From NCBI GenBank assembly GCA_019703815.1, contig AP023052.1, forward strand, positions 930,001 to 994,000: a stretch of 64,000 bases of DNA. Reading direction: 5' to 3'. Shown piece after piece: positions 1 through 64,000 of the stretch. The notes beneath the pieces were generated by a model. It saw only the letters and a list, made by a program, of their open reading frames with translations, did no database searches and had not been told where the DNA came from. Origin of the DNA: Thaumasiovibrio occultus (GTDB lineage: Bacteria > Pseudomonadota > Gammaproteobacteria > Enterobacterales > Vibrionaceae). How positions within the stretch are numbered: the stretch's first letter is position 1; each line of letters opens with the position of its first letter. A program made the position numbers and the translations under genes.

Positions 1-232
1 TGCCACTTGGTGCTGACGGCAGTTCAATGGCAGCCGCTTTGGCAGCGCGTTCTGCTTCAAGGCGACGTGCGGTGTCTTCGATGGTTTGTGCTTCAAGATC
101 CGAAACTAGTTCGTACTGATAGCTATCATCGAGTGCGAGAGAGCGAACAAACTCCCCTTGCGGCGTGCGAACAACCAGGGCTTTCGCAAACAGTGTGCCA
201 GGGATCAGTAACAACAACAAACAGCGTTTCAT
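1..232 (-). CDS. Secreted/periplasmic protein, unknown function, 3' end outside window
   Basis: Reading leftward from the ATG at 232, 77 codons stay open to the window edge, so the C-terminus is missing. The N-terminus MKRCLLLLLIPGTLFAKA is a textbook signal peptide. It is followed by a short charged segment with a run of Glu, Arg and Ala (LEAERAAKAAA) that suggests a helical stretch. A GAAGG Shine-Dalgarno lies about 9 bases before the ATG. The gene is preceded, on its own strand, by an intrinsic terminator at 459-486, so it probably has its own promoter in 240-450. I do not recognise the family; the visible part carries no catalytic motif. Confidence 0.65.
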   Translation of the reverse strand, partial: MKRCLLLLLIPGTLFAKALVVRTPQGEFVRSLALDDSYQYELVSDLEAQTIEDTARRLEAERAAKAAAIELPSAPSG

Positions 233-458
233 CCTTTAAACCTTCAATTTTTCGTTGAAAAAAAACTAGGGCTATTATGCCGACTTCTCTCTGAGGCTGC
301 GCAAATATGGTTATGATATATCTCGCATTTTTTGTAGTTTTCATGTTGCGCGTTACACAAAATGGAGCGTTACTACAAATTACCGCAGGGAAAACTGAAA
401 TAGTTGCGAAGTGGGTCAAGTTTGAGACAAATTGAGGGTGACTAATTATTTTGCAAGC

Positions 459-486
459 AAAAAAAAGCCACTAGGGTTGCAGTGGC
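459..486 (-). terminator. Intrinsic terminator
   Basis: On the minus strand a GCCACT/AGTGGC stem with an 8-base loop is followed by eight T residues (the A-run at 459-466). It lies about 140 bases beyond the stop of the NlpE-like lipoprotein gene and probably ends its transcript. Confidence 0.7.
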
Positions 487-524
487 GGAAAGGGTGGAAC
501 ATGGGGGGTAAATCAAATAAGGGA

Positions 525-586
525 TAGCGGTCTTACCGACGGTAGGGGATTGGTTACCAACGTTAGCTGATAGTGTAAGACCGCTA
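525..586. repeat. Long inverted repeat in the lipoprotein 3' UTR
   Basis: The 12-base arms TAGCGGTCTTAC (525-536) and GTAAGACCGCTA (575-586) are perfect reverse complements. They enclose 38 bases that contain a smaller palindrome, TACCGACGGTA. The element sits between the lipoprotein stop and its terminator, so it would be transcribed into the 3' UTR. Confidence 0.7.
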
Positions 587-624
587 AAAAGGGAGTTGTT
601 GCAACACTAGGAGTATCAATGTTT

Positions 625-1176
625 CTACAGCTGTTTAGTCAAAATGTAGAAGTTAGCTAATTCGCCCGTGATCTGCTGGCCGTCGCTATCTAAGCGGTAC
701 AGGCGGCTATCACCGACCATAAATTTGATCTTTCTGCCTGAATCAATCGGTAGTTCAACGGTATGGCCTTTCTGCTCCCACTCAAAATCACCAGAGAAAG
801 AGAAGCTGGCATCATCGTTGCCCAAGTAGGTTTCGGTCATTGAGTAGGTGCCGTCTTCGTAAAGAGAGACCTCCGTTTGAATGCCTGAGCAGTCTGCACA
901 CGGTAACGTACCGACATACATGCCTTCCCAGTCCAACCCATCTTGGCTGTTGGCGATATCGGTGAGTGGGTTTTCGCCTGAGTTTGTCACTGTGGCGCCC
1001 GCAACAACCGCTTTCGTTACGGCCATATTGGTCGCAGTAGAAGGCGTGACCGAGTTCGCGGCGTTATTGGTGCCTGATTGAATGCCTAGATCTGTGTCAG
1101 TCTGACTATTACAACCAACTAGAGAGAGGCCAATCAGACCCAATACAGCAGATTTCGCGATGACGATCTTTTTCAT
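625..1176 (-). CDS. NlpE-like outer-membrane lipoprotein with copper-resistance-type CXXC motif
   Basis: This 183-residue protein has a lipoprotein signal ending in the lipobox LVGC, so it should be lipidated and sent to the outer membrane. The C-terminal half, from about residue 85, matches the N-terminal domain of NlpE (COG3015): WEGMYVGTLPCADCSGI with the CXXC pair, then alternating beta strands. NlpE signals surface stress to the Cpx system in enterics; here the second (OB-fold) domain is absent, as in many short Vibrio homologues. Start chosen at MKKIVIAK because GGAG lies six bases before it; the longer frame opens with TTG inside that GGAG. Transcribed alone, with a terminator at 459-486. 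Exact role is inferred from family only. Confidence 0.75.
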   Translation of the reverse strand: MKKIVIAKSAVLGLIGLSLVGCNSQTDTDLGIQSGTNNAANSVTPSTATNMAVTKAVVAGATVTNSGENPLTDIANSQDGLDWEGMYVGTLPCADCSGIQTEVSLYEDGTYSMTETYLGNDDASFSFSGDFEWEQKGHTVELPIDSGRKIKFMVGDSRLYRLDSDGQQITGELANFYILTKQL

Positions 1177-1325
1177 GTTTCGCTCCAAAAGTGAGGTAGT
1201 GAGTTGATTGTGGATGAGAAGGTTGGTGTTCGTGTTAGCGCTAAGTCAGGAACTGTCAGGTGTTTGTCAGAACGCTCAATAGAGATATTTTTAATTCCCT
1301 GATTGCGCTGTGGGAATTAATGAGA

Positions 1326-1346
1326 AAAGGCCCAATAAGGGCCTTT
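1326..1346. terminator. Terminator hairpin, mainly leftward
   Basis: Perfect 8-bp stem AAAGGCCC/GGGCCTTT with a 5-base loop. It is placed about 90 bases beyond the SemiSWEET stop codon and should end the leftward esterase-GH127-SemiSWEET transcript. Confidence 0.65.
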
Positions 1347-1436
1347 GCGTTTGTTACGAAGCGACAAAGTGTCACCACGTCAATCTGGGCGGGCGCTGAG
1401 CAAGTGCATCGCGCCACGAGAATTTACTCCGTGATA

Positions 1437-1787
1437 TTAAACGGCGGTGTCACTGATAGTGGCAGGCTCGCGGATCTTCAAAAGCAAAATGACACTCGAA
1501 AGCAGCAAGGTGATCGCGTTCGCCATCATTACCGGAAAATCTTTAACGGTATAGCCATAGATAAACCAACAAAAGACACCAAACACCATCAGCGCATACA
1601 TATAGAGCGAGATGCTACGGGTGTCGCGGGTGCGAATGGTTTTGATCACCTGTGGTAAATAGGCGAACGTTGTACAAACAGCGGCAATACTGCCCAGCAA
1701 GGTAATGTTAGCGCTGGCCAATTGCACGATGCCATAAGCAACCAATGGCAAGATAAGGAGCGCGATGGCAGGGAGAAAACGTTTCAT
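1437..1787 (-). CDS. SemiSWEET/MtN3-type sugar transporter
   Basis: A 116-residue, almost wholly hydrophobic protein. Residues 1-27 form an extra N-terminal membrane segment. The rest is one triple-helix bundle of the MtN3/SemiSWEET (PQ-loop) family, with the hallmark YLPQVIKTIRTRDTRSIS at about residues 43-60 and an FxWFIYG segment. SemiSWEETs work as homodimers that move mono- and disaccharides down their gradient across the inner membrane. Its ATG overlaps the TGA of the upstream glycosidase gene (ATGA), so translation is coupled. This implies that the transporter handles a sugar released or used by that glycosidase. The N-terminal extra helix is unusual for a stand-alone SemiSWEET. Confidence 0.8.
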   Translation of the reverse strand: MKRFLPAIALLILPLVAYGIVQLASANITLLGSIAAVCTTFAYLPQVIKTIRTRDTRSISLYMYALMVFGVFCWFIYGYTVKDFPVMMANAITLLLSSVILLLKIREPATISDTAV

Positions 1788-3691
1788 TGTTGATATCCGA
1801 AAGTGACTTGTCGAAGGATAGAACTTGCCATTGGGGCTAAAACAAATTGCTCATTGGCAAAACCGAGTGAGGTTTCTATTGGCGTGAACTGCTGCCAAGG
1901 CAGCTGGTGCGAATGTGTTGATGGTGCCACTGCCAGTGTCGGTTGAGTCGGTAAGGTAACCGGAACCCAGCCAGCTTGCGTTTGGTAGCAACGTTCTTGG
2001 AACGGTGCGATTGCCAAGTTCTTATCGACGCTCTCTGTGGCCGGGATCGACAAGCCGTACACCAAGGGACCGAAAGTCGCGTAGGCTTCGCCTTGTTGGT
2101 CATGTGCAAGTACCGGTGACGCAATAAAGTGGAGTGTTACGCGATGGTGGCCTTGCCAGTCTTGCTGCAAGGTAACGAAGTTCTCATTCACGGTGCAATC
2201 TGCGCCATCAACACGCACGCCGGTTGCCCATTGCGGTATACGGCACTTTAGCGCCACGTTACTTTCCGCATTCGAAGCGATCTCCAAGGTGATCGTGTGC
2301 TCTGCGGGATAGTTGGAGGTTTCCTTAACAACCAGCTCGGCGCCATTGATCACTGTGCGCAGTTCAGACGGGCCATACAAAGCTTTGACTAAGGTACTTT
2401 CGCCCTCTTGGAGCCACATGGCTTTGACGAAGTAAGGATAGATACGCCCAGCGTTTGGTACACAGCAAACAGCGGCTTCTTGGTGAGTTGGTGAGTACTT
2501 GTAGCGAGTTTGCACTTGATGCGCGCTATTACCTTGGCAATGGCAGCCCGCGTCACCCGTCATGCTATAGCTGTTGTCGGTTTTCAGATACGCAATGCCC
2601 ATGCCATCGGGATGACGAGCTCCTTGGGCTGCATTAAAGAGCAGTTTTTCAATCGCATCGCCCCAGCGCAGATCGCCGGTTTTTTGCAACAGGTGCGTGT
2701 ACGCGTCGAGCAACTCTTGTAGCGAGCAGTATTCGTAGCCAACTTCTGTCGCGTGTGCTTTTTTTCCTAAAATAAATTCATCGCCGATCGGGGCGCCGGA
2801 TGGAGTCAGGTAGTTTGGCAAGCGTTGCATAAAGGCGGCCATACCTTGGTTAAGCGCGCTATCGTCGGCCGCGAATTGGGCAGTGAGCAGCGGGCGTAAA
2901 TGCTCCCAAGTATGCACTGCGTGGCCTTGATAGTTATAGCTAGGGTCTAGCAGGTTGTGCAGTTGAATGTCGTTGTCGCACAGCTGGTAGCGGCAGTAGT
3001 CGGTGTAAAGGAATTTGGCGTAGTCGAGGTACGTTTGCTCGCGGGTTTGGCAATAAAGCCAGTCTAATACGTCAGTGAACACTAACCCGTGACCGACACC
3101 CGCATAAGGCTCGGTGACATTGAACGGGGTACTGTTATTGATCGGCCAGTGCTTCATAGTGCAGGCCACGGCAGCGACGATCGCTTGGTACACCTTAGTG
3201 TCTTGGGTGAATTCGTAGTAGGCGATCAAAGTGCGCAGCAGGGCGGCTTGTGCCCATAACTCGCCATTTTCGCCCTTGGCTTGAAAACGCAGATCCGTGC
3301 CGTAGATACCTAAATAACCATCGCTATCTTGCGATGCCAAGATACGCTCAATGTAAGTGGTGACTTTCTGCTTATGGGCGTCGCTACCCACGGTCATGGC
3401 GTGACGCACAAAGCCATCCCACCAGTTGGATTGGGTTTCGGCGTTCCACCATAAGTATTGTACTTCCCAGTCGGCATCTTGGGCGATTGCGCCAACGTCT
3501 TTGGCTTTATCGGCCAGTGTACGGCGATGCTGGTGGTAGATATCATCATGGATGATCAGATCGGGCACCAGCTGATCGAGGTGGCCGACAAAGCTGTGGT
3601 GCAAGTCATGATGCATTTGATGTGCGATCCAACCTAAAGGTTGGGTATCTCGGCTTGGCAGCCAAGTTAAAGCGTGAGGGAGGGCCGTCAT
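1784..3691 (-). CDS. Glycoside hydrolase family 127-like (DUF1680) enzyme, putative beta-L-arabinofuranosidase
   Basis: The 635-residue protein has the (alpha/alpha)6-barrel plus beta-sandwich organisation of DUF1680/GH127. The cysteine-based active-site pattern of that family is recognisable: ETxC-like E320-Y-C322 and the CC pair at 409-410 in AVCCVPNAGRIYPY. In characterised GH127 enzymes one of these cysteines is the nucleophile and three cysteines with a glutamate hold zinc. No signal peptide, so it acts in the cytoplasm on imported oligosaccharides. It starts 17 bases after the esterase stop with an AAGGA Shine-Dalgarno and ends overlapping the SemiSWEET start. The substrate (an L-arabinofuranoside or a related sugar) cannot be fixed from sequence. 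Confidence 0.8.
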   Translation of the reverse strand: MTALPHALTWLPSRDTQPLGWIAHQMHHDLHHSFVGHLDQLVPDLIIHDDIYHQHRRTLADKAKDVGAIAQDADWEVQYLWWNAETQSNWWDGFVRHAMTVGSDAHKQKVTTYIERILASQDSDGYLGIYGTDLRFQAKGENGELWAQAALLRTLIAYYEFTQDTKVYQAIVAAVACTMKHWPINNSTPFNVTEPYAGVGHGLVFTDVLDWLYCQTREQTYLDYAKFLYTDYCRYQLCDNDIQLHNLLDPSYNYQGHAVHTWEHLRPLLTAQFAADDSALNQGMAAFMQRLPNYLTPSGAPIGDEFILGKKAHATEVGYEYCSLQELLDAYTHLLQKTGDLRWGDAIEKLLFNAAQGARHPDGMGIAYLKTDNSYSMTGDAGCHCQGNSAHQVQTRYKYSPTHQEAAVCCVPNAGRIYPYFVKAMWLQEGESTLVKALYGPSELRTVINGAELVVKETSNYPAEHTITLEIASNAESNVALKCRIPQWATGVRVDGADCTVNENFVTLQQDWQGHHRVTLHFIASPVLAHDQQGEAYATFGPLVYGLSIPATESVDKNLAIAPFQERCYQTQAGWVPVTLPTQPTLAVAPSTHSHQLPWQQFTPIETSLGFANEQFVLAPMASSILRQVTFGYQQ

Positions 3692-3708
3692 GTTAAGTCC
3701 TTACCGCA

Positions 3709-4569
3709 TTAGCACGATGATTGGAGGCGAAAGGCGTCACAAAGAAACGCCGGAAAACGTTCAGCCCAAGCCGCTTCGTTATGCACGGCGAGGGCGATTT
3801 CGTCGTAGCGTAGCGCAATTGAGGCGTCTTTCTGCTCAAGCAAACGCTGCATACGGCGTGCGCCGTTTAAGTACACTTGCGGGAAATGGCCGATGTCATG
3901 GTTGCTGCTTTCACGCGTGCCCATGTCCATGTAAATCCCGACGGGATAGGGGCACTGCGCTTGCTCAATAAAGGCGGCCATGGCGTTTTCTGAAAACCAA
4001 AACGCAGGGGAGAACACGCCTGCAAAATGGAAGGTCTCAGAATGTTGTAATAGGGCGTACAAGCTGATGTGACCGCCCATTGAGCTGCCTGCTATCACGG
4101 TATGGTCACGATCTGCCAGAGTTCGGTAATGGGCATCGATGTAGGGCTTGAGGGTCTCGACAATAAAGTTGATGTATTGCGCGCCTTTGCCGCCTTTATG
4201 GTTATTGGCATGCTCGCGCGTCCCTAAGTGCACCATTTTTTCGCAAGGCCACGGAGAATATTCGTCCATGCGTGCGCCTTCGTAATCAGTGTTGTTGTCG
4301 ACACACACCAATAAAATGCCATTGGATTGACCGTCACGCTGCAATTGGTCGAGAATTTCCGGGGCGCGCCAGGTTTGACCACCATAGCTCAACGCCGGAT
4401 CTATCATGTTTTGGCCATCATGCATGTAGAGCACGGGATACCGCAGGCTTGTTTCGCATTGGTAGCCTTGCGGCAGGTAAATTCGCACCGTTCGGTGGCT
4501 ATTTAATTGAGGAATAAAGAAGTTTTCGATCACGACAAGACGCGTGGCGTCAAACGGAGTTTGCACCAT
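3709..4569 (-). CDS. Esterase of the enterochelin-esterase/acetyl-xylan-esterase D-like family
   Basis: A 286-residue alpha/beta hydrolase of the putative-esterase family (PF00756, COG2819). Visible landmarks are YPVLYMHDGQN near residue 45, the nucleophile elbow GSSMGG at about residue 162-167 and the catalytic-His segment AVHNEAAWAERFP near the C-terminus. There is no signal peptide, so the enzyme is cytosolic. Such enzymes remove acyl groups from sugars or siderophores. The tandem with a GH127-like glycosidase and a sugar transporter suggests de-esterification of an imported oligosaccharide. AGGTGAG precedes the ATG. It starts 83 bases after the TrmB-family gene, beyond a terminator hairpin, so it may be partly read through from that gene. 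Confidence 0.8.
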   Translation of the reverse strand: MVQTPFDATRLVVIENFFIPQLNSHRTVRIYLPQGYQCETSLRYPVLYMHDGQNMIDPALSYGGQTWRAPEILDQLQRDGQSNGILLVCVDNNTDYEGARMDEYSPWPCEKMVHLGTREHANNHKGGKGAQYINFIVETLKPYIDAHYRTLADRDHTVIAGSSMGGHISLYALLQHSETFHFAGVFSPAFWFSENAMAAFIEQAQCPYPVGIYMDMGTRESSNHDIGHFPQVYLNGARRMQRLLEQKDASIALRYDEIALAVHNEAAWAERFPAFLCDAFRLQSSC

Positions 4570-4622
4570 AACTCACCTGTTATTTCTTGTTTCGAGTGAA
4601 ACGTGTGTATTGGATAAAATAA

Positions 4623-4644
4623 GCCCCCTCAAAAATGAGAGGGC
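4623..4644 (-). terminator. Terminator after the TrmB-family regulator
   Basis: On the minus strand GCCCTC, a short loop and GAGGGGGC form a stem followed by a T-rich tail. It lies just past the regulator's stop codon and 54 bases before the esterase start. Confidence 0.65.
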
Positions 4645-4652
4645 GCTGGTTA

Positions 4653-5453
4653 TTATTTTTCTGTTTGGCCTAATACATACATAATGTTGGTTTGCTCGTG
4701 GATACTGTTAATTCTTACCACGTGCTCCTTCATTTGTTTCTCATATTCGGTGAGGTAAATATCACTGTGAATATGTTCGGCGGTCATTTTCACCATCAAA
4801 TCATTATTGGTATATAAGCCAACTGATTCTTTACTGGAGTTATTGGAAAACAATAACGCGAGCTCTAAATCAGCCACCATCATAAAGCGGCGCGACGGAT
4901 ACTGTACTTCTTCGTCTTCCGAGCGAGAGAAGACTTCGACCGCCGGATGGGTTTTCGCAATGTTGTTAAAGGAAAACGCAATAATACGCACGCCACGTTC
5001 AACGGCATCATCAATTTCATGTTTAAATACCGCTAGATTAAAATCGGTATTTAGGTAAATTTCTTTTTTAGCAGAGTTAAAAACCTCACGCGCTTTCTGC
5101 ACAAGATTGTCGTAACCCGTAATATTAAAAATGAACTCGTTGTAATCTTCAGACATGATTTCTTTCAGCTCTTTTTTCAGAAAACTGATGTTGTCTTTGG
5201 TCTGCTTTTCAATTTGTTCAAACAAAAGCTCGGGTGATTTCGCTTCGTATTCTTTGGTATCGCCATCGCTTAAGAAGATGTAACCGTTGTTATAAAGATT
5301 GTCGATAGAGGAGTAAACGGTTGAGCGAGACAGAGCAATATCTTTGGCGATTTTATAGCCGCTACTTCTGCCATTCTTCAATAAGGTGATGTAAACCAAC
5401 GCATCGGTCTTGGTAAAACCAAAGCCCATCAGCTTGTCGACGAGTTCCTGCAT
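4653..5453 (-). CDS. TrmB-family sugar-responsive transcriptional regulator
   Basis: The 266-residue protein begins with a winged helix-turn-helix of the TrmB type (residues 1-70: GFTKTDALVYITLLKNGRSS, then GYKIAKDIALSRSTVYSSID). A coiled linker and a C-terminal effector domain with a phospholipase-D-like fold (TrmB C-terminal region) follow. In archaea, TrmB proteins sense maltose, trehalose or glucose and control sugar-uptake and glycolytic genes. The family is uncommon in gammaproteobacteria. The gene lies between the cyclodextrin/maltodextrin locus and the GH127 unit and is low in GC, consistent with acquisition by transfer. It most likely controls the adjacent malEFG-amylase and porin-malK-malPQ operons; no MalT gene is seen in the window. 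Confidence 0.85.
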   Translation of the reverse strand: MQELVDKLMGFGFTKTDALVYITLLKNGRSSGYKIAKDIALSRSTVYSSIDNLYNNGYIFLSDGDTKEYEAKSPELLFEQIEKQTKDNISFLKKELKEIMSEDYNEFIFNITGYDNLVQKAREVFNSAKKEIYLNTDFNLAVFKHEIDDAVERGVRIIAFSFNNIAKTHPAVEVFSRSEDEEVQYPSRRFMMVADLELALLFSNNSSKESVGLYTNNDLMVKMTAEHIHSDIYLTEYEKQMKEHVVRINSIHEQTNIMYVLGQTEK

Positions 5454-5505
5454 AGTATTCCTTGTACTTTTTGGGTGCTTAGTTGCATTTTGAGTCCCAG
5501 TTTAT

Positions 5506-5528
5506 CACGTACGTCGTTATGTACGACT
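5506..5528. promoter_or_regulatory. Possible TrmB-family operator in front of the regulator gene
   Basis: About 55 bases upstream of the regulator ATG lies GTCGTTATGTACGAC, a GTCGT/ACGAC inverted repeat, flanked by another GTAC. On the minus strand the half-site AGTCGTAC equals that of the malE-porin operators, but the second half is spaced differently. Autoregulation is a guess. Confidence 0.4.
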
Positions 5529-5619
5529 AATAAATTTTGTCTCAACGATGGATGTCAACGTCAGCGGTTTTGTGTCTACCTACCCATCAATTTCCTTGCG
5601 CTAAGCGTTGGGGCAGGGG

Positions 5620-5645
5620 GGTGCCAAGCCTGACGACTTGGCACC
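5620..5645 (-). terminator. Strong hairpin beyond the amylase gene
   Basis: A perfect 9-bp stem GGTGCCAAG/CTTGGCACC with an 8-base loop lies a few bases past the amylase stop. There is no T-run on the minus strand, so it may protect the 3' end of the malEFG-amylase mRNA rather than terminate by itself. Confidence 0.5.
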
Positions 5646-5653
5646 GAGCAGGG

Positions 5654-7498
5654 TTACGCGTGTAGTTTGACGATACGGTAGCCGTAGGCTGGGATCGTCA
5701 TGGTCTCTGCTAGGGTTTCATCTGAGAAACGCAGCAGATCGCTGACATGCTTGCCAGCCAGTGACGTTGGTAGCGTAATCAGATCGTCTGCATCGCTGTT
5801 GTTGATGATCACCACCACTTGACCTTTTTGGTACGCCACGGCGTTGCGACCTGTCACCTTGTGCCATGCAATGGTGCCGGTTTTGAAATCGTCATGATCA
5901 CGACGCAGCTGGATCATGGACTGCATAAAGGCATACAGTTCGCGATCTTGCTTGCTTTCATCCCACTCCATGCATTTGCGGTTACCTTCGCTTTCCATCG
6001 ACTTCATGCCATCCATGCCGACTTCGCCACCGTAGTAGATACACGGTGCGCCAGATTGGGTGAACATGAACAAGTACGCCAATTTCGCTTTCTCTTTATT
6101 GCCTTGCACTTCGCTAAGTAGGCGCGAGGTATCGTGACTATCAAGCAAGTTGAAGATCGCTTCATTGACGTTTTGCGGGTAGCTGACATAAGCACGGCTG
6201 ATGTCGGTCACGAACTCGTTGGCGTCAGTGTTGTTAAACGCAAAGTAGTCTTTCACCGCTTGGGTCATCGGGTAGTTCATCAGCGAGTCGTACTGATCGC
6301 CGCGTAGCCACGCCATGCCTTCATGCCAGATCTCGCCCAGGATGTAGCACTCTGGATTGATCGCTTTGGATTGACGACGGAATTCGCGCCAGAACTCGTG
6401 ATCCACCTCGTTAGCAACGTCCAAGCGCCAACCGTCGATGTTGAACTCTTCCATCCAGTGACGAGCGACGCTGAGCAAGTAAGCGCGACACTCAGGATGT
6501 TCGGTGTTCAGCTTTGGCATTTCCGCGACATTGGCAAAGGTCTCGTACGGCAGGTTCCAAAAATCCCATTCAGCGCGTGGCTTGTTTGGATACACAGGAA
6601 ACTCATTGATCCAGAACCAATCCTTGTATTGTGAGTTTTCGCCTTTTTCGACCACATCTAACCAGAATGGGTGTTGATCGCCCACGTGGTTAAATACGGC
6701 ATCCAGCATCACTTTAATGCCACGGCGATGACACTCATCGACCAAAGCTTTGAACGCCTCGTTGCCACCAAATTGCGGGTCCACGTTCATGTAGTCGGTG
6801 GTGTCGTACTTGTGGTTCGCAATGGCGGTAAAGATTGGGCAGAAGTACAGGCCGTTAACGCCCAACTCTTGCAGATAGTCTAGTTTGTCCAGTACGCCCC
6901 ACAGATCGCCACCCATGAAGTTATCGTTGGTTGGGGTGCTGCCCCAAGGCATCACGCCTTCAGGCGAGATCTCTGGGCGGCCATTGGCAAAGCGCTCAGG
7001 GAAAATCTGATACCACACGGTGTCTTTCACCCACGCAGGCGTGCTCAGTACATCGGCAGGGTTGATGTATGGGAAGCAAAAGAAATTTGAGATATTGCTC
7101 AAAATGCCTTGTTTCTCGCGCTCCGGTACATCCAACTCAACGCACTTCTTCTCGCCAAACAAAATGGTTTCGCTGCCGTCTTTGCCGTGCAGAATAAAGC
7201 CGTAGCGAGTGCGAAGTTTGGGTGGTTGATAGGCGGCAAACCAGTGATCGTGTAGTTCAGTGGTTGCCTCTAGTGCCATTTCTACTTCTTCACCGCCTAC
7301 CCAGCCATGGGCATCTGCGCCGCCTAAGTTACCGCCGTCTAGGCCGCCTTCGGCCCAACGGTACGGATCACCAATCCAAAGCGTGACACGTTCAATTTCA
7401 CCGCGCGCACTTTGCATGCGCACGTGAAGGGTTGTGTTGTCATAGGCGTAACATTGGGCGCTTTTTGGCACATGCTGCAGCGCACTTCTTGTAATCAT
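5654..7498 (-). CDS. GH13 cyclomaltodextrinase / neopullulanase, cytoplasmic
   Basis: The 614-residue enzyme has the layout of GH13 subfamily 20: an N-terminal CBM34-like beta domain (about 1-125), then the catalytic TIM barrel and a C-terminal beta domain. The conserved regions are all present: DAVFNHVG, MNVDPQFG, GWRLDVANE with the Asp nucleophile, GEIWH with the Glu acid/base, and LLDSHDTSR with the stabilising Asp. No signal peptide, so it opens cyclodextrins or cuts maltodextrins and pullulan fragments after uptake. Start chosen at MITRS because GGAG precedes it; an upstream in-frame ATG overlaps the malG stop. It is the last gene of malE-malF-malG-amylase. Confidence 0.9.
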   Translation of the reverse strand: MITRSALQHVPKSAQCYAYDNTTLHVRMQSARGEIERVTLWIGDPYRWAEGGLDGGNLGGADAHGWVGGEEVEMALEATTELHDHWFAAYQPPKLRTRYGFILHGKDGSETILFGEKKCVELDVPEREKQGILSNISNFFCFPYINPADVLSTPAWVKDTVWYQIFPERFANGRPEISPEGVMPWGSTPTNDNFMGGDLWGVLDKLDYLQELGVNGLYFCPIFTAIANHKYDTTDYMNVDPQFGGNEAFKALVDECHRRGIKVMLDAVFNHVGDQHPFWLDVVEKGENSQYKDWFWINEFPVYPNKPRAEWDFWNLPYETFANVAEMPKLNTEHPECRAYLLSVARHWMEEFNIDGWRLDVANEVDHEFWREFRRQSKAINPECYILGEIWHEGMAWLRGDQYDSLMNYPMTQAVKDYFAFNNTDANEFVTDISRAYVSYPQNVNEAIFNLLDSHDTSRLLSEVQGNKEKAKLAYLFMFTQSGAPCIYYGGEVGMDGMKSMESEGNRKCMEWDESKQDRELYAFMQSMIQLRRDHDDFKTGTIAWHKVTGRNAVAYQKGQVVVIINNSDADDLITLPTSLAGKHVSDLLRFSDETLAETMTIPAYGYRIVKLHA

Positions 7499-7518
7499 GG
7501 TAACTCCAATTTCTCTCA

Positions 7519-8352
7519 TTATTCTTTGACCGCGCCGCTCACGAGGCCTTTAGCGATGTGCTTTTGCAGTGTGACAAACAGCAGAGTGATAGGCACTGCT
7601 ACCAACAGGGCACCCGCTGTAAATAGGGTGTAGTTCTCGCTCGAGTTCGAGGCGATCCAACTGAAAATACCGGTTGCGAGGGTCATTTTCTCTTCGCTAC
7701 GCAGGATCAAGGTTGGCAAAATGAAGTCCATCCACGGGTGGGTGAACGACACGAGCGCGATAAACACGATGATCGGTTTGGCCAGTGGCAAAATGATTTC
7801 CCAGAAGATACGGATATGGCCCGCACCGTCGATTTTTGCCGCTTCATCCAGCGAGGTCGGGATCGCATCAAAGTAACCTTTCACCAGCCAGGCTTGGAAT
7901 GGCAAGCTGCCTGAGTTGTACACCAGCAGCAGGCCCAAATAGCTATCGATCAGGTTCATTTTGGACAGCAAGATGTAGATCGCGGTCATGGAAAGGAACG
8001 CTGGGAACATCTGGAAGATCAAAATCGACATCATCACGTTACGTTTAGCGCGGAACTTATAACGCGAGAAGGTGTAGGCGGTCACGGTCACCAAGATCAC
8101 GCTGATGAACATGTTGGAGATCGCCAGAATAAAGGTGTTTTTGTACCACGTTGGGTAACTGGAGTTAAACAACAGGGTACGGTAGTGATCCAGGGTGAAC
8201 TCGAAGCCACCGAACGAGGTGGAAAAGATATTGTTACCGGCCTTAAACGAGGCCAGTACAGTCCAAATTACAGGGGCGACAACGATCAGTGCGTTCGAGA
8301 GTAGGAACGCATAGACCAGCGCAGTACCGATTTTTGCCTTAGAAATAGTCAT
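7519..8352 (-). CDS. malG: Maltose/maltodextrin ABC transporter permease MalG
   Basis: A 277-residue inner-membrane permease with six predicted helices and the EAA loop (SLDEAAKIDGAGHIRIFWEIILPLAKP) that docks on the MalK ATPase. It pairs with MalF to form the translocation channel. Its ATG comes one base after the malF stop, so the two are translationally coupled. The C-terminal GLVSGAVKE tail matches that of MalG proteins, which reaches into the MalK dimer interface. The family also includes CymG and GanQ, and with a cyclomaltodextrinase next to it the substrate may include cyclodextrins. Confidence 0.9.
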   Translation of the reverse strand: MTISKAKIGTALVYAFLLSNALIVVAPVIWTVLASFKAGNNIFSTSFGGFEFTLDHYRTLLFNSSYPTWYKNTFILAISNMFISVILVTVTAYTFSRYKFRAKRNVMMSILIFQMFPAFLSMTAIYILLSKMNLIDSYLGLLLVYNSGSLPFQAWLVKGYFDAIPTSLDEAAKIDGAGHIRIFWEIILPLAKPIIVFIALVSFTHPWMDFILPTLILRSEEKMTLATGIFSWIASNSSENYTLFTAGALLVAVPITLLFVTLQKHIAKGLVSGAVKE

Positions 8353-8353
8353 G

Positions 8354-9640
8354 TTACATACCTACATCATCTTTGAACGATTTCATGCGTCGGAATTGCC
8401 ATACAGCGATCACAGACAGGAACATAAAGATCAGGATCGAAACCACCGACGCAATATGGTATTGCTGGAAGTCGAGAGTCAGTTTGTAGATCCAGGTGAT
8501 AAGGATGTCGGTATGGCCAGCATAACGGTAATCTGCGTTAATTGGGCCACCTTCGGTTAGCAGGAAGATTGCACCGAAGTTGTTGAAGTTATGGGCAAAA
8601 GTCATCACCAGTGACGGCGCAACTTGATGCAACACCATAGGTAGGGTGATTTCGAAGAACTGTTGGAACTTGCTGGCGCCGTCCACTTCACTCGCTTCGT
8701 ACAGATCTTCTGGAATGTTGGTCAGAGCGCCGGAAATCAACAGCATGAAATAAGGTGCTGATACCCAAACACTCACCAAAATAACCGTGATTTTGGCAAG
8801 GGTCGGATCGGTTAAAAACGGGATTGAATCGATGCCGATGTTGCCAAGTAGGGTATTGACGGGGCCTACGCCGTTAAGCAAAAGACGGAATACCAGCAAG
8901 CTGACGAACGCTGGGATCGCGTACGGCAAAATAAAGGTCACACGCCAGAACTTTTTGAACTTAATCTCTTTGTTTTCGACCGCCAGTGCCAGCAAGAAAC
9001 CGAAGCTGAACGTTGCAATCGTCACCAAGATAGCCCAAGTAACGGTCCACACGGCCACACCAAAGAAGGTGCCTGACCAGATGTTCATCTTGAATAGAGC
9101 GATGAAGTTACCAAAGCCTACCCAGTCCACCAAGTTACGTGGCGGGATATGGTTTGGTGCCGAGTAGTTGGTCATCGCTACCAATACGGTAATGATGATT
9201 GGTAAGAATACGAAGAAAATCGCCGCAAACGCTGCCGGGGTCAGCGCAATAAAGTGGAAGTGTTTTTCATAAAACTTCTTCAACTGTACGCCCAAGGTAC
9301 CCTCGGCAACGGTTGGGTATTTCGCGTCGTTGAGGTTGATCCAGTAGAACAGTGCAAACACCATTACTAGAATGGCTGCAATCACGCCTTCAACCAACAT
9401 AAAGACAGAGTTATCACCCTGAATAATGTCAAAGCCACGACGTTGTTGCGCCACTTCGCCTAACGTAATCAAGCCTTTCAGCGCAGACAAAAGGTCCATC
9501 GCGTTAAGCAAGAACAGCACCTGAACCGCTAAGAACAGGGCACCTTTAATGTATTCACCACGACGGAATTGGGTTCCGCCCATAATGGCGAGAGATAAAG
9601 GCGCGCTAGGCGCGCCTTGAGTAATGGTTTTTGATGTCAT
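8354..9640 (-). CDS. malF: Maltose/maltodextrin (or cyclodextrin) ABC transporter permease MalF
   Basis: The 428-residue permease has an N-terminal pair of membrane helices, then the six-helix core with the EAA loop EASEVDGASKFQQFFEITLPM. It is shorter than enteric MalF (about 514) because the large periplasmic P2 loop between helices 3 and 4 is missing; this is the CymF/GanP/MdxF type. Start chosen at the ATG preceded by GAGAG; the frame opens six bases earlier at a TTG. It lies 36 bases after malE and one base before malG. Without P2, docking to the binding protein must differ from the E. coli complex. Confidence 0.88.
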   Translation of the reverse strand: MTSKTITQGAPSAPLSLAIMGGTQFRRGEYIKGALFLAVQVLFLLNAMDLLSALKGLITLGEVAQQRRGFDIIQGDNSVFMLVEGVIAAILVMVFALFYWINLNDAKYPTVAEGTLGVQLKKFYEKHFHFIALTPAAFAAIFFVFLPIIITVLVAMTNYSAPNHIPPRNLVDWVGFGNFIALFKMNIWSGTFFGVAVWTVTWAILVTIATFSFGFLLALAVENKEIKFKKFWRVTFILPYAIPAFVSLLVFRLLLNGVGPVNTLLGNIGIDSIPFLTDPTLAKITVILVSVWVSAPYFMLLISGALTNIPEDLYEASEVDGASKFQQFFEITLPMVLHQVAPSLVMTFAHNFNNFGAIFLLTEGGPINADYRYAGHTDILITWIYKLTLDFQQYHIASVVSILIFMFLSVIAVWQFRRMKSFKDDVGM

Positions 9641-9676
9641 AGTCAAACTCTCAATGACGTAGAAGATTCAGATAGC

Positions 9677-10900
9677 TTACTTGCTTGATTGCATCTGAAT
9701 TTGCTGAGCAATAACGTTGTGTGCAGATTCTAGAGAAGCTTTCACATCACCGCCGTTATCCCAAATTTGAGATAGTGCGGCTTGCATTGGCTGCCATACG
9801 TAGCCCATTTCAGCAATACCTGGCATCGCATCGGCTTGTGCACCTTGCATTACCATTGCACGGATAAACTCGTTATCAGATTTGCTCAGCTCGTTCATCA
9901 CGTTGCGTACTGGTGGCACTGCGTTAGTCATTTCGTGGCGCTTCATTGCCATCTCATCAGTGGTGATGAAGTCAGCAAAAAGTTGCGCAGCACGTGGGTA
10001 TTCGGTGAAGCTTGACACACCCGCTAGACGTACAGTTTGGAACGTACGTAGCTCTTGGCCTTTAAAAGATGGCATCGCTTGCATGCCCAGATTCACACCT
10101 GAGTTTTGCAGACCTGCCAGCGCCCATGGGCCGTCAACCAATGCCGCCACTTTACCTTCTGCAAATAGACCGCGACGAACCTGCGGGTTACGCACGTCAG
10201 CCGAGTTCGCATCAACATACGGTTTTAGCTCAAGCATGGCTTGCACGCCTTTCACCGCGAAATCGCTCGCCAGACCGATATCTTGTGGGTTGGTGCCGTT
10301 GTTACCGAACTCGTAGCCGCCAAATAGCGAGACGAACATACGTGAATCGTAGAAGTTTTGGATATCCCACAGCATGCCGTATTTGTTTTCTTCGGCATTT
10401 GAAAAGTCTTGGCTGAAAGTGATCATATCTTCAACAGTCGCTACACCTTCAGGTAGTAGATCTTTGTTGTAGTACATGATTTTGGTGTTGAACATTACTG
10501 GGAAGCCGTACATGACGCCTTGCGCATCTTTTGCTGCGTTGATCGCGCCTTGGGTGAATTCGGCTTCGATGCGATCAGAGCTCACTAAGTTCTCCATAAG
10601 AACACCAGCGGCAAGGGCGGCACCTAGAAGATCGTGTTCGAATTCCACCACGTCACCGACTTTCGCGCTGCCGCCGTCTTGGATAAGACGTTTGATGGTA
10701 TCCATTGGTGGAACTGCATTAACGGTAACTGGGACGTTGAACTCACGGCTGAACTCGCCAGCAGCATATTCCATAAACTCAGTGTGGGCACCACGGTCAG
10801 TCCAGATAAGCAGAGATGCACCGTCTTCTGGCTGGATGTCCATTTGAGCATGTGCAGGTAGGGCTGCCGCAAGCATCAGAGCTAAGAGTGTCTTTTTCAT
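9677..10900 (-). CDS. malE: Periplasmic maltose/maltodextrin-binding protein
   Basis: The 407-residue precursor starts with a clear signal peptide (MKKTLLALMLAAALPAHAQ). It is a family-1 solute-binding protein: LLIWTDRGAHTEFMEYAAGEF, the VEFEHDLLGAALAAG segment and GFPVMFNTKIMYYNKDLL near residues 125-145. It captures maltodextrins or cyclodextrins and hands them to MalFG. The MKK start has AGGATG nine bases upstream; a longer reading would add an unlikely basic extension that crosses the operator and promoter. It is the first gene of the leftward operon, under the palindromic operator at 10927-10945. Confidence 0.88.
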   Translation of the reverse strand: MKKTLLALMLAAALPAHAQMDIQPEDGASLLIWTDRGAHTEFMEYAAGEFSREFNVPVTVNAVPPMDTIKRLIQDGGSAKVGDVVEFEHDLLGAALAAGVLMENLVSSDRIEAEFTQGAINAAKDAQGVMYGFPVMFNTKIMYYNKDLLPEGVATVEDMITFSQDFSNAEENKYGMLWDIQNFYDSRMFVSLFGGYEFGNNGTNPQDIGLASDFAVKGVQAMLELKPYVDANSADVRNPQVRRGLFAEGKVAALVDGPWALAGLQNSGVNLGMQAMPSFKGQELRTFQTVRLAGVSSFTEYPRAAQLFADFITTDEMAMKRHEMTNAVPPVRNVMNELSKSDNEFIRAMVMQGAQADAMPGIAEMGYVWQPMQAALSQIWDNGGDVKASLESAHNVIAQQIQMQSSK

Positions 10901-10926
10901 TATTTGCATCCTGATTTGTTTTATTG

Positions 10927-10945
10927 GTAGTACGCCCCGTACTAC
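10927..10945. promoter_or_regulatory. Proposed TrmB-family operator in the malE leader
   Basis: GTAGTACGCCCCGTACTAC is a perfect inverted repeat (8-bp arms, 3-base centre). It begins at the predicted malE transcription start and ends 27 bases before the start codon, a classic repressor position. The arrangement AGTAC-N5-GTACT resembles known TrmB boxes of the TACT-N-AGTA kind. A near copy lies at 11215-11233. Confidence 0.7.
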
Positions 10946-10952
10946 TCTACGA

Positions 10953-10980
10953 ACTTTACCCTTATTTATAGGAGGGTCAA
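10953..10980 (-). promoter_or_regulatory. Predicted malE promoter
   Basis: On the minus strand TTGACC (10975-10980) is followed after 16 bases by TAAAGT (10953-10958). The start would fall near 10945, right at the edge of the palindromic operator. Confidence 0.5.
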
Positions 10981-11151
10981 GAAGATAAAAAGCCATGGTG
11001 CTCAGAGTGTGAACTAGGGCAAAAAATTACCAATAGTATGATTTAGGCGTATATTTATAGGATTTTTAAGGCATTTTTAAAATATTATTTGGCAGGTAGT
11101 GTTTTTTAAGAATGACCAATGAGATTTAGATCATGTTCCTTGCCAATTTAG

Positions 11152-11167
11152 TGTGAGTTAAATCACG
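11152..11167. promoter_or_regulatory. CRP-binding site in the mal divergent region
   Basis: TGTGA-N6-TCACG differs by one base from the CRP core consensus TGTGA-N6-TCACA. Its centre lies about 60 bases before a likely porin transcription start near 11220, a class I spacing. A weaker copy, TGAGA-N6-TCATG, lies at 11120-11135. Catabolite activation of the porin-malK-malPQ operon, and perhaps of malE, is the natural reading. Confidence 0.7.
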
Positions 11168-11214
11168 CTTGATGATAGTGACTATTTTATTAATTTCGGC
11201 TTTCACTTACTTTA

Positions 11215-11233
11215 GTCGTACGCCCTGTACTAC
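11215..11233. promoter_or_regulatory. Proposed TrmB-family operator in front of the porin gene
   Basis: GTCGTACGCCCTGTACTAC matches the malE operator at 17 of 19 positions. It overlaps the predicted start of the rightward transcript and precedes the porin ATG by 47 bases. The pair of sites, one per divergent operon, points to one repressor or activator controlling both. Confidence 0.7.
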
Positions 11234-11280
11234 CCAATGACACAAAAATTAAAAAACTTCATTTCTAGGACTGAAAGAAA

Positions 11281-12279
11281 ATGAAAAAGTCACTTTTGTC
11301 GGTATTTATCGTTAACGCTCTTGCTTCTGGTTACGCCATGGCAGAGGAAACACAGGGCGACCTGACTCTACTTAATCGCATGACTGATGTAAGCGGCCAT
11401 GTGGGTATGTTCTTCGAGAACGAATCAAAAGAAATCTTCAACGCGAAAGGTGAGCTAGACGGTCGTAACGAGTACAGCGAACATAGCTTGATCGATGGCT
11501 TCCTTAATTTCAAGCAGTTACCTGTGAACGTCAATTACTCTATCAAAGAGATAGAAAATCGTTGGATTAATCCAAATGGTACACGTAACAACAGCTACTC
11601 AAGTATGCGCTATGCACTTAATGGCCGTTATCGAGTACCCCTGGGCAATGGTTTCCAGACTGGTCTCGGCTACCGTAATGAGATTGATCGTGGTCATGCT
11701 TATACCGTATCAGGCCAAGAAGGTGATAAAACCAAAGATCAACATCAAGTTTACACTTGGCTAAGTTACTGGAATAACGAACACAAGGCAGGTTTCTATT
11801 CGCAGTTTAGTTATGGTATTCAAAATCAAACGAACACTAACTCAAATAACGAATGGCGAGATGCAGACGCGAGTTATTGGAAGTTCCAAATTAAGCCATA
11901 TATGAACATCGGTAAGTTCTTTATTGGTCTTGAGTACTACTACGAAGATAAGCAAACCGATGGTATATCAGGGCAACTAATTCAAGAGTTTAACGAGTGG
12001 TACTTAGAGCCAGAAATCGCTTATCGAACTGATTTTGGTGGACGTTTCTTCGTTAAACATCGTGTAGCAGAAAAAACAATCCAACATACGGATCTAGATT
12101 GGGGTCATGACTATTTTGCAACGGTGAATAAAACCACCTTAGGTTATCAACAAAACTTAGGCGATTGGAGTATGGCCGCAGAGGTTGAATTATTTGACCA
12201 AGAACAAGACAACCACGGCATTCACTTTAACTCGGAAGAGTCCGACAAGATCAAACTAATGGCGCACTACCGTTTCTAA
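11281..12279 (+). CDS. Outer-membrane porin of the OmpG/CymA type, maltodextrin or cyclodextrin uptake
   Basis: A 332-residue precursor with a signal peptide ending at AMA-EE. The mature part is made of alternating amphipathic strands rich in Tyr and Trp with charged loops. It ends in HYRF, the terminal-Phe signal used by the BAM machinery. Length and pattern fit monomeric 14-stranded porins such as OmpG and the cyclodextrin channel CymA, rather than the larger trimeric LamB. It is the first gene of a rightward operon with an LpxD-like gene, malK, malP and malQ. The context suggests diffusion of bulky or cyclic maltooligosaccharides. Sequence alone does not separate OmpG from CymA. Confidence 0.75.
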   Translation: MKKSLLSVFIVNALASGYAMAEETQGDLTLLNRMTDVSGHVGMFFENESKEIFNAKGELDGRNEYSEHSLIDGFLNFKQLPVNVNYSIKEIENRWINPNGTRNNSYSSMRYALNGRYRVPLGNGFQTGLGYRNEIDRGHAYTVSGQEGDKTKDQHQVYTWLSYWNNEHKAGFYSQFSYGIQNQTNTNSNNEWRDADASYWKFQIKPYMNIGKFFIGLEYYYEDKQTDGISGQLIQEFNEWYLEPEIAYRTDFGGRFFVKHRVAEKTIQHTDLDWGHDYFATVNKTTLGYQQNLGDWSMAAEVELFDQEQDNHGIHFNSEESDKIKLMAHYRF

Positions 12280-12303
12280 GGCGCTATTACTAGGAAAGCA
12301 AGC

Positions 12304-13368
12304 ATGTTTACAGTCTTAGAAGTTGCAAAATGGATGAATGGGGAAGTGCTAGGGGATGGCACACAAACCTTGCACCGTATTGTTGAGCTGACGGATCCCA
12401 CACCAGGCGGTTTAGCGATTGTTCGCCAACCGGCGGATGTGAAAAATGTCGCAGCGAGCAAAGCGGATGCGATTATTGGCCCTGAGTCCATTGCTTCTAA
12501 GACTCAAGCAACGGTGATTGCGGTGAAATCGGTTGATGTGGCCGCAATTAATCGCTTGCTGACCTGGTATAAGGTCAATACCTACCGTTTAGATGATCAG
12601 GGAAATACTTCGTCAAACCCAGATGTCTATATCGGTAAACATACCACTATTGGTGAAGGCTGTTATTTTATGCCGGGTGTTCGCATTATGAATGGCGTCA
12701 CCATTGGTAAGAATGTGGCTATTCATGCCAACACAGTGATCAAAGAAGGCACCGTGATTGGTGATAACGTGACTATCGACTCGAACTGCTCGATAGGTAA
12801 CTACAGTTTTGAATACTTGAACGATGCAAAAGGACGTTATGTGCGTCTGGAAAGTATCGGGCGAGTAATTATTGGTGATGATGTCGAAATTGGCGCGAAT
12901 AACACCATTGATCGCGGCACCATAGGGAATACCGTGATCGGCGAAGGCACCAAAATTGACAACCATGTGCAAATTGGCCACGACGTGAAAATAGGTAAAC
13001 ATTGCCTGTTGATCTCTCAAGTCGGGATTGCCGGTTGGACGACACTGGAAGATCGGGTGATTGTCCACGGCCAAGCCGGCCTAGCCGGTGGGTTAACTAT
13101 CGGTCGCGGTACCTTAATCAAAGGCCAAGCTGGCGTCACACGTTCATGCCCTGCAGGCAGCGTATTGACCGGCTACCCCGCTCGCGAGCATCGTGAATTT
13201 CTTCGCATGATGGGCGCGCTGAAAAAGCTCTCCCAACGCGACACTTCCTCTAAAGCAACGGTCTCCCAAACTGACACACACTCAGCGCAAGAATCTGCCT
13301 TAGCGGCTCAAGATGCAGCAGCGTCACCAAAAAACGTATTTTCAAGAATTAAACAGCTTCTGCGCTAA
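12304..13368 (+). CDS. LpxD-like acyltransferase paralogue inside the mal operon
   Basis: The 354-residue protein has an N-terminal LpxD uridine-binding-like domain (1-100) and then a left-handed beta-helix of hexapeptide repeats (about 105-290: IGKHTTIGEG, IGDNVTIDSN, IGEGTKIDNHVQIGHDVKIG). The His of the last motif occupies the place of the catalytic His in LpxD. True LpxD adds 3-hydroxyacyl chains to UDP-3-O-acylglucosamine in lipid A synthesis and sits beside lpxA and fabZ. This copy stands alone between the porin and malK, 25 bases after the porin stop. The C-terminus has a Ser/Ala/Gln-rich tail (310-345). It may be a second LpxD or may acylate another sugar nucleotide; substrate unknown. 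Confidence 0.75.
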   Translation: MFTVLEVAKWMNGEVLGDGTQTLHRIVELTDPTPGGLAIVRQPADVKNVAASKADAIIGPESIASKTQATVIAVKSVDVAAINRLLTWYKVNTYRLDDQGNTSSNPDVYIGKHTTIGEGCYFMPGVRIMNGVTIGKNVAIHANTVIKEGTVIGDNVTIDSNCSIGNYSFEYLNDAKGRYVRLESIGRVIIGDDVEIGANNTIDRGTIGNTVIGEGTKIDNHVQIGHDVKIGKHCLLISQVGIAGWTTLEDRVIVHGQAGLAGGLTIGRGTLIKGQAGVTRSCPAGSVLTGYPAREHREFLRMMGALKKLSQRDTSSKATVSQTDTHSAQESALAAQDAAASPKNVFSRIKQLLR

Positions 13369-13403
13369 GCAGCGCAAAGATCTAAAAGGTTGTGGAGTCC
13401 AAC

Positions 13404-14525
13404 ATGGCAAACGTAACACTGCGTGCGGTTGAGAAAGAATACGACAACGGATTTAAAGCCGTTCACGGTATCGACCTCGATATTAAAGAAGGCGAGTTCA
13501 TGGTTTTTGTCGGGCCATCAGGCTGCGCCAAGTCAACCACACTGCGTATGATCGCAGGTCTGGAAAGTATCACCAGCGGTGAAATCCAGATTGGTGGCCG
13601 TGTTGTGAACGATCTGCCACCGAAAGATCGCGGTATCGCGATGGTGTTCCAGAACTACGCGCTCTACCCACACAAAACCGTGTTCGACAACATGGCATTT
13701 GCGCTAAAAATGGCGAAAGTGCCAAAAGATGAAATCAAGCAACGTGTATTGGAAGCGGCAGAAAAGCTCGAAATTACTGAGCTGTTGGATCGTAAACCGA
13801 AAGAAATGTCCGGTGGTCAACGCCAACGTGTGGCTGTAGGCCGCGCTATCGTGCGTAAACCGGATGTGTTCTTGTTCGACGAACCGCTATCAAACCTTGA
13901 TGCCAAATTGCGTGTTTCGATGCGCGTGAAAATCGCCCAGCTGCACCAAAGCCTGAAAGAAGAAGGCAATCCAGCAACCATGATTTACGTCACCCACGAT
14001 CAGACTGAAGCGCTGACCCTAGGCGATCGTATCTGCGTGCTGAGCAAAGGTGAGATCATGCAGGTCGACACCCCATCGAACCTGTACTGCTACCCGGCAA
14101 ACAAATTTGTTGCGGGCTTTATTGGCTCTCCATCGATGAACTTGTTTGATACGGTATTAAAACAAGATGGCGACAATATCTTTGTGGAATTAGCGCCAGG
14201 CTCACGTTTACATATTCCGGTCGAAAAACAGCAAAGCCTTGCAAACCATATTAATAAGAAAGTGTGTTTCGGGATCCGACCTGAACATATTTCTCTCGCC
14301 AACGAAGGCGACAAAATTAATACCATCGAAGGTAAGCTGACTGTTGTGGAAAATATGGGTAATGAGAAATACCTCCACTTCCGTGTTGGCGCAAATATTA
14401 TCGTAGCGCGCGTTAGCGACATGACGATTTCGACCCATGATATTGGTAAGAACTTTGTATTTAATTTCGATACGTCGTTCTGCCATATCTTTGATGGTGA
14501 AACCGAACAAAACATTACACTCTAA
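13404..14525 (+). CDS. malK: ATPase subunit of the maltodextrin ABC transporter
   Basis: The 373-residue protein has Walker [10 protein letters not shown], the Q-loop, signature MSGGQRQRV, Walker [13 protein letters not shown] and the H-loop YVTHD, followed by the C-terminal OB-fold regulatory domain of MalK/UgpC ([10 protein letters not shown]). Note Ala in place of the common Gly in the P-loop (GCAKST). This is also seen in bacterial sugar ATPases. It energises MalFG, encoded on the opposite strand. Start chosen at MANVTL with GGAG upstream; the frame opens at a GTG four codons earlier. In the E. coli MalK the C-terminal part also binds MalT; no malT is seen here. Confidence 0.92.
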
Positions 14526-14559
14526 TAAAACACACACACTCAGAATCACTTCCTAATGA

Positions 14560-14575
14560 CCTGCCTTCGGGCAGG
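14560..14575 (+). other. UUCG-capped hairpin between malK and malP
   Basis: CCTGCC-TTCG-GGCAGG forms a very stable tetraloop hairpin with no T-run, 35 bases past the malK stop. It is likely an mRNA processing or stability element within the operon. Confidence 0.55.
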
Positions 14576-14613
14576 CCAGCGGGTCGGTCTACGCTCTAAA
14601 CAAGGACAACAAT

Positions 14614-17067
14614 ATGTCTGCTACTGCTAAAACATTCGATAAAGCTGCATTTCAGCACACCGTTTTACAACATTTGCGCGCGACCTATGCGGCGACCCCT
14701 GAGACGGCGACTGCACGTCAGTGGTACTTGGCGATGGGTAAAGCGCTGGCTGAAATTTCAACCGGTAACCTGCTAGACACCGAGCAGCAGCTGAACGACG
14801 AGAAGCGTCGTCGTGTGAACTATCTATCGATGGAGTTTTTGATCGGCCGTTTGACCGGTAACAACCTGATCAGCCTTGGTCTGTACGATGCAGTGACCGA
14901 TGCCATGGCAGCATTGGGTCAAAACTTGACCGATCTATTGGAAGAAGAGCGCGATCCGGCGTTGGGTAACGGCGGTCTTGGCCGTTTGGCCGCATGTTTC
15001 ATGGACTCGCTAGCAGCACAAGAATTTCCAGCCGTTGGTTATGGCCTGCACTACGAGTACGGTTTGTTCCGTCAGTCGTTTGTTGATGGTCGCCAAGTCG
15101 AGGCGCCTGACGCATGGCGTGGTAACGAAGGTTACCCGTGGGAAGTGCTGCGTCCTGAACTGACCCAGCGCGTTGGTCTATATGGTCACGTTGAAGCGTA
15201 CACGGATGAGCATGGTCACAACCGTCGCCGTTGGGTAGCGGGCATGCAGGTTGAAGGTTTGGCGTGGGATCTGCCAATCGTCGGTTACGACAACAACAGC
15301 GTTTACCCACTGCGTTTGTGGGAATGTCGCGCGCCTGCGCCATTTAACCTGGCGAAATTCAATGACGGCGATTACGTTGGTGCGCAATACGCCGCAATCG
15401 ACGCGGGTAACGTGACCCAAATTCTGTACCCGAACGACAACCACGATCAGGGTAAAGAGCTGCGTCTTACTCAGCAGTACTTCCACTGTGCGTGTTCTAT
15501 CGCCGATATTCTGCGTCGCCACTTAGGCAACAGCAACGCACTGAGCGATTTAAGCAAATTAGAAACCATCCAGCTAAACGATACACATCCAACGATCGCC
15601 ATTCCTGAACTGATGCGTGTGTTGTTGGACGAGTTCAATATGAGCTGGGATGACGCATGGGCGATCAGCAGCAAGACCTTTGCTTACACCAACCACACCT
15701 TGCTGCCAGAAGCACTGGAGTTGTGGAGTGAAGCATTGATGACACGTCTGCTGCCACGTCACATGGAAATTATCTTCGAAATCAACCACCGCCTAATGCA
15801 GCAAGTTGAAGCGAAATGGCCAGGTGACGATGCGAAGAAAGCCAAACTCTCCATTATCCAAGAAGGCGCTAACCGCATGGTTCGCATGGGCAACCTGTGT
15901 GTAGCGAGTTCTTATGCAGTGAATGGCGTTGCAGCTCTGCACTCTGATCTTGTGAAACGAGATCTGTTCCCTGAGTTCAACGAACTGTTCCCGGGCCGCC
16001 TACAAAACGTGACGAACGGTATTACTCCTCGCCGTTGGTTGAAGTTCTGTAACCCAGGTCTGTCTGCACTGGTTAGCGAAGTCGTGGGCGAAGATTGGCC
16101 GCTTCACCTCGATAAGCTAAGCCAACTTGCTGACTTCGCTGATGATAACGCGTTCCAACAACGCTTTATGACCATCAAGAAAGAAAACAAACAGCGTCTT
16201 GCTGATTGGGTCAGCACCCACATGGGCATTGAAGTCGACACTAATGCGATCTTTGATATCCAAATCAAGCGTATGCACGAATACAAGCGTCAGCACATGA
16301 ACCTGCTGCACATCTTGTCGCTGTATCACCGTCTGACGACAGATCCATCGTTCGACATGCACCCACGTGTGTTCTTCTTTGGTTCAAAAGCGGCACCGGG
16401 CTACGCGCTAGCGAAAGAGTTCATCTTTGCTATCAACAAAGTGGCAGAGAAAGTGAATAACGACCCACGTCTTGGCGGCAAGCTAAAAGTGGTCTTCCTA
16501 CCGGATTACCGCGTGAGCTTGGCTGAAATTTTGTTCCCAGCGGCGGATGTGTCTGAGCAGATCTCTACCGCAGGTAAAGAAGCATCCGGTACCGGCAACA
16601 TGAAGTTTGCACTGAACGGCGCATTGACCATCGGCACGATGGACGGTGCCAACGTTGAGATCCGTGAAGAAGTAGGCGACGACAACATCTTTATCTTCGG
16701 TTTAGAAGTGGATGAAGTGATGGCTCTGCTAGAGAAAGGTTACCACCCACGCGAGTACTACGAGAATGATGCACTGCTAAAAGCGTCTATCGATCTGCTT
16801 GCGGGTGATGAGTTCACACCGGGCCAACACGGCCTGCTGGCAGGCATTCGCGACAACTTATTGGACGGTGGCGATCCGTACTTGGTACTGGCGGACTTCG
16901 CCGACTACGTGAAAGCGCACGAGCGTATCGATGCTGCTTACCGCGACCAAGCGAACTGGGCCAAGATGGCAATCAAGAACAGCGCCCTGGTCGGCAAGTT
17001 CAGCTCAGACCGCAGTATCCGCGACTACGTCAACAACATCTGGAAACTGGAAGCGGTTAAGCGCTAA
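14614..17067 (+). CDS. malP: Maltodextrin/glycogen phosphorylase
   Basis: An 817-residue member of the alpha-glucan phosphorylase family, which uses pyridoxal phosphate to split maltodextrins with phosphate into glucose-1-phosphate. Visible landmarks: RDPALGNGGLGRLAACFMDS in the N-terminal half, FFGSKAAPGYALAK, and the PLP-lysine region EASGTGNMKFALNGALTIGT with GTMDGANVEI. AAGGACA precedes the ATG. It follows malK and precedes malQ. The 817-residue length equals Vibrio MalP proteins. In this operon it is the step that feeds imported maltodextrins into glycolysis. Confidence 0.93.
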   Translation: MSATAKTFDKAAFQHTVLQHLRATYAATPETATARQWYLAMGKALAEISTGNLLDTEQQLNDEKRRRVNYLSMEFLIGRLTGNNLISLGLYDAVTDAMAALGQNLTDLLEEERDPALGNGGLGRLAACFMDSLAAQEFPAVGYGLHYEYGLFRQSFVDGRQVEAPDAWRGNEGYPWEVLRPELTQRVGLYGHVEAYTDEHGHNRRRWVAGMQVEGLAWDLPIVGYDNNSVYPLRLWECRAPAPFNLAKFNDGDYVGAQYAAIDAGNVTQILYPNDNHDQGKELRLTQQYFHCACSIADILRRHLGNSNALSDLSKLETIQLNDTHPTIAIPELMRVLLDEFNMSWDDAWAISSKTFAYTNHTLLPEALELWSEALMTRLLPRHMEIIFEINHRLMQQVEAKWPGDDAKKAKLSIIQEGANRMVRMGNLCVASSYAVNGVAALHSDLVKRDLFPEFNELFPGRLQNVTNGITPRRWLKFCNPGLSALVSEVVGEDWPLHLDKLSQLADFADDNAFQQRFMTIKKENKQRLADWVSTHMGIEVDTNAIFDIQIKRMHEYKRQHMNLLHILSLYHRLTTDPSFDMHPRVFFFGSKAAPGYALAKEFIFAINKVAEKVNNDPRLGGKLKVVFLPDYRVSLAEILFPAADVSEQISTAGKEASGTGNMKFALNGALTIGTMDGANVEIREEVGDDNIFIFGLEVDEVMALLEKGYHPREYYENDALLKASIDLLAGDEFTPGQHGLLAGIRDNLLDGGDPYLVLADFADYVKAHERIDAAYRDQANWAKMAIKNSALVGKFSSDRSIRDYVNNIWKLEAVKR

Positions 17068-17081
17068 TCCACATCCTGTCT

Positions 17082-17105
17082 GGCGGCTCAATGAGCCGCC
17101 TTTTT
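17082..17105 (+). terminator. Intrinsic terminator between malP and malQ
   Basis: Perfect 8-bp GC-rich stem GGCGGCTC/GAGCCGCC, 3-base loop, then five T residues. It ends just before the malQ Shine-Dalgarno GGAG (17106-17109), so it should lower malQ transcription relative to malP. Confidence 0.75.
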
Positions 17106-17114
17106 GGAGCATTT

Positions 17115-19292
17115 ATGATTTCAGAATCAGTATTGAAGCAAGTCGCTAAAGCGGCTGGCATTACCGAATCTTACAAAAGCGCATGGGGCGACGATGTTGA
17201 GGTTCGCCTTGATATTATCGAGCGTATCCTCAGCGGCTTAGGCTATAACACCAAGAGTGAAGAAGCGCTGCTTGAGTCAGCGAAGAAACTGCAGGCCTTG
17301 GGAGGTGTGCTGGAAGATGTGATCGTGGCAAAAGAAAACCACCCAATTCACATTAACCTCTACATTGGCGCGAGTGTGCGTCCTGCCGATTTTACCTGGG
17401 AAATTACCACCGAGTCGGGCCAAAAAATCAAAGGTGAAGTGAAGCCACATGTGCTTTCTGATACCCGTGAAGACGATGGCAAGCTGACCTTCGCGCTGCC
17501 GTATGCGCTAGAGATGGGTTACCACTCATTTATGCTGCATCGCCGCCGTCGCACCGAGCCGTACACCACGACGTTGATTGTGGCGCCACAAGCGTGTTAC
17601 AAGCAAGCGGACTTGGCCAACGGCAAAAAAGGCTGGGGTACGAGCATCCAACTGTACTGCCTGAAATCAGAGCAGAACTGGGGGATCGGGGACTTTACTG
17701 ATCTGAAACACTTAGTGGAATTTATCGCTGACAATGGCGGTGATTTTGTCGGTCTTAACCCGATCCACAGCCTGTATCCAGCGCAGCCAGAAGCGGCAAG
17801 CCCGTACAGCCCGTCATCACGTCGCTGGTTAAATGTGATTTACACCGACGTGACCGCACTGGCGGAATACCACACCTGTACTGAAGCGAAAGCCTTAGTC
17901 GGCAGCGCCGAGTTTCGTGCCAAGTTGGCCGAGCTGCGCGCGCTCAACATTATTGATTACACCGGTGTTACCGAAGCGAAATTGGCCGCGATGCAGCTGG
18001 TGTTTGCAGACTTTGCCAAACTGCCTGCCGATCACCCACGTGTACAAGCGTTCGACGCGTTTGTCGCGCAAGGCGAAGAAAGCCTGCAATATCAAGCGAC
18101 GTTTGACGCGCTGCATGCGCACTTAAAATCCGGCGACGACAATGTGTGGGGTTGGCCGGTTTTCCCCAATCAGTACCGCAAGTTCACCAATACGGCGGTA
18201 GCGGAGTTTGCCAAAGAGAACGCTGCACTGATCCGTTTCTACATGTACTTGCAGTGGAATGCCGAGTTGCAATTGGCGGAAGTGCAACAAGCAGCTTCCG
18301 ACAAAGGCATGATGCTGGGTCTGTACCGTGACTTGGCCGTTGGCGTGAGCGAAGGCGGCACAGATACCTGGGGCAATGATGGCACGCTGTGTCCGGATCT
18401 GAGCATCGGTGCGCCACCAGATATTCTTGGCCCACAAGGTCAAAACTGGGGCTTGGTGCCACTGAACCCAGTAAGCATGCGCCGTGCGAGTTACAAACCG
18501 TTCATCGACATGTTGCGCGCGAACATGCGCCATTGTGGCGCGTTGCGTATCGACCACGTACTGGGCCTGCTGCGTTTGTGGATGATCCCGAAAGGCGAAA
18601 GCGCGGAAAACGGCGCATACGTTTACTACCCAGTGCACGATATGCTGGCAATTTTGGCGCTTGAGAGCCACCGTCACCAATGTGCGGTGATCGGTGAAGA
18701 CTTAGGTACTGTGCCAGACGAGATCGTTGGCTTGCTCGCGGATGCGGGCGTGCACTCGTACAAAGTGTTCTTCTTCGAAACCGCAGAAGATGGCGGTTTC
18801 TATTCACCAGCACATTACCCAGCGCAATCGATGGCCACCTTGTGTACCCACGATATGCCAACTCTAAAAGGGTACTGGCACTGCGAAGATCTGCGTATGG
18901 GTGAAGAGATCGGTCTGTACCGCGATAAAGCGCAACTGGCGGGTCTATTTGAAAGCCGCGCGCAAGATAAACAGCAAATTATCAACAGTATGGACTGGCA
19001 TGGTGTATTGCCATCTCACCTTACGCGCGATGCGATGCAACTGGGTATGGAAACCGCGCTGAACCATGCGATGCAGCAGCACCTAGCTGCGGGCGCATCA
19101 GCTCTGCTCAGTTTGCAGCTCGAAGATTGGTTAGAAATGGACAAGCCGGTAAATATTCCGGGCACTGTCGATGAATACCCGAACTGGCGTCGTAAGCTCA
19201 GCGCCACCGTGGAAGCGATGGCACAGCGTGAGGATATCCGCGTATTGGCGCGCAGTATCACCGCGAAGCGTCGTCAAGCATCAGAAAACTAA
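17115..19292 (+). CDS. malQ: 4-alpha-glucanotransferase (amylomaltase)
   Basis: The 725-residue enzyme belongs to GH77. It has the N-terminal extension of proteobacterial MalQ and the catalytic barrel with LYRDLAVGVSEGGTDTW, LRIDHVLGLLRLW holding the Asp nucleophile, IGEDLGTVPDEI holding the Glu acid/base, and STLCTHD-like TLCTHDMPT. It disproportionates short maltodextrins to glucose and longer chains that MalP can use. Start set at MISESV with TGGAG upstream; the frame opens eight codons earlier inside the terminator hairpin, which is unlikely. A strong terminator follows at 19322-19350. Confidence 0.92.
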   Translation: MISESVLKQVAKAAGITESYKSAWGDDVEVRLDIIERILSGLGYNTKSEEALLESAKKLQALGGVLEDVIVAKENHPIHINLYIGASVRPADFTWEITTESGQKIKGEVKPHVLSDTREDDGKLTFALPYALEMGYHSFMLHRRRRTEPYTTTLIVAPQACYKQADLANGKKGWGTSIQLYCLKSEQNWGIGDFTDLKHLVEFIADNGGDFVGLNPIHSLYPAQPEAASPYSPSSRRWLNVIYTDVTALAEYHTCTEAKALVGSAEFRAKLAELRALNIIDYTGVTEAKLAAMQLVFADFAKLPADHPRVQAFDAFVAQGEESLQYQATFDALHAHLKSGDDNVWGWPVFPNQYRKFTNTAVAEFAKENAALIRFYMYLQWNAELQLAEVQQAASDKGMMLGLYRDLAVGVSEGGTDTWGNDGTLCPDLSIGAPPDILGPQGQNWGLVPLNPVSMRRASYKPFIDMLRANMRHCGALRIDHVLGLLRLWMIPKGESAENGAYVYYPVHDMLAILALESHRHQCAVIGEDLGTVPDEIVGLLADAGVHSYKVFFFETAEDGGFYSPAHYPAQSMATLCTHDMPTLKGYWHCEDLRMGEEIGLYRDKAQLAGLFESRAQDKQQIINSMDWHGVLPSHLTRDAMQLGMETALNHAMQQHLAAGASALLSLQLEDWLEMDKPVNIPGTVDEYPNWRRKLSATVEAMAQREDIRVLARSITAKRRQASEN

Positions 19293-19321
19293 TTCATCTT
19301 GATTCATTAACTGCCGTAAGC

Positions 19322-19350
19322 AAAGGGGGGAAGGAATTCCTCCCTTTTTT
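19322..19350 (+). terminator. Terminator of the porin-malK-malP-malQ operon
   Basis: G-rich/C-rich stem around GGGGGGAAGG and CCTCCC followed by six T residues, 30 bases after the malQ stop. Confidence 0.75.
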
Positions 19351-19444
19351 GTGTTTTGAATATTGTTAGGCTCAGTCGCATCCTACGAGAGGGTAACGTC
19401 AAGCGAAGGGTTAAATGTGGGTGGAGAATGTACGTTTAATGCGT

Positions 19445-19462
19445 AGCGCTCCGGCGCTTTTT
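19445..19462 (+). terminator. Second terminator-like hairpin downstream of malQ
   Basis: AGCGC-TCCG-GCGCT with five T residues. About 95 bases beyond the first terminator; it could end a short unannotated transcript or catch read-through. Confidence 0.4.
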
Positions 19463-19546
19463 AGCGGCAATTTGAACGGGTGAACGTTCGGGCAGCCAAA
19501 ATAGACACGAAAATAAGCAAAAAAACAGATGCCTCCAGCATTGATC

Positions 19547-19577
19547 AAAAAAAACACCGACACTGAAGGCGAAGTGT
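19547..19577 (-). terminator. Terminator of the DUF2799 lipoprotein gene
   Basis: On the minus strand ACACT and AGTGT arms close an 8-base loop, and eight T residues follow shortly after. It begins immediately beyond the lipoprotein stop codon. Confidence 0.5.
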
Positions 19578-19580
19578 AAA

Positions 19581-19964
19581 TTAAGGCGTGGTGTTTTCTT
19601 CTTCAATATAACTTGGGTTATCTGAATCAGACTGACTCATTTGCCATTCCATAAAGCCTAAATAATAGCCCGTCGAAAAAGCCGGATTAATCTCATCACA
19701 GATATCATAGTAATTAACGCCTTGTGCCCCTAAGGTAAAACCATCTTGGGCGCAGTAAACAGTCAGTCCGCTCTGATAACCGTCGCGATACTCATCATAG
19801 GGTTTATCACCAAATTCTGCTTTACTTATTCGTGGTTTACCTGCCCGCCCTTGTGCTTCGCCAAAGGCATGGAAGTCGTCGATCTGGCTGAGATCGGGGG
19901 CGCTGGCACAGCCGGTTATAAGGAAAGAAGCGCAAAGGGTAAGACCGCTCAATAATGCTTTCAT
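19581..19964 (-). CDS. DUF2799-type lipoprotein
   Basis: A 127-residue lipoprotein with lipobox ITGC at about residue 19. The mature part shows the DUF2799 pattern: a charged helix with GEAQGRAGKP, then EYRDGYQSGLTVYCAQDGFTLGAQG and YYDIC with a conserved Cys pair, and a late YLGF segment. The family is found in Vibrionaceae and relatives as small outer-membrane lipoproteins of unknown role. Start at MKALL because GGAG is six bases upstream. It is transcribed alone, convergent to malQ. Confidence 0.75.
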   Translation of the reverse strand: MKALLSGLTLCASFLITGCASAPDLSQIDDFHAFGEAQGRAGKPRISKAEFGDKPYDEYRDGYQSGLTVYCAQDGFTLGAQGVNYYDICDEINPAFSTGYYLGFMEWQMSQSDSDNPSYIEEENTTP

Positions 19965-20299
19965 AGTGGCTCCAATCAAAGAGTAAAGACGAAAAAATAA
20001 CCGTCATTTCAGCCTATTTTAAATCATAGTAGCTGAATAAAGGATGTTATAGATAAAAATACTAATGGCGCTGAAAAATAAATTTCAATTTAATGCGATT
20101 GCGATACAGCGACGTTTGTTAAATACGCCGCCCTGTTTTGTTTATCAATTATCAATATATAAAAAAAGCCGAAGTGAAGCGTTAAGAGTTGTGATCAGGC
20201 TCAACTATCGTCCTATGGACTTTATTGCAGAAGCAGAGTAATTTACTAGTCGTACATTGTGAACGCCTATGTGAGTGAAGTAAGAAGGAATCCTGCGAC
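19965..20299. other. Intergenic region upstream of the sulfatase gene
   Basis: No gene seen. AT-rich, divergent promoter space for the DUF2799 lipoprotein (leftward) and the sulfatase (rightward). It contains GTCGTAC at 20249-20255, the same half-site as the mal operators, 45 bases before the sulfatase ATG, but its second half is degenerate. Confidence 0.4.
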
Positions 20300-21667
20300 A
20301 TGGCAACGAAGAAACAACCCAATGTTATCGTGATCATTGCCGATCAATGGTCTACCAAGATGGCAGATGGCTCGGGTAAACCGGGCATGCTGAAAACGCC
20401 GGGTATCGATAAGATGGCGGCGGAAGGTAAACGTTTTGAAAATAGCTACAGTAGCTATCCGCTTTGTTGTCCTGCGCGCGCGAGCCTTTACACGGGTTTA
20501 CTGCCACACAACCACGGTTTGATTGATAACGAAGAGATCATCCATCACCAAACTGGTGAGTTCCCGACCCCAGAAAACTTTTTGGCAGAAACTGAGACCA
20601 TGGGTGAGGCGTTCAAACGTGCCGGTTACGATACGGGCTTTTTCGGTAAAGAGCATGCGGCTGGTTATGGCTGGCGTGGGATCGATGACACCGGCAGTTT
20701 CTCTTATACCGGTGGGGGCTATTTGGCAGAAGGGTCGGTGTACGACCAAGTGTTCGCTAAAGATGCGATTGAGTTCATCACAAAAGAGCGCGAAAACCCA
20801 TTCTACATGACGCTGTCGTTCATTAACCCGCACGATATTTGTAAGACGCTGGGTGGCCCTGTGGGCGGTAAGAACATCTCTGATGCGATCTTCTTCTGTC
20901 GTAACGATGACGAAAAATACCTGCGCAACGAAGAGCGTAAAAACCTGCCAGAAAACTTCCATGACCAATACATTGAAGGGATGATCAAGCACGAAGATTA
21001 CATGTACAAAGAGCTTGATGATCTGGACGAAAACTACTGGAAGCAGTTTATCTCGACCTACGGCCTACTTGTCGAAAACACTGACTGGTTGGTGAACTTG
21101 GTGATGAACACCTTGAAAGCGCAAGGTTTGGATGAAGACACCATCATTTTGTTCACTGCCGATCACGGTGAGATGATGGGAAGCCACCGCTTGATTGCCA
21201 AGACGGTTTTCTACGAAGAATCGGCGAAAACCCCAATGATCATTCGCTATCCTGCGGGCGTGAAAGCCGGCCAAGTGGATAGCGATAACATGGTGTCAAC
21301 GATCGATATCATGCCAACCTTACTGGATCTGTGCGGCATTGAAACCACCGACAAAATGGACGGTAAGAGCTTCAAAGAAGGCCTTGTGGGCGAGGCGGTC
21401 ACCCATGAAGAAACCTTCTGTGAGAACTATTTCTCGCGCATGTTCCGTTTTAAGCAGTACAAATACGTCGCGAGCCATGTTTACGAGAAGGATTACCAAA
21501 TTCTGATTGATTTGGAAAACGATCCAAAAGAGACCAAAAACCTCTTCAACCAACCGGGCTATGAAGATGTGTCGGCGTATGCGGAAAAACGCATGAATGA
21601 GTGGCTGGCACAAGAAACCATTGGCCTGGAGTTCAATGCCAAAAACTTGGTGAGCAAAGCATCCTGA
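20300..21667 (+). CDS. Cytoplasmic type I sulfatase
   Basis: The 455-residue protein has the sulfatase fold with PNVIVIIADQW at the N-terminus and the signature C-C-P-A-R at residues 56-60. Cys56 is the residue to be oxidised to formylglycine (CxPxR). Metal ligands are visible in IIADQ and FTADHGEMMG. There is no signal peptide, so it works inside the cell. It would need a formylglycine-generating enzyme such as anSME encoded elsewhere; none is seen in this window. AAGGA precedes the ATG. It could desulfate an imported sugar or a choline-type ester; phosphonate monoester hydrolases share the fold and cannot be excluded. Confidence 0.82.
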   Translation: MATKKQPNVIVIIADQWSTKMADGSGKPGMLKTPGIDKMAAEGKRFENSYSSYPLCCPARASLYTGLLPHNHGLIDNEEIIHHQTGEFPTPENFLAETETMGEAFKRAGYDTGFFGKEHAAGYGWRGIDDTGSFSYTGGGYLAEGSVYDQVFAKDAIEFITKERENPFYMTLSFINPHDICKTLGGPVGGKNISDAIFFCRNDDEKYLRNEERKNLPENFHDQYIEGMIKHEDYMYKELDDLDENYWKQFISTYGLLVENTDWLVNLVMNTLKAQGLDEDTIILFTADHGEMMGSHRLIAKTVFYEESAKTPMIIRYPAGVKAGQVDSDNMVSTIDIMPTLLDLCGIETTDKMDGKSFKEGLVGEAVTHEETFCENYFSRMFRFKQYKYVASHVYEKDYQILIDLENDPKETKNLFNQPGYEDVSAYAEKRMNEWLAQETIGLEFNAKNLVSKAS

Positions 21668-21747
21668 TACGAGAAGGCCTCAGTCCCCCATAACGCTGAT
21701 GCCGACTCAAGTGACTCCCCCGGACCACACCCCCGGGGACTTTCCAA

Positions 21748-21772
21748 ACAGCCCGAATAGGGCTGTTTTTTT
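21748..21772 (+). terminator. Terminator of the sulfatase gene
   Basis: Stem ACAGCCC/GGGCTGT with a 5-base loop and seven T residues, 80 bases past the stop. Confidence 0.8.
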
Positions 21773-21798
21773 ACCTCTTGTTTTCCGCTCTATCCGGC

Positions 21799-21838
21799 GC
21801 GCTATCTGGGTTTCCTGAACTAAGATAGCGCTTTTTTT
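21799..21838 (+). terminator. Second, tandem terminator
   Basis: Perfect 9-bp stem GCGCTATCT/AGATAGCGC with a 15-base loop and seven T residues, 26 bases after the first terminator. Confidence 0.7.
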
Positions 21839-21978
21839 CTACTGTTCACCGTTGGGCGCTTTAGCGTGTGGCGCAATAGTAAGTGCTTGGTTGTGCTCTG
21901 AGGTAAGAGGATATTTAGCGCCTCCCTATGCCTTGATGGTTTTCGCTGCGGCGTGCTCTCCTGCGCGTGGGGATAACG

Positions 21979-22371
21979 TCAGCTGTTGGGTTGTGATGCA
22001 GGAAGCTGACGATCAATGAGATAAATAACGCTCACGCCAAGGGTATACGCCAACATGTCCCACCAATCGAATGTACTGCCAATCGCGATTTGTGCCGCAG
22101 AGCCTTGCACTAAGCCAAGCACCTCGGTGATCTTGAGTGCTTGCGCAATTTCAACGCTGTAAGCAAACAGTAATACCGCGAGGGCGACCGTGCGTTGTGC
22201 CCATGTAAGAATGGCGCGACCGCCGCAGTAGAGCCAGATCACCACCAAAATATCACCGCCAAAAGGGCGAATAATACTGTCTCTGACATACAAGGCGATA
22301 AAGACGAGCAGAGCAAAAAGGACAACGGTGGTAATCGCATAACGCGGGCGAAAGGTAAACATGGCGGGCAT
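21979..22371 (-). CDS. DUF2809 family integral membrane protein
   Basis: A 130-residue protein with four hydrophobic helices. The segment RPFGGDILVVIWLYC near residues 35-49 and FDWWDMLAYTLG near residue 100 are the DUF2809 (PF10990) hallmarks. Function unknown; homologues are small inner-membrane proteins in many bacteria. The start codon is uncertain: MPAM and MFTF (three codons later) are both possible and neither has a strong Shine-Dalgarno. It is divergent from the SanA-like gene with 217 bases between them. Confidence 0.75.
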   Translation of the reverse strand: MPAMFTFRPRYAITTVVLFALLVFIALYVRDSIIRPFGGDILVVIWLYCGGRAILTWAQRTVALAVLLFAYSVEIAQALKITEVLGLVQGSAAQIAIGSTFDWWDMLAYTLGVSVIYLIDRQLPASQPNS

Positions 22372-22588
22372 TCCGTAGGATCAGTGATTCTTGGCAAGCG
22401 ATGAGCGTGCCGTTATTGCGTCTATTCTCGCTAGAAATGGCGCGCAATGCTATGAGTTGCAAGCATTGCGCCGAGATAGATCGCATTGTTCACAGCGCTA
22501 AGCGTCTTACATTGAGCTGAAGGGTATCCTTTGGCACATATTCTCTGCGGCTTTTCGCCGACTTTCTCCCTTAAGTAAGGACAGTTTT

Positions 22589-23212
22589 ATGGCGTCAAAG
22601 CTACTGCGTTGGTTACAGGTATTTCGTGGGTTAAGGCTACTGCGTTGGTTTGGATGGAGTCTGGCCGGGGCGATGCTGGTGGGCATAGTGGCGGTAGGCG
22701 CGCTGTATTACGACGGCGCTGATTCTTGGTATAGCTCTTGTGCATTGCCGCCGCGCAATGCAGTAGCGGTGGTGCTCGGCAACAAAGTCGAACGCGATGG
22801 CACGCCGTCGCCGCGTTTGGCTGCGCGTTTAGACGCGGCGCTGGGGATCTGGCAAGCCGGTTACCTGCAATCGATCATCGTCAGTGGCGGTACGGGTAAA
22901 GAAGGCTTTGATGAAGCGGCGGTGATGGCGCGTTACTTGATGGACAATGGAGTGCCACAAGCGGCGATTAATATCGACAGTCACGGGGTGAATACCCGCG
23001 CAACGGCTGACTACGTTGCGGCGACGATTGCTGCGGATACGCCGGTGATTGCGGTGTCGCAGCAGTTTCATGTTTCACGCTCAAAGCTCGCCTTACGCCA
23101 AGCCGGTTTTCAGCGCGTTTACGGCCATCCTGCCGATTTTGTCGAATGGCGTGATATTTACAGTAGCAGTCGTGAAGTGGCGGCTTGGGTGAAATACTGG
23201 TTTACGGGGTAA
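22589..23212 (+). CDS. SanA/YdcF-like DUF218 membrane protein
   Basis: The 207-residue protein has one N-terminal membrane helix (about 22-42) and a DUF218 domain facing the periplasm: AVVLGNKVERDGTPSPRLAARLDAAL, then IIVSGGTGKEGFDEA, and VSQQFHVSRSKLALRQAG. SanA of E. coli helps keep the envelope impermeable to vancomycin, and related proteins (ElyC) act on lipid carriers. The Gly-rich VSGG and the QxFH motif are intact. AAGGACAG precedes the ATG. It is convergent to the cupin gene with only 33 bases between stops. Confidence 0.82.
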   Translation: MASKLLRWLQVFRGLRLLRWFGWSLAGAMLVGIVAVGALYYDGADSWYSSCALPPRNAVAVVLGNKVERDGTPSPRLAARLDAALGIWQAGYLQSIIVSGGTGKEGFDEAAVMARYLMDNGVPQAAINIDSHGVNTRATADYVAATIAADTPVIAVSQQFHVSRSKLALRQAGFQRVYGHPADFVEWRDIYSSSREVAAWVKYWFTG

Positions 23213-23245
23213 GCGGTCGCTCACAGTCGCGGGCTCTGTCTCTGA

Positions 23246-23929
23246 TTAGTCGCCAATTGCGCTGCTCTCTGGCTCGGTGAGATCTGCGTGTTCCAGTTTG
23301 ATCCACACACTGGCGTCGTTGCTGGTTAGCGTTATGGTTAGTTGGGCGTTGGGCAGACGCAGCCAATGCATCGCTGTTAAGGTTGTTGTTGCGCTAGTTT
23401 CCTGCGACGTAATGCTAACTGTGCCACTTACCACCAATAGCTCCACCAATCCCGCTTGCGTCATGGTCACTTGTCTCGCCTGATCTGCTTTGCTCTGTTC
23501 GGAGCAATTGAACAAGTAGGTCGATTGATCGCGATGCAAACGCTGCAGGCCGGTGGTCAGCAACGTATTACGCGCCACAGTGAGGTTGTCGTGAGGAGAG
23601 AACTGGTTGAGCTTAACGAAAATCACGCAGCCATCAAGGCTAAAGGGGGCATGCGATGATCCCGGTGGATTGCGCAAATAACTGCCCGCCGGGTAGTCGC
23701 CTCGCTCGTCAGAAAAGACCCCCTCGAGCACCAAGATTTCCTCTCCTAACGGATGCAAATGCGGCGAAAAATGGGAGTTTGGCGCGTAGCGCACCACGCT
23801 AGTGACCCAGCCTGACTCCGCCGCTTCGCGCTCCAGCGGTTTGCGCCAAACGCCACTTAGTGGGCTCGGTTGCCAATCAATGTCATCCAGCGCCAGCGAT
23901 AAAGGCTGTTTTCTGTCCATATTGAGCAT
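23246..23929 (-). CDS. ChrR-like cupin protein
   Basis: A 227-residue protein with a cupin domain in its first half. The metal site is visible in SHFSPHLHPLGEEILVLEG (HxH plus E) and RNPPGSSHAPFS, the ChrR cupin (PF12973) type. The second half repeats a cupin-like beta region without the metal ligands. ChrR is the zinc anti-sigma factor of sigma-E in Rhodobacter. This protein lacks the N-terminal anti-sigma domain and no sigma factor gene is adjacent, so a stand-alone cupin enzyme or sensor is more likely. Start may be MDRKQ, three codons later. Confidence 0.75.
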   Translation of the reverse strand: MLNMDRKQPLSLALDDIDWQPSPLSGVWRKPLEREAAESGWVTSVVRYAPNSHFSPHLHPLGEEILVLEGVFSDERGDYPAGSYLRNPPGSSHAPFSLDGCVIFVKLNQFSPHDNLTVARNTLLTTGLQRLHRDQSTYLFNCSEQSKADQARQVTMTQAGLVELLVVSGTVSITSQETSATTTLTAMHWLRLPNAQLTITLTSNDASVWIKLEHADLTEPESSAIGD

Positions 23930-24342
23930 CGCGATCTCCGGCTCTATAGCGTTGTTATCAATGAATACGGCATACGTTCACTGGCGACTCAATTTCGCGG
24001 CCTTGACGACAAAATGAAGCGAGTGGAGCCAGCCAATATGCCGTGTTGATTAAATAATAACTGAAAGCTAGAAAAAACCGCGTGAGGCGATGAGAAAGTC
24101 CGCGAAATTATTGCGGTTAATGGTAATATCAGCGCGCGGATGGATACGTCTTGGCGCTTTGATCGTACGGCGGTTTTTCCGTGTTACGCAAGGTTGAGAC
24201 TGAGCTCAAGGTGTTGCTTTAAAAGCGGTCGCCATCTGGTTTTTCTGTTAATTCTGTTGCCTGCGTTTGAGCCGAGTTTTTCTAAACTGAAGAGAGTAGG
24301 TAACACCGTCCGAGCTTGCTTGGGCCGTTCGAGGAAAGTTAT
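23930..24342. other. Intergenic region between the cupin gene and pdxY
   Basis: A 413-base divergent spacer with no ORF I believe. A short GC-rich patch (24080-24120) contains partially complementary GCGG/CCGC stretches but no clear terminator. Confidence 0.4.
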
Positions 24343-25197
24343 ATGAAAGGTATCTTGTCGATTCAATCTCACGTGGTGTACGGACATGCGGGCAACAGCT
24401 CAGGCGTATTCCCAATGCAGCGCATGGGCTTTGAAGTGTGGCCTATCCATACCGTACAGTTTTCAAACCACACCCAGTATCCACAAGGGTGGACCGGACG
24501 CGCGTTTTCGGCAGAAGATATCAGCACCCTCATCGATGGGATGGCGGCGATCGGCCAGCTAGACAACTGCCAAGCCGTGGTAACGGGCTATCAAGGTAGC
24601 GCCGAGCAGTGCCAAGCGATTAAAGCGTCGGTGCAAAAAGTGAAGGCGGCCAATCCAAATGCGATTTACGTGTGCGATCCTGTGATGGGCGCGCCGGATA
24701 AAGGCTGCATTGTTGCACCGGGGATCGCCGAAGCGCTGATTGGCGAATTGATGCCAATGGCTGATGTGATTGTGCCGAACCAATTTGAGCTGAGCCAATT
24801 TGCTGAAATGCCGATTACTTGTGTGGAAGAAGCGATTGAAGCTTGTCAGCGTGCGCTGGCGAAGGGGCCATCAGTGGTGTTGGTAAAACACCTGCATTGC
24901 CTGTCTGATCAAGAATTTTCGATGATGTTGGCGACCCAAGAAGGCTGTTTCTTGGCGCAGCGTCCACAATTTGATTTTGAACGTCAGCCTGTAGGCGTGG
25001 GCGATCTGATCTCAGCGTTGTTTACCGCAGGCCTAGTGAAAGGCTGGTCAGCACAAGCGGCGTTTGAACATTGCCACAATGCAGTGTACGGCGTGTTGAA
25101 AGCAACCCATGACGCGGGTGAGTGGGAGCTACAAACCATCGCGGCGCAGCAAGAGTTTGTCACGCCGACATCACGCTACGCAGTGACTCGGCTGTAA
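24343..25197 (+). CDS. pdxY: Pyridoxal kinase
   Basis: A 284-residue ribokinase-superfamily enzyme of the PdxK/PdxY type, phosphorylating pyridoxal in the vitamin B6 salvage pathway. It starts with [32 protein letters not shown], has [13 protein letters not shown] and the nucleotide-binding VVLVKHLH, and the [17 protein letters not shown] anion-hole motif with the catalytic Asp. E. coli PdxY is 287 residues. Start chosen at MKGILS with GAGGAAAG upstream; the frame opens nine codons earlier. PLP made here also serves enzymes such as MalP, though no operon link exists. Confidence 0.93.
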
Positions 25198-25447
25198 ATC
25201 GCCTTTTGCTATGTCACGAAATATGATTAATGTTGCACTTGAATTGAGAAACTGATCTAAGCTTTTTATTATGCAGTTGGTTGCAAATTGAGCATTCGCC
25301 AAGTGATTGGCTCGAGATCATGGTATGAGACTACGCGTATCATTTTCGGGCTCAATTTCCGGACTCGAACCGACCAGCCGCATAACAGTGTAACGCACTG
25401 ATATAAGCTTACAGCAAGCAACATAGCAAACTTCTTTCTCTTCCCTT

Positions 25448-25474
25448 GGGGGCTCATCGAGCCCCCTTCTTTTC
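25448..25474 (+). terminator. Rightward terminator downstream of pdxY
   Basis: Perfect 8-bp stem GGGGGCTC/GAGCCCCC with a 3-base loop and the tail TTCTTTTC. Confidence 0.75.
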
Positions 25475-25501
25475 GTCACGATTGTCCAAACCTCAGATAG
25501 C

Positions 25502-25530
25502 AAAAAGCCGCAGCGCATGGCTACGGCTTT
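25502..25530 (-). terminator. Terminator of the YgjV-like membrane protein gene
   Basis: On the minus strand AAAGCCG and CGGCTTT arms are followed by TTTTTGC, 20 bases past the stop. Confidence 0.65.
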
Positions 25531-25550
25531 GGCATCAAAATGAGGGCGAA

Positions 25551-26114
25551 TTACGCTTCGTTGCTGGCGACTTTCAGCTCTTCTTGACCTTTTTCTTCTT
25601 GGCCTGGTGCGAACAGTTTGAACAGCATAATACCAATTACCATGCTTTTAATGATAATCGCTTGCTCACTTTCCCAGTAACCAATCATGCCGACAAAGCC
25701 TGATATCAACATTAAAATGCGATAGTTTTTAAGGGATTTCATAGACAAAGCGATAACAATTATTCCAAGGTCTAAAAATTGAAATGCTAAAGCGATACTT
25801 GGTTCCGCAATGAATTGCATTACTGCATAGTAAAACACAAAGCAAATAACTCCTCCCATCGATACAGCCAATATGTTGAGCATTAGCTTACTAGCGCGGG
25901 TAAAGTCTTTTGTGTAGCGGTAAGTGTTAATCGCAGCGACTGACAAATTCAGGATCAGTTTTGGCCACCACTGCATCAGAATAGACCAAACAATATCGTT
26001 GCCCGCTGAACCAAAGGCAGCGTAACGGGTAAATTTCATACTGTTGAAAATAGTAATGCCGATATAGAAGGCGACTGACGTCCAGCCGAGAATTTCTGAA
26101 ATTTGCTCTAACAC
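25551..26114 (-). CDS. Multi-pass membrane protein, YgjV-like
   Basis: A 187-residue protein with about six hydrophobic helices and a charged, Glu/Lys-rich C-terminal tail (PGQEEKGQEELKVASNEA). The N-terminal motif ILGWTSVAFYIGITIFNSMKF and the spacing of aromatic residues recall the inner-membrane Imp-YgjV family, but the match is by eye and weak. GC is lower than in pdxY. No partner gene is adjacent. Function unknown. Confidence 0.6.
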   Translation of the reverse strand: MLEQISEILGWTSVAFYIGITIFNSMKFTRYAAFGSAGNDIVWSILMQWWPKLILNLSVAAINTYRYTKDFTRASKLMLNILAVSMGGVICFVFYYAVMQFIAEPSIALAFQFLDLGIIVIALSMKSLKNYRILMLISGFVGMIGYWESEQAIIIKSMVIGIMLFKLFAPGQEEKGQEELKVASNEA

Positions 26115-26411
26115 AACGACTTCTCTCTGTGGTGAAAGGTAAACTTATTAATTGTCAATACATTGCAGTGAAAAATTTAAACTTAACAGTGTTAAGTATT
26201 GTTCACGGTAGGAACAGTAGCACACTATTTGGCGATAACGCTAGCGCTATAGGGTATAAATTCAGCAAAAAATGAGATGTTGATAATGAATGCCTGAAAT
26301 CGTAGTCGATGAGCAATAGACGTGCTGAAAAATTAGGCGAAGGAATGAAGCTGTGCGAGGCGCGGTTCGCGATTGAAGTTGACGTATGGTTGTAAAGTGT
26401 ACAATCTAGCA

Positions 26412-26550
26412 CTGAAAGGACTGGAATAGTAGCTTTACTCACGCCTTATGGATTTTTATTGGTCCAGCAAACTCACCGACAGCGGTGTAGGTGAGTGAGC
26501 GCTCAACGCAAAAACGGAAGCGTGGCTGATGCTTCCGTTTTCTCTTTTTT
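26412..26550 (+). ncRNA. Candidate small RNA
   Basis: A possible transcript of about 140 bases. The upstream promoter-like pair TTGACG (26379-26384) and TACAAT (26400-26405) has a short 15-base spacer. The body contains a stem ACTCACC/GGTGAGT (26471-26496), and the 3' end is a perfect 11-bp stem AAAACGGAAGC/GCTTCCGTTTT (26511-26541) followed by CTCTTTTTT. The terminator could instead serve the leftward gene at 26605. No family recognised. Confidence 0.35.
26511..26550. terminator. Bidirectional terminator
   Basis: Perfect 11-bp stem with 9-base loop, T-rich on both strands. It should end the leftward acidic-protein gene and anything transcribed rightward in 26412-26550. Confidence 0.75.
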
Positions 26551-26604
26551 ATCGCAGATAGCGCTTAGATGAAGGTAGCTGGGGGTTACGATTGACTGCT
26601 CGGC

Positions 26605-27204
26605 TTACCAAAAGCCGCTATCTTCGTCGTCGTACTCTTCATCGTGGTCGTCTTCATAATCTTCTTCGGCATAATATTCATCGGCATCGTAGTACTGGGT
26701 GTACTCTGCGATGTCGATAGATAACAGTTCTGACCAAAGCGCACGAAGGTAAGTTTCAGGGCTATCGGAGTAGAGTTGCCAGTTATCTAGCGCGAACTTA
26801 TGCGCGATGATATCAACGGGGTCACCATCTTCAGCCACTCTCTCGTAGATTTTTGTTTGCCAGCTAATTTGCTCCTCTTGGTATTCAGAATTGTGAATTA
26901 GGCTCGCATTCGCTATGGAGACTTCAAGCACGCCACGAGCATCGTCAAAGAGTTCGATAGATGCTGCTTGTTCAATTGTTAGCGGTGGATCGTTTTCATC
27001 ATCGTAGTTTTCAAAAGGGCGATTAACAGGGTCCCATGGATAATCTTTATCTTCGGTTAGTTGGAGCAGCGCGAGCTCGGCCTGACGCAGATTTCTCATG
27101 TGTTCTTCAAGGTACTCCATGCCTTCTTTTTCGATTTCTTCAGCCCAATTTGCACTAGTTGTTAGCGGAAGCAGGCAAAGCAGTAACGCAAGGTACTTCT
27201 TCAT
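26605..27204 (-). CDS. Acidic secreted protein, unknown
   Basis: A 199-residue protein with a signal peptide (MKKYLALLLCLLPLTTSA). The mature chain is highly acidic and rich in aromatic residues. The last 45 residues are an extreme Asp/Glu/Tyr run (YYDADEYYAEEDYEDD and on). No Cys in the mature part and no recognised domain. Such tails may bind metal ions or suit a salty periplasm. Upstream, a weak purine-rich site GATATC precedes the ATG. Transcribed alone with a strong terminator. Function not known. Confidence 0.7.
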   Translation of the reverse strand: MKKYLALLLCLLPLTTSANWAEEIEKEGMEYLEEHMRNLRQAELALLQLTEDKDYPWDPVNRPFENYDDENDPPLTIEQAASIELFDDARGVLEVSIANASLIHNSEYQEEQISWQTKIYERVAEDGDPVDIIAHKFALDNWQLYSDSPETYLRALWSELLSIDIAEYTQYYDADEYYAEEDYEDDHDEEYDDEDSGFW

Positions 27205-27369
27205 TGTGATATCCTTATCTCGTGAATCCTAAATACAGCGACAACCTTGTATAATTTAAGGTTATTAAATTTGGTGAATATATAACGGGAGAATAATTAA
27301 AAATCAATATATAAATAAGGGGCGTAGCTCACTGTGATCAACACATGGATTCACTTTGTATCCGTTCGA

Positions 27370-27381
27370 GCAAACGTTTGC
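27370..27381. promoter_or_regulatory. PurR box upstream of the 5'-nucleotidase gene
   Basis: GCAAACGTTTGC, the perfect core of the PurR consensus ACGCAAACGTTTGCGT, lies 95 bases before the chosen ATG. The following TTTT is shared with the box at 61959-61970. Confidence 0.65.
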
Positions 27382-27475
27382 TTTTATGTGTGATTTGTCT
27401 CGCATTTTGTTGCTTGGTGATTCTCTATTGTGGCCGCCGAAGCAGGTCGCTTCTGATCACGTAGAAATAGAACTC

Positions 27476-29029
27476 ATGAAAAAGCATTCTAAATTGTTGT
27501 TCCCGCTAACCGCCCTTGTATTGGCGATGCCGTTTTCTTCATTGGCAGAGGTAAAAGAAGTGACTCTGCTACACACTAACGATATCGAAAGTGTGTATGA
27601 GCCAGTGGATGCATTCTGGAACCCTGACATTAGCCGCATTGGTGGTATCCCTTACCTTGCGACTTTGATCCATGAAACACGCGCTGAAGAAGAGATCAGC
27701 TTCCTGTTTGATGCGGGTGACATTTTCACCGGCTCTCTATCAAAGCAAACCCAAGGCAAACTGGCATTCGATTTGTACAGCGCCATGGGTTACGACGCCA
27801 TCGCGCTGGGTAACCATGAGTTCGAATACGGCTGGCAAACCCTAAAAGCGGTGATGCCTCGCGCAGAATACCCAGTATTGAACGCCAACATTAAGTTTGA
27901 AGAGAACGATGCCCCGTTTGCGCAGCCTTACAATATTATCGAGCGCGATGGCGTGCGTATCGGTGTGATTGGTGTGATGGGGATTGATGCGTTCTATAAC
28001 ACCATGTGGAAAGGCAACCGCCAAGGTTTGACGATTGATAACCCAACCGAAGTGGTGCAGTACTGGGTTGATCAAATTCACGATGACGTCGATATGATTG
28101 TGGTGCTAACTCACCAGAACAAGACGGCACCAATGCAAACCGATAAAGAAGCCGATCCTGAAGTGCAGCGCGGTTTCGATGAAGACTACGCGATGGCGGG
28201 TGCGCTGAAAAACGTTGACGTGATCTTTGGTGGTCACTCTGATCACGGTTTGTGGGAGCCCGCGGTTCACCCTGAAACCGGCACTGTGGTTGGCCTGACG
28301 TTTGGTCAAGGCAAGTACTTGGGCTACACCAAGTTCGAAGTTAATACTGAGACCAACCAGGTTGAGTTTGTGGAAGGTAAGTTGATCCCTGTCGAATCTG
28401 ACGAGCTTGAGCGCGATGCACGCACGGGTCAACTGATTGATGACGCGCGCGCGGCTTTCCCTGAGCTAAGCGAAACGATCGCGACGATTGATGCAACGGC
28501 TTACCGTCGTTACTACCGCGAATCGAACATCGGTAACCTCGTCGCCGATATGATGCGTGATGAAGCGGGCGCTGATATCGGTATGATCAGCTCAGGCAGT
28601 ATCCGCGTCGATCTTAACCAAGGCCCGGTGACCCTTGAGAACGTTATGAACGTGTTCCCGTTCACCGACAAACTGGCGGTGGTTTCGATCAGTGGCGCGC
28701 AAGTGAAAGAACTGCTTGAATACAGTTACACTTTGCCGTACGGTCTGGCGCAATTTTCTGGCATCGAAGCGACTTACGACAGCCAGCGTCCAGAAGGTGA
28801 GCGTCTGATCTCGCTGAAGATCAACGGCACTGAAGCGAACGACGACAAGCAGTACCGCGTTGCGACATATTCTTACGCGGCAAGCGGTGGTGACGGTTAC
28901 CACGTGTTTGCCGAAGGCACGCCAGTGTCGGAAGGCGATAAAGTGATGAACGTGCTGATCGATCAGTTCAAAGCACGTAAGAACGTGGAAGTGCCAGCAC
29001 TCGGTCGTCAAGTGGATGTAAGTCGCTAG
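27476..29029 (+). CDS. Periplasmic UshA-like 5'-nucleotidase / metallophosphatase
   Basis: The 517-residue precursor has a signal peptide ending near SSLA. It has the two UshA domains: an N-terminal calcineurin-like metallophosphatase (LLHTNDIESVYEP, FDAGDIFTGS, ALGNHEFEYGW, VVLTHQNKT, FGGHSDH) and a C-terminal substrate-specificity domain (ESNIGNLVADMMR, ISSGSIRVDL, SGGDGYHVF). It hydrolyses nucleotides or UDP-sugars in the periplasm so that nucleosides can be recovered. HND in the first motif is intact. Start chosen at MKKHSK; the frame runs 40 codons farther upstream through the PurR box, which would displace the signal peptide. The PurR box suggests control by purine supply. Confidence 0.88.
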   Translation: MKKHSKLLFPLTALVLAMPFSSLAEVKEVTLLHTNDIESVYEPVDAFWNPDISRIGGIPYLATLIHETRAEEEISFLFDAGDIFTGSLSKQTQGKLAFDLYSAMGYDAIALGNHEFEYGWQTLKAVMPRAEYPVLNANIKFEENDAPFAQPYNIIERDGVRIGVIGVMGIDAFYNTMWKGNRQGLTIDNPTEVVQYWVDQIHDDVDMIVVLTHQNKTAPMQTDKEADPEVQRGFDEDYAMAGALKNVDVIFGGHSDHGLWEPAVHPETGTVVGLTFGQGKYLGYTKFEVNTETNQVEFVEGKLIPVESDELERDARTGQLIDDARAAFPELSETIATIDATAYRRYYRESNIGNLVADMMRDEAGADIGMISSGSIRVDLNQGPVTLENVMNVFPFTDKLAVVSISGAQVKELLEYSYTLPYGLAQFSGIEATYDSQRPEGERLISLKINGTEANDDKQYRVATYSYAASGGDGYHVFAEGTPVSEGDKVMNVLIDQFKARKNVEVPALGRQVDVSR

Positions 29030-29057
29030 GTTATAACCGCGTTTTACAGGCCCTTAT

Positions 29058-30626
29058 TTGACCACATTTCGACAGCACTACAACGGCTGCAAAACTTATG
29101 GTTGCGCCCACTGTGGCGATCCGACGCCGTCGTTGTATGTGCCTTCTCATCGACTGGGCTTTGCCGCGTGGCATTGCCCTTTGTGCGGCGCCTACCCGCC
29201 GCTACTGCTCGACGCACCTATCGTGGCCTTGGCTGAGCAGATCGCCAGCACCTCTTTTCCTACGTTCACGTCGCCCTGTTGTCCCTCGCCCCATTGGGTG
29301 CGCTATGGCAAAACCGGGGCAGGCAGTGCCCGTTATCGTTGCAATTCCTGTCGTAAAGTCACCACCTTACCTTCAGCGCAAACGTTAAGTGCGTTGCTGG
29401 ATCCGTTGTGGCAATTGTTGCGCCAAGGCGTCGCGCCGTGGGAAGTGGCCAAAACCTTGGGCTTGAACAACAAGCTAATGGGGTTACGCTGGCAAAAACT
29501 GGCGGCGTTATTCGCGCAGTATGGTCATTTAGTGCAATCACAGATTTTGAGTCATGAGCCGCTCAGCGCTGAGCACATCAGCCAAGAGAAACCCCTATTG
29601 CATACTCGCAGTCGTCAGCAAAGCTGCCGCTCTGGGTTAGCGCGTGCGGGAAATAAAGCGGCGATGCTGTGGACGCTGACCACGCTTGATCTGCGCAGCG
29701 GTTACGTGGTGCTGATCAGTGATAACTGGTGGGCTGGCAATAGCGACGACATTAGCGCCAACCACAGCGGAAACCATAGCGCCAAAAATTGGCTTGAAGC
29801 TAGCCGATATCGGGCGATGTTGCGAAGCGCGACGCCACACGTTTCATCGCACCCGGTTGATGCAAATCGAGGTGAAGGGCAGGGCACAGACAGCCGCCAA
29901 GACAGCCGAAGCGATAACAGTGCTGCCGAGGTGATCCAACTGGCAGAGCAGACTTATCAATCGATTTTTGCGCGGGCGCAGTTTGATGAGCTGAAATACT
30001 GCCCGTGGGAGAATAGCCAAGTGGCGCAAGGGGCATTGCTGCGTCCGGTGTTCGCCGCCCATGCACATATGCAGAATTTGCGCGCTGTGATTGCAGGGCG
30101 TCATCATCCGCATTTGGTGCTAGAGCACGAAAGCTTTTTGCGCGGCGCGGCAATCACTGCGTTTAGCGAAGCGGTAAACAGCGGAGAGATGAGCCTGTAT
30201 TACGCTCACTGTATCAAGTTAGTCAGGACGCCAGACTCCGAGAAAACGTCAGCGCCGACATCGCATAAACTGAGCTGGTGGCCGGAGAAATGGCAGTGTG
30301 AACACCTATCGCGCAATGGCGAACCTTGGCAGATTGGGGTTGGGCTTCTTTCACCTAATAGTCAGAACGTCACCGCGAAGGCGCTGTTTGCGCAGCGTCC
30401 GGATTGGCATCAGCAGTTTTGGCAAGCGTGGGAGGCGTGGTTGCCGAGCGTGCAAGCGGCGCGATTGAGTGCCGAGCGGGTGGCGCAGTGGCGAGAGATT
30501 TTCCGCTGTCTTTACAATGAACGCCTAATGCCAAAGGCATGGCAGCATAACCTGCGTTCTATTGGTGCGCTGGTGGATGCGATAAATCAACACACCGCCG
30601 CGCAGTTTGTGCAGAAGACAGATTAG
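29058..30626 (+). CDS. Zinc-ribbon protein with transposase-like architecture
   Basis: The 522-residue protein starts at TTG; no ATG is available for 138 codons. It opens with two zinc ribbons: CAHC...CPLC (residues 16-43) and a CCPSPHW...YRCNSC element (73-98). The second has the layout of InsA/IS1-type transposase N-termini (CPxC...RYxCxxC). A helical segment resembling a helix-turn-helix (PWEVAKTLGLNNKLMGLRW) follows. Then a stretch WTLTTLDLRSGYVVLISDN looks like the first strand pair of an RNase H-like domain, and a later HLVLEHESF holds a Glu. A low-complexity His/Asn/Ser/Asp insert fills about 230-290. No terminal repeats flank it. It may be a domesticated transposase; function unknown. 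Confidence 0.6.
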   Translation: MTTFRQHYNGCKTYGCAHCGDPTPSLYVPSHRLGFAAWHCPLCGAYPPLLLDAPIVALAEQIASTSFPTFTSPCCPSPHWVRYGKTGAGSARYRCNSCRKVTTLPSAQTLSALLDPLWQLLRQGVAPWEVAKTLGLNNKLMGLRWQKLAALFAQYGHLVQSQILSHEPLSAEHISQEKPLLHTRSRQQSCRSGLARAGNKAAMLWTLTTLDLRSGYVVLISDNWWAGNSDDISANHSGNHSAKNWLEASRYRAMLRSATPHVSSHPVDANRGEGQGTDSRQDSRSDNSAAEVIQLAEQTYQSIFARAQFDELKYCPWENSQVAQGALLRPVFAAHAHMQNLRAVIAGRHHPHLVLEHESFLRGAAITAFSEAVNSGEMSLYYAHCIKLVRTPDSEKTSAPTSHKLSWWPEKWQCEHLSRNGEPWQIGVGLLSPNSQNVTAKALFAQRPDWHQQFWQAWEAWLPSVQAARLSAERVAQWREIFRCLYNERLMPKAWQHNLRSIGALVDAINQHTAAQFVQKTD

Positions 30627-30628
30627 AG

Positions 30629-30730
30629 CAAACAACAAAACGGGAAAGTGAGGGATAAAGAAAGAAGACGAACAAGACAAGAAAGAGAAAAGGCAAAAAA
30701 TCCGAGAAGATGAAAAAACGAGAACGCTAA
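30629..30730 (+). other. Polypurine tract downstream of the zinc-ribbon gene
   Basis: About 100 bases are almost wholly A and G on the plus strand (runs such as GAAAGAAGACG and AAGAAAGAGAAAAGG). No gene or hairpin seen. Similar in texture to the moaD-moaE spacer at 45650-45779. Confidence 0.5.
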
Positions 30731-30806
30731 AACAGCCGCAAGCCTATCTTGAACCCGCCCAGCCTGAATGAGTACATCTGAATTACTACACCTGAATGAA
30801 CACCGC

Positions 30807-31091
30807 CTAGGCCGCCACAGTGCGATAGAGCTGCTGATAGAACGCCATCACACTTTCGGCGAGCTCTGGGCTGTGATCCCGCAGCTTATCCCCCCAGTTG
30901 TGATTCTGCAACGCATCACTCGCTAGAGCATCAAGCTCGCCTGATTTGAGCATGTTAATCCGCGTTTCCACGCCCACCGCTTCCCACGCTAGCGCCTCGT
31001 GCTGCCACGATTTTTCATGAAAGTGCGCCGCTCGTTGGTAAAGCGCTGCTAACAAGGCATCGCCAAGCTCGATAAGGTTATCTTGACCCAT
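30807..31091 (-). CDS. Small hypothetical protein
   Basis: A 94-residue, mostly helical protein (GQDNLIELGDALLAALYQRAAHF, WQHEALAWEAVGVETRINMLKSG). Its ATG overlaps the last codons of the DUF2971 gene by 14 bases, so the two are probably co-transcribed and coupled. No domain recognised. An immunity or accessory role to the upstream DUF2971 protein is only a guess from position. Confidence 0.55.
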   Translation of the reverse strand: MGQDNLIELGDALLAALYQRAAHFHEKSWQHEALAWEAVGVETRINMLKSGELDALASDALQNHNWGDKLRDHSPELAESVMAFYQQLYRTVAA

Positions 31092-31863
31092 TGTATTCCA
31101 ATAATAAATTCATAGATTCTATTTCTACTAAGTCCAGAGCAAACTTGTTTGGAACTCTAACGCATTCATAAAAACGAATGTTGTTATCGTGCTTTAACGT
31201 TTCAAAAATGAACTCTCGATGTTCATTTGGCATTTTTAAACCAAAAATTATCCCTGTAACAGGAGGTACGAGGATGTCTTCCACTCGATTCCCTTGTCTG
31301 GATACAATGCGCCATTCTTTCTCGTATTTCCAATCTTCTGATTTAGTAAATAGGTTCACACTCGTTAGATCTGTCTCACGGTATAAGTTGGGGTAATCTA
31401 GGCAGTAGTCCACAGGTCTGCACATCACATGGCTTAAAATATTCAAGGGATTGGGTTCTCGTGCGTACTCAACGTAAAAGCCCGTATGATTAGATGCATA
31501 GTGAGCCCACATTAATAATTGTTTGGGATCTTCAGATAAGGAATAAACGCCAATGCTCTTAGATTCATCAAAGTGTTTTTGAAGAGAATTGTCTTCAATA
31601 TTGATATTTTCATTGAACGACATTAAGTGTTGCATTTTCTTTTGCTCAGCTTCCGCTGGTTCATATAAACGGTCAATAACACTAAATAGTTGATACTGAG
31701 CATCTTCTGGAGTTTTTGACCCAAAAGGAATCATGTTGCAGTCAAAAGGGTCATTGAATGTGTCTGGTATTGCGAACCATGCTTCTTTCTTGGCCACCAT
31801 TCTGACATTACGTTCGCTATACTCTCTGTATTTGTAAAGCTTTGTTATTTCAGGGTACTTCAT
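31078..31863 (-). CDS. DUF2971 protein
   Basis: A 261-residue cytoplasmic protein with the DUF2971 (PF11185) pattern: LYKYREYSERN near the N-terminus, FNDPFDCN, GVYSLSEDPKQLLMWAHYASNHTGFYVEY and YEKEWRIV. The family is widespread in accessory and defence-associated islands and has no settled function. Start chosen at MKYPEI because GGAG is six bases upstream; the frame runs 69 codons farther but overlaps the gene above. Codon use is AT-rich compared with pdxY or uvrB, suggesting transfer. It overlaps the next small gene. Confidence 0.75.
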   Translation of the reverse strand: MKYPEITKLYKYREYSERNVRMVAKKEAWFAIPDTFNDPFDCNMIPFGSKTPEDAQYQLFSVIDRLYEPAEAEQKKMQHLMSFNENINIEDNSLQKHFDESKSIGVYSLSEDPKQLLMWAHYASNHTGFYVEYAREPNPLNILSHVMCRPVDYCLDYPNLYRETDLTSVNLFTKSEDWKYEKEWRIVSRQGNRVEDILVPPVTGIIFGLKMPNEHREFIFETLKHDNNIRFYECVRVPNKFALDLVEIESMNLLLEYNGSR

Positions 31864-31909
31864 CTCTTTCTCCAACATGCACGCCGCTATCAAGTCGAAT
31901 GCACAGCCG

Positions 31910-32290
31910 TTACTGGCCGAGTTGTTGCTCATCAACCAAGGCGTTATAAATCGCGATGATGTCGAGTGACCAGTTCTCGGATCTGCCGCTATAGTGGCGC
32001 TGGCCCCATTCAAAACACGCCTCAAGTGAAGTGGAATAAAATTCGTCACAGTCGCCTTCAAGTGTTTCAACCGTCTCGAATTCCTCTAAGCACGGCGATA
32101 AGTCATAGAGCATATCAAGCCCTTGCTTGAGCTTGATGTGAAATTGGTTATCAGCTTGGCGAAGTTCCAGCCAATCAAATGTCTTTGATCCGAAATACTC
32201 ATTGATGCCAATGAACTGCACTAAGGTTCGCCCTAACTTGAGGTGCACAGGGATTTTCTTAGGATCGATTACGCTTATCTTTTTCATCAT
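31910..32290 (-). CDS. Hypothetical protein, immunity-like
   Basis: A 126-residue acidic protein with several aromatic residues (WLELRQADNQFHIKLKQGLDMLYDLSPCLEEFE, FEWGQRHYSG). It has no signal peptide and no domain that I can name. It lies 46 bases upstream of the DUF2971 gene on the same strand, so it may be the first gene of a three-gene unit. The size and acidity resemble immunity proteins, but this is only a loose similarity. The Shine-Dalgarno is weak and the ATG could be either of two adjacent ones. Confidence 0.5.
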   Translation of the reverse strand: MMKKISVIDPKKIPVHLKLGRTLVQFIGINEYFGSKTFDWLELRQADNQFHIKLKQGLDMLYDLSPCLEEFETVETLEGDCDEFYSTSLEACFEWGQRHYSGRSENWSLDIIAIYNALVDEQQLGQ

Positions 32291-32670
32291 GCTGTGTCTT
32301 CATCGTGCCGTACCATCGTCGTACGTGCTTTCATCGTGCTATGCCGTTATCTGGCGATACCCTACTGGGCGTTTTGTCACTTTAGCTGTATACGGTTTTA
32401 TTGCAGTGTGCAAAGGGAGAAAGCTTCGACATAAATCGCAGATTTATTGCGGCTTTCCCAAGCTTTTGGTTAACCTCATATTTATGCAATTATCTTCGCG
32501 ATGTTTTGCTTGTATGCAATGGCGTGGCTTGATAATTATTACTGGCGCAATTTTGCGTTTGATGTCGAAAGAACTGAGGCCTGCGCTTGGCGAATGGGGC
32601 GAGTTCATTGACACTGCTTACCCATACTGCGCAGCGGTAGATAAAGTGCACTAACAATCAAAGGGTCTAT
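32291..32670. other. Intergenic region between hypothetical genes
   Basis: 380 bases. A plus-strand ORF covers most of it (to 32654) but overlaps the leftward gene start, lacks a Shine-Dalgarno and has no recognisable domain, so it is not called. TTCATCGTGC recurs in 32298-32340. Nothing else is recognised. Confidence 0.4.
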
Positions 32671-33468
32671 ATGCTGGTTAATAAAATTATTGTGTCGCGT
32701 GAGAGTGTTGAGAGCAACGAGCCCTATGAGGTGGTACTCGCCAATATTGAGTTCTTGAATATCCTGTTCAGTGAATTAGTGCACGACAGCGAAGTGTCTA
32801 GCGAGGCGCTGAAAAGCTATTTCGTCGACTATTACCTCGCGCAAGTTGAGAACGGTGGCTTTGCGCAGTTTGTCTATAACTCTCGCCTGAATGAAAACGT
32901 ACTTAAGTTGGTGCATAGCGGACTGGAAGCAATGGGCGCAAAGCAGCACCTTAGTGTGTATGAACAAAGCATTGAATTGCTCGATCGGCTTGGTAACGAG
33001 GGCGTTGACGTTTTTCTGTCGAGCGAGCTCTTTGGCGATAATCCGGAACGTGATTTATTGAACCTCAATAACAATGCGTTTTTTGATGTTCAGCAGGGTG
33101 AAGATCTGGTCGAATTTAACGCGCGTTGGTTAAAACAGCATCCTGACTTACAGGTGATCGAGCAAGAGGAAATGGCGGCGTTTGTCGATACGGTGGTGGC
33201 GCAAATTCCTGATCTGGCGGAGCGTCAGCAGCGGGTGCGTGATGCCGAGCCGCGTTATAGCAAACTGATCCGCGCTTTGTGTGAACAAGCAGGTCAAACC
33301 CTCGACAGAATTACTGCAGGGGATCCGACGTTTGAATATCAAGGTGAACGCTATCTGGCGTGGCACTTTATTACTGATAAAGGCCACCACTATATGGTGG
33401 AGCTCGACGACAGAGCGATTATGTTCTGGGGCGACAACGACAGTATCGTGGTAGAAATCGCCTGCTAA
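32671..33468 (+). CDS. DUF4375 / DMP19-like protein
   Basis: A 265-residue cytosolic protein with the DMP19/DUF4375 (PF14300) core at residues 50-165: YFVDYYLAQVENGGFAQFVYNS, then a helix with GLEAMGAKQHLSVYEQ and FNARWLKQHPDL. The name comes from a DNA-mimic protein of Neisseria, so DNA-binding-protein mimicry is possible. The last 70 residues add a beta-rich segment (EYQGERYLAWHFITDKGHHYMVELDDRAI). AAGGGTC precedes the ATG. Divergent from the DUF2971 unit; both lie in the accessory stretch. Confidence 0.72.
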   Translation: MLVNKIIVSRESVESNEPYEVVLANIEFLNILFSELVHDSEVSSEALKSYFVDYYLAQVENGGFAQFVYNSRLNENVLKLVHSGLEAMGAKQHLSVYEQSIELLDRLGNEGVDVFLSSELFGDNPERDLLNLNNNAFFDVQQGEDLVEFNARWLKQHPDLQVIEQEEMAAFVDTVVAQIPDLAERQQRVRDAEPRYSKLIRALCEQAGQTLDRITAGDPTFEYQGERYLAWHFITDKGHHYMVELDDRAIMFWGDNDSIVVEIAC

Positions 33469-33508
33469 TCGAGCGCTCCGTTATGGAAAGTCCTCGTCGC
33501 TCAGCCCG

Positions 33509-33985
33509 TTATGGCGTTTTATCAGAGGGGATTCTAAATAGGGCGCCCTGCTCATACCCATTGTGATGGTCTCCAATGCGTTGCCAGCCAAGCCGGTTGG
33601 CAACCTTTAAACTGCCCGTATTGTCATCGGCGATGAAAAGATGGAGACGCGTAAAATCGGTGCGCGGAGCCAGTTCAGCAATGGCAATCTGGCACATTCG
33701 CGAAGCATAGCCTTGTCCCCAAAATGGGCGACGCAGGAAATAGCCAAAGTCCCATTCACCATCGATTTGTTTGATCCCACAAAAACCGATCAGCTGTTGC
33801 GATTGGCAATGACGAAACACCAAACGCGACGGCGTATGGCGCGCTTCATCAAACCAGGCTTGTGCTTCACTGTCAGTGAGCGGACGTCGGGGACCGAGAT
33901 AGCGCATCACATCGGGGTCTTGAAGCAATTCAAACACTTCCGTTTTGTCGCCTTCGTTCAGCGCAGAGCTCTCAATCGCATCCAT
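33509..33985 (-). CDS. GNAT acetyltransferase, RimJ/RimL type
   Basis: A 158-residue acetyl-CoA-dependent N-acyltransferase. The GNAT core is plain: LVFRHCQSQQLIGFCGIKQIDGEWDFGYFLRRPFWGQGYASRM with the Q-x-x-G-x-A acetyl-CoA loop, and ADDNTGSLKVANRLGWQRIG. The N-terminal TxRLxLR strand of many relatives is short or missing. AAGGA lies 11 bases before the ATG. Substrate not predictable. Convergent to the DUF4375 gene. Confidence 0.82.
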   Translation of the reverse strand: MDAIESSALNEGDKTEVFELLQDPDVMRYLGPRRPLTDSEAQAWFDEARHTPSRLVFRHCQSQQLIGFCGIKQIDGEWDFGYFLRRPFWGQGYASRMCQIAIAELAPRTDFTRLHLFIADDNTGSLKVANRLGWQRIGDHHNGYEQGALFRIPSDKTP

Positions 33986-34319
33986 GATGGGTTTCCTTTT
34001 TACGTCATGTGATCTGTCAATTTAACTTCCATAATTATCAATAACATATCGATTTATCGGATGGCGTTCAATCACGGTGTGGCTATTGGTTAGGTAGAGT
34101 GGCTGTTTGGTTGAGAGGCAGTTTTGCGAAGAGACTGTTTCACAAAGAGATGGCTTGGCACATCGCTAGTTTGGCAGACTGGCAGCTCGGTAAAGAGGTC
34201 GTTTGATAAGAAGGCGGTGTGATAGATGAAGTGCTGCGTCCCGCTAGGTCGTGATCGATAGCGGTGTTTTTGCTTGTTAAAACGTCGCGGCTAACGGGTA
34301 GCCGCGATAGGAGAAAGGT
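33986..34319. other. Intergenic region with a terminator
   Basis: 334 bases, no ORF believed. GT-rich and purine-rich patches (34080-34220). A 9-bp hairpin at 34285-34307 ends the leftward hydrolase transcript. Confidence 0.5.
34285..34307 (-). terminator. Terminator of the secreted hydrolase gene
   Basis: Perfect stem TCGCGGCTA/TAGCCGCGA with a 5-base loop; on the minus strand it is followed by CGTTTTAAC. It lies 12 bases after the stop codon. Confidence 0.65.
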
Positions 34320-35243
34320 TTAGTTCAGCGTATTGTTAAAGAAGGCGCTGATCGCATCCGTGGTAAGGTGTTTAACCGTGCCGTCGGTGCTGTAGAAGCC
34401 ATAGCCGTGGTTTGCCCCAGTAATTTCATTAACTTGGTAACTCGCGGCGGTTGGCGTTGCCATATCTAGCAACTGTTGGCTTTCTTCGATTCGGACAGGG
34501 GTCTCTTCCGTGCCAATCACTATCTGGATATCGCCGGTGAAACCTTTGATATGGTTAAGGGACTTGGAATCGGTCAGATCGTCAAACCATGCTTGGCTAA
34601 GTTGCTGTTGTGCGCCGAATGCCGTGGTAAATAACGCAGATCCTTCTTTGTTCGCTTGGGCATACAGCGCTTTGTGGCTCTCTTCGCCGCCGACGATACG
34701 GTCGATGATCTGGCTGCCATTATTCGATGCCGCTGCAGCTAAGAAAGACGCCGCATCGAAATCGATCTCTTCCATCAATTCCAGCGCAACACGGCCACCC
34801 ATGCTGTAACCCAAAATCCCAATAGTTTCGTTGTCGATAGCGGCATGCGAGGTGGCGTACGCGATCGCATTTGTAGCGTCCGTCACCATATTGGTCAGGG
34901 TGTTGCGGGTAAAGCTTTCGGTGCTATCACCACAACCTGGGAAATCGATGCGGATAGAGGCGATGCCATAGTCGGCAAGTTTATCTGCGATCTCACTAAA
35001 GCCGCCATTTTCGTGGCGAGAGCCGCCGTGGCCGTGGGCTAATAGCACCAATGGGAAGGGGTCATTGGTTTTGATAGAGGGTTGTACAAACGTCGCAGGG
35101 ATCGCGATGCCGCGTGATTGGATCATCAGATCTTGAACCACGGCGGATTGCGCTACTTGCATGGTTGTGGGTGCGTTGGTGTCATTAGTCGCTAAAGCGG
35201 GGAATGCAAGGCAGAGCGAGAGAAGGCAAAGAGGCTTTTGCAT
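34320..35243 (-). CDS. Secreted alpha/beta hydrolase
   Basis: A 307-residue precursor with a signal peptide ending near FPALA. The hydrolase core shows the oxyanion strand VLLAHGHGGSRHENGGF, RIDFPGCGDS, the nucleophile elbow GYSMGG at about 145-150 and a late GANHGYGF with the likely catalytic His. The pattern is that of esterase/acylpeptidase or feruloyl-esterase-like enzymes (dienelactone-hydrolase relatives). It acts in the periplasm or outside. Substrate unknown. It is a single gene with its own terminator. Confidence 0.8.
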   Translation of the reverse strand: MQKPLCLLSLCLAFPALATNDTNAPTTMQVAQSAVVQDLMIQSRGIAIPATFVQPSIKTNDPFPLVLLAHGHGGSRHENGGFSEIADKLADYGIASIRIDFPGCGDSTESFTRNTLTNMVTDATNAIAYATSHAAIDNETIGILGYSMGGRVALELMEEIDFDAASFLAAAASNNGSQIIDRIVGGEESHKALYAQANKEGSALFTTAFGAQQQLSQAWFDDLTDSKSLNHIKGFTGDIQIVIGTEETPVRIEESQQLLDMATPTAASYQVNEITGANHGYGFYSTDGTVKHLTTDAISAFFNNTLN

Positions 35244-35538
35244 ACAAGTTCCAAAGTAAAAAATGCGTTAAATCAGAGTGTTGTAAAAGATGTTATCGGC
35301 GCGAGAGTCTATCAGTATGCTCGTTTGGTTAGAGTGAAGTGTGTCGCAGTTCTTTGTTTGGTTTTCTTGTTTTGCAGGCGAGGAAAGTGGTGAGGTGGCT
35401 GATTTACTAAATGACCCATCAATAGTTGCGCTCGCGAACACGCAATTGCCATTCGTGCGCGTGTTTGGCATAAGCGCCGTGTACCGATGCTGGGTTAAAG
35501 CGACGACACGACACTTAGATCCGAATGTTCGCTTTGAG

Positions 35539-35985
35539 TTATTCAGCGCTGGATCGATAGGGTGCAATGAGCGCCATGATGTAGTCCGGCTCTAAGTGGC
35601 TATCGCAGTGATTCATGGTGTTGGTTTGCTCGCTTAGTACCACCTCACCTTGGGCTGGTAAATACAGTGCGTGAGAAACGGTCTGGCACTTATCGCCTGT
35701 GCTGATCTGTTGTTCAATCACCAACACGTGAGCACCACCGATGACCAAAGCATTGGGGATATTAGTGCCGGTTAGAGGCTGGATTTGGCAGCGGCCTGCT
35801 TGGCTAAAAGGCGTGTGCAAGGTCAGTTCATCTTGGTCGGAGGCGATTTGAAGCGTACAAGGTGCGCTAAGGCTAACGGTGTGAGTACCCAACTGCCAGT
35901 TAAGAGCTTGGTGGTCAGCCGGTTGATGATTTTGTGCGAAAGAGAAGCTGCTCATCAGCAGCGTAGCGATAGCGACGTACTTCAT
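35539..35985 (-). CDS. Secreted hypothetical protein with two Cys pairs
   Basis: A 148-residue protein with a signal peptide (MKYVAIATLLMSSFSFA) and a short beta-rich mature domain with four Cys residues (CTLQIAS, GRCQIQPL, KCQTVSH, NHCDSHLE), likely two disulfides. No domain recognised. AAACG precedes the ATG region (GGAACGAAACA) and gives a weak Shine-Dalgarno. It is followed leftward by 295 bases without a gene that I can support. Confidence 0.6.
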   Translation of the reverse strand: MKYVAIATLLMSSFSFAQNHQPADHQALNWQLGTHTVSLSAPCTLQIASDQDELTLHTPFSQAGRCQIQPLTGTNIPNALVIGGAHVLVIEQQISTGDKCQTVSHALYLPAQGEVVLSEQTNTMNHCDSHLEPDYIMALIAPYRSSAE

Positions 35986-36291
35986 TGTTTCGTTCCATTA
36001 GTAAATGTCCATTCAATCAGTATGCTACGCCTTATGGCGTGAAAGCCCAATTGGCAGAACTGGCGCTCGCTCGAAGTTTTTCCATCTAATTGAAATAAAA
36101 GAATTAAGTCTCAAAAAGCAGACAGACAAGCGGTGAGATTTCATTGGAGACCGGGACAGAGGGGATAACTTTTTGATCGCGAGCGCAGCTGGATGGCTAA
36201 TTTGTCCGTGTTGACATTAAAGGTAGAGATCGGATCGAGATCTGGCTGCAAAATCAAGCGTTAAGGACGTTTTTTCCGGCCTCAAAATATT

Positions 36292-36378
36292 TGTGCATAA
36301 CAGTAAAAGTTATCCACAGAACGAAGAGGTGCCGTGGCTAAAGGAAGAATTCGACTTATCCACGATTTCTGTGGATAA
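36292..36378. promoter_or_regulatory. DnaA-box cluster, candidate DARS1-like site
   Basis: Four boxes fit TTATNCACA or one base off: reverse TTATGCACA (36292-36300), forward TTATCCACA (36310-36318), forward TTATCCACG (36356-36364) and reverse TTATCCACA (36370-36378). The last two face each other across five bases. In E. coli the DnaA-reactivating sequence DARS1, with a three-box core, lies beside uvrB (bioD-uvrB). The matching location makes DARS the first choice; a regulatory DnaA site for uvrB is the alternative. Confidence 0.6.
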
Positions 36379-36910
36379 CGATGTTGATGGATTTGTATAT
36401 TTATTTTTGTGAGTTAAGTTCAAAAAAACGTAATAATCCGAATTAAAAATAAAATCACATAAAAACAGTGCCTTAGGTGGTTCTGTTGATTGGGATCAAT
36501 TATCCTCAGATTTTACGGTGTTAAATGGCGCATTTTTTGACCAGAAAGAAGGCTTGTGAATAGCGAGGATAAACAGGTGGACAATTAAACCACAGGTATC
36601 AATGAAAATAGATGATTAATGCGGGGGGATTCAGCAAAATAAGAAGAGAGATTTAACGTAATTTGGATATGCATTCCTGCTGGTTTGCATCGTTTACGCT
36701 TGGCATTTTTTAACGCTGAGCAATACAGATTGATTGCTGGGACGAGGATAGTACGAGGATGACATCGAAAATGCAACCCTATTTCGAGGAGATTTCGGTT
36801 TAGATCGCGAGTCCGTCGAGACTCGTCTAGAAAACCGGATTGCGTCTGTCTGGCAAATATTGGCGCTCTGGGTGTTGGGGGAGTGTCTCTTATCCTTTCG
36901 CTATCGCAGG

Positions 36911-36938
36911 TTGACAATTGGCTTGCTAGCCTGACAAT
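36911..36938 (+). promoter_or_regulatory. Predicted uvrB promoter
   Basis: TTGACA (36911-36916), 16-base spacer, GACAAT (36933-36938). No LexA box of the CTG-N10-CAG kind was found between 36480 and 36960. Confidence 0.5.
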
Positions 36939-36967
36939 GAGCATGACTATTTGATCAGGGAAACGCT

Positions 36968-38989
36968 ATGACTAAGTCTTTTGTTCTATCTTCACCTTTC
37001 AAGCCATCCGGTGATCAGCCTACGGCGATCGCGCAATTATTGGAAGGTTTAGATAGTGGTTTGGCACACCAGACACTGCTTGGGGTTACGGGCTCAGGTA
37101 AAACGTACACCATGGCAAATGTGATCGCGACGGCCGATCGTCCAACCTTGATCTTGGCGCCGAACAAAACCCTCGCAGCGCAGCTTTATGGCGAGATGAA
37201 AGAGTTCTTCCCTGATAACGCCGTCGAGTACTTTGTTTCTTACTACGACTATTACCAGCCTGAAGCCTACGTTCCCACCACCGACACTTTTATCGAAAAA
37301 GACGCCTCGGTGAACGCTCACATTGAACAGATGCGCTTGTCGGCGACCAAAGCCTTGATGGAGCGTCGTGATGTGGTGATCGTGGCGTCGGTGTCTGCCA
37401 TTTACGGCTTAGGCGATCCTGAATCTTATCTAAAGATGATGTTGCATGTACGTCGTGGTGATGTCTTACCACAACGCGATATGTTGCGCCGTTTGGCGGA
37501 GTTGCAATACACCCGTAATGACATGAATTTTGAGCGCGGTACGTTTCGGGTGCGGGGGGAAGTGATCGATATTTTCCCTGCCGAATCTGAGCGTGATGGC
37601 GTGCGCATTGAGATGTTCGACGACGAAGTTGAGAATATTTCGATGTTTGATCCGCTCACCGGTATGGTGAATCAAAAAAATCTGCCGCGATGTACTATCT
37701 ATCCCAAAACGCACTATGTCACACCGCGAGAGAAGATCCTTGAAGCGATCGATGGGATCAAAGAAGAGTTGGTCGAGCGTAAGAAATTTTTGCTCGATAA
37801 CAACAAGCTGGTGGAAGAGCAGCGGATCAGCCAACGTACTCAGTTTGATCTCGAAATGATGCAGGAGCTTGGTTACTGCTCGGGTATCGAAAACTACTCG
37901 CGTTATTTGAGCGGGCGTGCAGAAGGCGAAGCGCCACCGACGTTGTTTGACTACTTGCCGGCAGATGGTTTGCTGATCATTGACGAGTCTCACGTAACGG
38001 TATCGCAGATCGGTGCGATGTACCGCGGCGACCGCTCGCGCAAAGAAACCTTGGTGGAATATGGGTTCCGCTTACCGTCGGCATTGGATAACCGCCCGAT
38101 GAAGTTCGAGGAATTTGAAAGCCTGGCGCCGCAAACTATTTACGTGTCCGCGACGCCGGGAGCCTACGAGTTAGAGAAATCTGACCGCGATATTGCCGAG
38201 CAAGTTGTTCGTCCTACTGGATTGCTTGATCCTGAGTTGGAAGTGCGTCCAGTGGCAACGCAGGTGGATGATTTGCTCTCAGAAATTCGTATCCGTACTG
38301 AGAAGAACGAGCGAGTGTTAGTGACCACGTTAACCAAGCGTATGGCGGAAGATCTGACCGAATATCTGACCGAACACGGTGTGCGCGTACGTTACCTACA
38401 CTCTGATATTGATACCGTCGAGCGGGTAGAAATCATTCGTGATTTGCGCTTAGGTGAATTCGATGTGTTGGTCGGCATTAACTTGTTGCGTGAAGGCTTA
38501 GATATGCCTGAAGTGTCCTTGGTGGCAATTTTGGACGCGGATAAAGAGGGCTTCTTGCGCTCAGAGCGTTCGTTGATCCAGACCATAGGCCGTGCGGCGC
38601 GTCACCTCAACGGTAGAGCCATTTTGTATGCAGATCGCATTACGGGTTCGATGAAGCGAGCGATGGACGAAACTAACCGTCGTCGAGACAAACAGCGCGA
38701 CTACAATGAGAAAAACGGGATTACCCCGCAAGCGCTGAACAAGAAAATCGCCGACATCATGGAGCTGGGCGGCGGTAAATCGAAATCGGTCAATCGTGCT
38801 GCGCAATTGCATAAAGTGGCAGAGCAAGGTGCGGCGTACAGTAATTTGTCGCCCCAAGAGTTGGAAAACCGTATCCAAGCGCTGGAAAAAGAGATGTACG
38901 ATTTTGCGCAAAATCTGGAGTTTGAAAAAGCGGCAGAGAAGCGGGATGAAATCGAAACCTTGCGTAAACAGTTTATTGCTAACAGCTAG
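36968..38989 (+). CDS. uvrB: Excinuclease ABC subunit UvrB
   Basis: A 673-residue DNA-repair helicase-like protein, the full usual length. Walker A GVTGSGKT is at about 40-47, the beta-hairpin region [12 protein letters not shown] near 92-103 inserts between DNA strands, the DESH box is near 337, the helicase motifs ([24 protein letters not shown]) come in the second RecA lobe, and the UVR motif binding UvrC is at the C-terminus ([24 protein letters not shown]). It verifies damage brought by UvrA and recruits UvrC in nucleotide excision repair. AGGGAA precedes the ATG. In vibrios it sits beside luxO, as here. Confidence 0.97.
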
Positions 38990-39050
38990 TTCAGGTGGCG
39001 AAAGGCGTTGCGGAGCTCTATCTGTCGGCGTCTTTTACTAAACGCGAGGC

Positions 39051-39145
39051 AAAAAAAAGCCAACCGAAAAAGGGGTCGGTTGGCTCATTGTTTGATGAAA
39101 AACTCACAAACAACGTCAGTTGGCTAGGCTGACCCTTGCGGGTCG
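39051..39145 (-). ncRNA. qrr: Qrr quorum-regulatory small RNA
   Basis: On the minus strand a transcript of about 95 bases starts CGACCCGCAAGGGTC (first hairpin). It carries the conserved target-pairing core AGCCAACTGACGTTGTT and ends in the stem AGCCAACCG/CGGTTGGCT plus eight T residues. Length, hairpins and core match Vibrio Qrr RNAs, which act with Hfq on luxR/hapR- and aphA-type mRNAs. Position between uvrB and luxO, divergent from luxO, is that of qrr1. Expression is expected at low cell density through LuxO-phosphate and sigma-54. Confidence 0.9.
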
Positions 39146-39155
39146 ATATATTAAA

Positions 39156-39172
39156 TGCAGCATGTGTGCCAA
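39156..39172 (-). promoter_or_regulatory. Sigma-54 promoter of qrr
   Basis: On the minus strand TTGGCACACATGCTGCA matches TGGCAC-N5-TTGCA with one mismatch. The GG and GC are 10 bases apart and the GC lies 12 bases before the RNA start. Confidence 0.85.
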
Positions 39173-39276
39173 CTTTTGTTTTTAGAGAAAAATTATTTAT
39201 CGATACTGAAAAATAGGCCCTGGCTGTATGGATTGTTAGCTAAGCTCTCACGTTGTGAGAAAAATAAATTAGTCAG

Positions 39277-39311
39277 TTGCAAATTGAAAATAGAGAATTT
39301 GCAAAATGCAA
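39277..39311. promoter_or_regulatory. LuxO enhancer sites
   Basis: TTGCAAAATGCAA (39299-39311) fits the LuxO-binding consensus TTGCA-N3-TGCAA exactly. TTGCAAATTGAAA (39277-39289) has one mismatch. They lie 130-170 bases upstream of the qrr start, the normal distance for a sigma-54 activator, and also precede luxO, allowing autorepression. Confidence 0.75.
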
Positions 39312-39405
39312 AAAATCAGCGGCTAAACTTTCTCATTTTGCAAACAATGTCTTATGATTAATACAGACGTTAACAATTATCGAAAAATTGAGTCGAGAGG
39401 AACGG

Positions 39406-40863
39406 ATGGACGCTGAGTCAAGAAGACGTATTTTGATGGTCGAAGATACGGCCTCAGTCGCCGCATTGTATAAATCCTATCTCAACCCGTTGGGCGTGGA
39501 TGTCACGATTGTCGGAACGGGAACCGAAGCACTTGCAGCGATTGAGCTGTTGCCGCCTGATCTGATCTTACTCGATCTGCGACTCCCCGATATTACCGGA
39601 ATGGAGGTGTTGCAGTTCGTTAAAGTGAACCACCCCGAAGTCCCGGTGATCATTATGACTGCGCATGGCTCGGTGGATGTCGCGGTAGAAGCGATGCGCT
39701 TAGGGGCGTTCGATTTTCTGATCAAACCTTGTGAAGCGGAGGGGCTGCGCATTACCGTCAACAACGTGTTCAAGCGCATGCAGCACTCACCCACCTCTGT
39801 GGCGGAAGAGCTAGGCGGCAAGTCGGCGAACTACCAAGGTTTCATTGGTAAAAGCTTGGTGATGCAGGGTGTTTATCGCACGATTGAATCGGCGGCATCG
39901 TCGAAGGCAACGGTATTTATTACCGGTGAAAGTGGCACAGGTAAAGAGGTGTGTGCTGAAGCGATTCACTCGGAAAGCCCACGCCGTAATGGCCCGTTTA
40001 TTGCGATCAACTGTGCTGCTATTCCTAAAGAGCTGATTGAAAGTGAGTTGTTTGGTCACTTGAAAGGCGCATTTACCGGTGCGGCGTCTGAGCGTAAAGG
40101 CGCGGTAGAGTTGGCGCACAACGGGACCTTGTTTTTGGATGAGCTGTGCGAAATGGACTTGGACCTACAGTCAAAACTCCTGCGCTTTATCCAAACCGGC
40201 GTGTTCCACAAACTGGGCTCGTCGAAAGAGATGAAGGTGGATGTGCGCTTCGTGTGTGCCACCAACCGTGACCCATGGCAAGAAGTCAAAGAAGGGCGAT
40301 TCCGCGAAGACTTGTACTATCGCCTACATGTTATTCCTATCAAACTGCCGCCGCTCAATGAGCGGGGTGATGATGTACTGGATATCGCACAATCGCTGTT
40401 GGCGCACATGGCCGTGGAGGAAAACAAGCCGTTTTCGCGTTTTGATAAGCAGGTTGAAAATATCTTCTTGCAGTATGCGTGGCCTGGGAATGTGCGTCAG
40501 CTACAAAATGTGATCCGCAACATAGTCGTGCTAAATAAAGCCGAAGTTGTGAGCGTCGACATGCTGCCACCGCCATTAAACGAATTTTCTGGTGCTAATT
40601 TTGCATTACACAACCATATCGACCCTGTTTCACAACAACAAGGTGATATCGAGCCACCGAGCGAGCCTATCGCAGTGTCGGCATCGAAATCGACAATCCA
40701 GCCTTTATGGCTGGTAGAAAAACAGGCGATCGAAGCAGCAATTGCAGCGTGCGACGGTAACATTCCTCGTGCAGCTGGGTTGCTGGAAGTCAGTCCATCC
40801 ACTATTTACAGAAAATTGCAGACCTGGCAAGAAACAGCAGGCGACAAAGGGGAGACGGTTTAA
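39406..40863 (+). CDS. luxO: Quorum-sensing response regulator LuxO (sigma-54 activator)
   Basis: The 485-residue protein has a receiver domain (1-125) with [15 protein letters not shown] and the phospho-acceptor Asp57 in [11 protein letters not shown] sigma-54 AAA+ domain (about 145-385) has Walker A GESGTGKE, the GAFTGA loop that contacts sigma-54, and [14 protein letters not shown] Fis-type helix-turn-helix is at the end ([20 protein letters not shown]). Phosphorylated through LuxU at low density, it turns on qrr. Start chosen at MDAESR with GAGG upstream; the frame opens at TTG six codons earlier. Its stop overlaps the luxU ATG (TAATG). Confidence 0.96.
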
Positions 40864-41225
40864 TGGGGAGTAACACCATCAACTCCGATACAATTAAACA
40901 ACTTGCTACAGAGGTAGGGGAAGATACGGTTAGTGTACTTCTTGGCGTCTTTAGTGACGAGTTATCTCAGTATCATGCGACGTTAAGTGATTCACCGTCG
41001 ATCGGTGAAATTCGCGAAATCAGCCACTCATTGAAAAGTAGCGCCAGCAGCTTTGGTGCTGACGCCTTAGCGGATCTCGCGCGTGAGTGTGAAAGCCGCG
41101 TAAAGCAAGGTCAAGATGATTGGGTGATCCAACAATTGAATGATTACTGCGGCTTAGTGGGAGCGATGGCTAAACGTTACCGTTCACTCGCTGCAGCAGA
41201 GAATCCGCTCAATAGCCACTTTTAA
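40863..41225 (+). CDS. luxU: Quorum-sensing phosphorelay protein LuxU
   Basis: A 120-residue single-domain histidine phosphotransfer protein. The active His55 sits in REISHSLKSSASSFGA, the LuxU/Hpt motif. The four-helix bundle passes phosphate from hybrid kinases (LuxN, LuxPQ or CqsS type, not in this window) to LuxO. It is coupled to luxO by the TAATG overlap. Its last 42 bases overlap, in antisense, the end of the YvcK-like gene. Confidence 0.95.
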   Translation: MGSNTINSDTIKQLATEVGEDTVSVLLGVFSDELSQYHATLSDSPSIGEIREISHSLKSSASSFGADALADLARECESRVKQGQDDWVIQQLNDYCGLVGAMAKRYRSLAAAENPLNSHF

Positions 41226-42080
41226 GGCGTGTCTATCGTGACGCCACTCGTGGTTAGGTGAGGCTAAAGGGGAGATTGCTTGGTGATAGTCGCCGGCAAG
41301 CTCCCTTTCTGTTTCTGATATCACCCCGTCAATCTTGCGACCGCGCATTGCGCGTTCACACCAAGCCAGCATAGTTTCCAACGACATCTCACCCGCCGGT
41401 CCCGGCTCGTTCACTAAATTGGTAATAAAGTAGATTTTGCCCTTGGCATTGCCAAGCGCGGTGCCGATCTCACTGAGCAGCAGTGGCGGCATGGTGCTGG
41501 TGAGAAAACTGCCCGGGCCCAATAAAATCAAATCAGCATCGGCGATTGCCGCAATCGCTTCGCGGGTAGCGGGTACTGGCGGTTCAACATACAGCCGCTT
41601 TGGCGCATGGGGCTGCTCGTCGACACAGGTCTCGCCCATGATCTTTTGGCCGTCTTGAGATATGGCCACCAGATCTGCAGCATGCTCAGACATCGGAACG
41701 ATACGGGTTTCCACTTTGAGCAGCTCACAAATGGTATTGATCGCTTCCAGAGGACGAACACTCAGGTTATCTAAGGCGGTCAGCATTAAATTACCAAGGT
41801 TGTGCCCGTTTAGCTCACCGTTACCTTTAAAGCGGTATTCAAACATCATTGAGCCAATTGAGGGCGTAGTGATTAGCTGATTGATACAGTTGCGGGTATC
41901 ACCCCAAGCGATCCCGCCTTGGCAGGCACGAATACGGCCAGTGGAGCCACCGTTGTCGGTGGTTGCCACAATACCGGTAACAGATTCACCGTGATCCGAA
42001 AGGGCGGAGAGAACGCGACCAAGTCCGTGGCCGCCTCCGAGTGCGACGATTTTATGCGTCAGAGGCTGGTTTGTTTTCAT
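41184..42080 (-). CDS. YvcK/CofD-like protein (gluconeogenesis-factor family)
   Basis: A 298-residue protein of the YvcK/YbhK group (PF01933). KIVALGGGHGLGRVLSAL is the phosphate-binding start; TTDNGGSTGRIR, WGDTRNC, GHNLGNLMLTAL and LLGPGSFLTSTMPPLL are the family motifs. In Bacillus YvcK binds UDP-sugars and is needed on gluconeogenic carbon; the E. coli counterpart is YbhK. The conserved position next to luxOU is typical for vibrios, with no proven functional tie. Convergent with luxU, stops overlapping by 42 bases. Confidence 0.88.
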   Translation of the reverse strand: MKTNQPLTHKIVALGGGHGLGRVLSALSDHGESVTGIVATTDNGGSTGRIRACQGGIAWGDTRNCINQLITTPSIGSMMFEYRFKGNGELNGHNLGNLMLTALDNLSVRPLEAINTICELLKVETRIVPMSEHAADLVAISQDGQKIMGETCVDEQPHAPKRLYVEPPVPATREAIAAIADADLILLGPGSFLTSTMPPLLLSEIGTALGNAKGKIYFITNLVNEPGPAGEMSLETMLAWCERAMRGRKIDGVISETERELAGDYHQAISPLASPNHEWRHDRHALKVAIERILCCSE

Positions 42081-42200
42081 AGCAAAGGATACAGCAGGTT
42101 AAACTCTATTGTTCAGTTTACGCTATTCCTCTAGGGCAACAACGGTCTCAGGTAAATTCTCTGCAAATATGTGACGGTTGACGGCTAAATCTGCGCCTTT

Positions 42201-42776
42201 CTAGTGCGGATCGTTCATCATGCTCATTAGGTAATCGCACGTATCTGCACAACTTGGGCGTGCTAGCAGCCATTGCTTGTCTTTTAGCGGGACCGGTAGT
42301 ATTTCCAGCCAACGTTGGCACAACCAGCTAAGGTTAGTGAGCTGTTTGTCGTCATGCAGCTCAGACAGCGCTGGATATTTGTCGTACATGATCTGCAAGC
42401 GGTCAGCGAGCAGTTGTTGGGTCATCGACAGCTCGGTTTCAGGCCAGCGTTCTAGCGTTTTGCCGTCGGCAATACAAACGCCATTTTCCGCTTGTAAGAA
42501 TGCGTCCGCTTCAAAGACATCAACCCCAATCACGGTCACTTGCAGTAAGCCGTCGACCAGTTCAGCGTCAAAGTCTTCGATTTTCACCCGAGTGCCCATT
42601 TCGTAGAAATGTTGGTTCTCGTCGGGATCATACATGCAGATCCCCAACATGCCGCCGTTATCTAGCGCCATCTTGAGTGTGTCCATTTGTGTGCCTGGTG
42701 CGATACGGATTGGCAAGCGGCCATCAGGCAAAATATTACGGCGTTGGAACAAGATAGGTAAGGATGTAATAGTCAT
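42201..42776 (-). CDS. LON peptidase N-terminal-domain protein
   Basis: A 191-residue protein with only the substrate-binding LON domain (PF02190): LPILFQRRNILPDGRLPIRIAPGTQM, then MLGICMYDPDE, GTRVKIEDFDAELVDGLLQVTVIG. There is no AAA+ or protease part, so it is not a protease itself. Stand-alone LON-domain proteins are common and poorly understood. A strong GGAGGTG precedes the ATG. Located between the YvcK-like gene and the moa operon, on the opposite strand to moa. Confidence 0.85.
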   Translation of the reverse strand: MTITSLPILFQRRNILPDGRLPIRIAPGTQMDTLKMALDNGGMLGICMYDPDENQHFYEMGTRVKIEDFDAELVDGLLQVTVIGVDVFEADAFLQAENGVCIADGKTLERWPETELSMTQQLLADRLQIMYDKYPALSELHDDKQLTNLSWLCQRWLEILPVPLKDKQWLLARPSCADTCDYLMSMMNDPH

Positions 42777-43160
42777 AGTCACCTCCAGTTTTGCGACCAT
42801 GCCTAGTTACTGCAATAGGAATGCCGATTTTTATTCACAAATGAAAACAAGCACTTGGAATTTCTCGCCTAAAATACTATGCAATTATTTGCAAAGTGAG
42901 GCACGCCATCCGCAGAATGAAATGCAATTTTTTGCATTCTGCACCGGTCACCTTGCAGGTGGGGGAGTGTCTCACGTCACTGCTATTGTTATGTTTGTGC
43001 AGTGTCAGTATACCTCATGACGGGCGGGTAAGTTGCAAGCTGGTGACTTCGTGCAATACTTATCTTACTTATAAAAAGGCAAATAAGTGCCTTTGCCATA
43101 ACCCGAGCTTTGAGATCTAAGTGCGATTTGCGAGCGATTTAGCGGTTTTTCCTCGCGGTG
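42777..43160. other. Hairpin-rich leader region upstream of the Moco riboswitch
   Basis: No gene. Contains an inverted repeat GCAGAATG/CATTCTGC (42912-42942) with a nested AATGCAA/TTGCATT, and a hairpin AAAGGCA/TGCCTTT (43075-43094) that is T-rich on the minus strand. The moa promoter should lie here; no clear -35/-10 pair was chosen. Confidence 0.45.
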
Positions 43161-43262
43161 AAAACCCGTTCGCGTAAGCAGACGTATATGAGCTCTTAGC
43201 CGTGACAAATGTCGCCAGGGTTTGTCGAGAAATTGACAAGCCTCCCGAATTGGAAAGGTGTT
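43160..43262 (+). promoter_or_regulatory. Moco riboswitch (moaA leader)
   Basis: The leader ends in GCCGTGACAAATGTCGCC, AGGGTTTGTC, a GACAAGCCTCCCG segment and AATTGGAAAGGTGTTGT right before the ATG. These follow the E. coli moaA Moco RNA almost element for element (GCCGTGACAA, CACCAGGG, GCCTCCCG, TGGAAAGGTGT). It should sense molybdenum cofactor and shut down moa translation. The 5' boundary is approximate. Confidence 0.8.
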
Positions 43263-43264
43263 GT

Positions 43265-44248
43265 ATGGCCCAACAGCTGAAAGATCGATTTCAGCGTCAG
43301 TTCTATTATCTGCGTTTATCAGTGACTGATGTCTGTAATTTCAAGTGTCAGTATTGCTTGCCGGATGGGTACCATCCCAACGGGCGACGTTCGTTTTTGA
43401 CCCTTGCGGAAATAGAGCGTGTCGTTGCGGCGTTTGCAGCCTGTGGCACCAATAAGATCCGCTTGACCGGCGGCGAACCTTCGATGCGGCGTGATTTTAC
43501 CGACATTATCGCCGCTACTGCTTCTCACCCTGATATTGATATCGTTGCCACCACCACTAACGGCTATCGCTTAAAAGATAATGCGCAGGCTTGGCGTGAT
43601 GCCGGGCTAAGCCGGATCAATGTCAGCATCGATAGCTTAGACCCGCGCCAATTTGCACTGATTACCGGCCAAGATCGCTTTCGCAGTGTGATGGAGGGGA
43701 TTGACGCGGCTTTCACCGCCGGGTTTGACAAAGTAAAGGTCAACACAGTGCTGCTTAAGTCTCTTAATAGCCATGAGATCGGTGGCTTTTTGGAATGGAT
43801 CCGCACTCGCCCCATTCAACTGCGCTTTATTGAATTGATGCAAACCGGTGAGATGGACAAATTTTTCCAGCGCTACCACCAATCCGGTCAAGCGATCAAA
43901 CAGCAGCTGATCGAGCAAGGTTGGCAGTTGCGCGAGCGTAGCGAAAACGATGGCCCGGCACAGGTATTTTATCATCCTGACTATCTTGGTGAGATCGGGT
44001 TGATTCTGCCTTATGAAAGCGGTTTTTGCTTGAGCTGTAATCGCCTGCGGATCTCTGCGCTGGGCAAGTTGCACCTGTGCTTGTTCGGGGAGGGCGGGAT
44101 TGATTTGCGTGATTTGTTACAGCAAGACGCTCAGCAAGCCCAGTTGATCGCGCAAATTCAAAGCAGCTTGCAGCAAAAAGCGCAGACCCACTATTTGCAC
44201 GAAGGCAATACCGGGGCGACACCCCATCTGGCCTCGATTGGCGGCTAG
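43265..44248 (+). CDS. moaA: GTP 3',8-cyclase (radical SAM, Moco synthesis)
   Basis: A 327-residue radical SAM enzyme. The N-terminal cluster binds at C24-N-F-K-C28-Q-Y-C31; the second cluster lies near [12 protein letters not shown] and LCLFGEGG. It ends in the essential GG. It turns GTP into the cyclic intermediate that MoaC converts to precursor Z. Start at MAQQL, immediately after the riboswitch; the frame runs 21 codons upstream through the riboswitch. First gene of moaABCDE. Confidence 0.96.
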
Positions 44249-44299
44249 TGCTGTCAACGACGCCTTGCCAATAAGCGTTAATCACAACAAGGAGTGCTT

Positions 44300-44818
44300 A
44301 TGACTCACACCTACTCAGCCGCGATGCCAGCCAAGATCGCGGTATTAACGGTATCAGATACCCGCAACGAGGAGACGGATACGTCCGGCGCCTATCTCGT
44401 CGATGCCTTAACCTCTGCCGGTCATCAACTGCAATCGCGCAAGATAGTGATTGATGATAAATACCAGATCCGCGCCGTGGTTTCGGCGTGGATTGCCGAT
44501 CCGGCGATCGATGCGGTGGTGATCACGGGGGGAACCGGTTTTACTGCCCGCGATACCACACCCGAGGCGATTTCGGTGCTGTTTGATAAACATGTTGAAG
44601 GTTTTGGCGAGTTGTTCCGTCATTTGTCATATCAGGAAATCGGCACGTCGACCATCCAATCGCGCGCGCTCGCAGGTTTTGCCAATAACACGGTGATTTT
44701 CGCGCTGCCAGGGTCGACCGGAGCCTGTCGTACTGGTTGGACAGGGATCATCGCAGAACAATTGGATGCGACCCACAAGCCGTGCAATTTCATGCCCCAC
44801 TTAAAGAAACCCAACTAA
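44300..44818 (+). CDS. moaB: Molybdenum cofactor biosynthesis protein B
   Basis: A 172-residue MogA/MoaB-family protein with the MPT-binding motif [16 protein letters not shown] and the end [16 protein letters not shown]. It resembles MogA adenylyltransferases; in enterics MoaB is dispensable. AAGGAG precedes the chosen ATG, two codons into the frame. It lies between moaA and moaC, 13 bases before the moaC start. Confidence 0.94.
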
Positions 44819-44831
44819 AGGATGTTCGCCC

Positions 44832-45335
44832 ATGGATGAACCAATACAGGGTTTTACCCACTTAGACGCCAAAGGACAAGCCAACATGGTTGATGTGTCG
44901 GCCAAAGTTGAGACAGTAAGGGTAGCGCGCGCCGAAGCCTACATAGAAATGTCGTCATCGACACTCCAAGCGGTGCTCACAGGGGCACACCACAAAGGGG
45001 ATGTGTTCGCGACGGCCCGCATCGCCGGTATTCAAGCCGCGAAGAAAACCGCTGATTTGATCCCATTGTGCCATCCATTAATGCTCACCAAAGTTGGGGT
45101 TGAACTCATACCTGAGCCGGAGCATCAACGGATCCGGATTGAATCCGTGTGCAAGCTTAGCGGTAAAACCGGGGTAGAAATGGAAGCGCTTACCGCCGCA
45201 TCGGTGGCGGCACTCACCTTGTACGACATGTGCAAAGCGCTACAAAAAGATATGAGGATCAGCGGGATAGCCTTGGTGTCGAAACAAGGCGGCAAAAGCG
45301 GGGACTATGTAAGAAACGCCACCGACAAGCGATGA
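44832..45335 (+). CDS. moaC: Cyclic pyranopterin monophosphate synthase
   Basis: A 167-residue protein with the MoaC landmarks: [14 protein letters not shown], the [18 protein letters not shown] segment, [13 protein letters not shown] and [23 protein letters not shown]. It makes precursor Z together with MoaA. GGATG precedes the ATG. The C-terminus is GGKSGDYVR, as usual, plus a few residues. Confidence 0.96.
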
Positions 45336-45394
45336 GCTGATCAAGATAACGGCAATCAAGGCAACGCAATGCAGCAGATATCGAGGTAATGGCA

Positions 45395-45634
45395 ATGGTC
45401 GAAGTGAAGTTTTTTGCGCTAACGCGTGAGCTAGTGGGTGAAGACGCCATCGAAGTGGCGCTCGACAGTGGCACTGTTGAAAGTTTGCGCCAGATCTTGT
45501 GCGCGCGCGGTGAGCCGTGGCGTCAGGCATTGTCGCATACCTTAGTGGCGGTGAATCACCAGATGGTAGCGGAGAGCCATCAGTTCCAAGCGGGGGATGA
45601 AGTGGCATTTTTCCCCCCCGTCACCGGCGGTTAA
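45395..45634 (+). CDS. moaD: Molybdopterin synthase small subunit
   Basis: A 79-residue ubiquitin-like sulfur carrier ending in PPVTGG; the terminal GG is thiocarboxylated by MoeB. The beta-grasp FFALTRELVGED start is typical. GAGG lies eight bases before the second ATG (MVEVKF); the first ATG, two codons earlier, is too close to it. It works with MoaE. There are 59 bases between moaC and this start. Confidence 0.92.
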   Translation: MVEVKFFALTRELVGEDAIEVALDSGTVESLRQILCARGEPWRQALSHTLVAVNHQMVAESHQFQAGDEVAFFPPVTGG

Positions 45635-45779
45635 TCGGGTATGCGGCGAGAAATCCAATCCGCAGGAAAGCGAAGAGAATGAAAAACCAAAGGGAAAGCC
45701 CCCAGAAAAGGAAAGATAGAACAAATGGAAAGACAAACGGAAGGCGCAGGGCAGAGATGAGAGCCAAAGGAGTGACGCT
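45635..45779 (+). other. Purine-rich spacer between moaD and moaE
   Basis: A 145-base spacer with no ORF, mostly A and G on the plus strand. Unusual for this operon, where moaD and moaE normally touch. It resembles the tract at 30629-30730 in composition. Confidence 0.5.
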
Positions 45780-46235
45780 ATGACAGAACTTCGTGTTGCG
45801 ATCCAATCGATCCCGATAGACGTTAACGCGCTACACAGTGAACTGCAGCAAGGCAGTGCGTCGGGTGCGGTAGTGACCTTCACTGGTATGGTGCGTGATT
45901 ACAATCAATCACGTGATGTTTTGGGTTTAAGTTTGTCGCATTATCCCGGAATGACCGAGCGTGCGTTGGAGCAAATAGTGCAGCAAGCGACCGAGCGTTG
46001 GCGGCTCGAAAAGGTAACCGTGGTGCATCGAGTCGGTGATATGGCGCTGAGTGAGACAATTGTGTTTGTCGGATGTGCGAGTCGTCATCGCCGAGCCGCG
46101 TTTGAGGCGTGCGCCTTTATCATGGATTATCTGAAAACCGAGGCACCGTTTTGGAAGAAAGAGTTGACCCAAGAGGGAGCCGTTTGGGTGAGTGCAGAAG
46201 ACAAAGACACGCAAGCGAAACGGCGTTGGTCTTGA
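45780..46235 (+). CDS. moaE: Molybdopterin synthase catalytic subunit
   Basis: A 151-residue protein with the MoaE motifs: GAVVTFTGMVRDYN, the SHYPGMTERALEQI helix, VHRVGDMALSETIVFVGCASRHRRAAFEAC and the catalytic Lys in YLKTEAPFWKKE. It transfers two sulfurs to precursor Z with MoaD. AAGGAG precedes the ATG. Last gene of the moa operon. Confidence 0.96.
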   Translation: MTELRVAIQSIPIDVNALHSELQQGSASGAVVTFTGMVRDYNQSRDVLGLSLSHYPGMTERALEQIVQQATERWRLEKVTVVHRVGDMALSETIVFVGCASRHRRAAFEACAFIMDYLKTEAPFWKKELTQEGAVWVSAEDKDTQAKRRWS

Positions 46236-46254
46236 CTGGTTGAAAATAATATTC

Positions 46255-46285
46255 AATGTTGCAAAGCAAATAGCAACATTGATTT
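46255..46285 (+). terminator. Weak terminator after moaE
   Basis: Stem AATGTTGC/GCAACATT with a 10-base loop followed by GATTTC, 20 bases after the stop. T-run is short. Confidence 0.45.
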
Positions 46286-46364
46286 CTCAATCCAAGGCGG
46301 ATTTCTATACTCTGCGTTTAACTATCAGTGGAACCTTGAACGCAGATGCAGATTAAGCAGCAAC

Positions 46365-46392
46365 AAAAAAGGCTCCGAATGGGGGAGCCTTT
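46365..46392 (-). terminator. Terminator of the 49-residue ORF
   Basis: On the minus strand AAAGGCTCC/GGAGCCTTT is followed by six T residues. No other leftward gene lies nearby, which supports transcription of the small ORF at 46410-46559. Confidence 0.65.
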
Positions 46393-46409
46393 ACTTGCTA
46401 CAACATAAC

Positions 46410-46559
46410 TTACTGATTTTTTTCTGCTTCTTTTCTCGGGGCTTTCTTATTTGGTACGTAACCATGTCTCACCCGAGAACTTAGTGCATGAGGTTGGTAG
46501 CTTGCTGGTCTCATTGCTGTCTCTATTTGTTTGCATATCGGTAACGGAACAGATGTCAT
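46410..46559 (-). CDS. Candidate small basic protein, 49 residues
   Basis: An ATG at 46559 opens a 49-codon frame reading MTSVPLPICKQIETAM then a basic, Pro/His/Lys-rich end (HGYVPNKKAPRKEAEKNQ). A promoter-like TTGACA (46617-46622) with TATGCC (46593-46598) lies upstream, and a strong terminator starts 18 bases after the stop. No good Shine-Dalgarno is seen at the first ATG; an internal ATG at 46514 would give 34 residues. It could be a small protein or part of a noncoding RNA. Family not recognised. Confidence 0.4.
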   Translation of the reverse strand: MTSVPLPICKQIETAMRPASYQPHALSSRVRHGYVPNKKAPRKEAEKNQ

Positions 46560-46826
46560 GATGTTGCTGACACGTCAATAATACGCCTTTGCGGCATACT
46601 GTGAAGTAAATTTTCTGTCAAAGTTCCCCTATAAAAAAACTCGTTATAACGAACGCTTTAATATTACTTTTGGTTATTTTGATGCCATTTTGACGGATTT
46701 ATCACCAGGGGATGTAAAAAATCTTTCATTTTTCACTGTATCGGATTGTCACCCCATTTATGTGCCATAGTTATGTAGATGTTGCATTCTTGTGTTGTTG
46801 GGATGTGGCTGAAATGAGGAGGATTT

Positions 46827-46979
46827 ATGAAGCACCGTAAAGTGACGAATAAGAAGTTCAAACAGATGATGCATGATCTTGGGTTTGATGATACGTTTGA
46901 AAGCCATGATAATATTGTGGATAATCAACGAGATGATGAAAAATTCTCGCCACCAGAAAACGAAGATGATGCTAAATAA
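46827..46979 (+). CDS. Small acidic protein, 50 residues
   Basis: GAGGAGG six bases before the ATG at 46827 is one of the best Shine-Dalgarno sites in the window. The 50-residue product starts with a basic stretch (MKHRKVTNKKFKQMMHDLGFDD) and ends acidic (PPENEDDAK). An intrinsic terminator follows at 47006-47026. No domain recognised. Flanked by moaE and oppA, both on the same strand but separated by their own signals. Confidence 0.65.
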   Translation: MKHRKVTNKKFKQMMHDLGFDDTFESHDNIVDNQRDDEKFSPPENEDDAK

Positions 46980-47005
46980 ATGCGTGATCTTCTATCGATA
47001 GAAAG

Positions 47006-47026
47006 AGGGCTTTGAGCCCTTTTTTT
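47006..47026 (+). terminator. Terminator of the 50-residue gene
   Basis: Stem AGGGCT/AGCCCT with a 3-base loop and seven T residues, 26 bases past the stop codon. Confidence 0.8.
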
Positions 47027-47387
47027 GTGCCGATAATTTGTTAATAGTTGGTGTATTATTTGATTCTTTTTCCATTTTATAATGGAAAATATCAGTAATT
47101 TATCAATAGGCAAGAATTAGAGTTGTTGGCTGTTGATGTGACCTTGATCTTATATTTAATTCTGTATATTTAACTTTAATCTATAAATTACCAAAATATT
47201 TCAGTTTGTTAGCTGTTGGTTGTTTTCTATTGCGGGCATGTAGAGATAGATGTTCTTTAATGATAATGTCCATGATGTAACCGCTAATTGTAGCTTTAGT
47301 AGACAAAAAATGTCGCTTAGCGTTCCATAATCAGAATTAAACACTGATATGGCTTGGACGCGTTATCAACGGACAGGGAATTTCAAA
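47027..47387. other. oppA leader region
   Basis: About 360 AT-rich bases with no gene. It must hold the opp promoter; opp mRNAs are sRNA-regulated in enterics (GcvB), but no pairing site was identified here. Confidence 0.4.
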
Positions 47388-49004
47388 ATGAATAAAAACA
47401 AAATTACACTCGCGCTTTTGCTGGCAGCAGGAGTGAGCGTAACAACCGCAAACGCAGCAGAAGTACCTGACGGTGTGCAACTTGCCGATGTGCAAGAGCT
47501 GGTTAAAGGCAATGGCACCGAAGTGGCGTCGATTGACCCGCACAAAACGGAAGGTGTTCCGGAATCAAACGTTATTCGTGACTTGCTAGAAGGCTTGGTC
47601 AACCAAGATGAGCATGGCGCGACCATTCCTGGCGTGGCAAAAAGTTGGGAAACGGAAGACAACCAAACCTATATCTTCCATCTTCGTGAGGAAGCGCGCT
47701 GGTCAAATGGCGATCCTGTGACTGCACACGATTTCGTTTACAGCTTCAAACGTGCCGTTGATCCGGCAACCGCCTCGCCATATTCTTGGTATTTGCAAAA
47801 AGCGCAGATCTTAAATGCAAAAGAAATCATTGCTGGTGACGCTGACAAGGAAACGTTGGGTATTCGCGCGGTAGATGATGTCACGCTGGAAATTAAACTC
47901 GCTACGCCATTGCCGTATTTTGTCAGAATGATGAGCCACACCACAGTGAAACCGGTACACCGCGCAACGGTAGAAGAGCACGGTGATCGTTGGACCCGCC
48001 CTGAAAACTTTGTCGGTAACGGTGCCTACACCCTAGATAACTGGGTAGTTAACGAGCGTTTAGTGCTGACGCGCAACGATGCGTATTGGGATAACGCGAA
48101 TACCGTGATCGAGAAAGTAACCTACCTGCCAATCGAAAACCAAGTGGCAGAGATGAACCGCTTTATGGCGGGCGAGATTGATATGACGTACGAAGTGCCA
48201 AACGATCACTTTGCGCGTCTACAAAAAGATCACGCTGATTCTGTGCGCGTTGTTGGTTACCTGTGTACGTATTACTACGGCTTTAACAACGCCAAACCAC
48301 CGTTTGATGATGCGCGTGTTCGTACCGCGTTGTCATACGCAATTGACCGCGACATCATCGCGAATGCAGTGGTTGCCAAAGGCGAAACGCCAGCGTACAG
48401 CTTTACGCCGCCAATCACGGATGGTTTTGCCACCGTAACGCCTGAATACGCCAATTTGACTCAAGCTGAGCGTATCGCCAAAGCGAAAGCGCTGTTAGCT
48501 GAAGCAGGTTATGGCCCAGAAAACCCACTTGATTTCAACCTGTTGTACAACACCAGTGAAAACCACCGTAAGATTGCTATCGCGATTTCAGCAATTTGGA
48601 AACGTGATTTGGGCGTGAACGTCACGATGGAAAACCAAGAATGGAAAACGTACTTGGACAACCGTCGCGCCGGTAACTTTGATGTCACTCGTGCGGGTTG
48701 GTGTGCCGACTACAACGAAGCATCTGCGTTCCTTACCTTGATGCAATCAGATAACGGCAGTAACGATCCGCGTTACAATAGCGAGAGCTATGATAATTTG
48801 ATCCGCTCTGCGATGCAGGCCCCTACGGATGCAGAGCGTAGCGATTTCTATCAGCAAGCGGAAATCTTGCTCGCGCAAGACATGCCAATTGCTCCTATCT
48901 ACAACTATGTACAAGCTCGATTAGTGAATCCGAAGGTGGGCGGTTATCCAGAAGGTAACCCACAAGACATGATCTACACCAAAGATCTCTACATCATCGA
49001 GTAA
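47388..49004 (+). CDS. oppA: Periplasmic oligopeptide-binding protein
   Basis: A 538-residue family-5 solute-binding protein with a signal peptide ending near ANA-AE. Landmarks: SIDPHKTEGVPESNVIRDLLEGL, GVAKSWETEDNQTYIFHLREEARWSNGDPVTAHDF, and NRDIIANAVVAKG-type RDIIANAV. It binds peptides for OppBCDF. Start at MNKNK; the frame runs 13 codons farther upstream. GGGAA lies nine bases before. Terminator-like hairpins follow before oppB. Confidence 0.93.
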   Translation: MNKNKITLALLLAAGVSVTTANAAEVPDGVQLADVQELVKGNGTEVASIDPHKTEGVPESNVIRDLLEGLVNQDEHGATIPGVAKSWETEDNQTYIFHLREEARWSNGDPVTAHDFVYSFKRAVDPATASPYSWYLQKAQILNAKEIIAGDADKETLGIRAVDDVTLEIKLATPLPYFVRMMSHTTVKPVHRATVEEHGDRWTRPENFVGNGAYTLDNWVVNERLVLTRNDAYWDNANTVIEKVTYLPIENQVAEMNRFMAGEIDMTYEVPNDHFARLQKDHADSVRVVGYLCTYYYGFNNAKPPFDDARVRTALSYAIDRDIIANAVVAKGETPAYSFTPPITDGFATVTPEYANLTQAERIAKAKALLAEAGYGPENPLDFNLLYNTSENHRKIAIAISAIWKRDLGVNVTMENQEWKTYLDNRRAGNFDVTRAGWCADYNEASAFLTLMQSDNGSNDPRYNSESYDNLIRSAMQAPTDAERSDFYQQAEILLAQDMPIAPIYNYVQARLVNPKVGGYPEGNPQDMIYTKDLYIIE

Positions 49005-49030
49005 CACCACACATACTAATAACTAAATAA

Positions 49031-49089
49031 GCAGCCCCTTTAACGGGGGCTGCACTATTGCCGCACGTAAAAAACGGACGTTTTTTTAC
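49031..49089 (+). terminator. Tandem hairpins between oppA and oppB
   Basis: GCAGCCCC/GGGGCTGC (49031-49053), then GTAAAAAACG-GA-CGTTTTTTTAC (49067-49089) whose right arm is T-rich. They likely stop part of the transcripts after oppA. Confidence 0.6.
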
Positions 49090-49130
49090 TGAGCAGCATT
49101 ACTGTCACTGACTAAGAACAAGGTTGAGTT

Positions 49131-50051
49131 ATGTTTAAATTCGTCGCTAAGCGGATACTGGAGGCGATCCCGACCTTATTGGTGTTGATCACTATCTCTT
49201 TCTTTTTGATGCGATTTGCACCGGGTAATCCGTTTTCTACTGAGCAACCACTTCCTCCTGAAGTGATGGCTAACATCGAAGCTAAATATGGGCTGGATAA
49301 GCCGGTTTGGCAGCAATACTTCACGTATCTGGGCAATATCTTACAAGGGGATTTTGGTCCATCCTTTAAGTACAAAGACTTTTCGGTTAACGAACTGGTG
49401 TCCGAGGCCTTACCGGTATCGGCCAAGATCGGCTTTTTTGCGTTTATCTTTACGGTGATCATGGGGGTCACAGTTGGGACACTGGCCGCGCTAAAACAAA
49501 ATAGCTGGTTTGATTACATCGTGATGTCGACCGCCATGGCGGGGGTGGTGATGCCGTCGTTTATTCTCGCGCCCGTTCTGATCTACATCTTCTCGATTAA
49601 GCTCGGCTGGTTGCCGGCAGGTGGCTGGGAAGACGGGTCACTGAAATATATGCTGCTGCCGATGATCGGTATGTCGTTGCTATTTGTCGCCACCTTTGCC
49701 CGTATTACACGCGGTAGCATGATTGAAACCCTCAACAGTAACTTTATCCGTACTGCGCGGGCGAAAGGCTTGAGTTATCCCTACATCATTATCAAACACG
49801 CGCTAAAACCAGCAATGCTACCGGTAGTGTCGTACATGGGGCCAGCGTTTGTTGGCATTATCACCGGCTCGGTGGTGATCGAAACCATTTTCGGTCTACC
49901 GGGGATCGGCAAACTGTTCGTCAATGCCGCGTTTAACCGTGATTATTCATTGGTGCTGGGCATTACGATTTTGATTGGCACGTTAACGATTTTCTTCAAC
50001 ACCTTGGTGGATATCGTGCTGGCGTACATCGATCCGAAGATCCGTTATTGA
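49131..50051 (+). CDS. oppB: Oligopeptide ABC transporter permease OppB
   Basis: A 306-residue inner-membrane permease with six helices. The N-terminal MFKFVAKRILEAIPTLLVLI is typical for OppB/DppB, and the EAA loop is in IRTARAKGLSYPYIIIKHALKPAMLPV. Pairs with OppC. The stop is 10 bases before the oppC ATG. Confidence 0.95.
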   Translation: MFKFVAKRILEAIPTLLVLITISFFLMRFAPGNPFSTEQPLPPEVMANIEAKYGLDKPVWQQYFTYLGNILQGDFGPSFKYKDFSVNELVSEALPVSAKIGFFAFIFTVIMGVTVGTLAALKQNSWFDYIVMSTAMAGVVMPSFILAPVLIYIFSIKLGWLPAGGWEDGSLKYMLLPMIGMSLLFVATFARITRGSMIETLNSNFIRTARAKGLSYPYIIIKHALKPAMLPVVSYMGPAFVGIITGSVVIETIFGLPGIGKLFVNAAFNRDYSLVLGITILIGTLTIFFNTLVDIVLAYIDPKIRY

Positions 50052-50061
50052 GGTGGTGACT

Positions 50062-50976
50062 ATGTTAACGAAAAAAGAAAACCTCGACGCGATCGAGAAC
50101 TTTACCGAAAAGCTCGACGTCGAAGGTCGCAGCTTGTGGCAAGATGCCCGCATTCGTTTTATGCGCAATAAAGCGGCAATGACCAGCCTATTTATTCTGG
50201 CGCTGGTGACCTTGCTCGTTACGTTTGGCCCTATGTTGAGCCCATACACTTTCGATGAGCTCGACTTTGCCAATATGGGAGCGGCACCATCGTTATCGAA
50301 CGATACATCACACTGGTTTGGTACTGATCCTCTGGGGCGTGATTTGTTTGTGCGCACCTTGATGGGCGGACGGATTTCGCTGATGGTCGGCGTACTGGGT
50401 GCGTTGGTCGCGGTTGTGATGGGCACCTTGTATGGCGCCACCTCCGGCTTTTTAGGCGGCCGCGTGGATCGCATTATGATGCGGATCTTGGAAATCCTCT
50501 ATTCGATCCCGTTTATGTTCATGGTGATCGTATTGGTGACGATTTTTGGCCGCAACATTATGCTGATCTTTGTCGCGATTGGGGCTATTTCATGGCTTGA
50601 TATGGCGCGTATCGTGCGTGGTCAGACCTTAAGCTTGCGCAATAAAGAGTTTATTGAAGCGGCACATGTGTGCGGTGTGAGCCGATGGAACATCATTGTA
50701 CGTCACATTGTGCCTAACGTGCTGGGTATCGTCGCGGTTTACTCGACCTTGCTGGTGCCAAGCATGATCTTAACCGAATCCTTTCTCTCTTTCCTTGGGC
50801 TGGGTGTTCAAGAGCCAATGACGAGTTGGGGAGCATTACTCAAAGATGGCGCTGACATTATGCAGGGCGCGATTTGGATGCTGATCTTCCCCGCGATTTT
50901 CATGGTGACAACCTTGTTCTGTTTTAACTATGTCGGTGACGGTCTGCGCGATGCGCTAGACCCGAAAGATCGCTGA
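50062..50976 (+). CDS. oppC: Oligopeptide ABC transporter permease OppC
   Basis: A 304-residue permease with the OppC N-terminal extension (about 35 residues), the motif [20 protein letters not shown] and the EAA loop [32 protein letters not shown] precedes the ATG. It forms the channel with OppB. Overall length and order match the E. coli opp operon. Confidence 0.95.
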
Positions 50977-50989
50977 TAAGGAGAGAGTA

Positions 50990-51964
50990 ATGAGTCTGTT
51001 AGACGTTAAAGACTTAAAAGTCCAATTCAAAACCCAAGATGGGATCGTCACGGCGGTGGACAACCTGAACTTCTCTCTGGAGCAGGGAGAAACCTTGGGG
51101 ATCGTCGGCGAGTCGGGCTCCGGTAAGAGCCAAACCGTGTTTTCCATCATGGGGCTATTGGCGAAAAATGGCATCACCGGCGGTAGCGCCAAGTTCGAAG
51201 GCAATGAAATTCTGAACTTGCCAGAAAAAGCCCTGAATAAAATCCGCGCCGAACAAATTGCGATGATTTTCCAAGACCCAATGACCTCGCTTAACCCTTA
51301 CATGAAGGTGAGCGAGCAGTTGATGGAAGTCTTGATGCTGCACAAAGGCATGGGGCGCAGCGAAGCGTTTGAAGAATCAGTACGCATGTTGGAAGCCGTC
51401 AAAATTCCAGAAGCGCGCAAACGTATCACCATGTATCCGCATGAATTTTCTGGCGGTATGCGCCAACGTGTGATGATTGCGATGGCACTGTTGTGCCGGC
51501 CAAAACTGTTGATCGCCGATGAGCCAACCACCGCACTCGATGTGACGGTACAAGCGCAGATCATGGATTTGCTCAATGAGCTAAAACGCGAATTCAACAC
51601 CGCGATCATTATGATCACCCACGATTTAGGCGTGGTGGCAGGTAGTTGCGATAAAGTGTTGGTGATGTACGCGGGGCGTACGATGGAGTACGGCACTGTG
51701 GATGAGATTTTCTACCAACCGAGCCATCCGTACACCGAAGGCTTGCTAAAAGCGATCCCGCGTTTAGACACAGAAGGCGATATTTTGCCAACCATCCCGG
51801 GCAATCCACCGAACTTGCTAAGTTTGCCAGTGGGCTGCCCGTACCAAGAGCGTTGTCACAGGGTGAAGGAGTCGTGCGCCGTCAGTCCGCCAGAACTGTT
51901 GCCATTTGCAACGGGGCGTTTACGCGCATGTTTTTCTGATTGGACGCAGTGGGAAAGGGGGTAA
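50990..51964 (+). CDS. oppD: Oligopeptide transporter ATPase OppD
   Basis: A 324-residue ATPase with Walker A GESGSGKS, signature FSGGMRQRV, Walker [13 protein letters not shown], the H-loop ITHD and the C-terminal oligopeptide-transporter extension with its Cys residues ([17 protein letters not shown]), which can bind an iron-sulfur cluster. AAGGAGAG precedes the ATG. It pairs with OppF. Confidence 0.95.
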
Positions 51965-51966
51965 GT

Positions 51967-52962
51967 ATGGAAGCGCAAAAGAACGTTCTGTTAGATATTT
52001 CTGATCTGAAGGTGCATTTTAATATCACCCCTAAATCAGCGTGGCCGTGGACCAAACCCGCGACCTTGAAAGCGGTTGATGGTGTCGGGATCCGCCTGTA
52101 TGAAGGCGAAACGCTGGGCGTCGTGGGAGAATCGGGTTGCGGTAAATCCACCTTTGCGCGCGCCATTATCGGCCTTGTCGAAGCGACAGACGGTAAGGTG
52201 GTATGGCTGGGTGAAGATCTAACGCAGTTGTCGCACAAAGCGATGCGTGAAAAGCGTAAAGAAATTCAGATGATTTTCCAAGATCCGCTAGCGTCGCTTA
52301 ATCCTCGGATGACGGTGGGCGATATTATCGCTGAGCCGTTGAAGACGTTTTACCCTGAGCTTTCGAAAGAGGACGTTAAAGATCAAGTGAAAGCCATGAT
52401 GGCTAAAGTAGGTTTATTGCCAAACTTGATTAACCGCTACCCGCATGAGTTTTCGGGCGGTCAGTGTCAGCGTATTGGTATTGCTAGAGCACTGATCTTA
52501 AAGCCTAAGTTGATCATTTGTGATGAGCCAGTGTCGGCGCTGGATGTGTCCATTCAGGCGCAGGTGGTGAATTTGCTAAAAGAAGTGCAAAAAGAGATGG
52601 GCTTGTCACTGATCTTCATCGCTCACGATCTGTCGGTGGTCAAACACATCTCTGATCGCGTGCTGGTGATGTACTTGGGGAATCCGGTGGAAATGGGTGA
52701 GGGCGAGCATCTGTTTAGCAAGCCTTTGCACCCATACACGCAAGCCTTGATGTCAGCGGTACCGATCCCAGATCCGAAAATTGAGCGAGCGAAAACCATT
52801 CAAATGTTGGAGGGGGATCTGCCTTCGCCAATGAGCCCGCCATCGGGTTGTGTATTTAGAACCCGTTGCCCGAAAGCGACAACAGAATGCGCACAAGAAA
52901 AACCGCTATTAAAAGGCGGTGATGAGCATGCGGTTTCCTGCCTGCATGTAAACTACTTTTAG
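51967..52962 (+). CDS. oppF: Oligopeptide transporter ATPase OppF
   Basis: A 331-residue ATPase with Walker A GESGCGKST, signature FSGGQCQRIG, Walker B LIICDEPVSALD and the C-terminal GCVFRTRCPKATTEC motif. Start at MEAQKN, two bases after the oppD stop, with GGGGG just upstream; the frame opens nine codons earlier inside oppD. The signature has QCQR where most have QQQR or QRQR, a mild oddity. Last gene of the opp operon. Confidence 0.95.
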   Translation: MEAQKNVLLDISDLKVHFNITPKSAWPWTKPATLKAVDGVGIRLYEGETLGVVGESGCGKSTFARAIIGLVEATDGKVVWLGEDLTQLSHKAMREKRKEIQMIFQDPLASLNPRMTVGDIIAEPLKTFYPELSKEDVKDQVKAMMAKVGLLPNLINRYPHEFSGGQCQRIGIARALILKPKLIICDEPVSALDVSIQAQVVNLLKEVQKEMGLSLIFIAHDLSVVKHISDRVLVMYLGNPVEMGEGEHLFSKPLHPYTQALMSAVPIPDPKIERAKTIQMLEGDLPSPMSPPSGCVFRTRCPKATTECAQEKPLLKGGDEHAVSCLHVNYF

Positions 52963-52976
52963 CCTGTGACAGGCTC

Positions 52977-53004
52977 AGGCGCGGCGAAAGTCGCGCCTTT
53001 TTTT
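52977..53004 (+). terminator. Terminator of the opp operon
   Basis: Stem AGGCGCG/CGCGCCT with an 8-base loop and seven T residues. A smaller palindrome AGCCTG-TGA-CAGGCT (52961-52975) precedes it. Confidence 0.85.
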
Positions 53005-53282
53005 ATCGACTAGTGTTTCTTATTCTCCCTTTTCTCTTCTTACATTGTGAATGCTGCCGGCTTCGTCGTGCGCGCCGTACAGCCAATTCACTTGTCTTTT
53101 CTTACCTATAGCACTTTTCTAACAAGCAAATGAGCGTGCGTATTACATCGCGATTGGCGCTAGCTCGCACTCTTGGTTTGCACTCAAGTCTTGCACTTTG
53201 TCGCTTGGTTTAACCGGCTATGATGGGTCTGCTTAATTAGACAAATAATGATGATTTTTTAACAAGGTTGGGAGTGCTCCAT
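53005..53282. other. Intergenic region upstream of the thioredoxin-like gene
   Basis: About 280 bases, no gene seen; should hold the promoter of the thioredoxin-like gene. Confidence 0.4.
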
Positions 53283-53759
53283 ATGAGAGATATGTTGCTA
53301 TTAATTTTTTGCGTGACTGTCTTGGCGTTTATTTTATTTCGCTCAGATCCAGTTTTGCCAACAGCAAAGCTACCGCTTTATAACGATGGTGTGAGTGCGA
53401 GGTATGGCCAAAACGTTGGCGCCTGTGATCAGGAGTATTGCGTGGTGGCTTACGTTGCGCCTTGGTGTGGGGTTTGTCGTCAATACACTGAGGAATATGT
53501 GAAGCTACGCGATGCATTGGCCATTGATGGGATTGATATGAAGATCGTGATTGGTCGAGATAAACCAAAGGCGGTTGAAGCCTATGCGCGGGAGTTTGCC
53601 GGAGCGAGTTATAACGATGCAAATGGGCATTATTATCGCTTGCTAGGATTAGAAGCGGTGCCCTATTTCGCCGTGATCAACCGTGACGGTGAAATTGTGA
53701 AAGAGACGTTTGGTAGTTTCCGTAGCGTGAATGAATTTCGCACTGATTGGGAAATTTAG
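53283..53759 (+). CDS. Membrane-anchored thioredoxin-like protein
   Basis: A 158-residue protein with an N-terminal membrane anchor (about 4-20) and a thioredoxin fold facing the periplasm. The active site APWCGVCRQY carries the CxxC pair; the cis-Pro is in LEAVPYFAVI. A Cys pair also lies in ACDQEYC upstream. The spacing fits a disulfide reductase or thiol chaperone of the TlpA/DsbE type, but it is not encoded with cytochrome genes. GGGAG lies eight bases before the ATG. Convergent to the GGDEF-EAL gene. Confidence 0.8.
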   Translation: MRDMLLLIFCVTVLAFILFRSDPVLPTAKLPLYNDGVSARYGQNVGACDQEYCVVAYVAPWCGVCRQYTEEYVKLRDALAIDGIDMKIVIGRDKPKAVEAYAREFAGASYNDANGHYYRLLGLEAVPYFAVINRDGEIVKETFGSFRSVNEFRTDWEI

Positions 53760-53781
53760 AACACTGCAGCAATTAGAAAAC

Positions 53782-53810
53782 ACAACGCCGAGCTTTAAAC
53801 TCGGCGTTGT
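53782..53810. terminator. Convergent terminator hairpin
   Basis: Perfect 11-bp stem ACAACGCCGAG/CTCGGCGTTGT with a 7-base loop, between the thioredoxin-like gene and the GGDEF-EAL gene. T-run is weak on both sides. Confidence 0.6.
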
Positions 53811-53888
53811 ATTGTTAGTTATGAATGAACATAACTCGATGTGAATGTTGTCGCGCTGTCCATGTATTAAAGAGATTCGCTCAGTGCT

Positions 53889-56042
53889 TTAGGCACTGCA
53901 CTCGGTGCAGCAAGATTGGCAGATAAACTGCTTGGTAAACTCTTCTGCTGGCATCGGACGGCCAAAGTGATAGCCTTGGCCTGTTTGGCATTCAAACTGC
54001 TGTAATAGCTCTGCTTGGACGGCGTTTTCAATCCCTTCTGCCACGACTTCTAAGTCAAGCTCTTTGGTCATCTGCAATAGGGCTTGAACCAGATTTTGAT
54101 CGCGCTTGTCTTCTTCCATATTACTGATAAAGCTGCGGTCAATTTTGATCCCACTGACGGTAAAACGGCGCAAGTAGCTGAGTGATGAATACCCCGTACC
54201 AAAGTCATCTAACCAAACGTTAATCCCGTTTTTCGACAGGGTTTCTAAGGTTTTCTCTGCACCAGCTTCGTTCTGCATCAAGATGCTTTCAGTAATTTCT
54301 ACATGAAAGTGTTTGGTGTCGATGTCATGCGCCGCCAACTGGGAGCAAATAAAGTTCGACAATTGCGAGTTATACAGCTGCTTACACGACAAGTTTACCG
54401 CGACGTGGAAATTATCGTTGAGGCATTCACGCCATTTAGCGAGCTGTTCACAAGCCGAGTGGATCAGCCATTCACCAATCGGTACGATCAAACCCGTTTT
54501 CTCAGCGATATCGATAAAATCCATCGGCGGAATGATCCCGCGTTCGGGATGACGCCAACGCACGAGCGCTTCCGCACCAATCAGCTCACCCGTGATGAGA
54601 TCAAACTGCGGCTGATACCACAGCTCAAATTGCTCGGGTGTGAGCAGTGCACGGCGCATCTCTTTTTCGATTTGGTTGCGATAAATCACCGATTCAGCCA
54701 TTTCATGGGTAAACACACAATAGGTGTTTTTCCCTTGCGCCTTGGCGCAGTACATTGCGATATCGGCGTTTTTGATCAGATCTTCACTGTTATTCCCTGA
54801 GGCTGGGTAGCTTGCGATACCGACACTGCCACTGGTGATCAACTCTTCGCTTTCGATCGTCATTGGCGTCGCTAACAATGACAGAACATGTTCGGCGGCG
54901 GTTTCAATACTGCAGATTTCTTTTTCTAGCGGCAGAAGCAATAGGAATTCGTCACCGCTGATCCGCGATACCATCGCACCATCCAGCTCAAGCAGTTTGA
55001 TTAAGCTGGTAAGGCGTTTGGCTAGGGTGCAAAGCAAAACATCGCCAGTGCCGTGGCCGAAGTTATCGTTGATCAGCTTAAAGTCATCAATGTCGATAAA
55101 CATAATAGCGAAGGGCTTATCGGGATATTTGCTGATCCGTGTGCGGATCAGGCGCATCACCTGATGACGATTGGGCAAGCCAGTCAGCGCATCATGGTAC
55201 GCCATGTAGCTGATCTCTTGAGTGCGCTGTTGAATGCTTTCCGCCATTTTGGCAATAGCGTTAGCGAGCCCGCCAATTTCATCATCGCGGTTGAGCTGCT
55301 TAATTTCACCAATGTGCTCAAAGCTACCTTGGCCGAGTTTTTCTGCATGCCGGGTAAGGTGCTGAATGGGCCGAACCAAAGAGACGGAAAAGGCAAAAAC
55401 TAGACCGCCAGCGATCGCCAAAATCACCACAGTACTCACGACCGCACTGGTAAGTAGCGCTTGGGTACTTTTATCGTGTAGTCGCTCAACAATGTTGGTG
55501 GTTTCGGCAATGTCGATTGCCATGCGCGCCGTTGATAGTTCAAGACGTACGCCACCAATGATCATGCCGGACACTTCAATCGGTGTGGTGATATACAGGC
55601 GGCGGCGGGAAATATCTTGCAGTTGTTCGCCGTTTTCGATGACGCGACGCACCACGTCTTGATCCGGAAAGGGTTGACCGAAAGACGCGATCTCTGGGGT
55701 GCCGTCGTGGAAAATATTACCGTGCTTGTCAAACACGATAGCGCGGCTGATCTCGCCATCCGTCAGGATAGGTTGCAGTAGATACCAAGTGGCTTCGAGA
55801 TTGTAGGAATACAACGCATCAAACAGAGCTTCGCTAAGATAATCGCTCAATTGGGTGCCGCGTTTGACGATCTCGCTGGTATAGGTGTGCGTGCTCTGCT
55901 GCTGCAGCTTGGTTTTCAGACGTTCAGATTGCGTATTTGATAAATAGATATAGGTGCTCAAACTGGTAAGGATTGTCACCAGAATTAACCCCGACGTCAC
56001 CAGCATATAGCGTGTGCGCAATTTCATGGTACGCGCGGCCAT
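53889..56042 (-). CDS. Sensor GGDEF-EAL cyclic-di-GMP protein
   Basis: A 717-residue inner-membrane protein with a periplasmic sensor region between two membrane helices (about 11-31 and 205-225), HAMP (225-275), GGDEF (about 290-450) and EAL (460-700). The diguanylate cyclase site reads SGDEF, a workable variant. The EAL site has EALVRW, DDFGTGYSS, KIDRSFI and EVVAEGIE, all intact, so it should hydrolyse cyclic-di-GMP; it may do both. Its ATG overlaps the stop of the PhnD-like gene (TAATG), a coupled pair in which the binding protein probably senses a ligand for this enzyme. Confidence 0.9.
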   Translation of the reverse strand: MAARTMKLRTRYMLVTSGLILVTILTSLSTYIYLSNTQSERLKTKLQQQSTHTYTSEIVKRGTQLSDYLSEALFDALYSYNLEATWYLLQPILTDGEISRAIVFDKHGNIFHDGTPEIASFGQPFPDQDVVRRVIENGEQLQDISRRRLYITTPIEVSGMIIGGVRLELSTARMAIDIAETTNIVERLHDKSTQALLTSAVVSTVVILAIAGGLVFAFSVSLVRPIQHLTRHAEKLGQGSFEHIGEIKQLNRDDEIGGLANAIAKMAESIQQRTQEISYMAYHDALTGLPNRHQVMRLIRTRISKYPDKPFAIMFIDIDDFKLINDNFGHGTGDVLLCTLAKRLTSLIKLLELDGAMVSRISGDEFLLLLPLEKEICSIETAAEHVLSLLATPMTIESEELITSGSVGIASYPASGNNSEDLIKNADIAMYCAKAQGKNTYCVFTHEMAESVIYRNQIEKEMRRALLTPEQFELWYQPQFDLITGELIGAEALVRWRHPERGIIPPMDFIDIAEKTGLIVPIGEWLIHSACEQLAKWRECLNDNFHVAVNLSCKQLYNSQLSNFICSQLAAHDIDTKHFHVEITESILMQNEAGAEKTLETLSKNGINVWLDDFGTGYSSLSYLRRFTVSGIKIDRSFISNMEEDKRDQNLVQALLQMTKELDLEVVAEGIENAVQAELLQQFECQTGQGYHFGRPMPAEEFTKQFICQSCCTECSA

Positions 56043-56998
56043 TACATGAACTCCCGAACAACAGGTAGGCTAGCGCGGGCTTTGTCGAGCGCGAGGTTAT
56101 TGTCTTCGCTTAAGCTGTCGAACTGGGTGGTGTCCTCGAAAAGCTTAATTGCGCGCTGTCCTTCGGGTGTGGTGTGAGCGTGGCGCAAAATATCGGTAAT
56201 GGTGGTTTTAAGGTTGTTAGGCAGATCGCGTCGCAGTACGATCAGGCTGCGCGGAAACGGACGCGATTCAAAAATGGTTTTGATCGATGACTCGATTGAG
56301 CTAGGCACTTGGTGCGAGATATTGGTGCTGTTGTCGCTGTAGGCAGAGGCGTCAACCAGCCCTTGGTAAACCCAAGAGGCCAAGATCAGTTCGTTAGTGA
56401 AGTTGTTGTAATCTGCGGTGACGATGTAGCCAATTTCGTCAGGCCCAACACTATCTTCTGTTGAGCTTAATTCACGCAATTGGTAACCGTGCGAGACTAA
56501 CACGCTAATGGGGATGAAAAAACCTGACGTTGAATGGCGATCTTCAAACGCGATGCGGTGCCCTTGTAAATCATCAAGGCCCGTGATGGAGCTGTCAGCA
56601 TGAGAAATAAATAGCGAGCGATACTCAGACACGCCGCGCTTCCAACGGCGCAGCGCAATTTCGCCATTATGATGGCGTTCAAGTTCAATCGCGACATAGG
56701 CGGTATCGGAAACCATATCGATCTGGCCGCTTTCCATCCATCGCGCAAGCGTGTCAAAGTTATTGGTGACTTTGATTTCTGCGCCGGTATAACCTAAGTG
56801 CGCCATTTTATCTGCCAGATACTGGCCGAGAGGAAGGGTGCTTTTGATATGCCAACTCACGGCATCGCCTAGCACGCCAATACGGAGTGTTTTGTTAAAA
56901 GAGGTGGAGTCTTGGCTGAATGAGGAAGTGCTAAATGTTAACAGCGCCATCATAAATACAGCACGACGCAAAACTGCAATAAATTTTTGTTGTTTCAA
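56042..56998 (-). CDS. PhnD-like periplasmic binding protein coupled to the GGDEF-EAL sensor
   Basis: A 318-residue precursor of the phosphonate-binding-like family (PF12974). KTLRIGVLGDAVSWHIK, GQIDMVSDTAYVAIE, LQGHRIAFEDRHSTSGFFIPISVL and LDDLQG are typical of PhnD relatives. A signal region (IAVLRRAVFMMALLTFSTSSFS) makes it periplasmic. No ABC permease or ATPase lies near. Coupling to the cyclic-di-GMP gene suggests ligand sensing, as for other periplasmic proteins that control GGDEF-EAL receptors. The start is uncertain: TTG at 56998 is chosen; TTG at 57034 is possible. Confidence 0.75.
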   Translation of the reverse strand: MKQQKFIAVLRRAVFMMALLTFSTSSFSQDSTSFNKTLRIGVLGDAVSWHIKSTLPLGQYLADKMAHLGYTGAEIKVTNNFDTLARWMESGQIDMVSDTAYVAIELERHHNGEIALRRWKRGVSEYRSLFISHADSSITGLDDLQGHRIAFEDRHSTSGFFIPISVLVSHGYQLRELSSTEDSVGPDEIGYIVTADYNNFTNELILASWVYQGLVDASAYSDNSTNISHQVPSSIESSIKTIFESRPFPRSLIVLRRDLPNNLKTTITDILRHAHTTPEGQRAIKLFEDTTQFDSLSEDNNLALDKARASLPVVREFM

Positions 56999-57266
56999 GG
57001 CTATCTCTACCGCTAGGTTAACTGTATCCGCCAATATATATCGGCCTTTGGGTCACTTTATTTAGCGTTGTTGTAACCCATTATGTTCACCATCCCTTGT
57101 AAGCAACCTGTGTCGCTATGTTATTTTTAATTGCATAAATAACGCGCAGATAGTATCACATGTTATGAGTTTATGTGAATAAAAAAAGTTAACACTGAGG
57201 ATTAAAAAACCTTACTATACAATACCTTTAGCGAATGTGTCCGCGCTTTTTATCACAGTTAGTGAA

Positions 57267-58394
57267 TTACTCTGATTCAGGGCGGAAGTAACCCAAATTA
57301 GTGAGCTCACATACTAAGGCGAGGGTGACAGGATCGTTGATATTTTCCCCGAAATGAGTGATGTCGAGGTGTGAATGGTTACAAATCAGCGGGCCAATTG
57401 CGTCGTTATTTGAAGGGACGGTAAAGACCTCGCCATCAATATATAGCGTTTCGGGTGTGTCGGGATGGTAGAGGGTTTTGAGCCCAGGGAGTTTTATCAG
57501 TCTGTTGCCTTTTTGTAAGTAATCGTAGAGCTCGTTTTCAAGCCAAGGGGCTGGGCTCGCTACGATATCAAGCTCGTGGCGAGAGCGACTCAATAGCGCC
57601 CCAATCCAAGTTTTCATTCGCTCGGGTTGATCCAGCCAATCTCTTATTGCATCTTCCATTGCCGCAAAGTCCTTGGTGCTGATCTCGCCATTTTCTTCGC
57701 GGGGCGTCAGTGCCATGGGGATCGGGGAGGCATCTTCTTCTTGCAAGAAGTCGCTAAGATTTTGCACGAGCTCTTGTGGCGATGGCGTTCGTAGCAATAG
57801 CGCGTAGGTTATCCCTTCGTCAATAGTAAGAGAGCGGTAAGGGACGCCGGCGGGGATATACAGCAGATCACCAGCGCACATTTCAACATCGACACTGGGT
57901 CGTCCAAGCGTTTCAGTAGGCACATACTCAGGGAGAGAGTGATCATCAACCACGTCGTCGACTTTTTCGCCTAATTGCCAGCGACGTTTGCCAGAGCCTT
58001 GCAGTAAGAGGGTGTCGAAGTTGTCGATAAACGGCCCGCACCATTTTTGCGGTTGGTGAATACTAACTGTGAGCGTTTCAATCAGCCAGCTTGGCAAGTG
58101 AGAGAATGGCTTGAGCAGCGCGCTTAGTTCAGGGAGCCAGTGGTGAGCCGCAACGAGGCGTAACGTCGCGTTCTTACTGGCGCTTTCTTGGTTGTCAAAT
58201 GGCCCATAGCGCATGATAGGGTAAGGACCGTCGCCAATATCCATGTACGTGGTGATTTCGGGATCGGTGGCGAGCGCGTGTACTTGAGCGGGAGAAATGA
58301 GATCGGAAAGCTCTGGCAGCGCTTTCTCAATATACAGCGGTGCTTGTTGCCAATGATCATTGATGAACGCGGTAAAGTCCCAGTGTAGTTTCAT
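57267..58394 (-). CDS. RoxA/YcfD-like cupin (JmjC) protein lacking two metal ligands
   Basis: A 375-residue cytosolic protein with the YcfD/RoxA layout (JmjC domain about 1-220, dimerisation and winged-helix parts after). The E. coli enzyme hydroxylates Arg81 of ribosomal protein L16 and uses a facial triad H-x-D...H. Here the segments read CGPFIDNFD and LLYIPAGVPYRSLTI: Phe122 and Tyr186 stand where His is expected, Asp124 is kept. It is therefore probably inactive as an oxygenase or has another role. Start at MKLHWD with GGGAG upstream; the longer frame crosses the purB terminator. Confidence 0.8.
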   Translation of the reverse strand: MKLHWDFTAFINDHWQQAPLYIEKALPELSDLISPAQVHALATDPEITTYMDIGDGPYPIMRYGPFDNQESASKNATLRLVAAHHWLPELSALLKPFSHLPSWLIETLTVSIHQPQKWCGPFIDNFDTLLLQGSGKRRWQLGEKVDDVVDDHSLPEYVPTETLGRPSVDVEMCAGDLLYIPAGVPYRSLTIDEGITYALLLRTPSPQELVQNLSDFLQEEDASPIPMALTPREENGEISTKDFAAMEDAIRDWLDQPERMKTWIGALLSRSRHELDIVASPAPWLENELYDYLQKGNRLIKLPGLKTLYHPDTPETLYIDGEVFTVPSNNDAIGPLICNHSHLDITHFGENINDPVTLALVCELTNLGYFRPESE

Positions 58395-58539
58395 TGCGTG
58401 CTCCCACCTTGTACTTATAGAAAAGGTAGTGGCTTGACCGCTAAATGAGAAAGTTTCCTGCGCAAAAAGTGGTGTAGTGGTTAGAAATGTGAAGGCGGAA
58501 AGTCTTGTTCGAATAATTGAAAAGCAGACAGCGCGATAC

Positions 58540-58566
58540 AAAAAAGGACAGCGTCGCTGTCCTTTT
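58540..58566 (-). terminator. Terminator of purB
   Basis: Near-perfect palindrome AAAAGGACAGCG/CGCTGTCCTTTT; on the minus strand it is followed by TTTTTTG. It lies 30 bases past the purB stop. Confidence 0.8.
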
Positions 58567-58596
58567 GATGTTAATCACAATGAAAGTTCGCTGTGA

Positions 58597-60030
<1,434 letters not shown>

Positions 60031-60075
60031 TTAAATGTTGTATCCGGTTAATACCGGGCGACTACTCGATAAGAG

Positions 60076-60699
60076 TTAGCCGAGTCGAGCTAGCATGATC
60101 TTGGCTTGCTCAACCATTTTGTTGCGTCCTAGCAAGACGTGACGGCGGCGGCCACCCACTTGGTGGTATAGAACCGCAGCACGAATACCGGCAAGTAAGA
60201 GGGCTCGCACCTTACCTTGCACATCTTGATGTTTTAGTACGTCAGGCGAGCCAGTCACTTGGATACGCGGCCCGAGTGGGCTGATCACATCAAGATAGAT
60301 CGACGCTAAATTTTGAACGATGGTATCGCTCGTGAGCTCAAAGTGCTCAAGTTGGCGATCGATCGTTGCCAATCGGTCACCGAGTTGCGTCCACGCATCG
60401 CGGCGTGATGTGAGTTTGCGCTGCAACTCCATCAAGCTGATCAAATAACGGCTCAGCTCATTCCCCGTCGGAGATCCATCCAAGCCATCGACCATGGCGT
60501 TTAAACCGACTTTGAGGTTGGCTTCGTCACCTGCGAAAATATCGAGGGTACGATCCGCGTTGATAACGGTGATGGTGCGTAGGGTCTGCTCCATCAATTC
60601 GCTATCACAGTGGCCTTCGCGTGCCACTTGTTGAACCAGTTTTATCGCTTGGCAAATTCCGGCAAAGGCCAGAGTTCTGTCGTAATAGTTGTGAGCCAC
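60076..60699 (-). CDS. hflD: HflD family protein
   Basis: A 207-residue, largely helical membrane-associated protein of the HflD (YcfC) family: NYYDRTLAFAGICQAIKLVQQ start, LGDRLATIDRQLEHFELTSD and ISPLGPRIQVTGSPDVLKH near the end. E. coli HflD modulates phage lambda CII stability. It sits between mnmA and purB in the same order as in E. coli. Starts 13 bases after the mnmA stop. Confidence 0.95.
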   Translation of the reverse strand: MAHNYYDRTLAFAGICQAIKLVQQVAREGHCDSELMEQTLRTITVINADRTLDIFAGDEANLKVGLNAMVDGLDGSPTGNELSRYLISLMELQRKLTSRRDAWTQLGDRLATIDRQLEHFELTSDTIVQNLASIYLDVISPLGPRIQVTGSPDVLKHQDVQGKVRALLLAGIRAAVLYHQVGGRRRHVLLGRNKMVEQAKIMLARLG

Positions 60700-60711
60700 A
60701 GCGGCAACTCC

Positions 60712-61818
60712 TTAAAAACGCTCTTCGATAATCCCGCCGCCCAGACAGACATCACCTTGGTAGAAGACCGCAGATTGTCCCGGAGTTACGGCGATTTGTG
60801 GTGTGTTGAAGACCACTTTGATTGTTTCGTCATCGACAGGAATGATGGTACATTCGATGTCTTGCTGACGGTAGCGAGTTTTTACTGTACAGGTCACAGG
60901 CTCAACAATTGGTTGGCGATCTACCCAGTGCAATTGCTTCGCAACTAAACCGTTTGATTGCAGGCGAGGGTGGTTCTTACCTTGACCGACAACCAGTACA
61001 TTGCGTTTTACATCTTTATCGACCACATACCATGGGTCTTCGCTGTGATCTTTCATACCACCGATCAACAAGCCTTTACGCTGACCGAGCGTGTGGTACA
61101 TTAAACCTTGGTGTTCGCCAATCACTTCACCTTCTGCCGTTTCAATTGGGCCGGGTTGTGCTGGCAAATACTTTTTCAAAAAGTCGGTAAATTTACGCTC
61201 ACCGATAAAACAGATCCCCGTTGAATCTTTCTTGTCGGCGGTGATCAAATCTTGCGCTTCGGCAATCTTGCGCACTTCTGGTTTTTCCAGTTCACCCACA
61301 GGGAACAAGCTGCGCGCAACTTGATCATGACTTAGCGTGTACAAGAAATAACTTTGATCTTTATTGCCGTCGATACCACGCAACATTTGCGCTATTTCGC
61401 CTTCTTGGGTTGGGAAAGAGCGGCGTACATAGTGCCCCATGGCAATGTAGTCGGCTTCTAGCACTTCATCCGCAAACTCAAGAAACGCTTTGAATTTGAT
61501 TTCTTTGTTACACAAGATGTCAGGGTTTGGCGTACGACCTGCTTTGTATTCAGTCAGGAAGTGCTCAAACACGTTATCCCAATATTCAGCTGCAAAGTTG
61601 ATGGTGTGCAGTTTGATACCAAGCTTGTCACACACCGCTTGGGCATCAGCCAGATCTTGAGCGGCCGCACAGTATTCCTCGTTGTCATCTTCTTCCCAGT
61701 TCTTCATGAACAGGCCTTCAACCTGATAACCCTGTTGCAGTAGCAGGTAGGCTGAGACGGAAGAATCAACGCCGCCGGACATACCGACGATCACTTTTTT
61801 CTGACTGTTGTCTGACAT
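60712..61818 (-). CDS. mnmA: tRNA 2-thiouridylase MnmA
   Basis: A 368-residue ATP-pyrophosphatase with the PP-loop [32 protein letters not shown] with its catalytic Cys, and [12 protein letters not shown] with the second Cys. It makes 2-thiouridine at the wobble position of Glu, Gln and Lys tRNAs. First gene of the mnmA-hflD-purB operon. Upstream lies the PurR box at 61959-61970. Confidence 0.97.
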
Positions 61819-61958
61819 AGTTCTCTACAAATAAGCAAGTTAAGACCAGAGCGGAATTGTAGCAAATTGCTCTAGAAGAGGATAGCAGTGTGATATAGCT
61901 CACCGAGTTGCTGGAAACTCCCCGTGTCACTTACATTAAATGGCTGTTTTATGACCAC

Positions 61959-61970
61959 GCAAACGTTTGC
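61959..61970. promoter_or_regulatory. PurR box upstream of mnmA-hflD-purB
   Basis: GCAAACGTTTGC, flanked by A-C on the left as in ACGCAAACGTTTGCGT, 140 bases before the mnmA start. It would put the whole operon under purine control. The 16-base string GCAAACGTTTGCTTTT also occurs upstream of the 5'-nucleotidase gene (27370). Confidence 0.65.
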
Positions 61971-62043
61971 TTTTGGTGCGAACTATATCAGTTTTTATTA
62001 AAAAAGGTAGCGTTTTTTGTCTATCGACGTAGTGGTTGTGCAG

Positions 62044-62709
62044 CTATCGGCGCGCTGGCGGCGGGACTTCACGCCATTCGCCCGGAGCCAGCCCTTCGAA
62101 TGTCCAGTCGGCCATTTTGTGGCGGATCAGTCGTAGAGTCGGGTGGCCAATGTGGGCGGTCATTCGGCGAACTTGGCGGTTGCGACCTTCGTTTAAGGTG
62201 ATAGCGAGCCATGTGGTCGGAATCGACTTTCGCTCTCGTACTGGCGGAACACGTGGCCAAATGTCAGGGTTCTCGATGCGCTCAACCCCAGCCGGCAGCG
62301 TCATGCCATCTTTTAATTCCACGCCACGACGCAATTGCTCAAGCGCGGACTCAGAAGGCTCGCCTTCGACTTGTACCCAATAGATTTTGGCTTGTTTCGA
62401 GCTTGGTTGGGTTAAGCGCGCTTGCAGAATGCCGTCATTGGTTAGCACCAATAAACCTTCACTGTCTTTATCAAGGCGCCCTGCAGGATAAACATCTTTT
62501 ACCGGAATGAAATCGGCCAATGTTTGGTCGCCGGGTTCACCGGTAAATTGTGTCAGAACATTATAAGGTTTGTTAAACAGGATGACTTTGGTTGGGCCTT
62601 TAGGGCGTTGTGATTTGGTATTACGTTGGCGCGAAGGTCTGCGCTCGGTTTTTGAGCGGGTTATGTTATTTTGCGACGTTTTTGGTTTGAATGCTGACCG
62701 AGTTTTCAT
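62044..62709 (-). CDS. rluE: 23S rRNA pseudouridine synthase RluE
   Basis: A 221-residue RsuA-family enzyme. The catalytic Asp lies in [18 protein letters not shown]; the family signature is in [22 protein letters not shown]. It has no S4 domain, as RluE. An N-terminal basic, low-complexity tail of about 38 residues precedes the core ([19 protein letters not shown]), helping rRNA binding. RluE modifies U2457 in E. coli 23S rRNA. Divergent from icd. Confidence 0.9.
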
Positions 62710-62852
62710 GCTGGGCGGGTCTTTAGGTTAAATCAGAATAAATGCGAGATCGATTATACCTCAAACGGGTTTTGATAGCGCGAAGAAAAAATTTCCAGTA
62801 TGATGCGCAAGCCTCTTACAAAAAGATAACAAATGGACACTAGGAGATTTTA

Positions 62853-64000
62853 ATGGAAAGTAAAGTTGTTGTACCGGTTGAAGGTCAAAAAATCAGCCTG
62901 GATGCTGACGGTAAAATAGTTGTCCCAAATAACCCTATCATTCCCTACATTGAAGGTGACGGCATCGGTGAAGATGTGTCTCCTGCGATGATCAAAGTTG
63001 TAGATGCTGCAGTCAGCAAAGCATATAAAGGTCAACGCAAAATCGAGTGGATGGAAATCTACACCGGCGAAAAATCAACCAAAGTCTACGGTGACGATGC
63101 GTGGTTGCCACAAGAAACGCTGGATTTCATTCGTGAATATAAAGTCGCGATCAAAGGCCCGCTAACAACGCCTGTTGGCGGTGGTATTCGTTCATTGAAC
63201 GTTGCACTTCGCCAAGAGCTTGATCTGTACATCTGTGCACGTCCAGTACGTTACTTCGATGGCGTTCCTAGCCCATTGAAGCAACCTGAACTGACGGACA
63301 TGGTGATTTACCGTGAAAACTCAGAAGACATCTATGCGGGTGTTGAGTTCAAAGCGGGTACGCCTGAAGCAGACAAAGTGATCAAGTTCCTGCAAGACGA
63401 AATGGGTGCAACTAAGATCCGTTTCCCTCAGCAGTGTGGTGTGGGTATCAAGCCAGTATCTGAAGAAGGTACCAAGCGTTTGGTTCGTGCAGCACTGCAA
63501 TACACTATCGACAACGATCGTGACTCACTGACGTTGGTCCACAAAGGCAACATCATGAAGTTCACCGAAGGTGCCTTCAAAGACTGGGGTTACGAAATCG
63601 CTGCAGAGTTTGGTGCAGAGCTTCTGGACGGTGGTCCATGGATGACGCTAAAAAATCCAAACACCGGTAAAGAGATCATCATTAAAGACAGCATCGCAGA
63701 TGCATTCTTGCAGCAAATTCTACTTCGCCCAGCGGAGTACGATGTAATTGCCACCATGAACCTTAACGGTGACTACATCTCTGATGCACTTGCTGCGCAA
63801 GTCGGTGGTATCGGTATCGCACCGGGTGCGAACATTGGTGATGGTGTTGCGCTGTTTGAAGCAACGCACGGTACTGCACCTAAGTACGCAGGCCAAGACA
63901 AAGTAAACCCAGGGTCGTTGATTCTGTCAGCGGAAATGATGCTACGTCACATGGGTTGGACTGAAGCTGCTGATTTGATCATTGCGTCAATGGAAAAAGC
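62853..64000 (+). CDS. icd: Isocitrate dehydrogenase (NADP), 3' end outside window
   Basis: 382 codons are open from the ATG at 62853 to the window edge; the usual length is about 416, so only some 34 codons are missing. TAGGAG lies seven bases before the ATG. The E. coli-type order is evident: [30 protein letters not shown] with the phosphorylatable Ser, [17 protein letters not shown], and the metal-binding [19 protein letters not shown]. It converts isocitrate to 2-oxoglutarate in the TCA cycle. The Ser is kept, so control by AceK is possible. Confidence 0.96.

Follow-up and report, generated by a model that had tools for sequence, protein, structure and literature searches.

The E. coli sites DARS1 and DARS2 are described as having in common a core of three equally spaced boxes, in which box I runs opposite to boxes II and III (PMC5742627), and ADP is reported to be freed by head-to-head dimers of ADP-DnaA on boxes I and II (PMC8682772), with all three core boxes called necessary for nucleotide exchange (PMC4245941). 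Within the Vibrionaceae, V. cholerae has previously been described as having DARS-like sequences at uvrB and mutH (PMC6090056, citing Fujimitsu 2009); these belong to the same family and locus as the element considered here but to a different genus, and the passage on them in PMC6090056 mentions neither a four-box form nor sites on chromosome 2. A further V. cholerae sequence, crtS, has been likened to DARS (PMC3937223, PMC6139311), being a site on chromosome 1 which acts on an initiator, as DARS does; its target, however, is RctB, the initiator of chromosome 2, and not DnaA. No report of a DARS on a vibrio chromosome 2 was found among titles, beginnings of abstracts and passages in the open full-text literature, passages of PMC11711613, PMC5854411, PMC12371093 and PMC4245941 included, and such a report may be in print elsewhere.

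The DnaA box cluster described here very probably represents the DARS1 orthologue of a two-chromosome Vibrionaceae genome, which would extend a known form of DnaA control to another genus of the family. Judging from the sequence comparisons below, DARS1 has in this genus gained two further boxes.

The box cluster and its likeness to E. coli DARS1 and DARS2

The window, that is, the whole stretch of 64,000 nucleotides that was analysed, corresponds to C1:930001-994000 of a genome of two contigs. The initial annotation had described four DnaA boxes in 87 bases (36292-36378), two of them head to head across a 5-base gap, an AT-rich stretch beside them and a place next to uvrB equal to that of E. 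coli DARS1, and all of these were recovered: three boxes are perfect and one has a single mismatch, the inner pair forms an exact head-to-head 23-mer, the AT-rich flank stands against a GC of 0.425 at 36300-36379, and the locus is the same as that of DARS1, with uvrB named by NCBIfam (Table 1). The two outer boxes are tail to tail with a 9-base gap, the second of them sitting 37 bases before box I. To the four boxes we add a weak one at the box III position, which departs from the consensus at 3 of its 8 fixed positions and the TGT start of which is invariant in an alignment of 14 DARS1 loci. The region from 36292 to 36390 is non-coding, being free of ORFs of at least 80 aa, and the next large plus-strand ORF to the right is uvrB itself. 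Further downstream of uvrB, at 39388-41225, lie luxO (an NCBIfam equivalog above cut-off) and a luxU-like gene (below cut-off).

Table 1. Positions of the features discussed, given in window coordinates unless a contig or locus is named
Feature	Location	Strand	Remarks
Outer DnaA box TTATGCACA	36292-36300	-	Exact consensus; sequence and spacing identical in genus-mate G005
Outer DnaA box TTATCCACA	36310-36318	+	Exact consensus; sequence and spacing identical in G005
DARS core box I TTATCCACG	36356-36364	+	One mismatch to TTATNCACA; box TTATCCACT of E. coli DARS1 has this place and gap
DARS core box II TTATCCACA	36370-36378	-	Exact consensus; faces box I; agrees with E. coli DARS1
Weak box III position, plus strand TGTTGATGG	36382-36390	-	3 bases after box II, the E. 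coli box III gap
AT-rich flank	36379-36459	.	GC 0.225 for 36380-36459
Candidate uvrB promoter TTGACA-16-GACAAT	36911-36938	+	Consensus scan; far from the DnaA boxes
uvrB	36968-38989	+	ORF of 673 aa; scores 1090.7 bits as UvrB equivalog in NCBIfam (cut-off 743)
DARS2 orthologue (L089)	C1:2659912		Between rppH and mutH (NCBIfam names); core with box III TGTGAAGAA
Chromosome-2 DARS-like core (L090)	C2:795155		Exact core; syntenic with a core in G005
Chromosome-2 DARS-like core (L141)	C2:535680		Core with one mismatch; syntenic with a core in G005
Chromosome-2 DARS-like core (L091)	C2:1180970		Exact core; syntenic with a core in G005
Vibrio-like chromosome-2 three-box sites	L161, L163, L165, L167, L168, L171, L173, L174, L177, L178, L250		L250 from V. 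campbellii
Third core, nine g12 genomes	L160, L162, L164, L166, L170, L172, L175, L176, L179		

For direct comparison the DARS1 and DARS2 regions of E. coli K-12 were fetched. E. coli DARS1, in the bioD-uvrB intergenic region, reads TTATCCACT-ATTCC-TGTGGATAA-CCA-TGTGTATTA and the window element TTATCCACG-ATTTC-TGTGGATAA-CGA-TGTTGATGG, so that the two share the uvrB locus, the orientation of boxes I and II, the 5-base gap between them and the place of box III at a gap of 3. They differ in that box III is weak here and two extra outer boxes are present, in the distance to uvrB (396 bases from the core in E. coli, as against 589 to the start codon here) and in the left-hand neighbour, which is bioD in E. 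coli and here an ORF of 148 aa (35539-35985, minus strand) with no NCBIfam match. The E. coli DARS1 stretch compared showed nothing corresponding to the outer two boxes, and the idea that all four boxes define DARS1 was rejected since the inner pair alone matches E. coli.

E. coli DARS2 (rppH-mutH) has the same core geometry as the window element, together with an IHF-Fis arrangement which the latter lacks; here, IHF sites with one mismatch were found at -104, -190 and -262 relative to the core and a single Fis match at +172 (36528). The IHF scan, which also served as a check for a datA-like feature, placed the nearest match, with one mismatch, at 36252-36264 and outside the box cluster, whilst a LexA scan gave a best match of two mismatches at 36202, which is weak. 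The genome has its own DARS2 orthologue between rppH and mutH, the box III of which, TGTGAAGAA, is identical to that of E. coli DARS2, if, as we read it, the E. coli core unit is L003:1636. E. coli DARS2 carries IHF sites with one mismatch at +93 and +109 and an exact Fis consensus at +145; the orthologue carries an exact IHF consensus at +94 and no exact Fis consensus at the corresponding place, but has one at -113.

The positions of the two sites along the chromosome were also compared. The start of C1 falls between mnmG and mnmE (ORFs with NCBIfam names), and oriC1 was therefore taken to lie there. On a scale from 0 at oriC1 (oriC in E. coli) to 1 at the point opposite it, the window element lies at 0.62 and DARS1 of E. 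coli at 0.66, whilst the DARS2 orthologue lies at 0.30 and DARS2 of E. coli at 0.41, the E. coli values depending on the position which we assume for oriC in that genome. The second contig, C2, carries a gene for RctB near its start (Pfam RctB_central, 1.2e-188) and is thus chromosome 2 of a member of the Vibrionaceae.

It was considered whether the cluster could be a chance grouping of boxes, or an AT-rich palindrome without function. Single boxes are no commoner than expected in the window, the pattern TTWTNCACA occurring 8 times against 7.07 expected and TTATNCACA with at most one mismatch 42 times against 55.9, and at least one head-to-head 23-mer with up to two mismatches arose in 13 of 100 shuffles, all of which would suit such an origin. 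The window itself holds a single match to this 23-mer, which is exact, against 0.15 expected; three of the eight TTWTNCACA matches fall inside the 87-base cluster, and a Poisson estimate for at least three boxes in 87 bases gives P ~2e-7 per stretch and ~1.6e-4 over the window. Across genomes, 290 exact cores with a gap of 5 were counted in 121 family genomes, as against 206 when the other 29 spacings are summed (7.1 each), a 41-fold excess over their mean, and the reversed pattern, used as a control, was found 0 or 1 times per genome. Chance was rejected on this excess and on the conservation of the core and its spacing across genera, and its probability appears negligible.

Conservation at uvrB and the proposed function of the element

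Conservation of the boxes in relatives, the lack of which the initial annotation had named as refuting its reading, was borne out for the core, which recurs in other genera; the outer boxes are shared with the genus-mate only. Eighty named loci were fetched by means of UvrB and 33 of them scanned for the core over 1.5 kb. An exact core was found 385-523 bases upstream of uvrB in all five named Vibrionaceae loci and in 11 of the 12 enterobacterial loci (none in the twelfth), and a core with one mismatch in the three Aeromonas loci; the other 13 loci (Alteromonas relatives, Halomonas and others) gave no core at up to three mismatches within the 1.5 kb scanned. Of 44 genomes of the family examined by sequence, 30 showed a core that was exact or had a single mismatch. 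Six of the 14 misses are genomes in which no core was found in the stretches fetched (G014, G015, G020, G066, G120 and G001) and eight are genomes in which none was found within the 1.5 kb searched (G030, G035, G036, G054, G058, G062, G070 and G083); for G036, coordinates place an exact core 2.9 kb from uvrB, beyond the stretch searched by sequence. Coordinates likewise put the core at most ~510 bases from uvrB in 14 of 14 g10 genomes of the sample and in those 14 of its 35 g12 genomes for which places were listed, these g12 genomes having been chosen for holding matches. By uvrB identity, each of the 11 g12 genomes compared is closest to a named Vibrio (75-83%), and the nine g7 genomes fall partly with Vibrio and partly with Photobacterium.

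In the 14-locus DARS1 alignment, conservation is almost confined to the core and the box III position, and the outer boxes were absent from their places in the other loci examined, G005 alone excepted. In G005, the sole genus-mate compared, the four boxes are retained at 36 of 36 box bases with the same spacing, as against 21 of 51 bases in the spacers (Fisher P 5.8e-10). The whole four-box element is, however, inverted relative to uvrB in that genome, as seen from two matching pieces ~200 bases apart which lie on the opposite strand. Its persistence as a whole in this state provides a natural test. One of these conserved and co-inverted stretches, at 36556-36595 of the window and ~200 bases from the core, holds a further DnaA box with one mismatch, CTATTCACA, on the minus strand. 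Elsewhere, ORFs lie between the core and uvrB, a single one of 580 aa in G021 and several in each of G006 and G077.

These arrangements bear on the alternative that the boxes form a DnaA-controlled operator of uvrB, tying expression of the repair gene to the cell cycle. DnaA boxes lie near a uvrB promoter in E. coli, and the element here is upstream of uvrB, with a weak promoter match at 36372-36401 overlapping box II. This match is one of 3 found around the element against 2.3 expected, and as the scan is so near chance the best of them, listed in Table 1 as a candidate, must itself be regarded as weak; that candidate lies far from the boxes, and the core is 589 bases from the start codon. 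An operator, moreover, has no need of the gap which the element has in common with DARS2 and the chromosome-2 sites. As the core is kept when inverted or when separated from uvrB by ORFs, it is best regarded as a stand-alone site; an operator as its main role was rejected on the inversion, the intervening ORFs and the distance, and is in our view improbable.

A second alternative is that the cluster titrates DnaA and leaves the bound nucleotide unchanged. Titration has been argued for the chromosomal DnaA boxes of E. coli (PMC12371093), and four boxes within 87 bases would be in keeping with it. It does not call, however, for a fixed head-to-head gap of 5 with a third box at a gap of 3, and yet this geometry is conserved, so that we consider simple titration to be very unlikely. 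Identification of the element as a DARS1 orthologue is favoured over an operator because the four boxes recur in inverted form in G005 and because ORFs intervene in three relatives. This identification should nevertheless be considered with some caution, given the weak box III, the 14 of 44 genomes for which no core was found in the stretches searched and the restriction of the outer boxes to the genus-mate.

For the action of the window site on DnaA, we infer from work on E. coli a sequence of steps as follows. ADP-DnaA bound to boxes I and II would meet head to head through its AAA+ domains, leading to release of ADP; the resulting apo-DnaA would leave the site and take up ATP, raising the amount of ATP-DnaA for the next round of initiation at oriC1. 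The outer two boxes may load extra DnaA, as the accessory half does in E. coli DARS1. The DARS2 orthologue and the chromosome-2 cores would presumably act as DARS1 does.

Cores on chromosome 2 and in other genomes

Exact cores number four in this genome, at uvrB, at rppH-mutH and at two places on chromosome 2, where a third core has one mismatch (Table 1). The genus-mate G005 likewise holds four exact cores and one with a mismatch, with neighbours shared site by site. The core at C2:535680 has a perfect box III at a gap of 3. Scans for IHF and Fis at chromosome-2 sites A and B gave nothing; site C, which is without a box III, has IHF sites with one mismatch at -266 and +58 and a single Fis match at -148.

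Of 296 family genomes, 195 carry the motif TTATCCAC-N7-GTGGATAA-N3-TNNGGATAA, which spans all three boxes, when one mismatch is allowed; these comprise 193 of 194 g12 genomes, one g4 and one g8 genome, and the reversed three-box motif, as control, was found in none of the 296. Places of this motif were taken from among the matches listed, those with one mismatch included. A syntenic three-box core was present in all ten g12 genomes fetched, on the contig bearing rctB in eight and on another draft contig in two (G044 and G111). In V. campbellii LJC015, chromosome 2 was located by megablast of a chromosome-2 stretch against plasmid records; it is a 2.06-Mb record filed as a plasmid, which carries rctB and a three-box site with the same neighbours. 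Synteny was examined in these ten g12 genomes, in one g8 genome and in V. campbellii. In L161, the one of these loci scanned with Pfam, the core is flanked by a FAD-oxidoreductase gene and an FtsX-type permease gene. Not all genera have their chromosome-2 sites in the same place.

When contigs are taken as circles, the distance from rctB to the g12 site amounts to 0.83-0.99 of the half circle in all eight genomes measured, and four of five named Vibrio records have the three-box motif at 0.93-0.97, the exception being Vibrio sp. HDW18 at 0.39. Other exceptions are the G011 site, at 0.13, and the sites of the window's genus, at 0.78-0.84 and 0.27-0.30. Of 11 g12 genomes searched, 9 have a dif-like motif, which we presume to mark the terminus, 16-54 kb from the site (in G105 by subtraction of coordinates, on a contig presumed to bear rctB); G079 showed no dif-like motif on chromosome 2, and for G091 the place of the site was not among the matches listed. 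In two g7 genomes the distance is 98-278 kb. Neither the window's own genome nor G011 gave a match to the dif-like motif, and G005 did so on chromosome 1 only.

On this basis we tentatively raise the possibility that the Vibrionaceae carry a genome-wide set of more than two DARS, in which the terminus-near three-box site on chromosome 2 of Vibrio-like genomes, being copied last, would feed completion of the RctB-driven chromosome back on DnaA and hence on the next initiation of chromosome 1, with three other chromosome-2 sites perhaps doing so in the window's genus. Against so wide a reading stand the exceptions in position given above, the want of a box III at site C and at the third cores of g12 genomes, and the extra cores outside the family. 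Such feedback, if real, would run counter to the crtS signal, whose direction is from chromosome 1 to chromosome 2, and were the chromosome-2 cores to reactivate DnaA, vibrio chromosomes would signal both ways. It is for this reason that the chromosome-2 cores carry more weight than the window site itself, and coordination of both replicons could then be approached through one 35-base element.

The place of a third box was also considered across 23 chromosome-2 sites, many of which are homologous and therefore not independent in this count. A box at a gap of 3, with at most two mismatches and the better of two orientations taken, was present in 21 of them; at other gaps the mean was 1.1 and the largest count 9, for a gap of 1, which also stands out.

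In nine of the ten g12 genomes a third core lies close to a formate/nitrite transporter gene, and in seven of these it shares a contig with uvrB. In L160 it lies between a UPF0014 gene and the formate/nitrite transporter gene (Pfam), neighbours which the other eight share, and no clear box III was seen at these third cores. In G111 the third core and the chromosome-2-type core are on one contig, 48 kb apart.

Outside the family, most of 148 genomes hold 0-2 exact cores each, and genus g14 reaches 3 and 4. Exact matches to the core of 24-26 bases were also observed on plasmids of Klebsiella, Pantoea, Erwinia and Pseudomonas (L252 and L253 among them), so that plasmids perhaps carry DARS-like sites as well. 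Given these plasmid matches and the counts of 3 and 4 in g14, extra cores are not unique to vibrios. A separate arrangement was observed at C1:2865020 (L092), where perfect DnaA boxes stand head to head with a 10-base gap, and pairs with this gap are also found in several g10 genomes.
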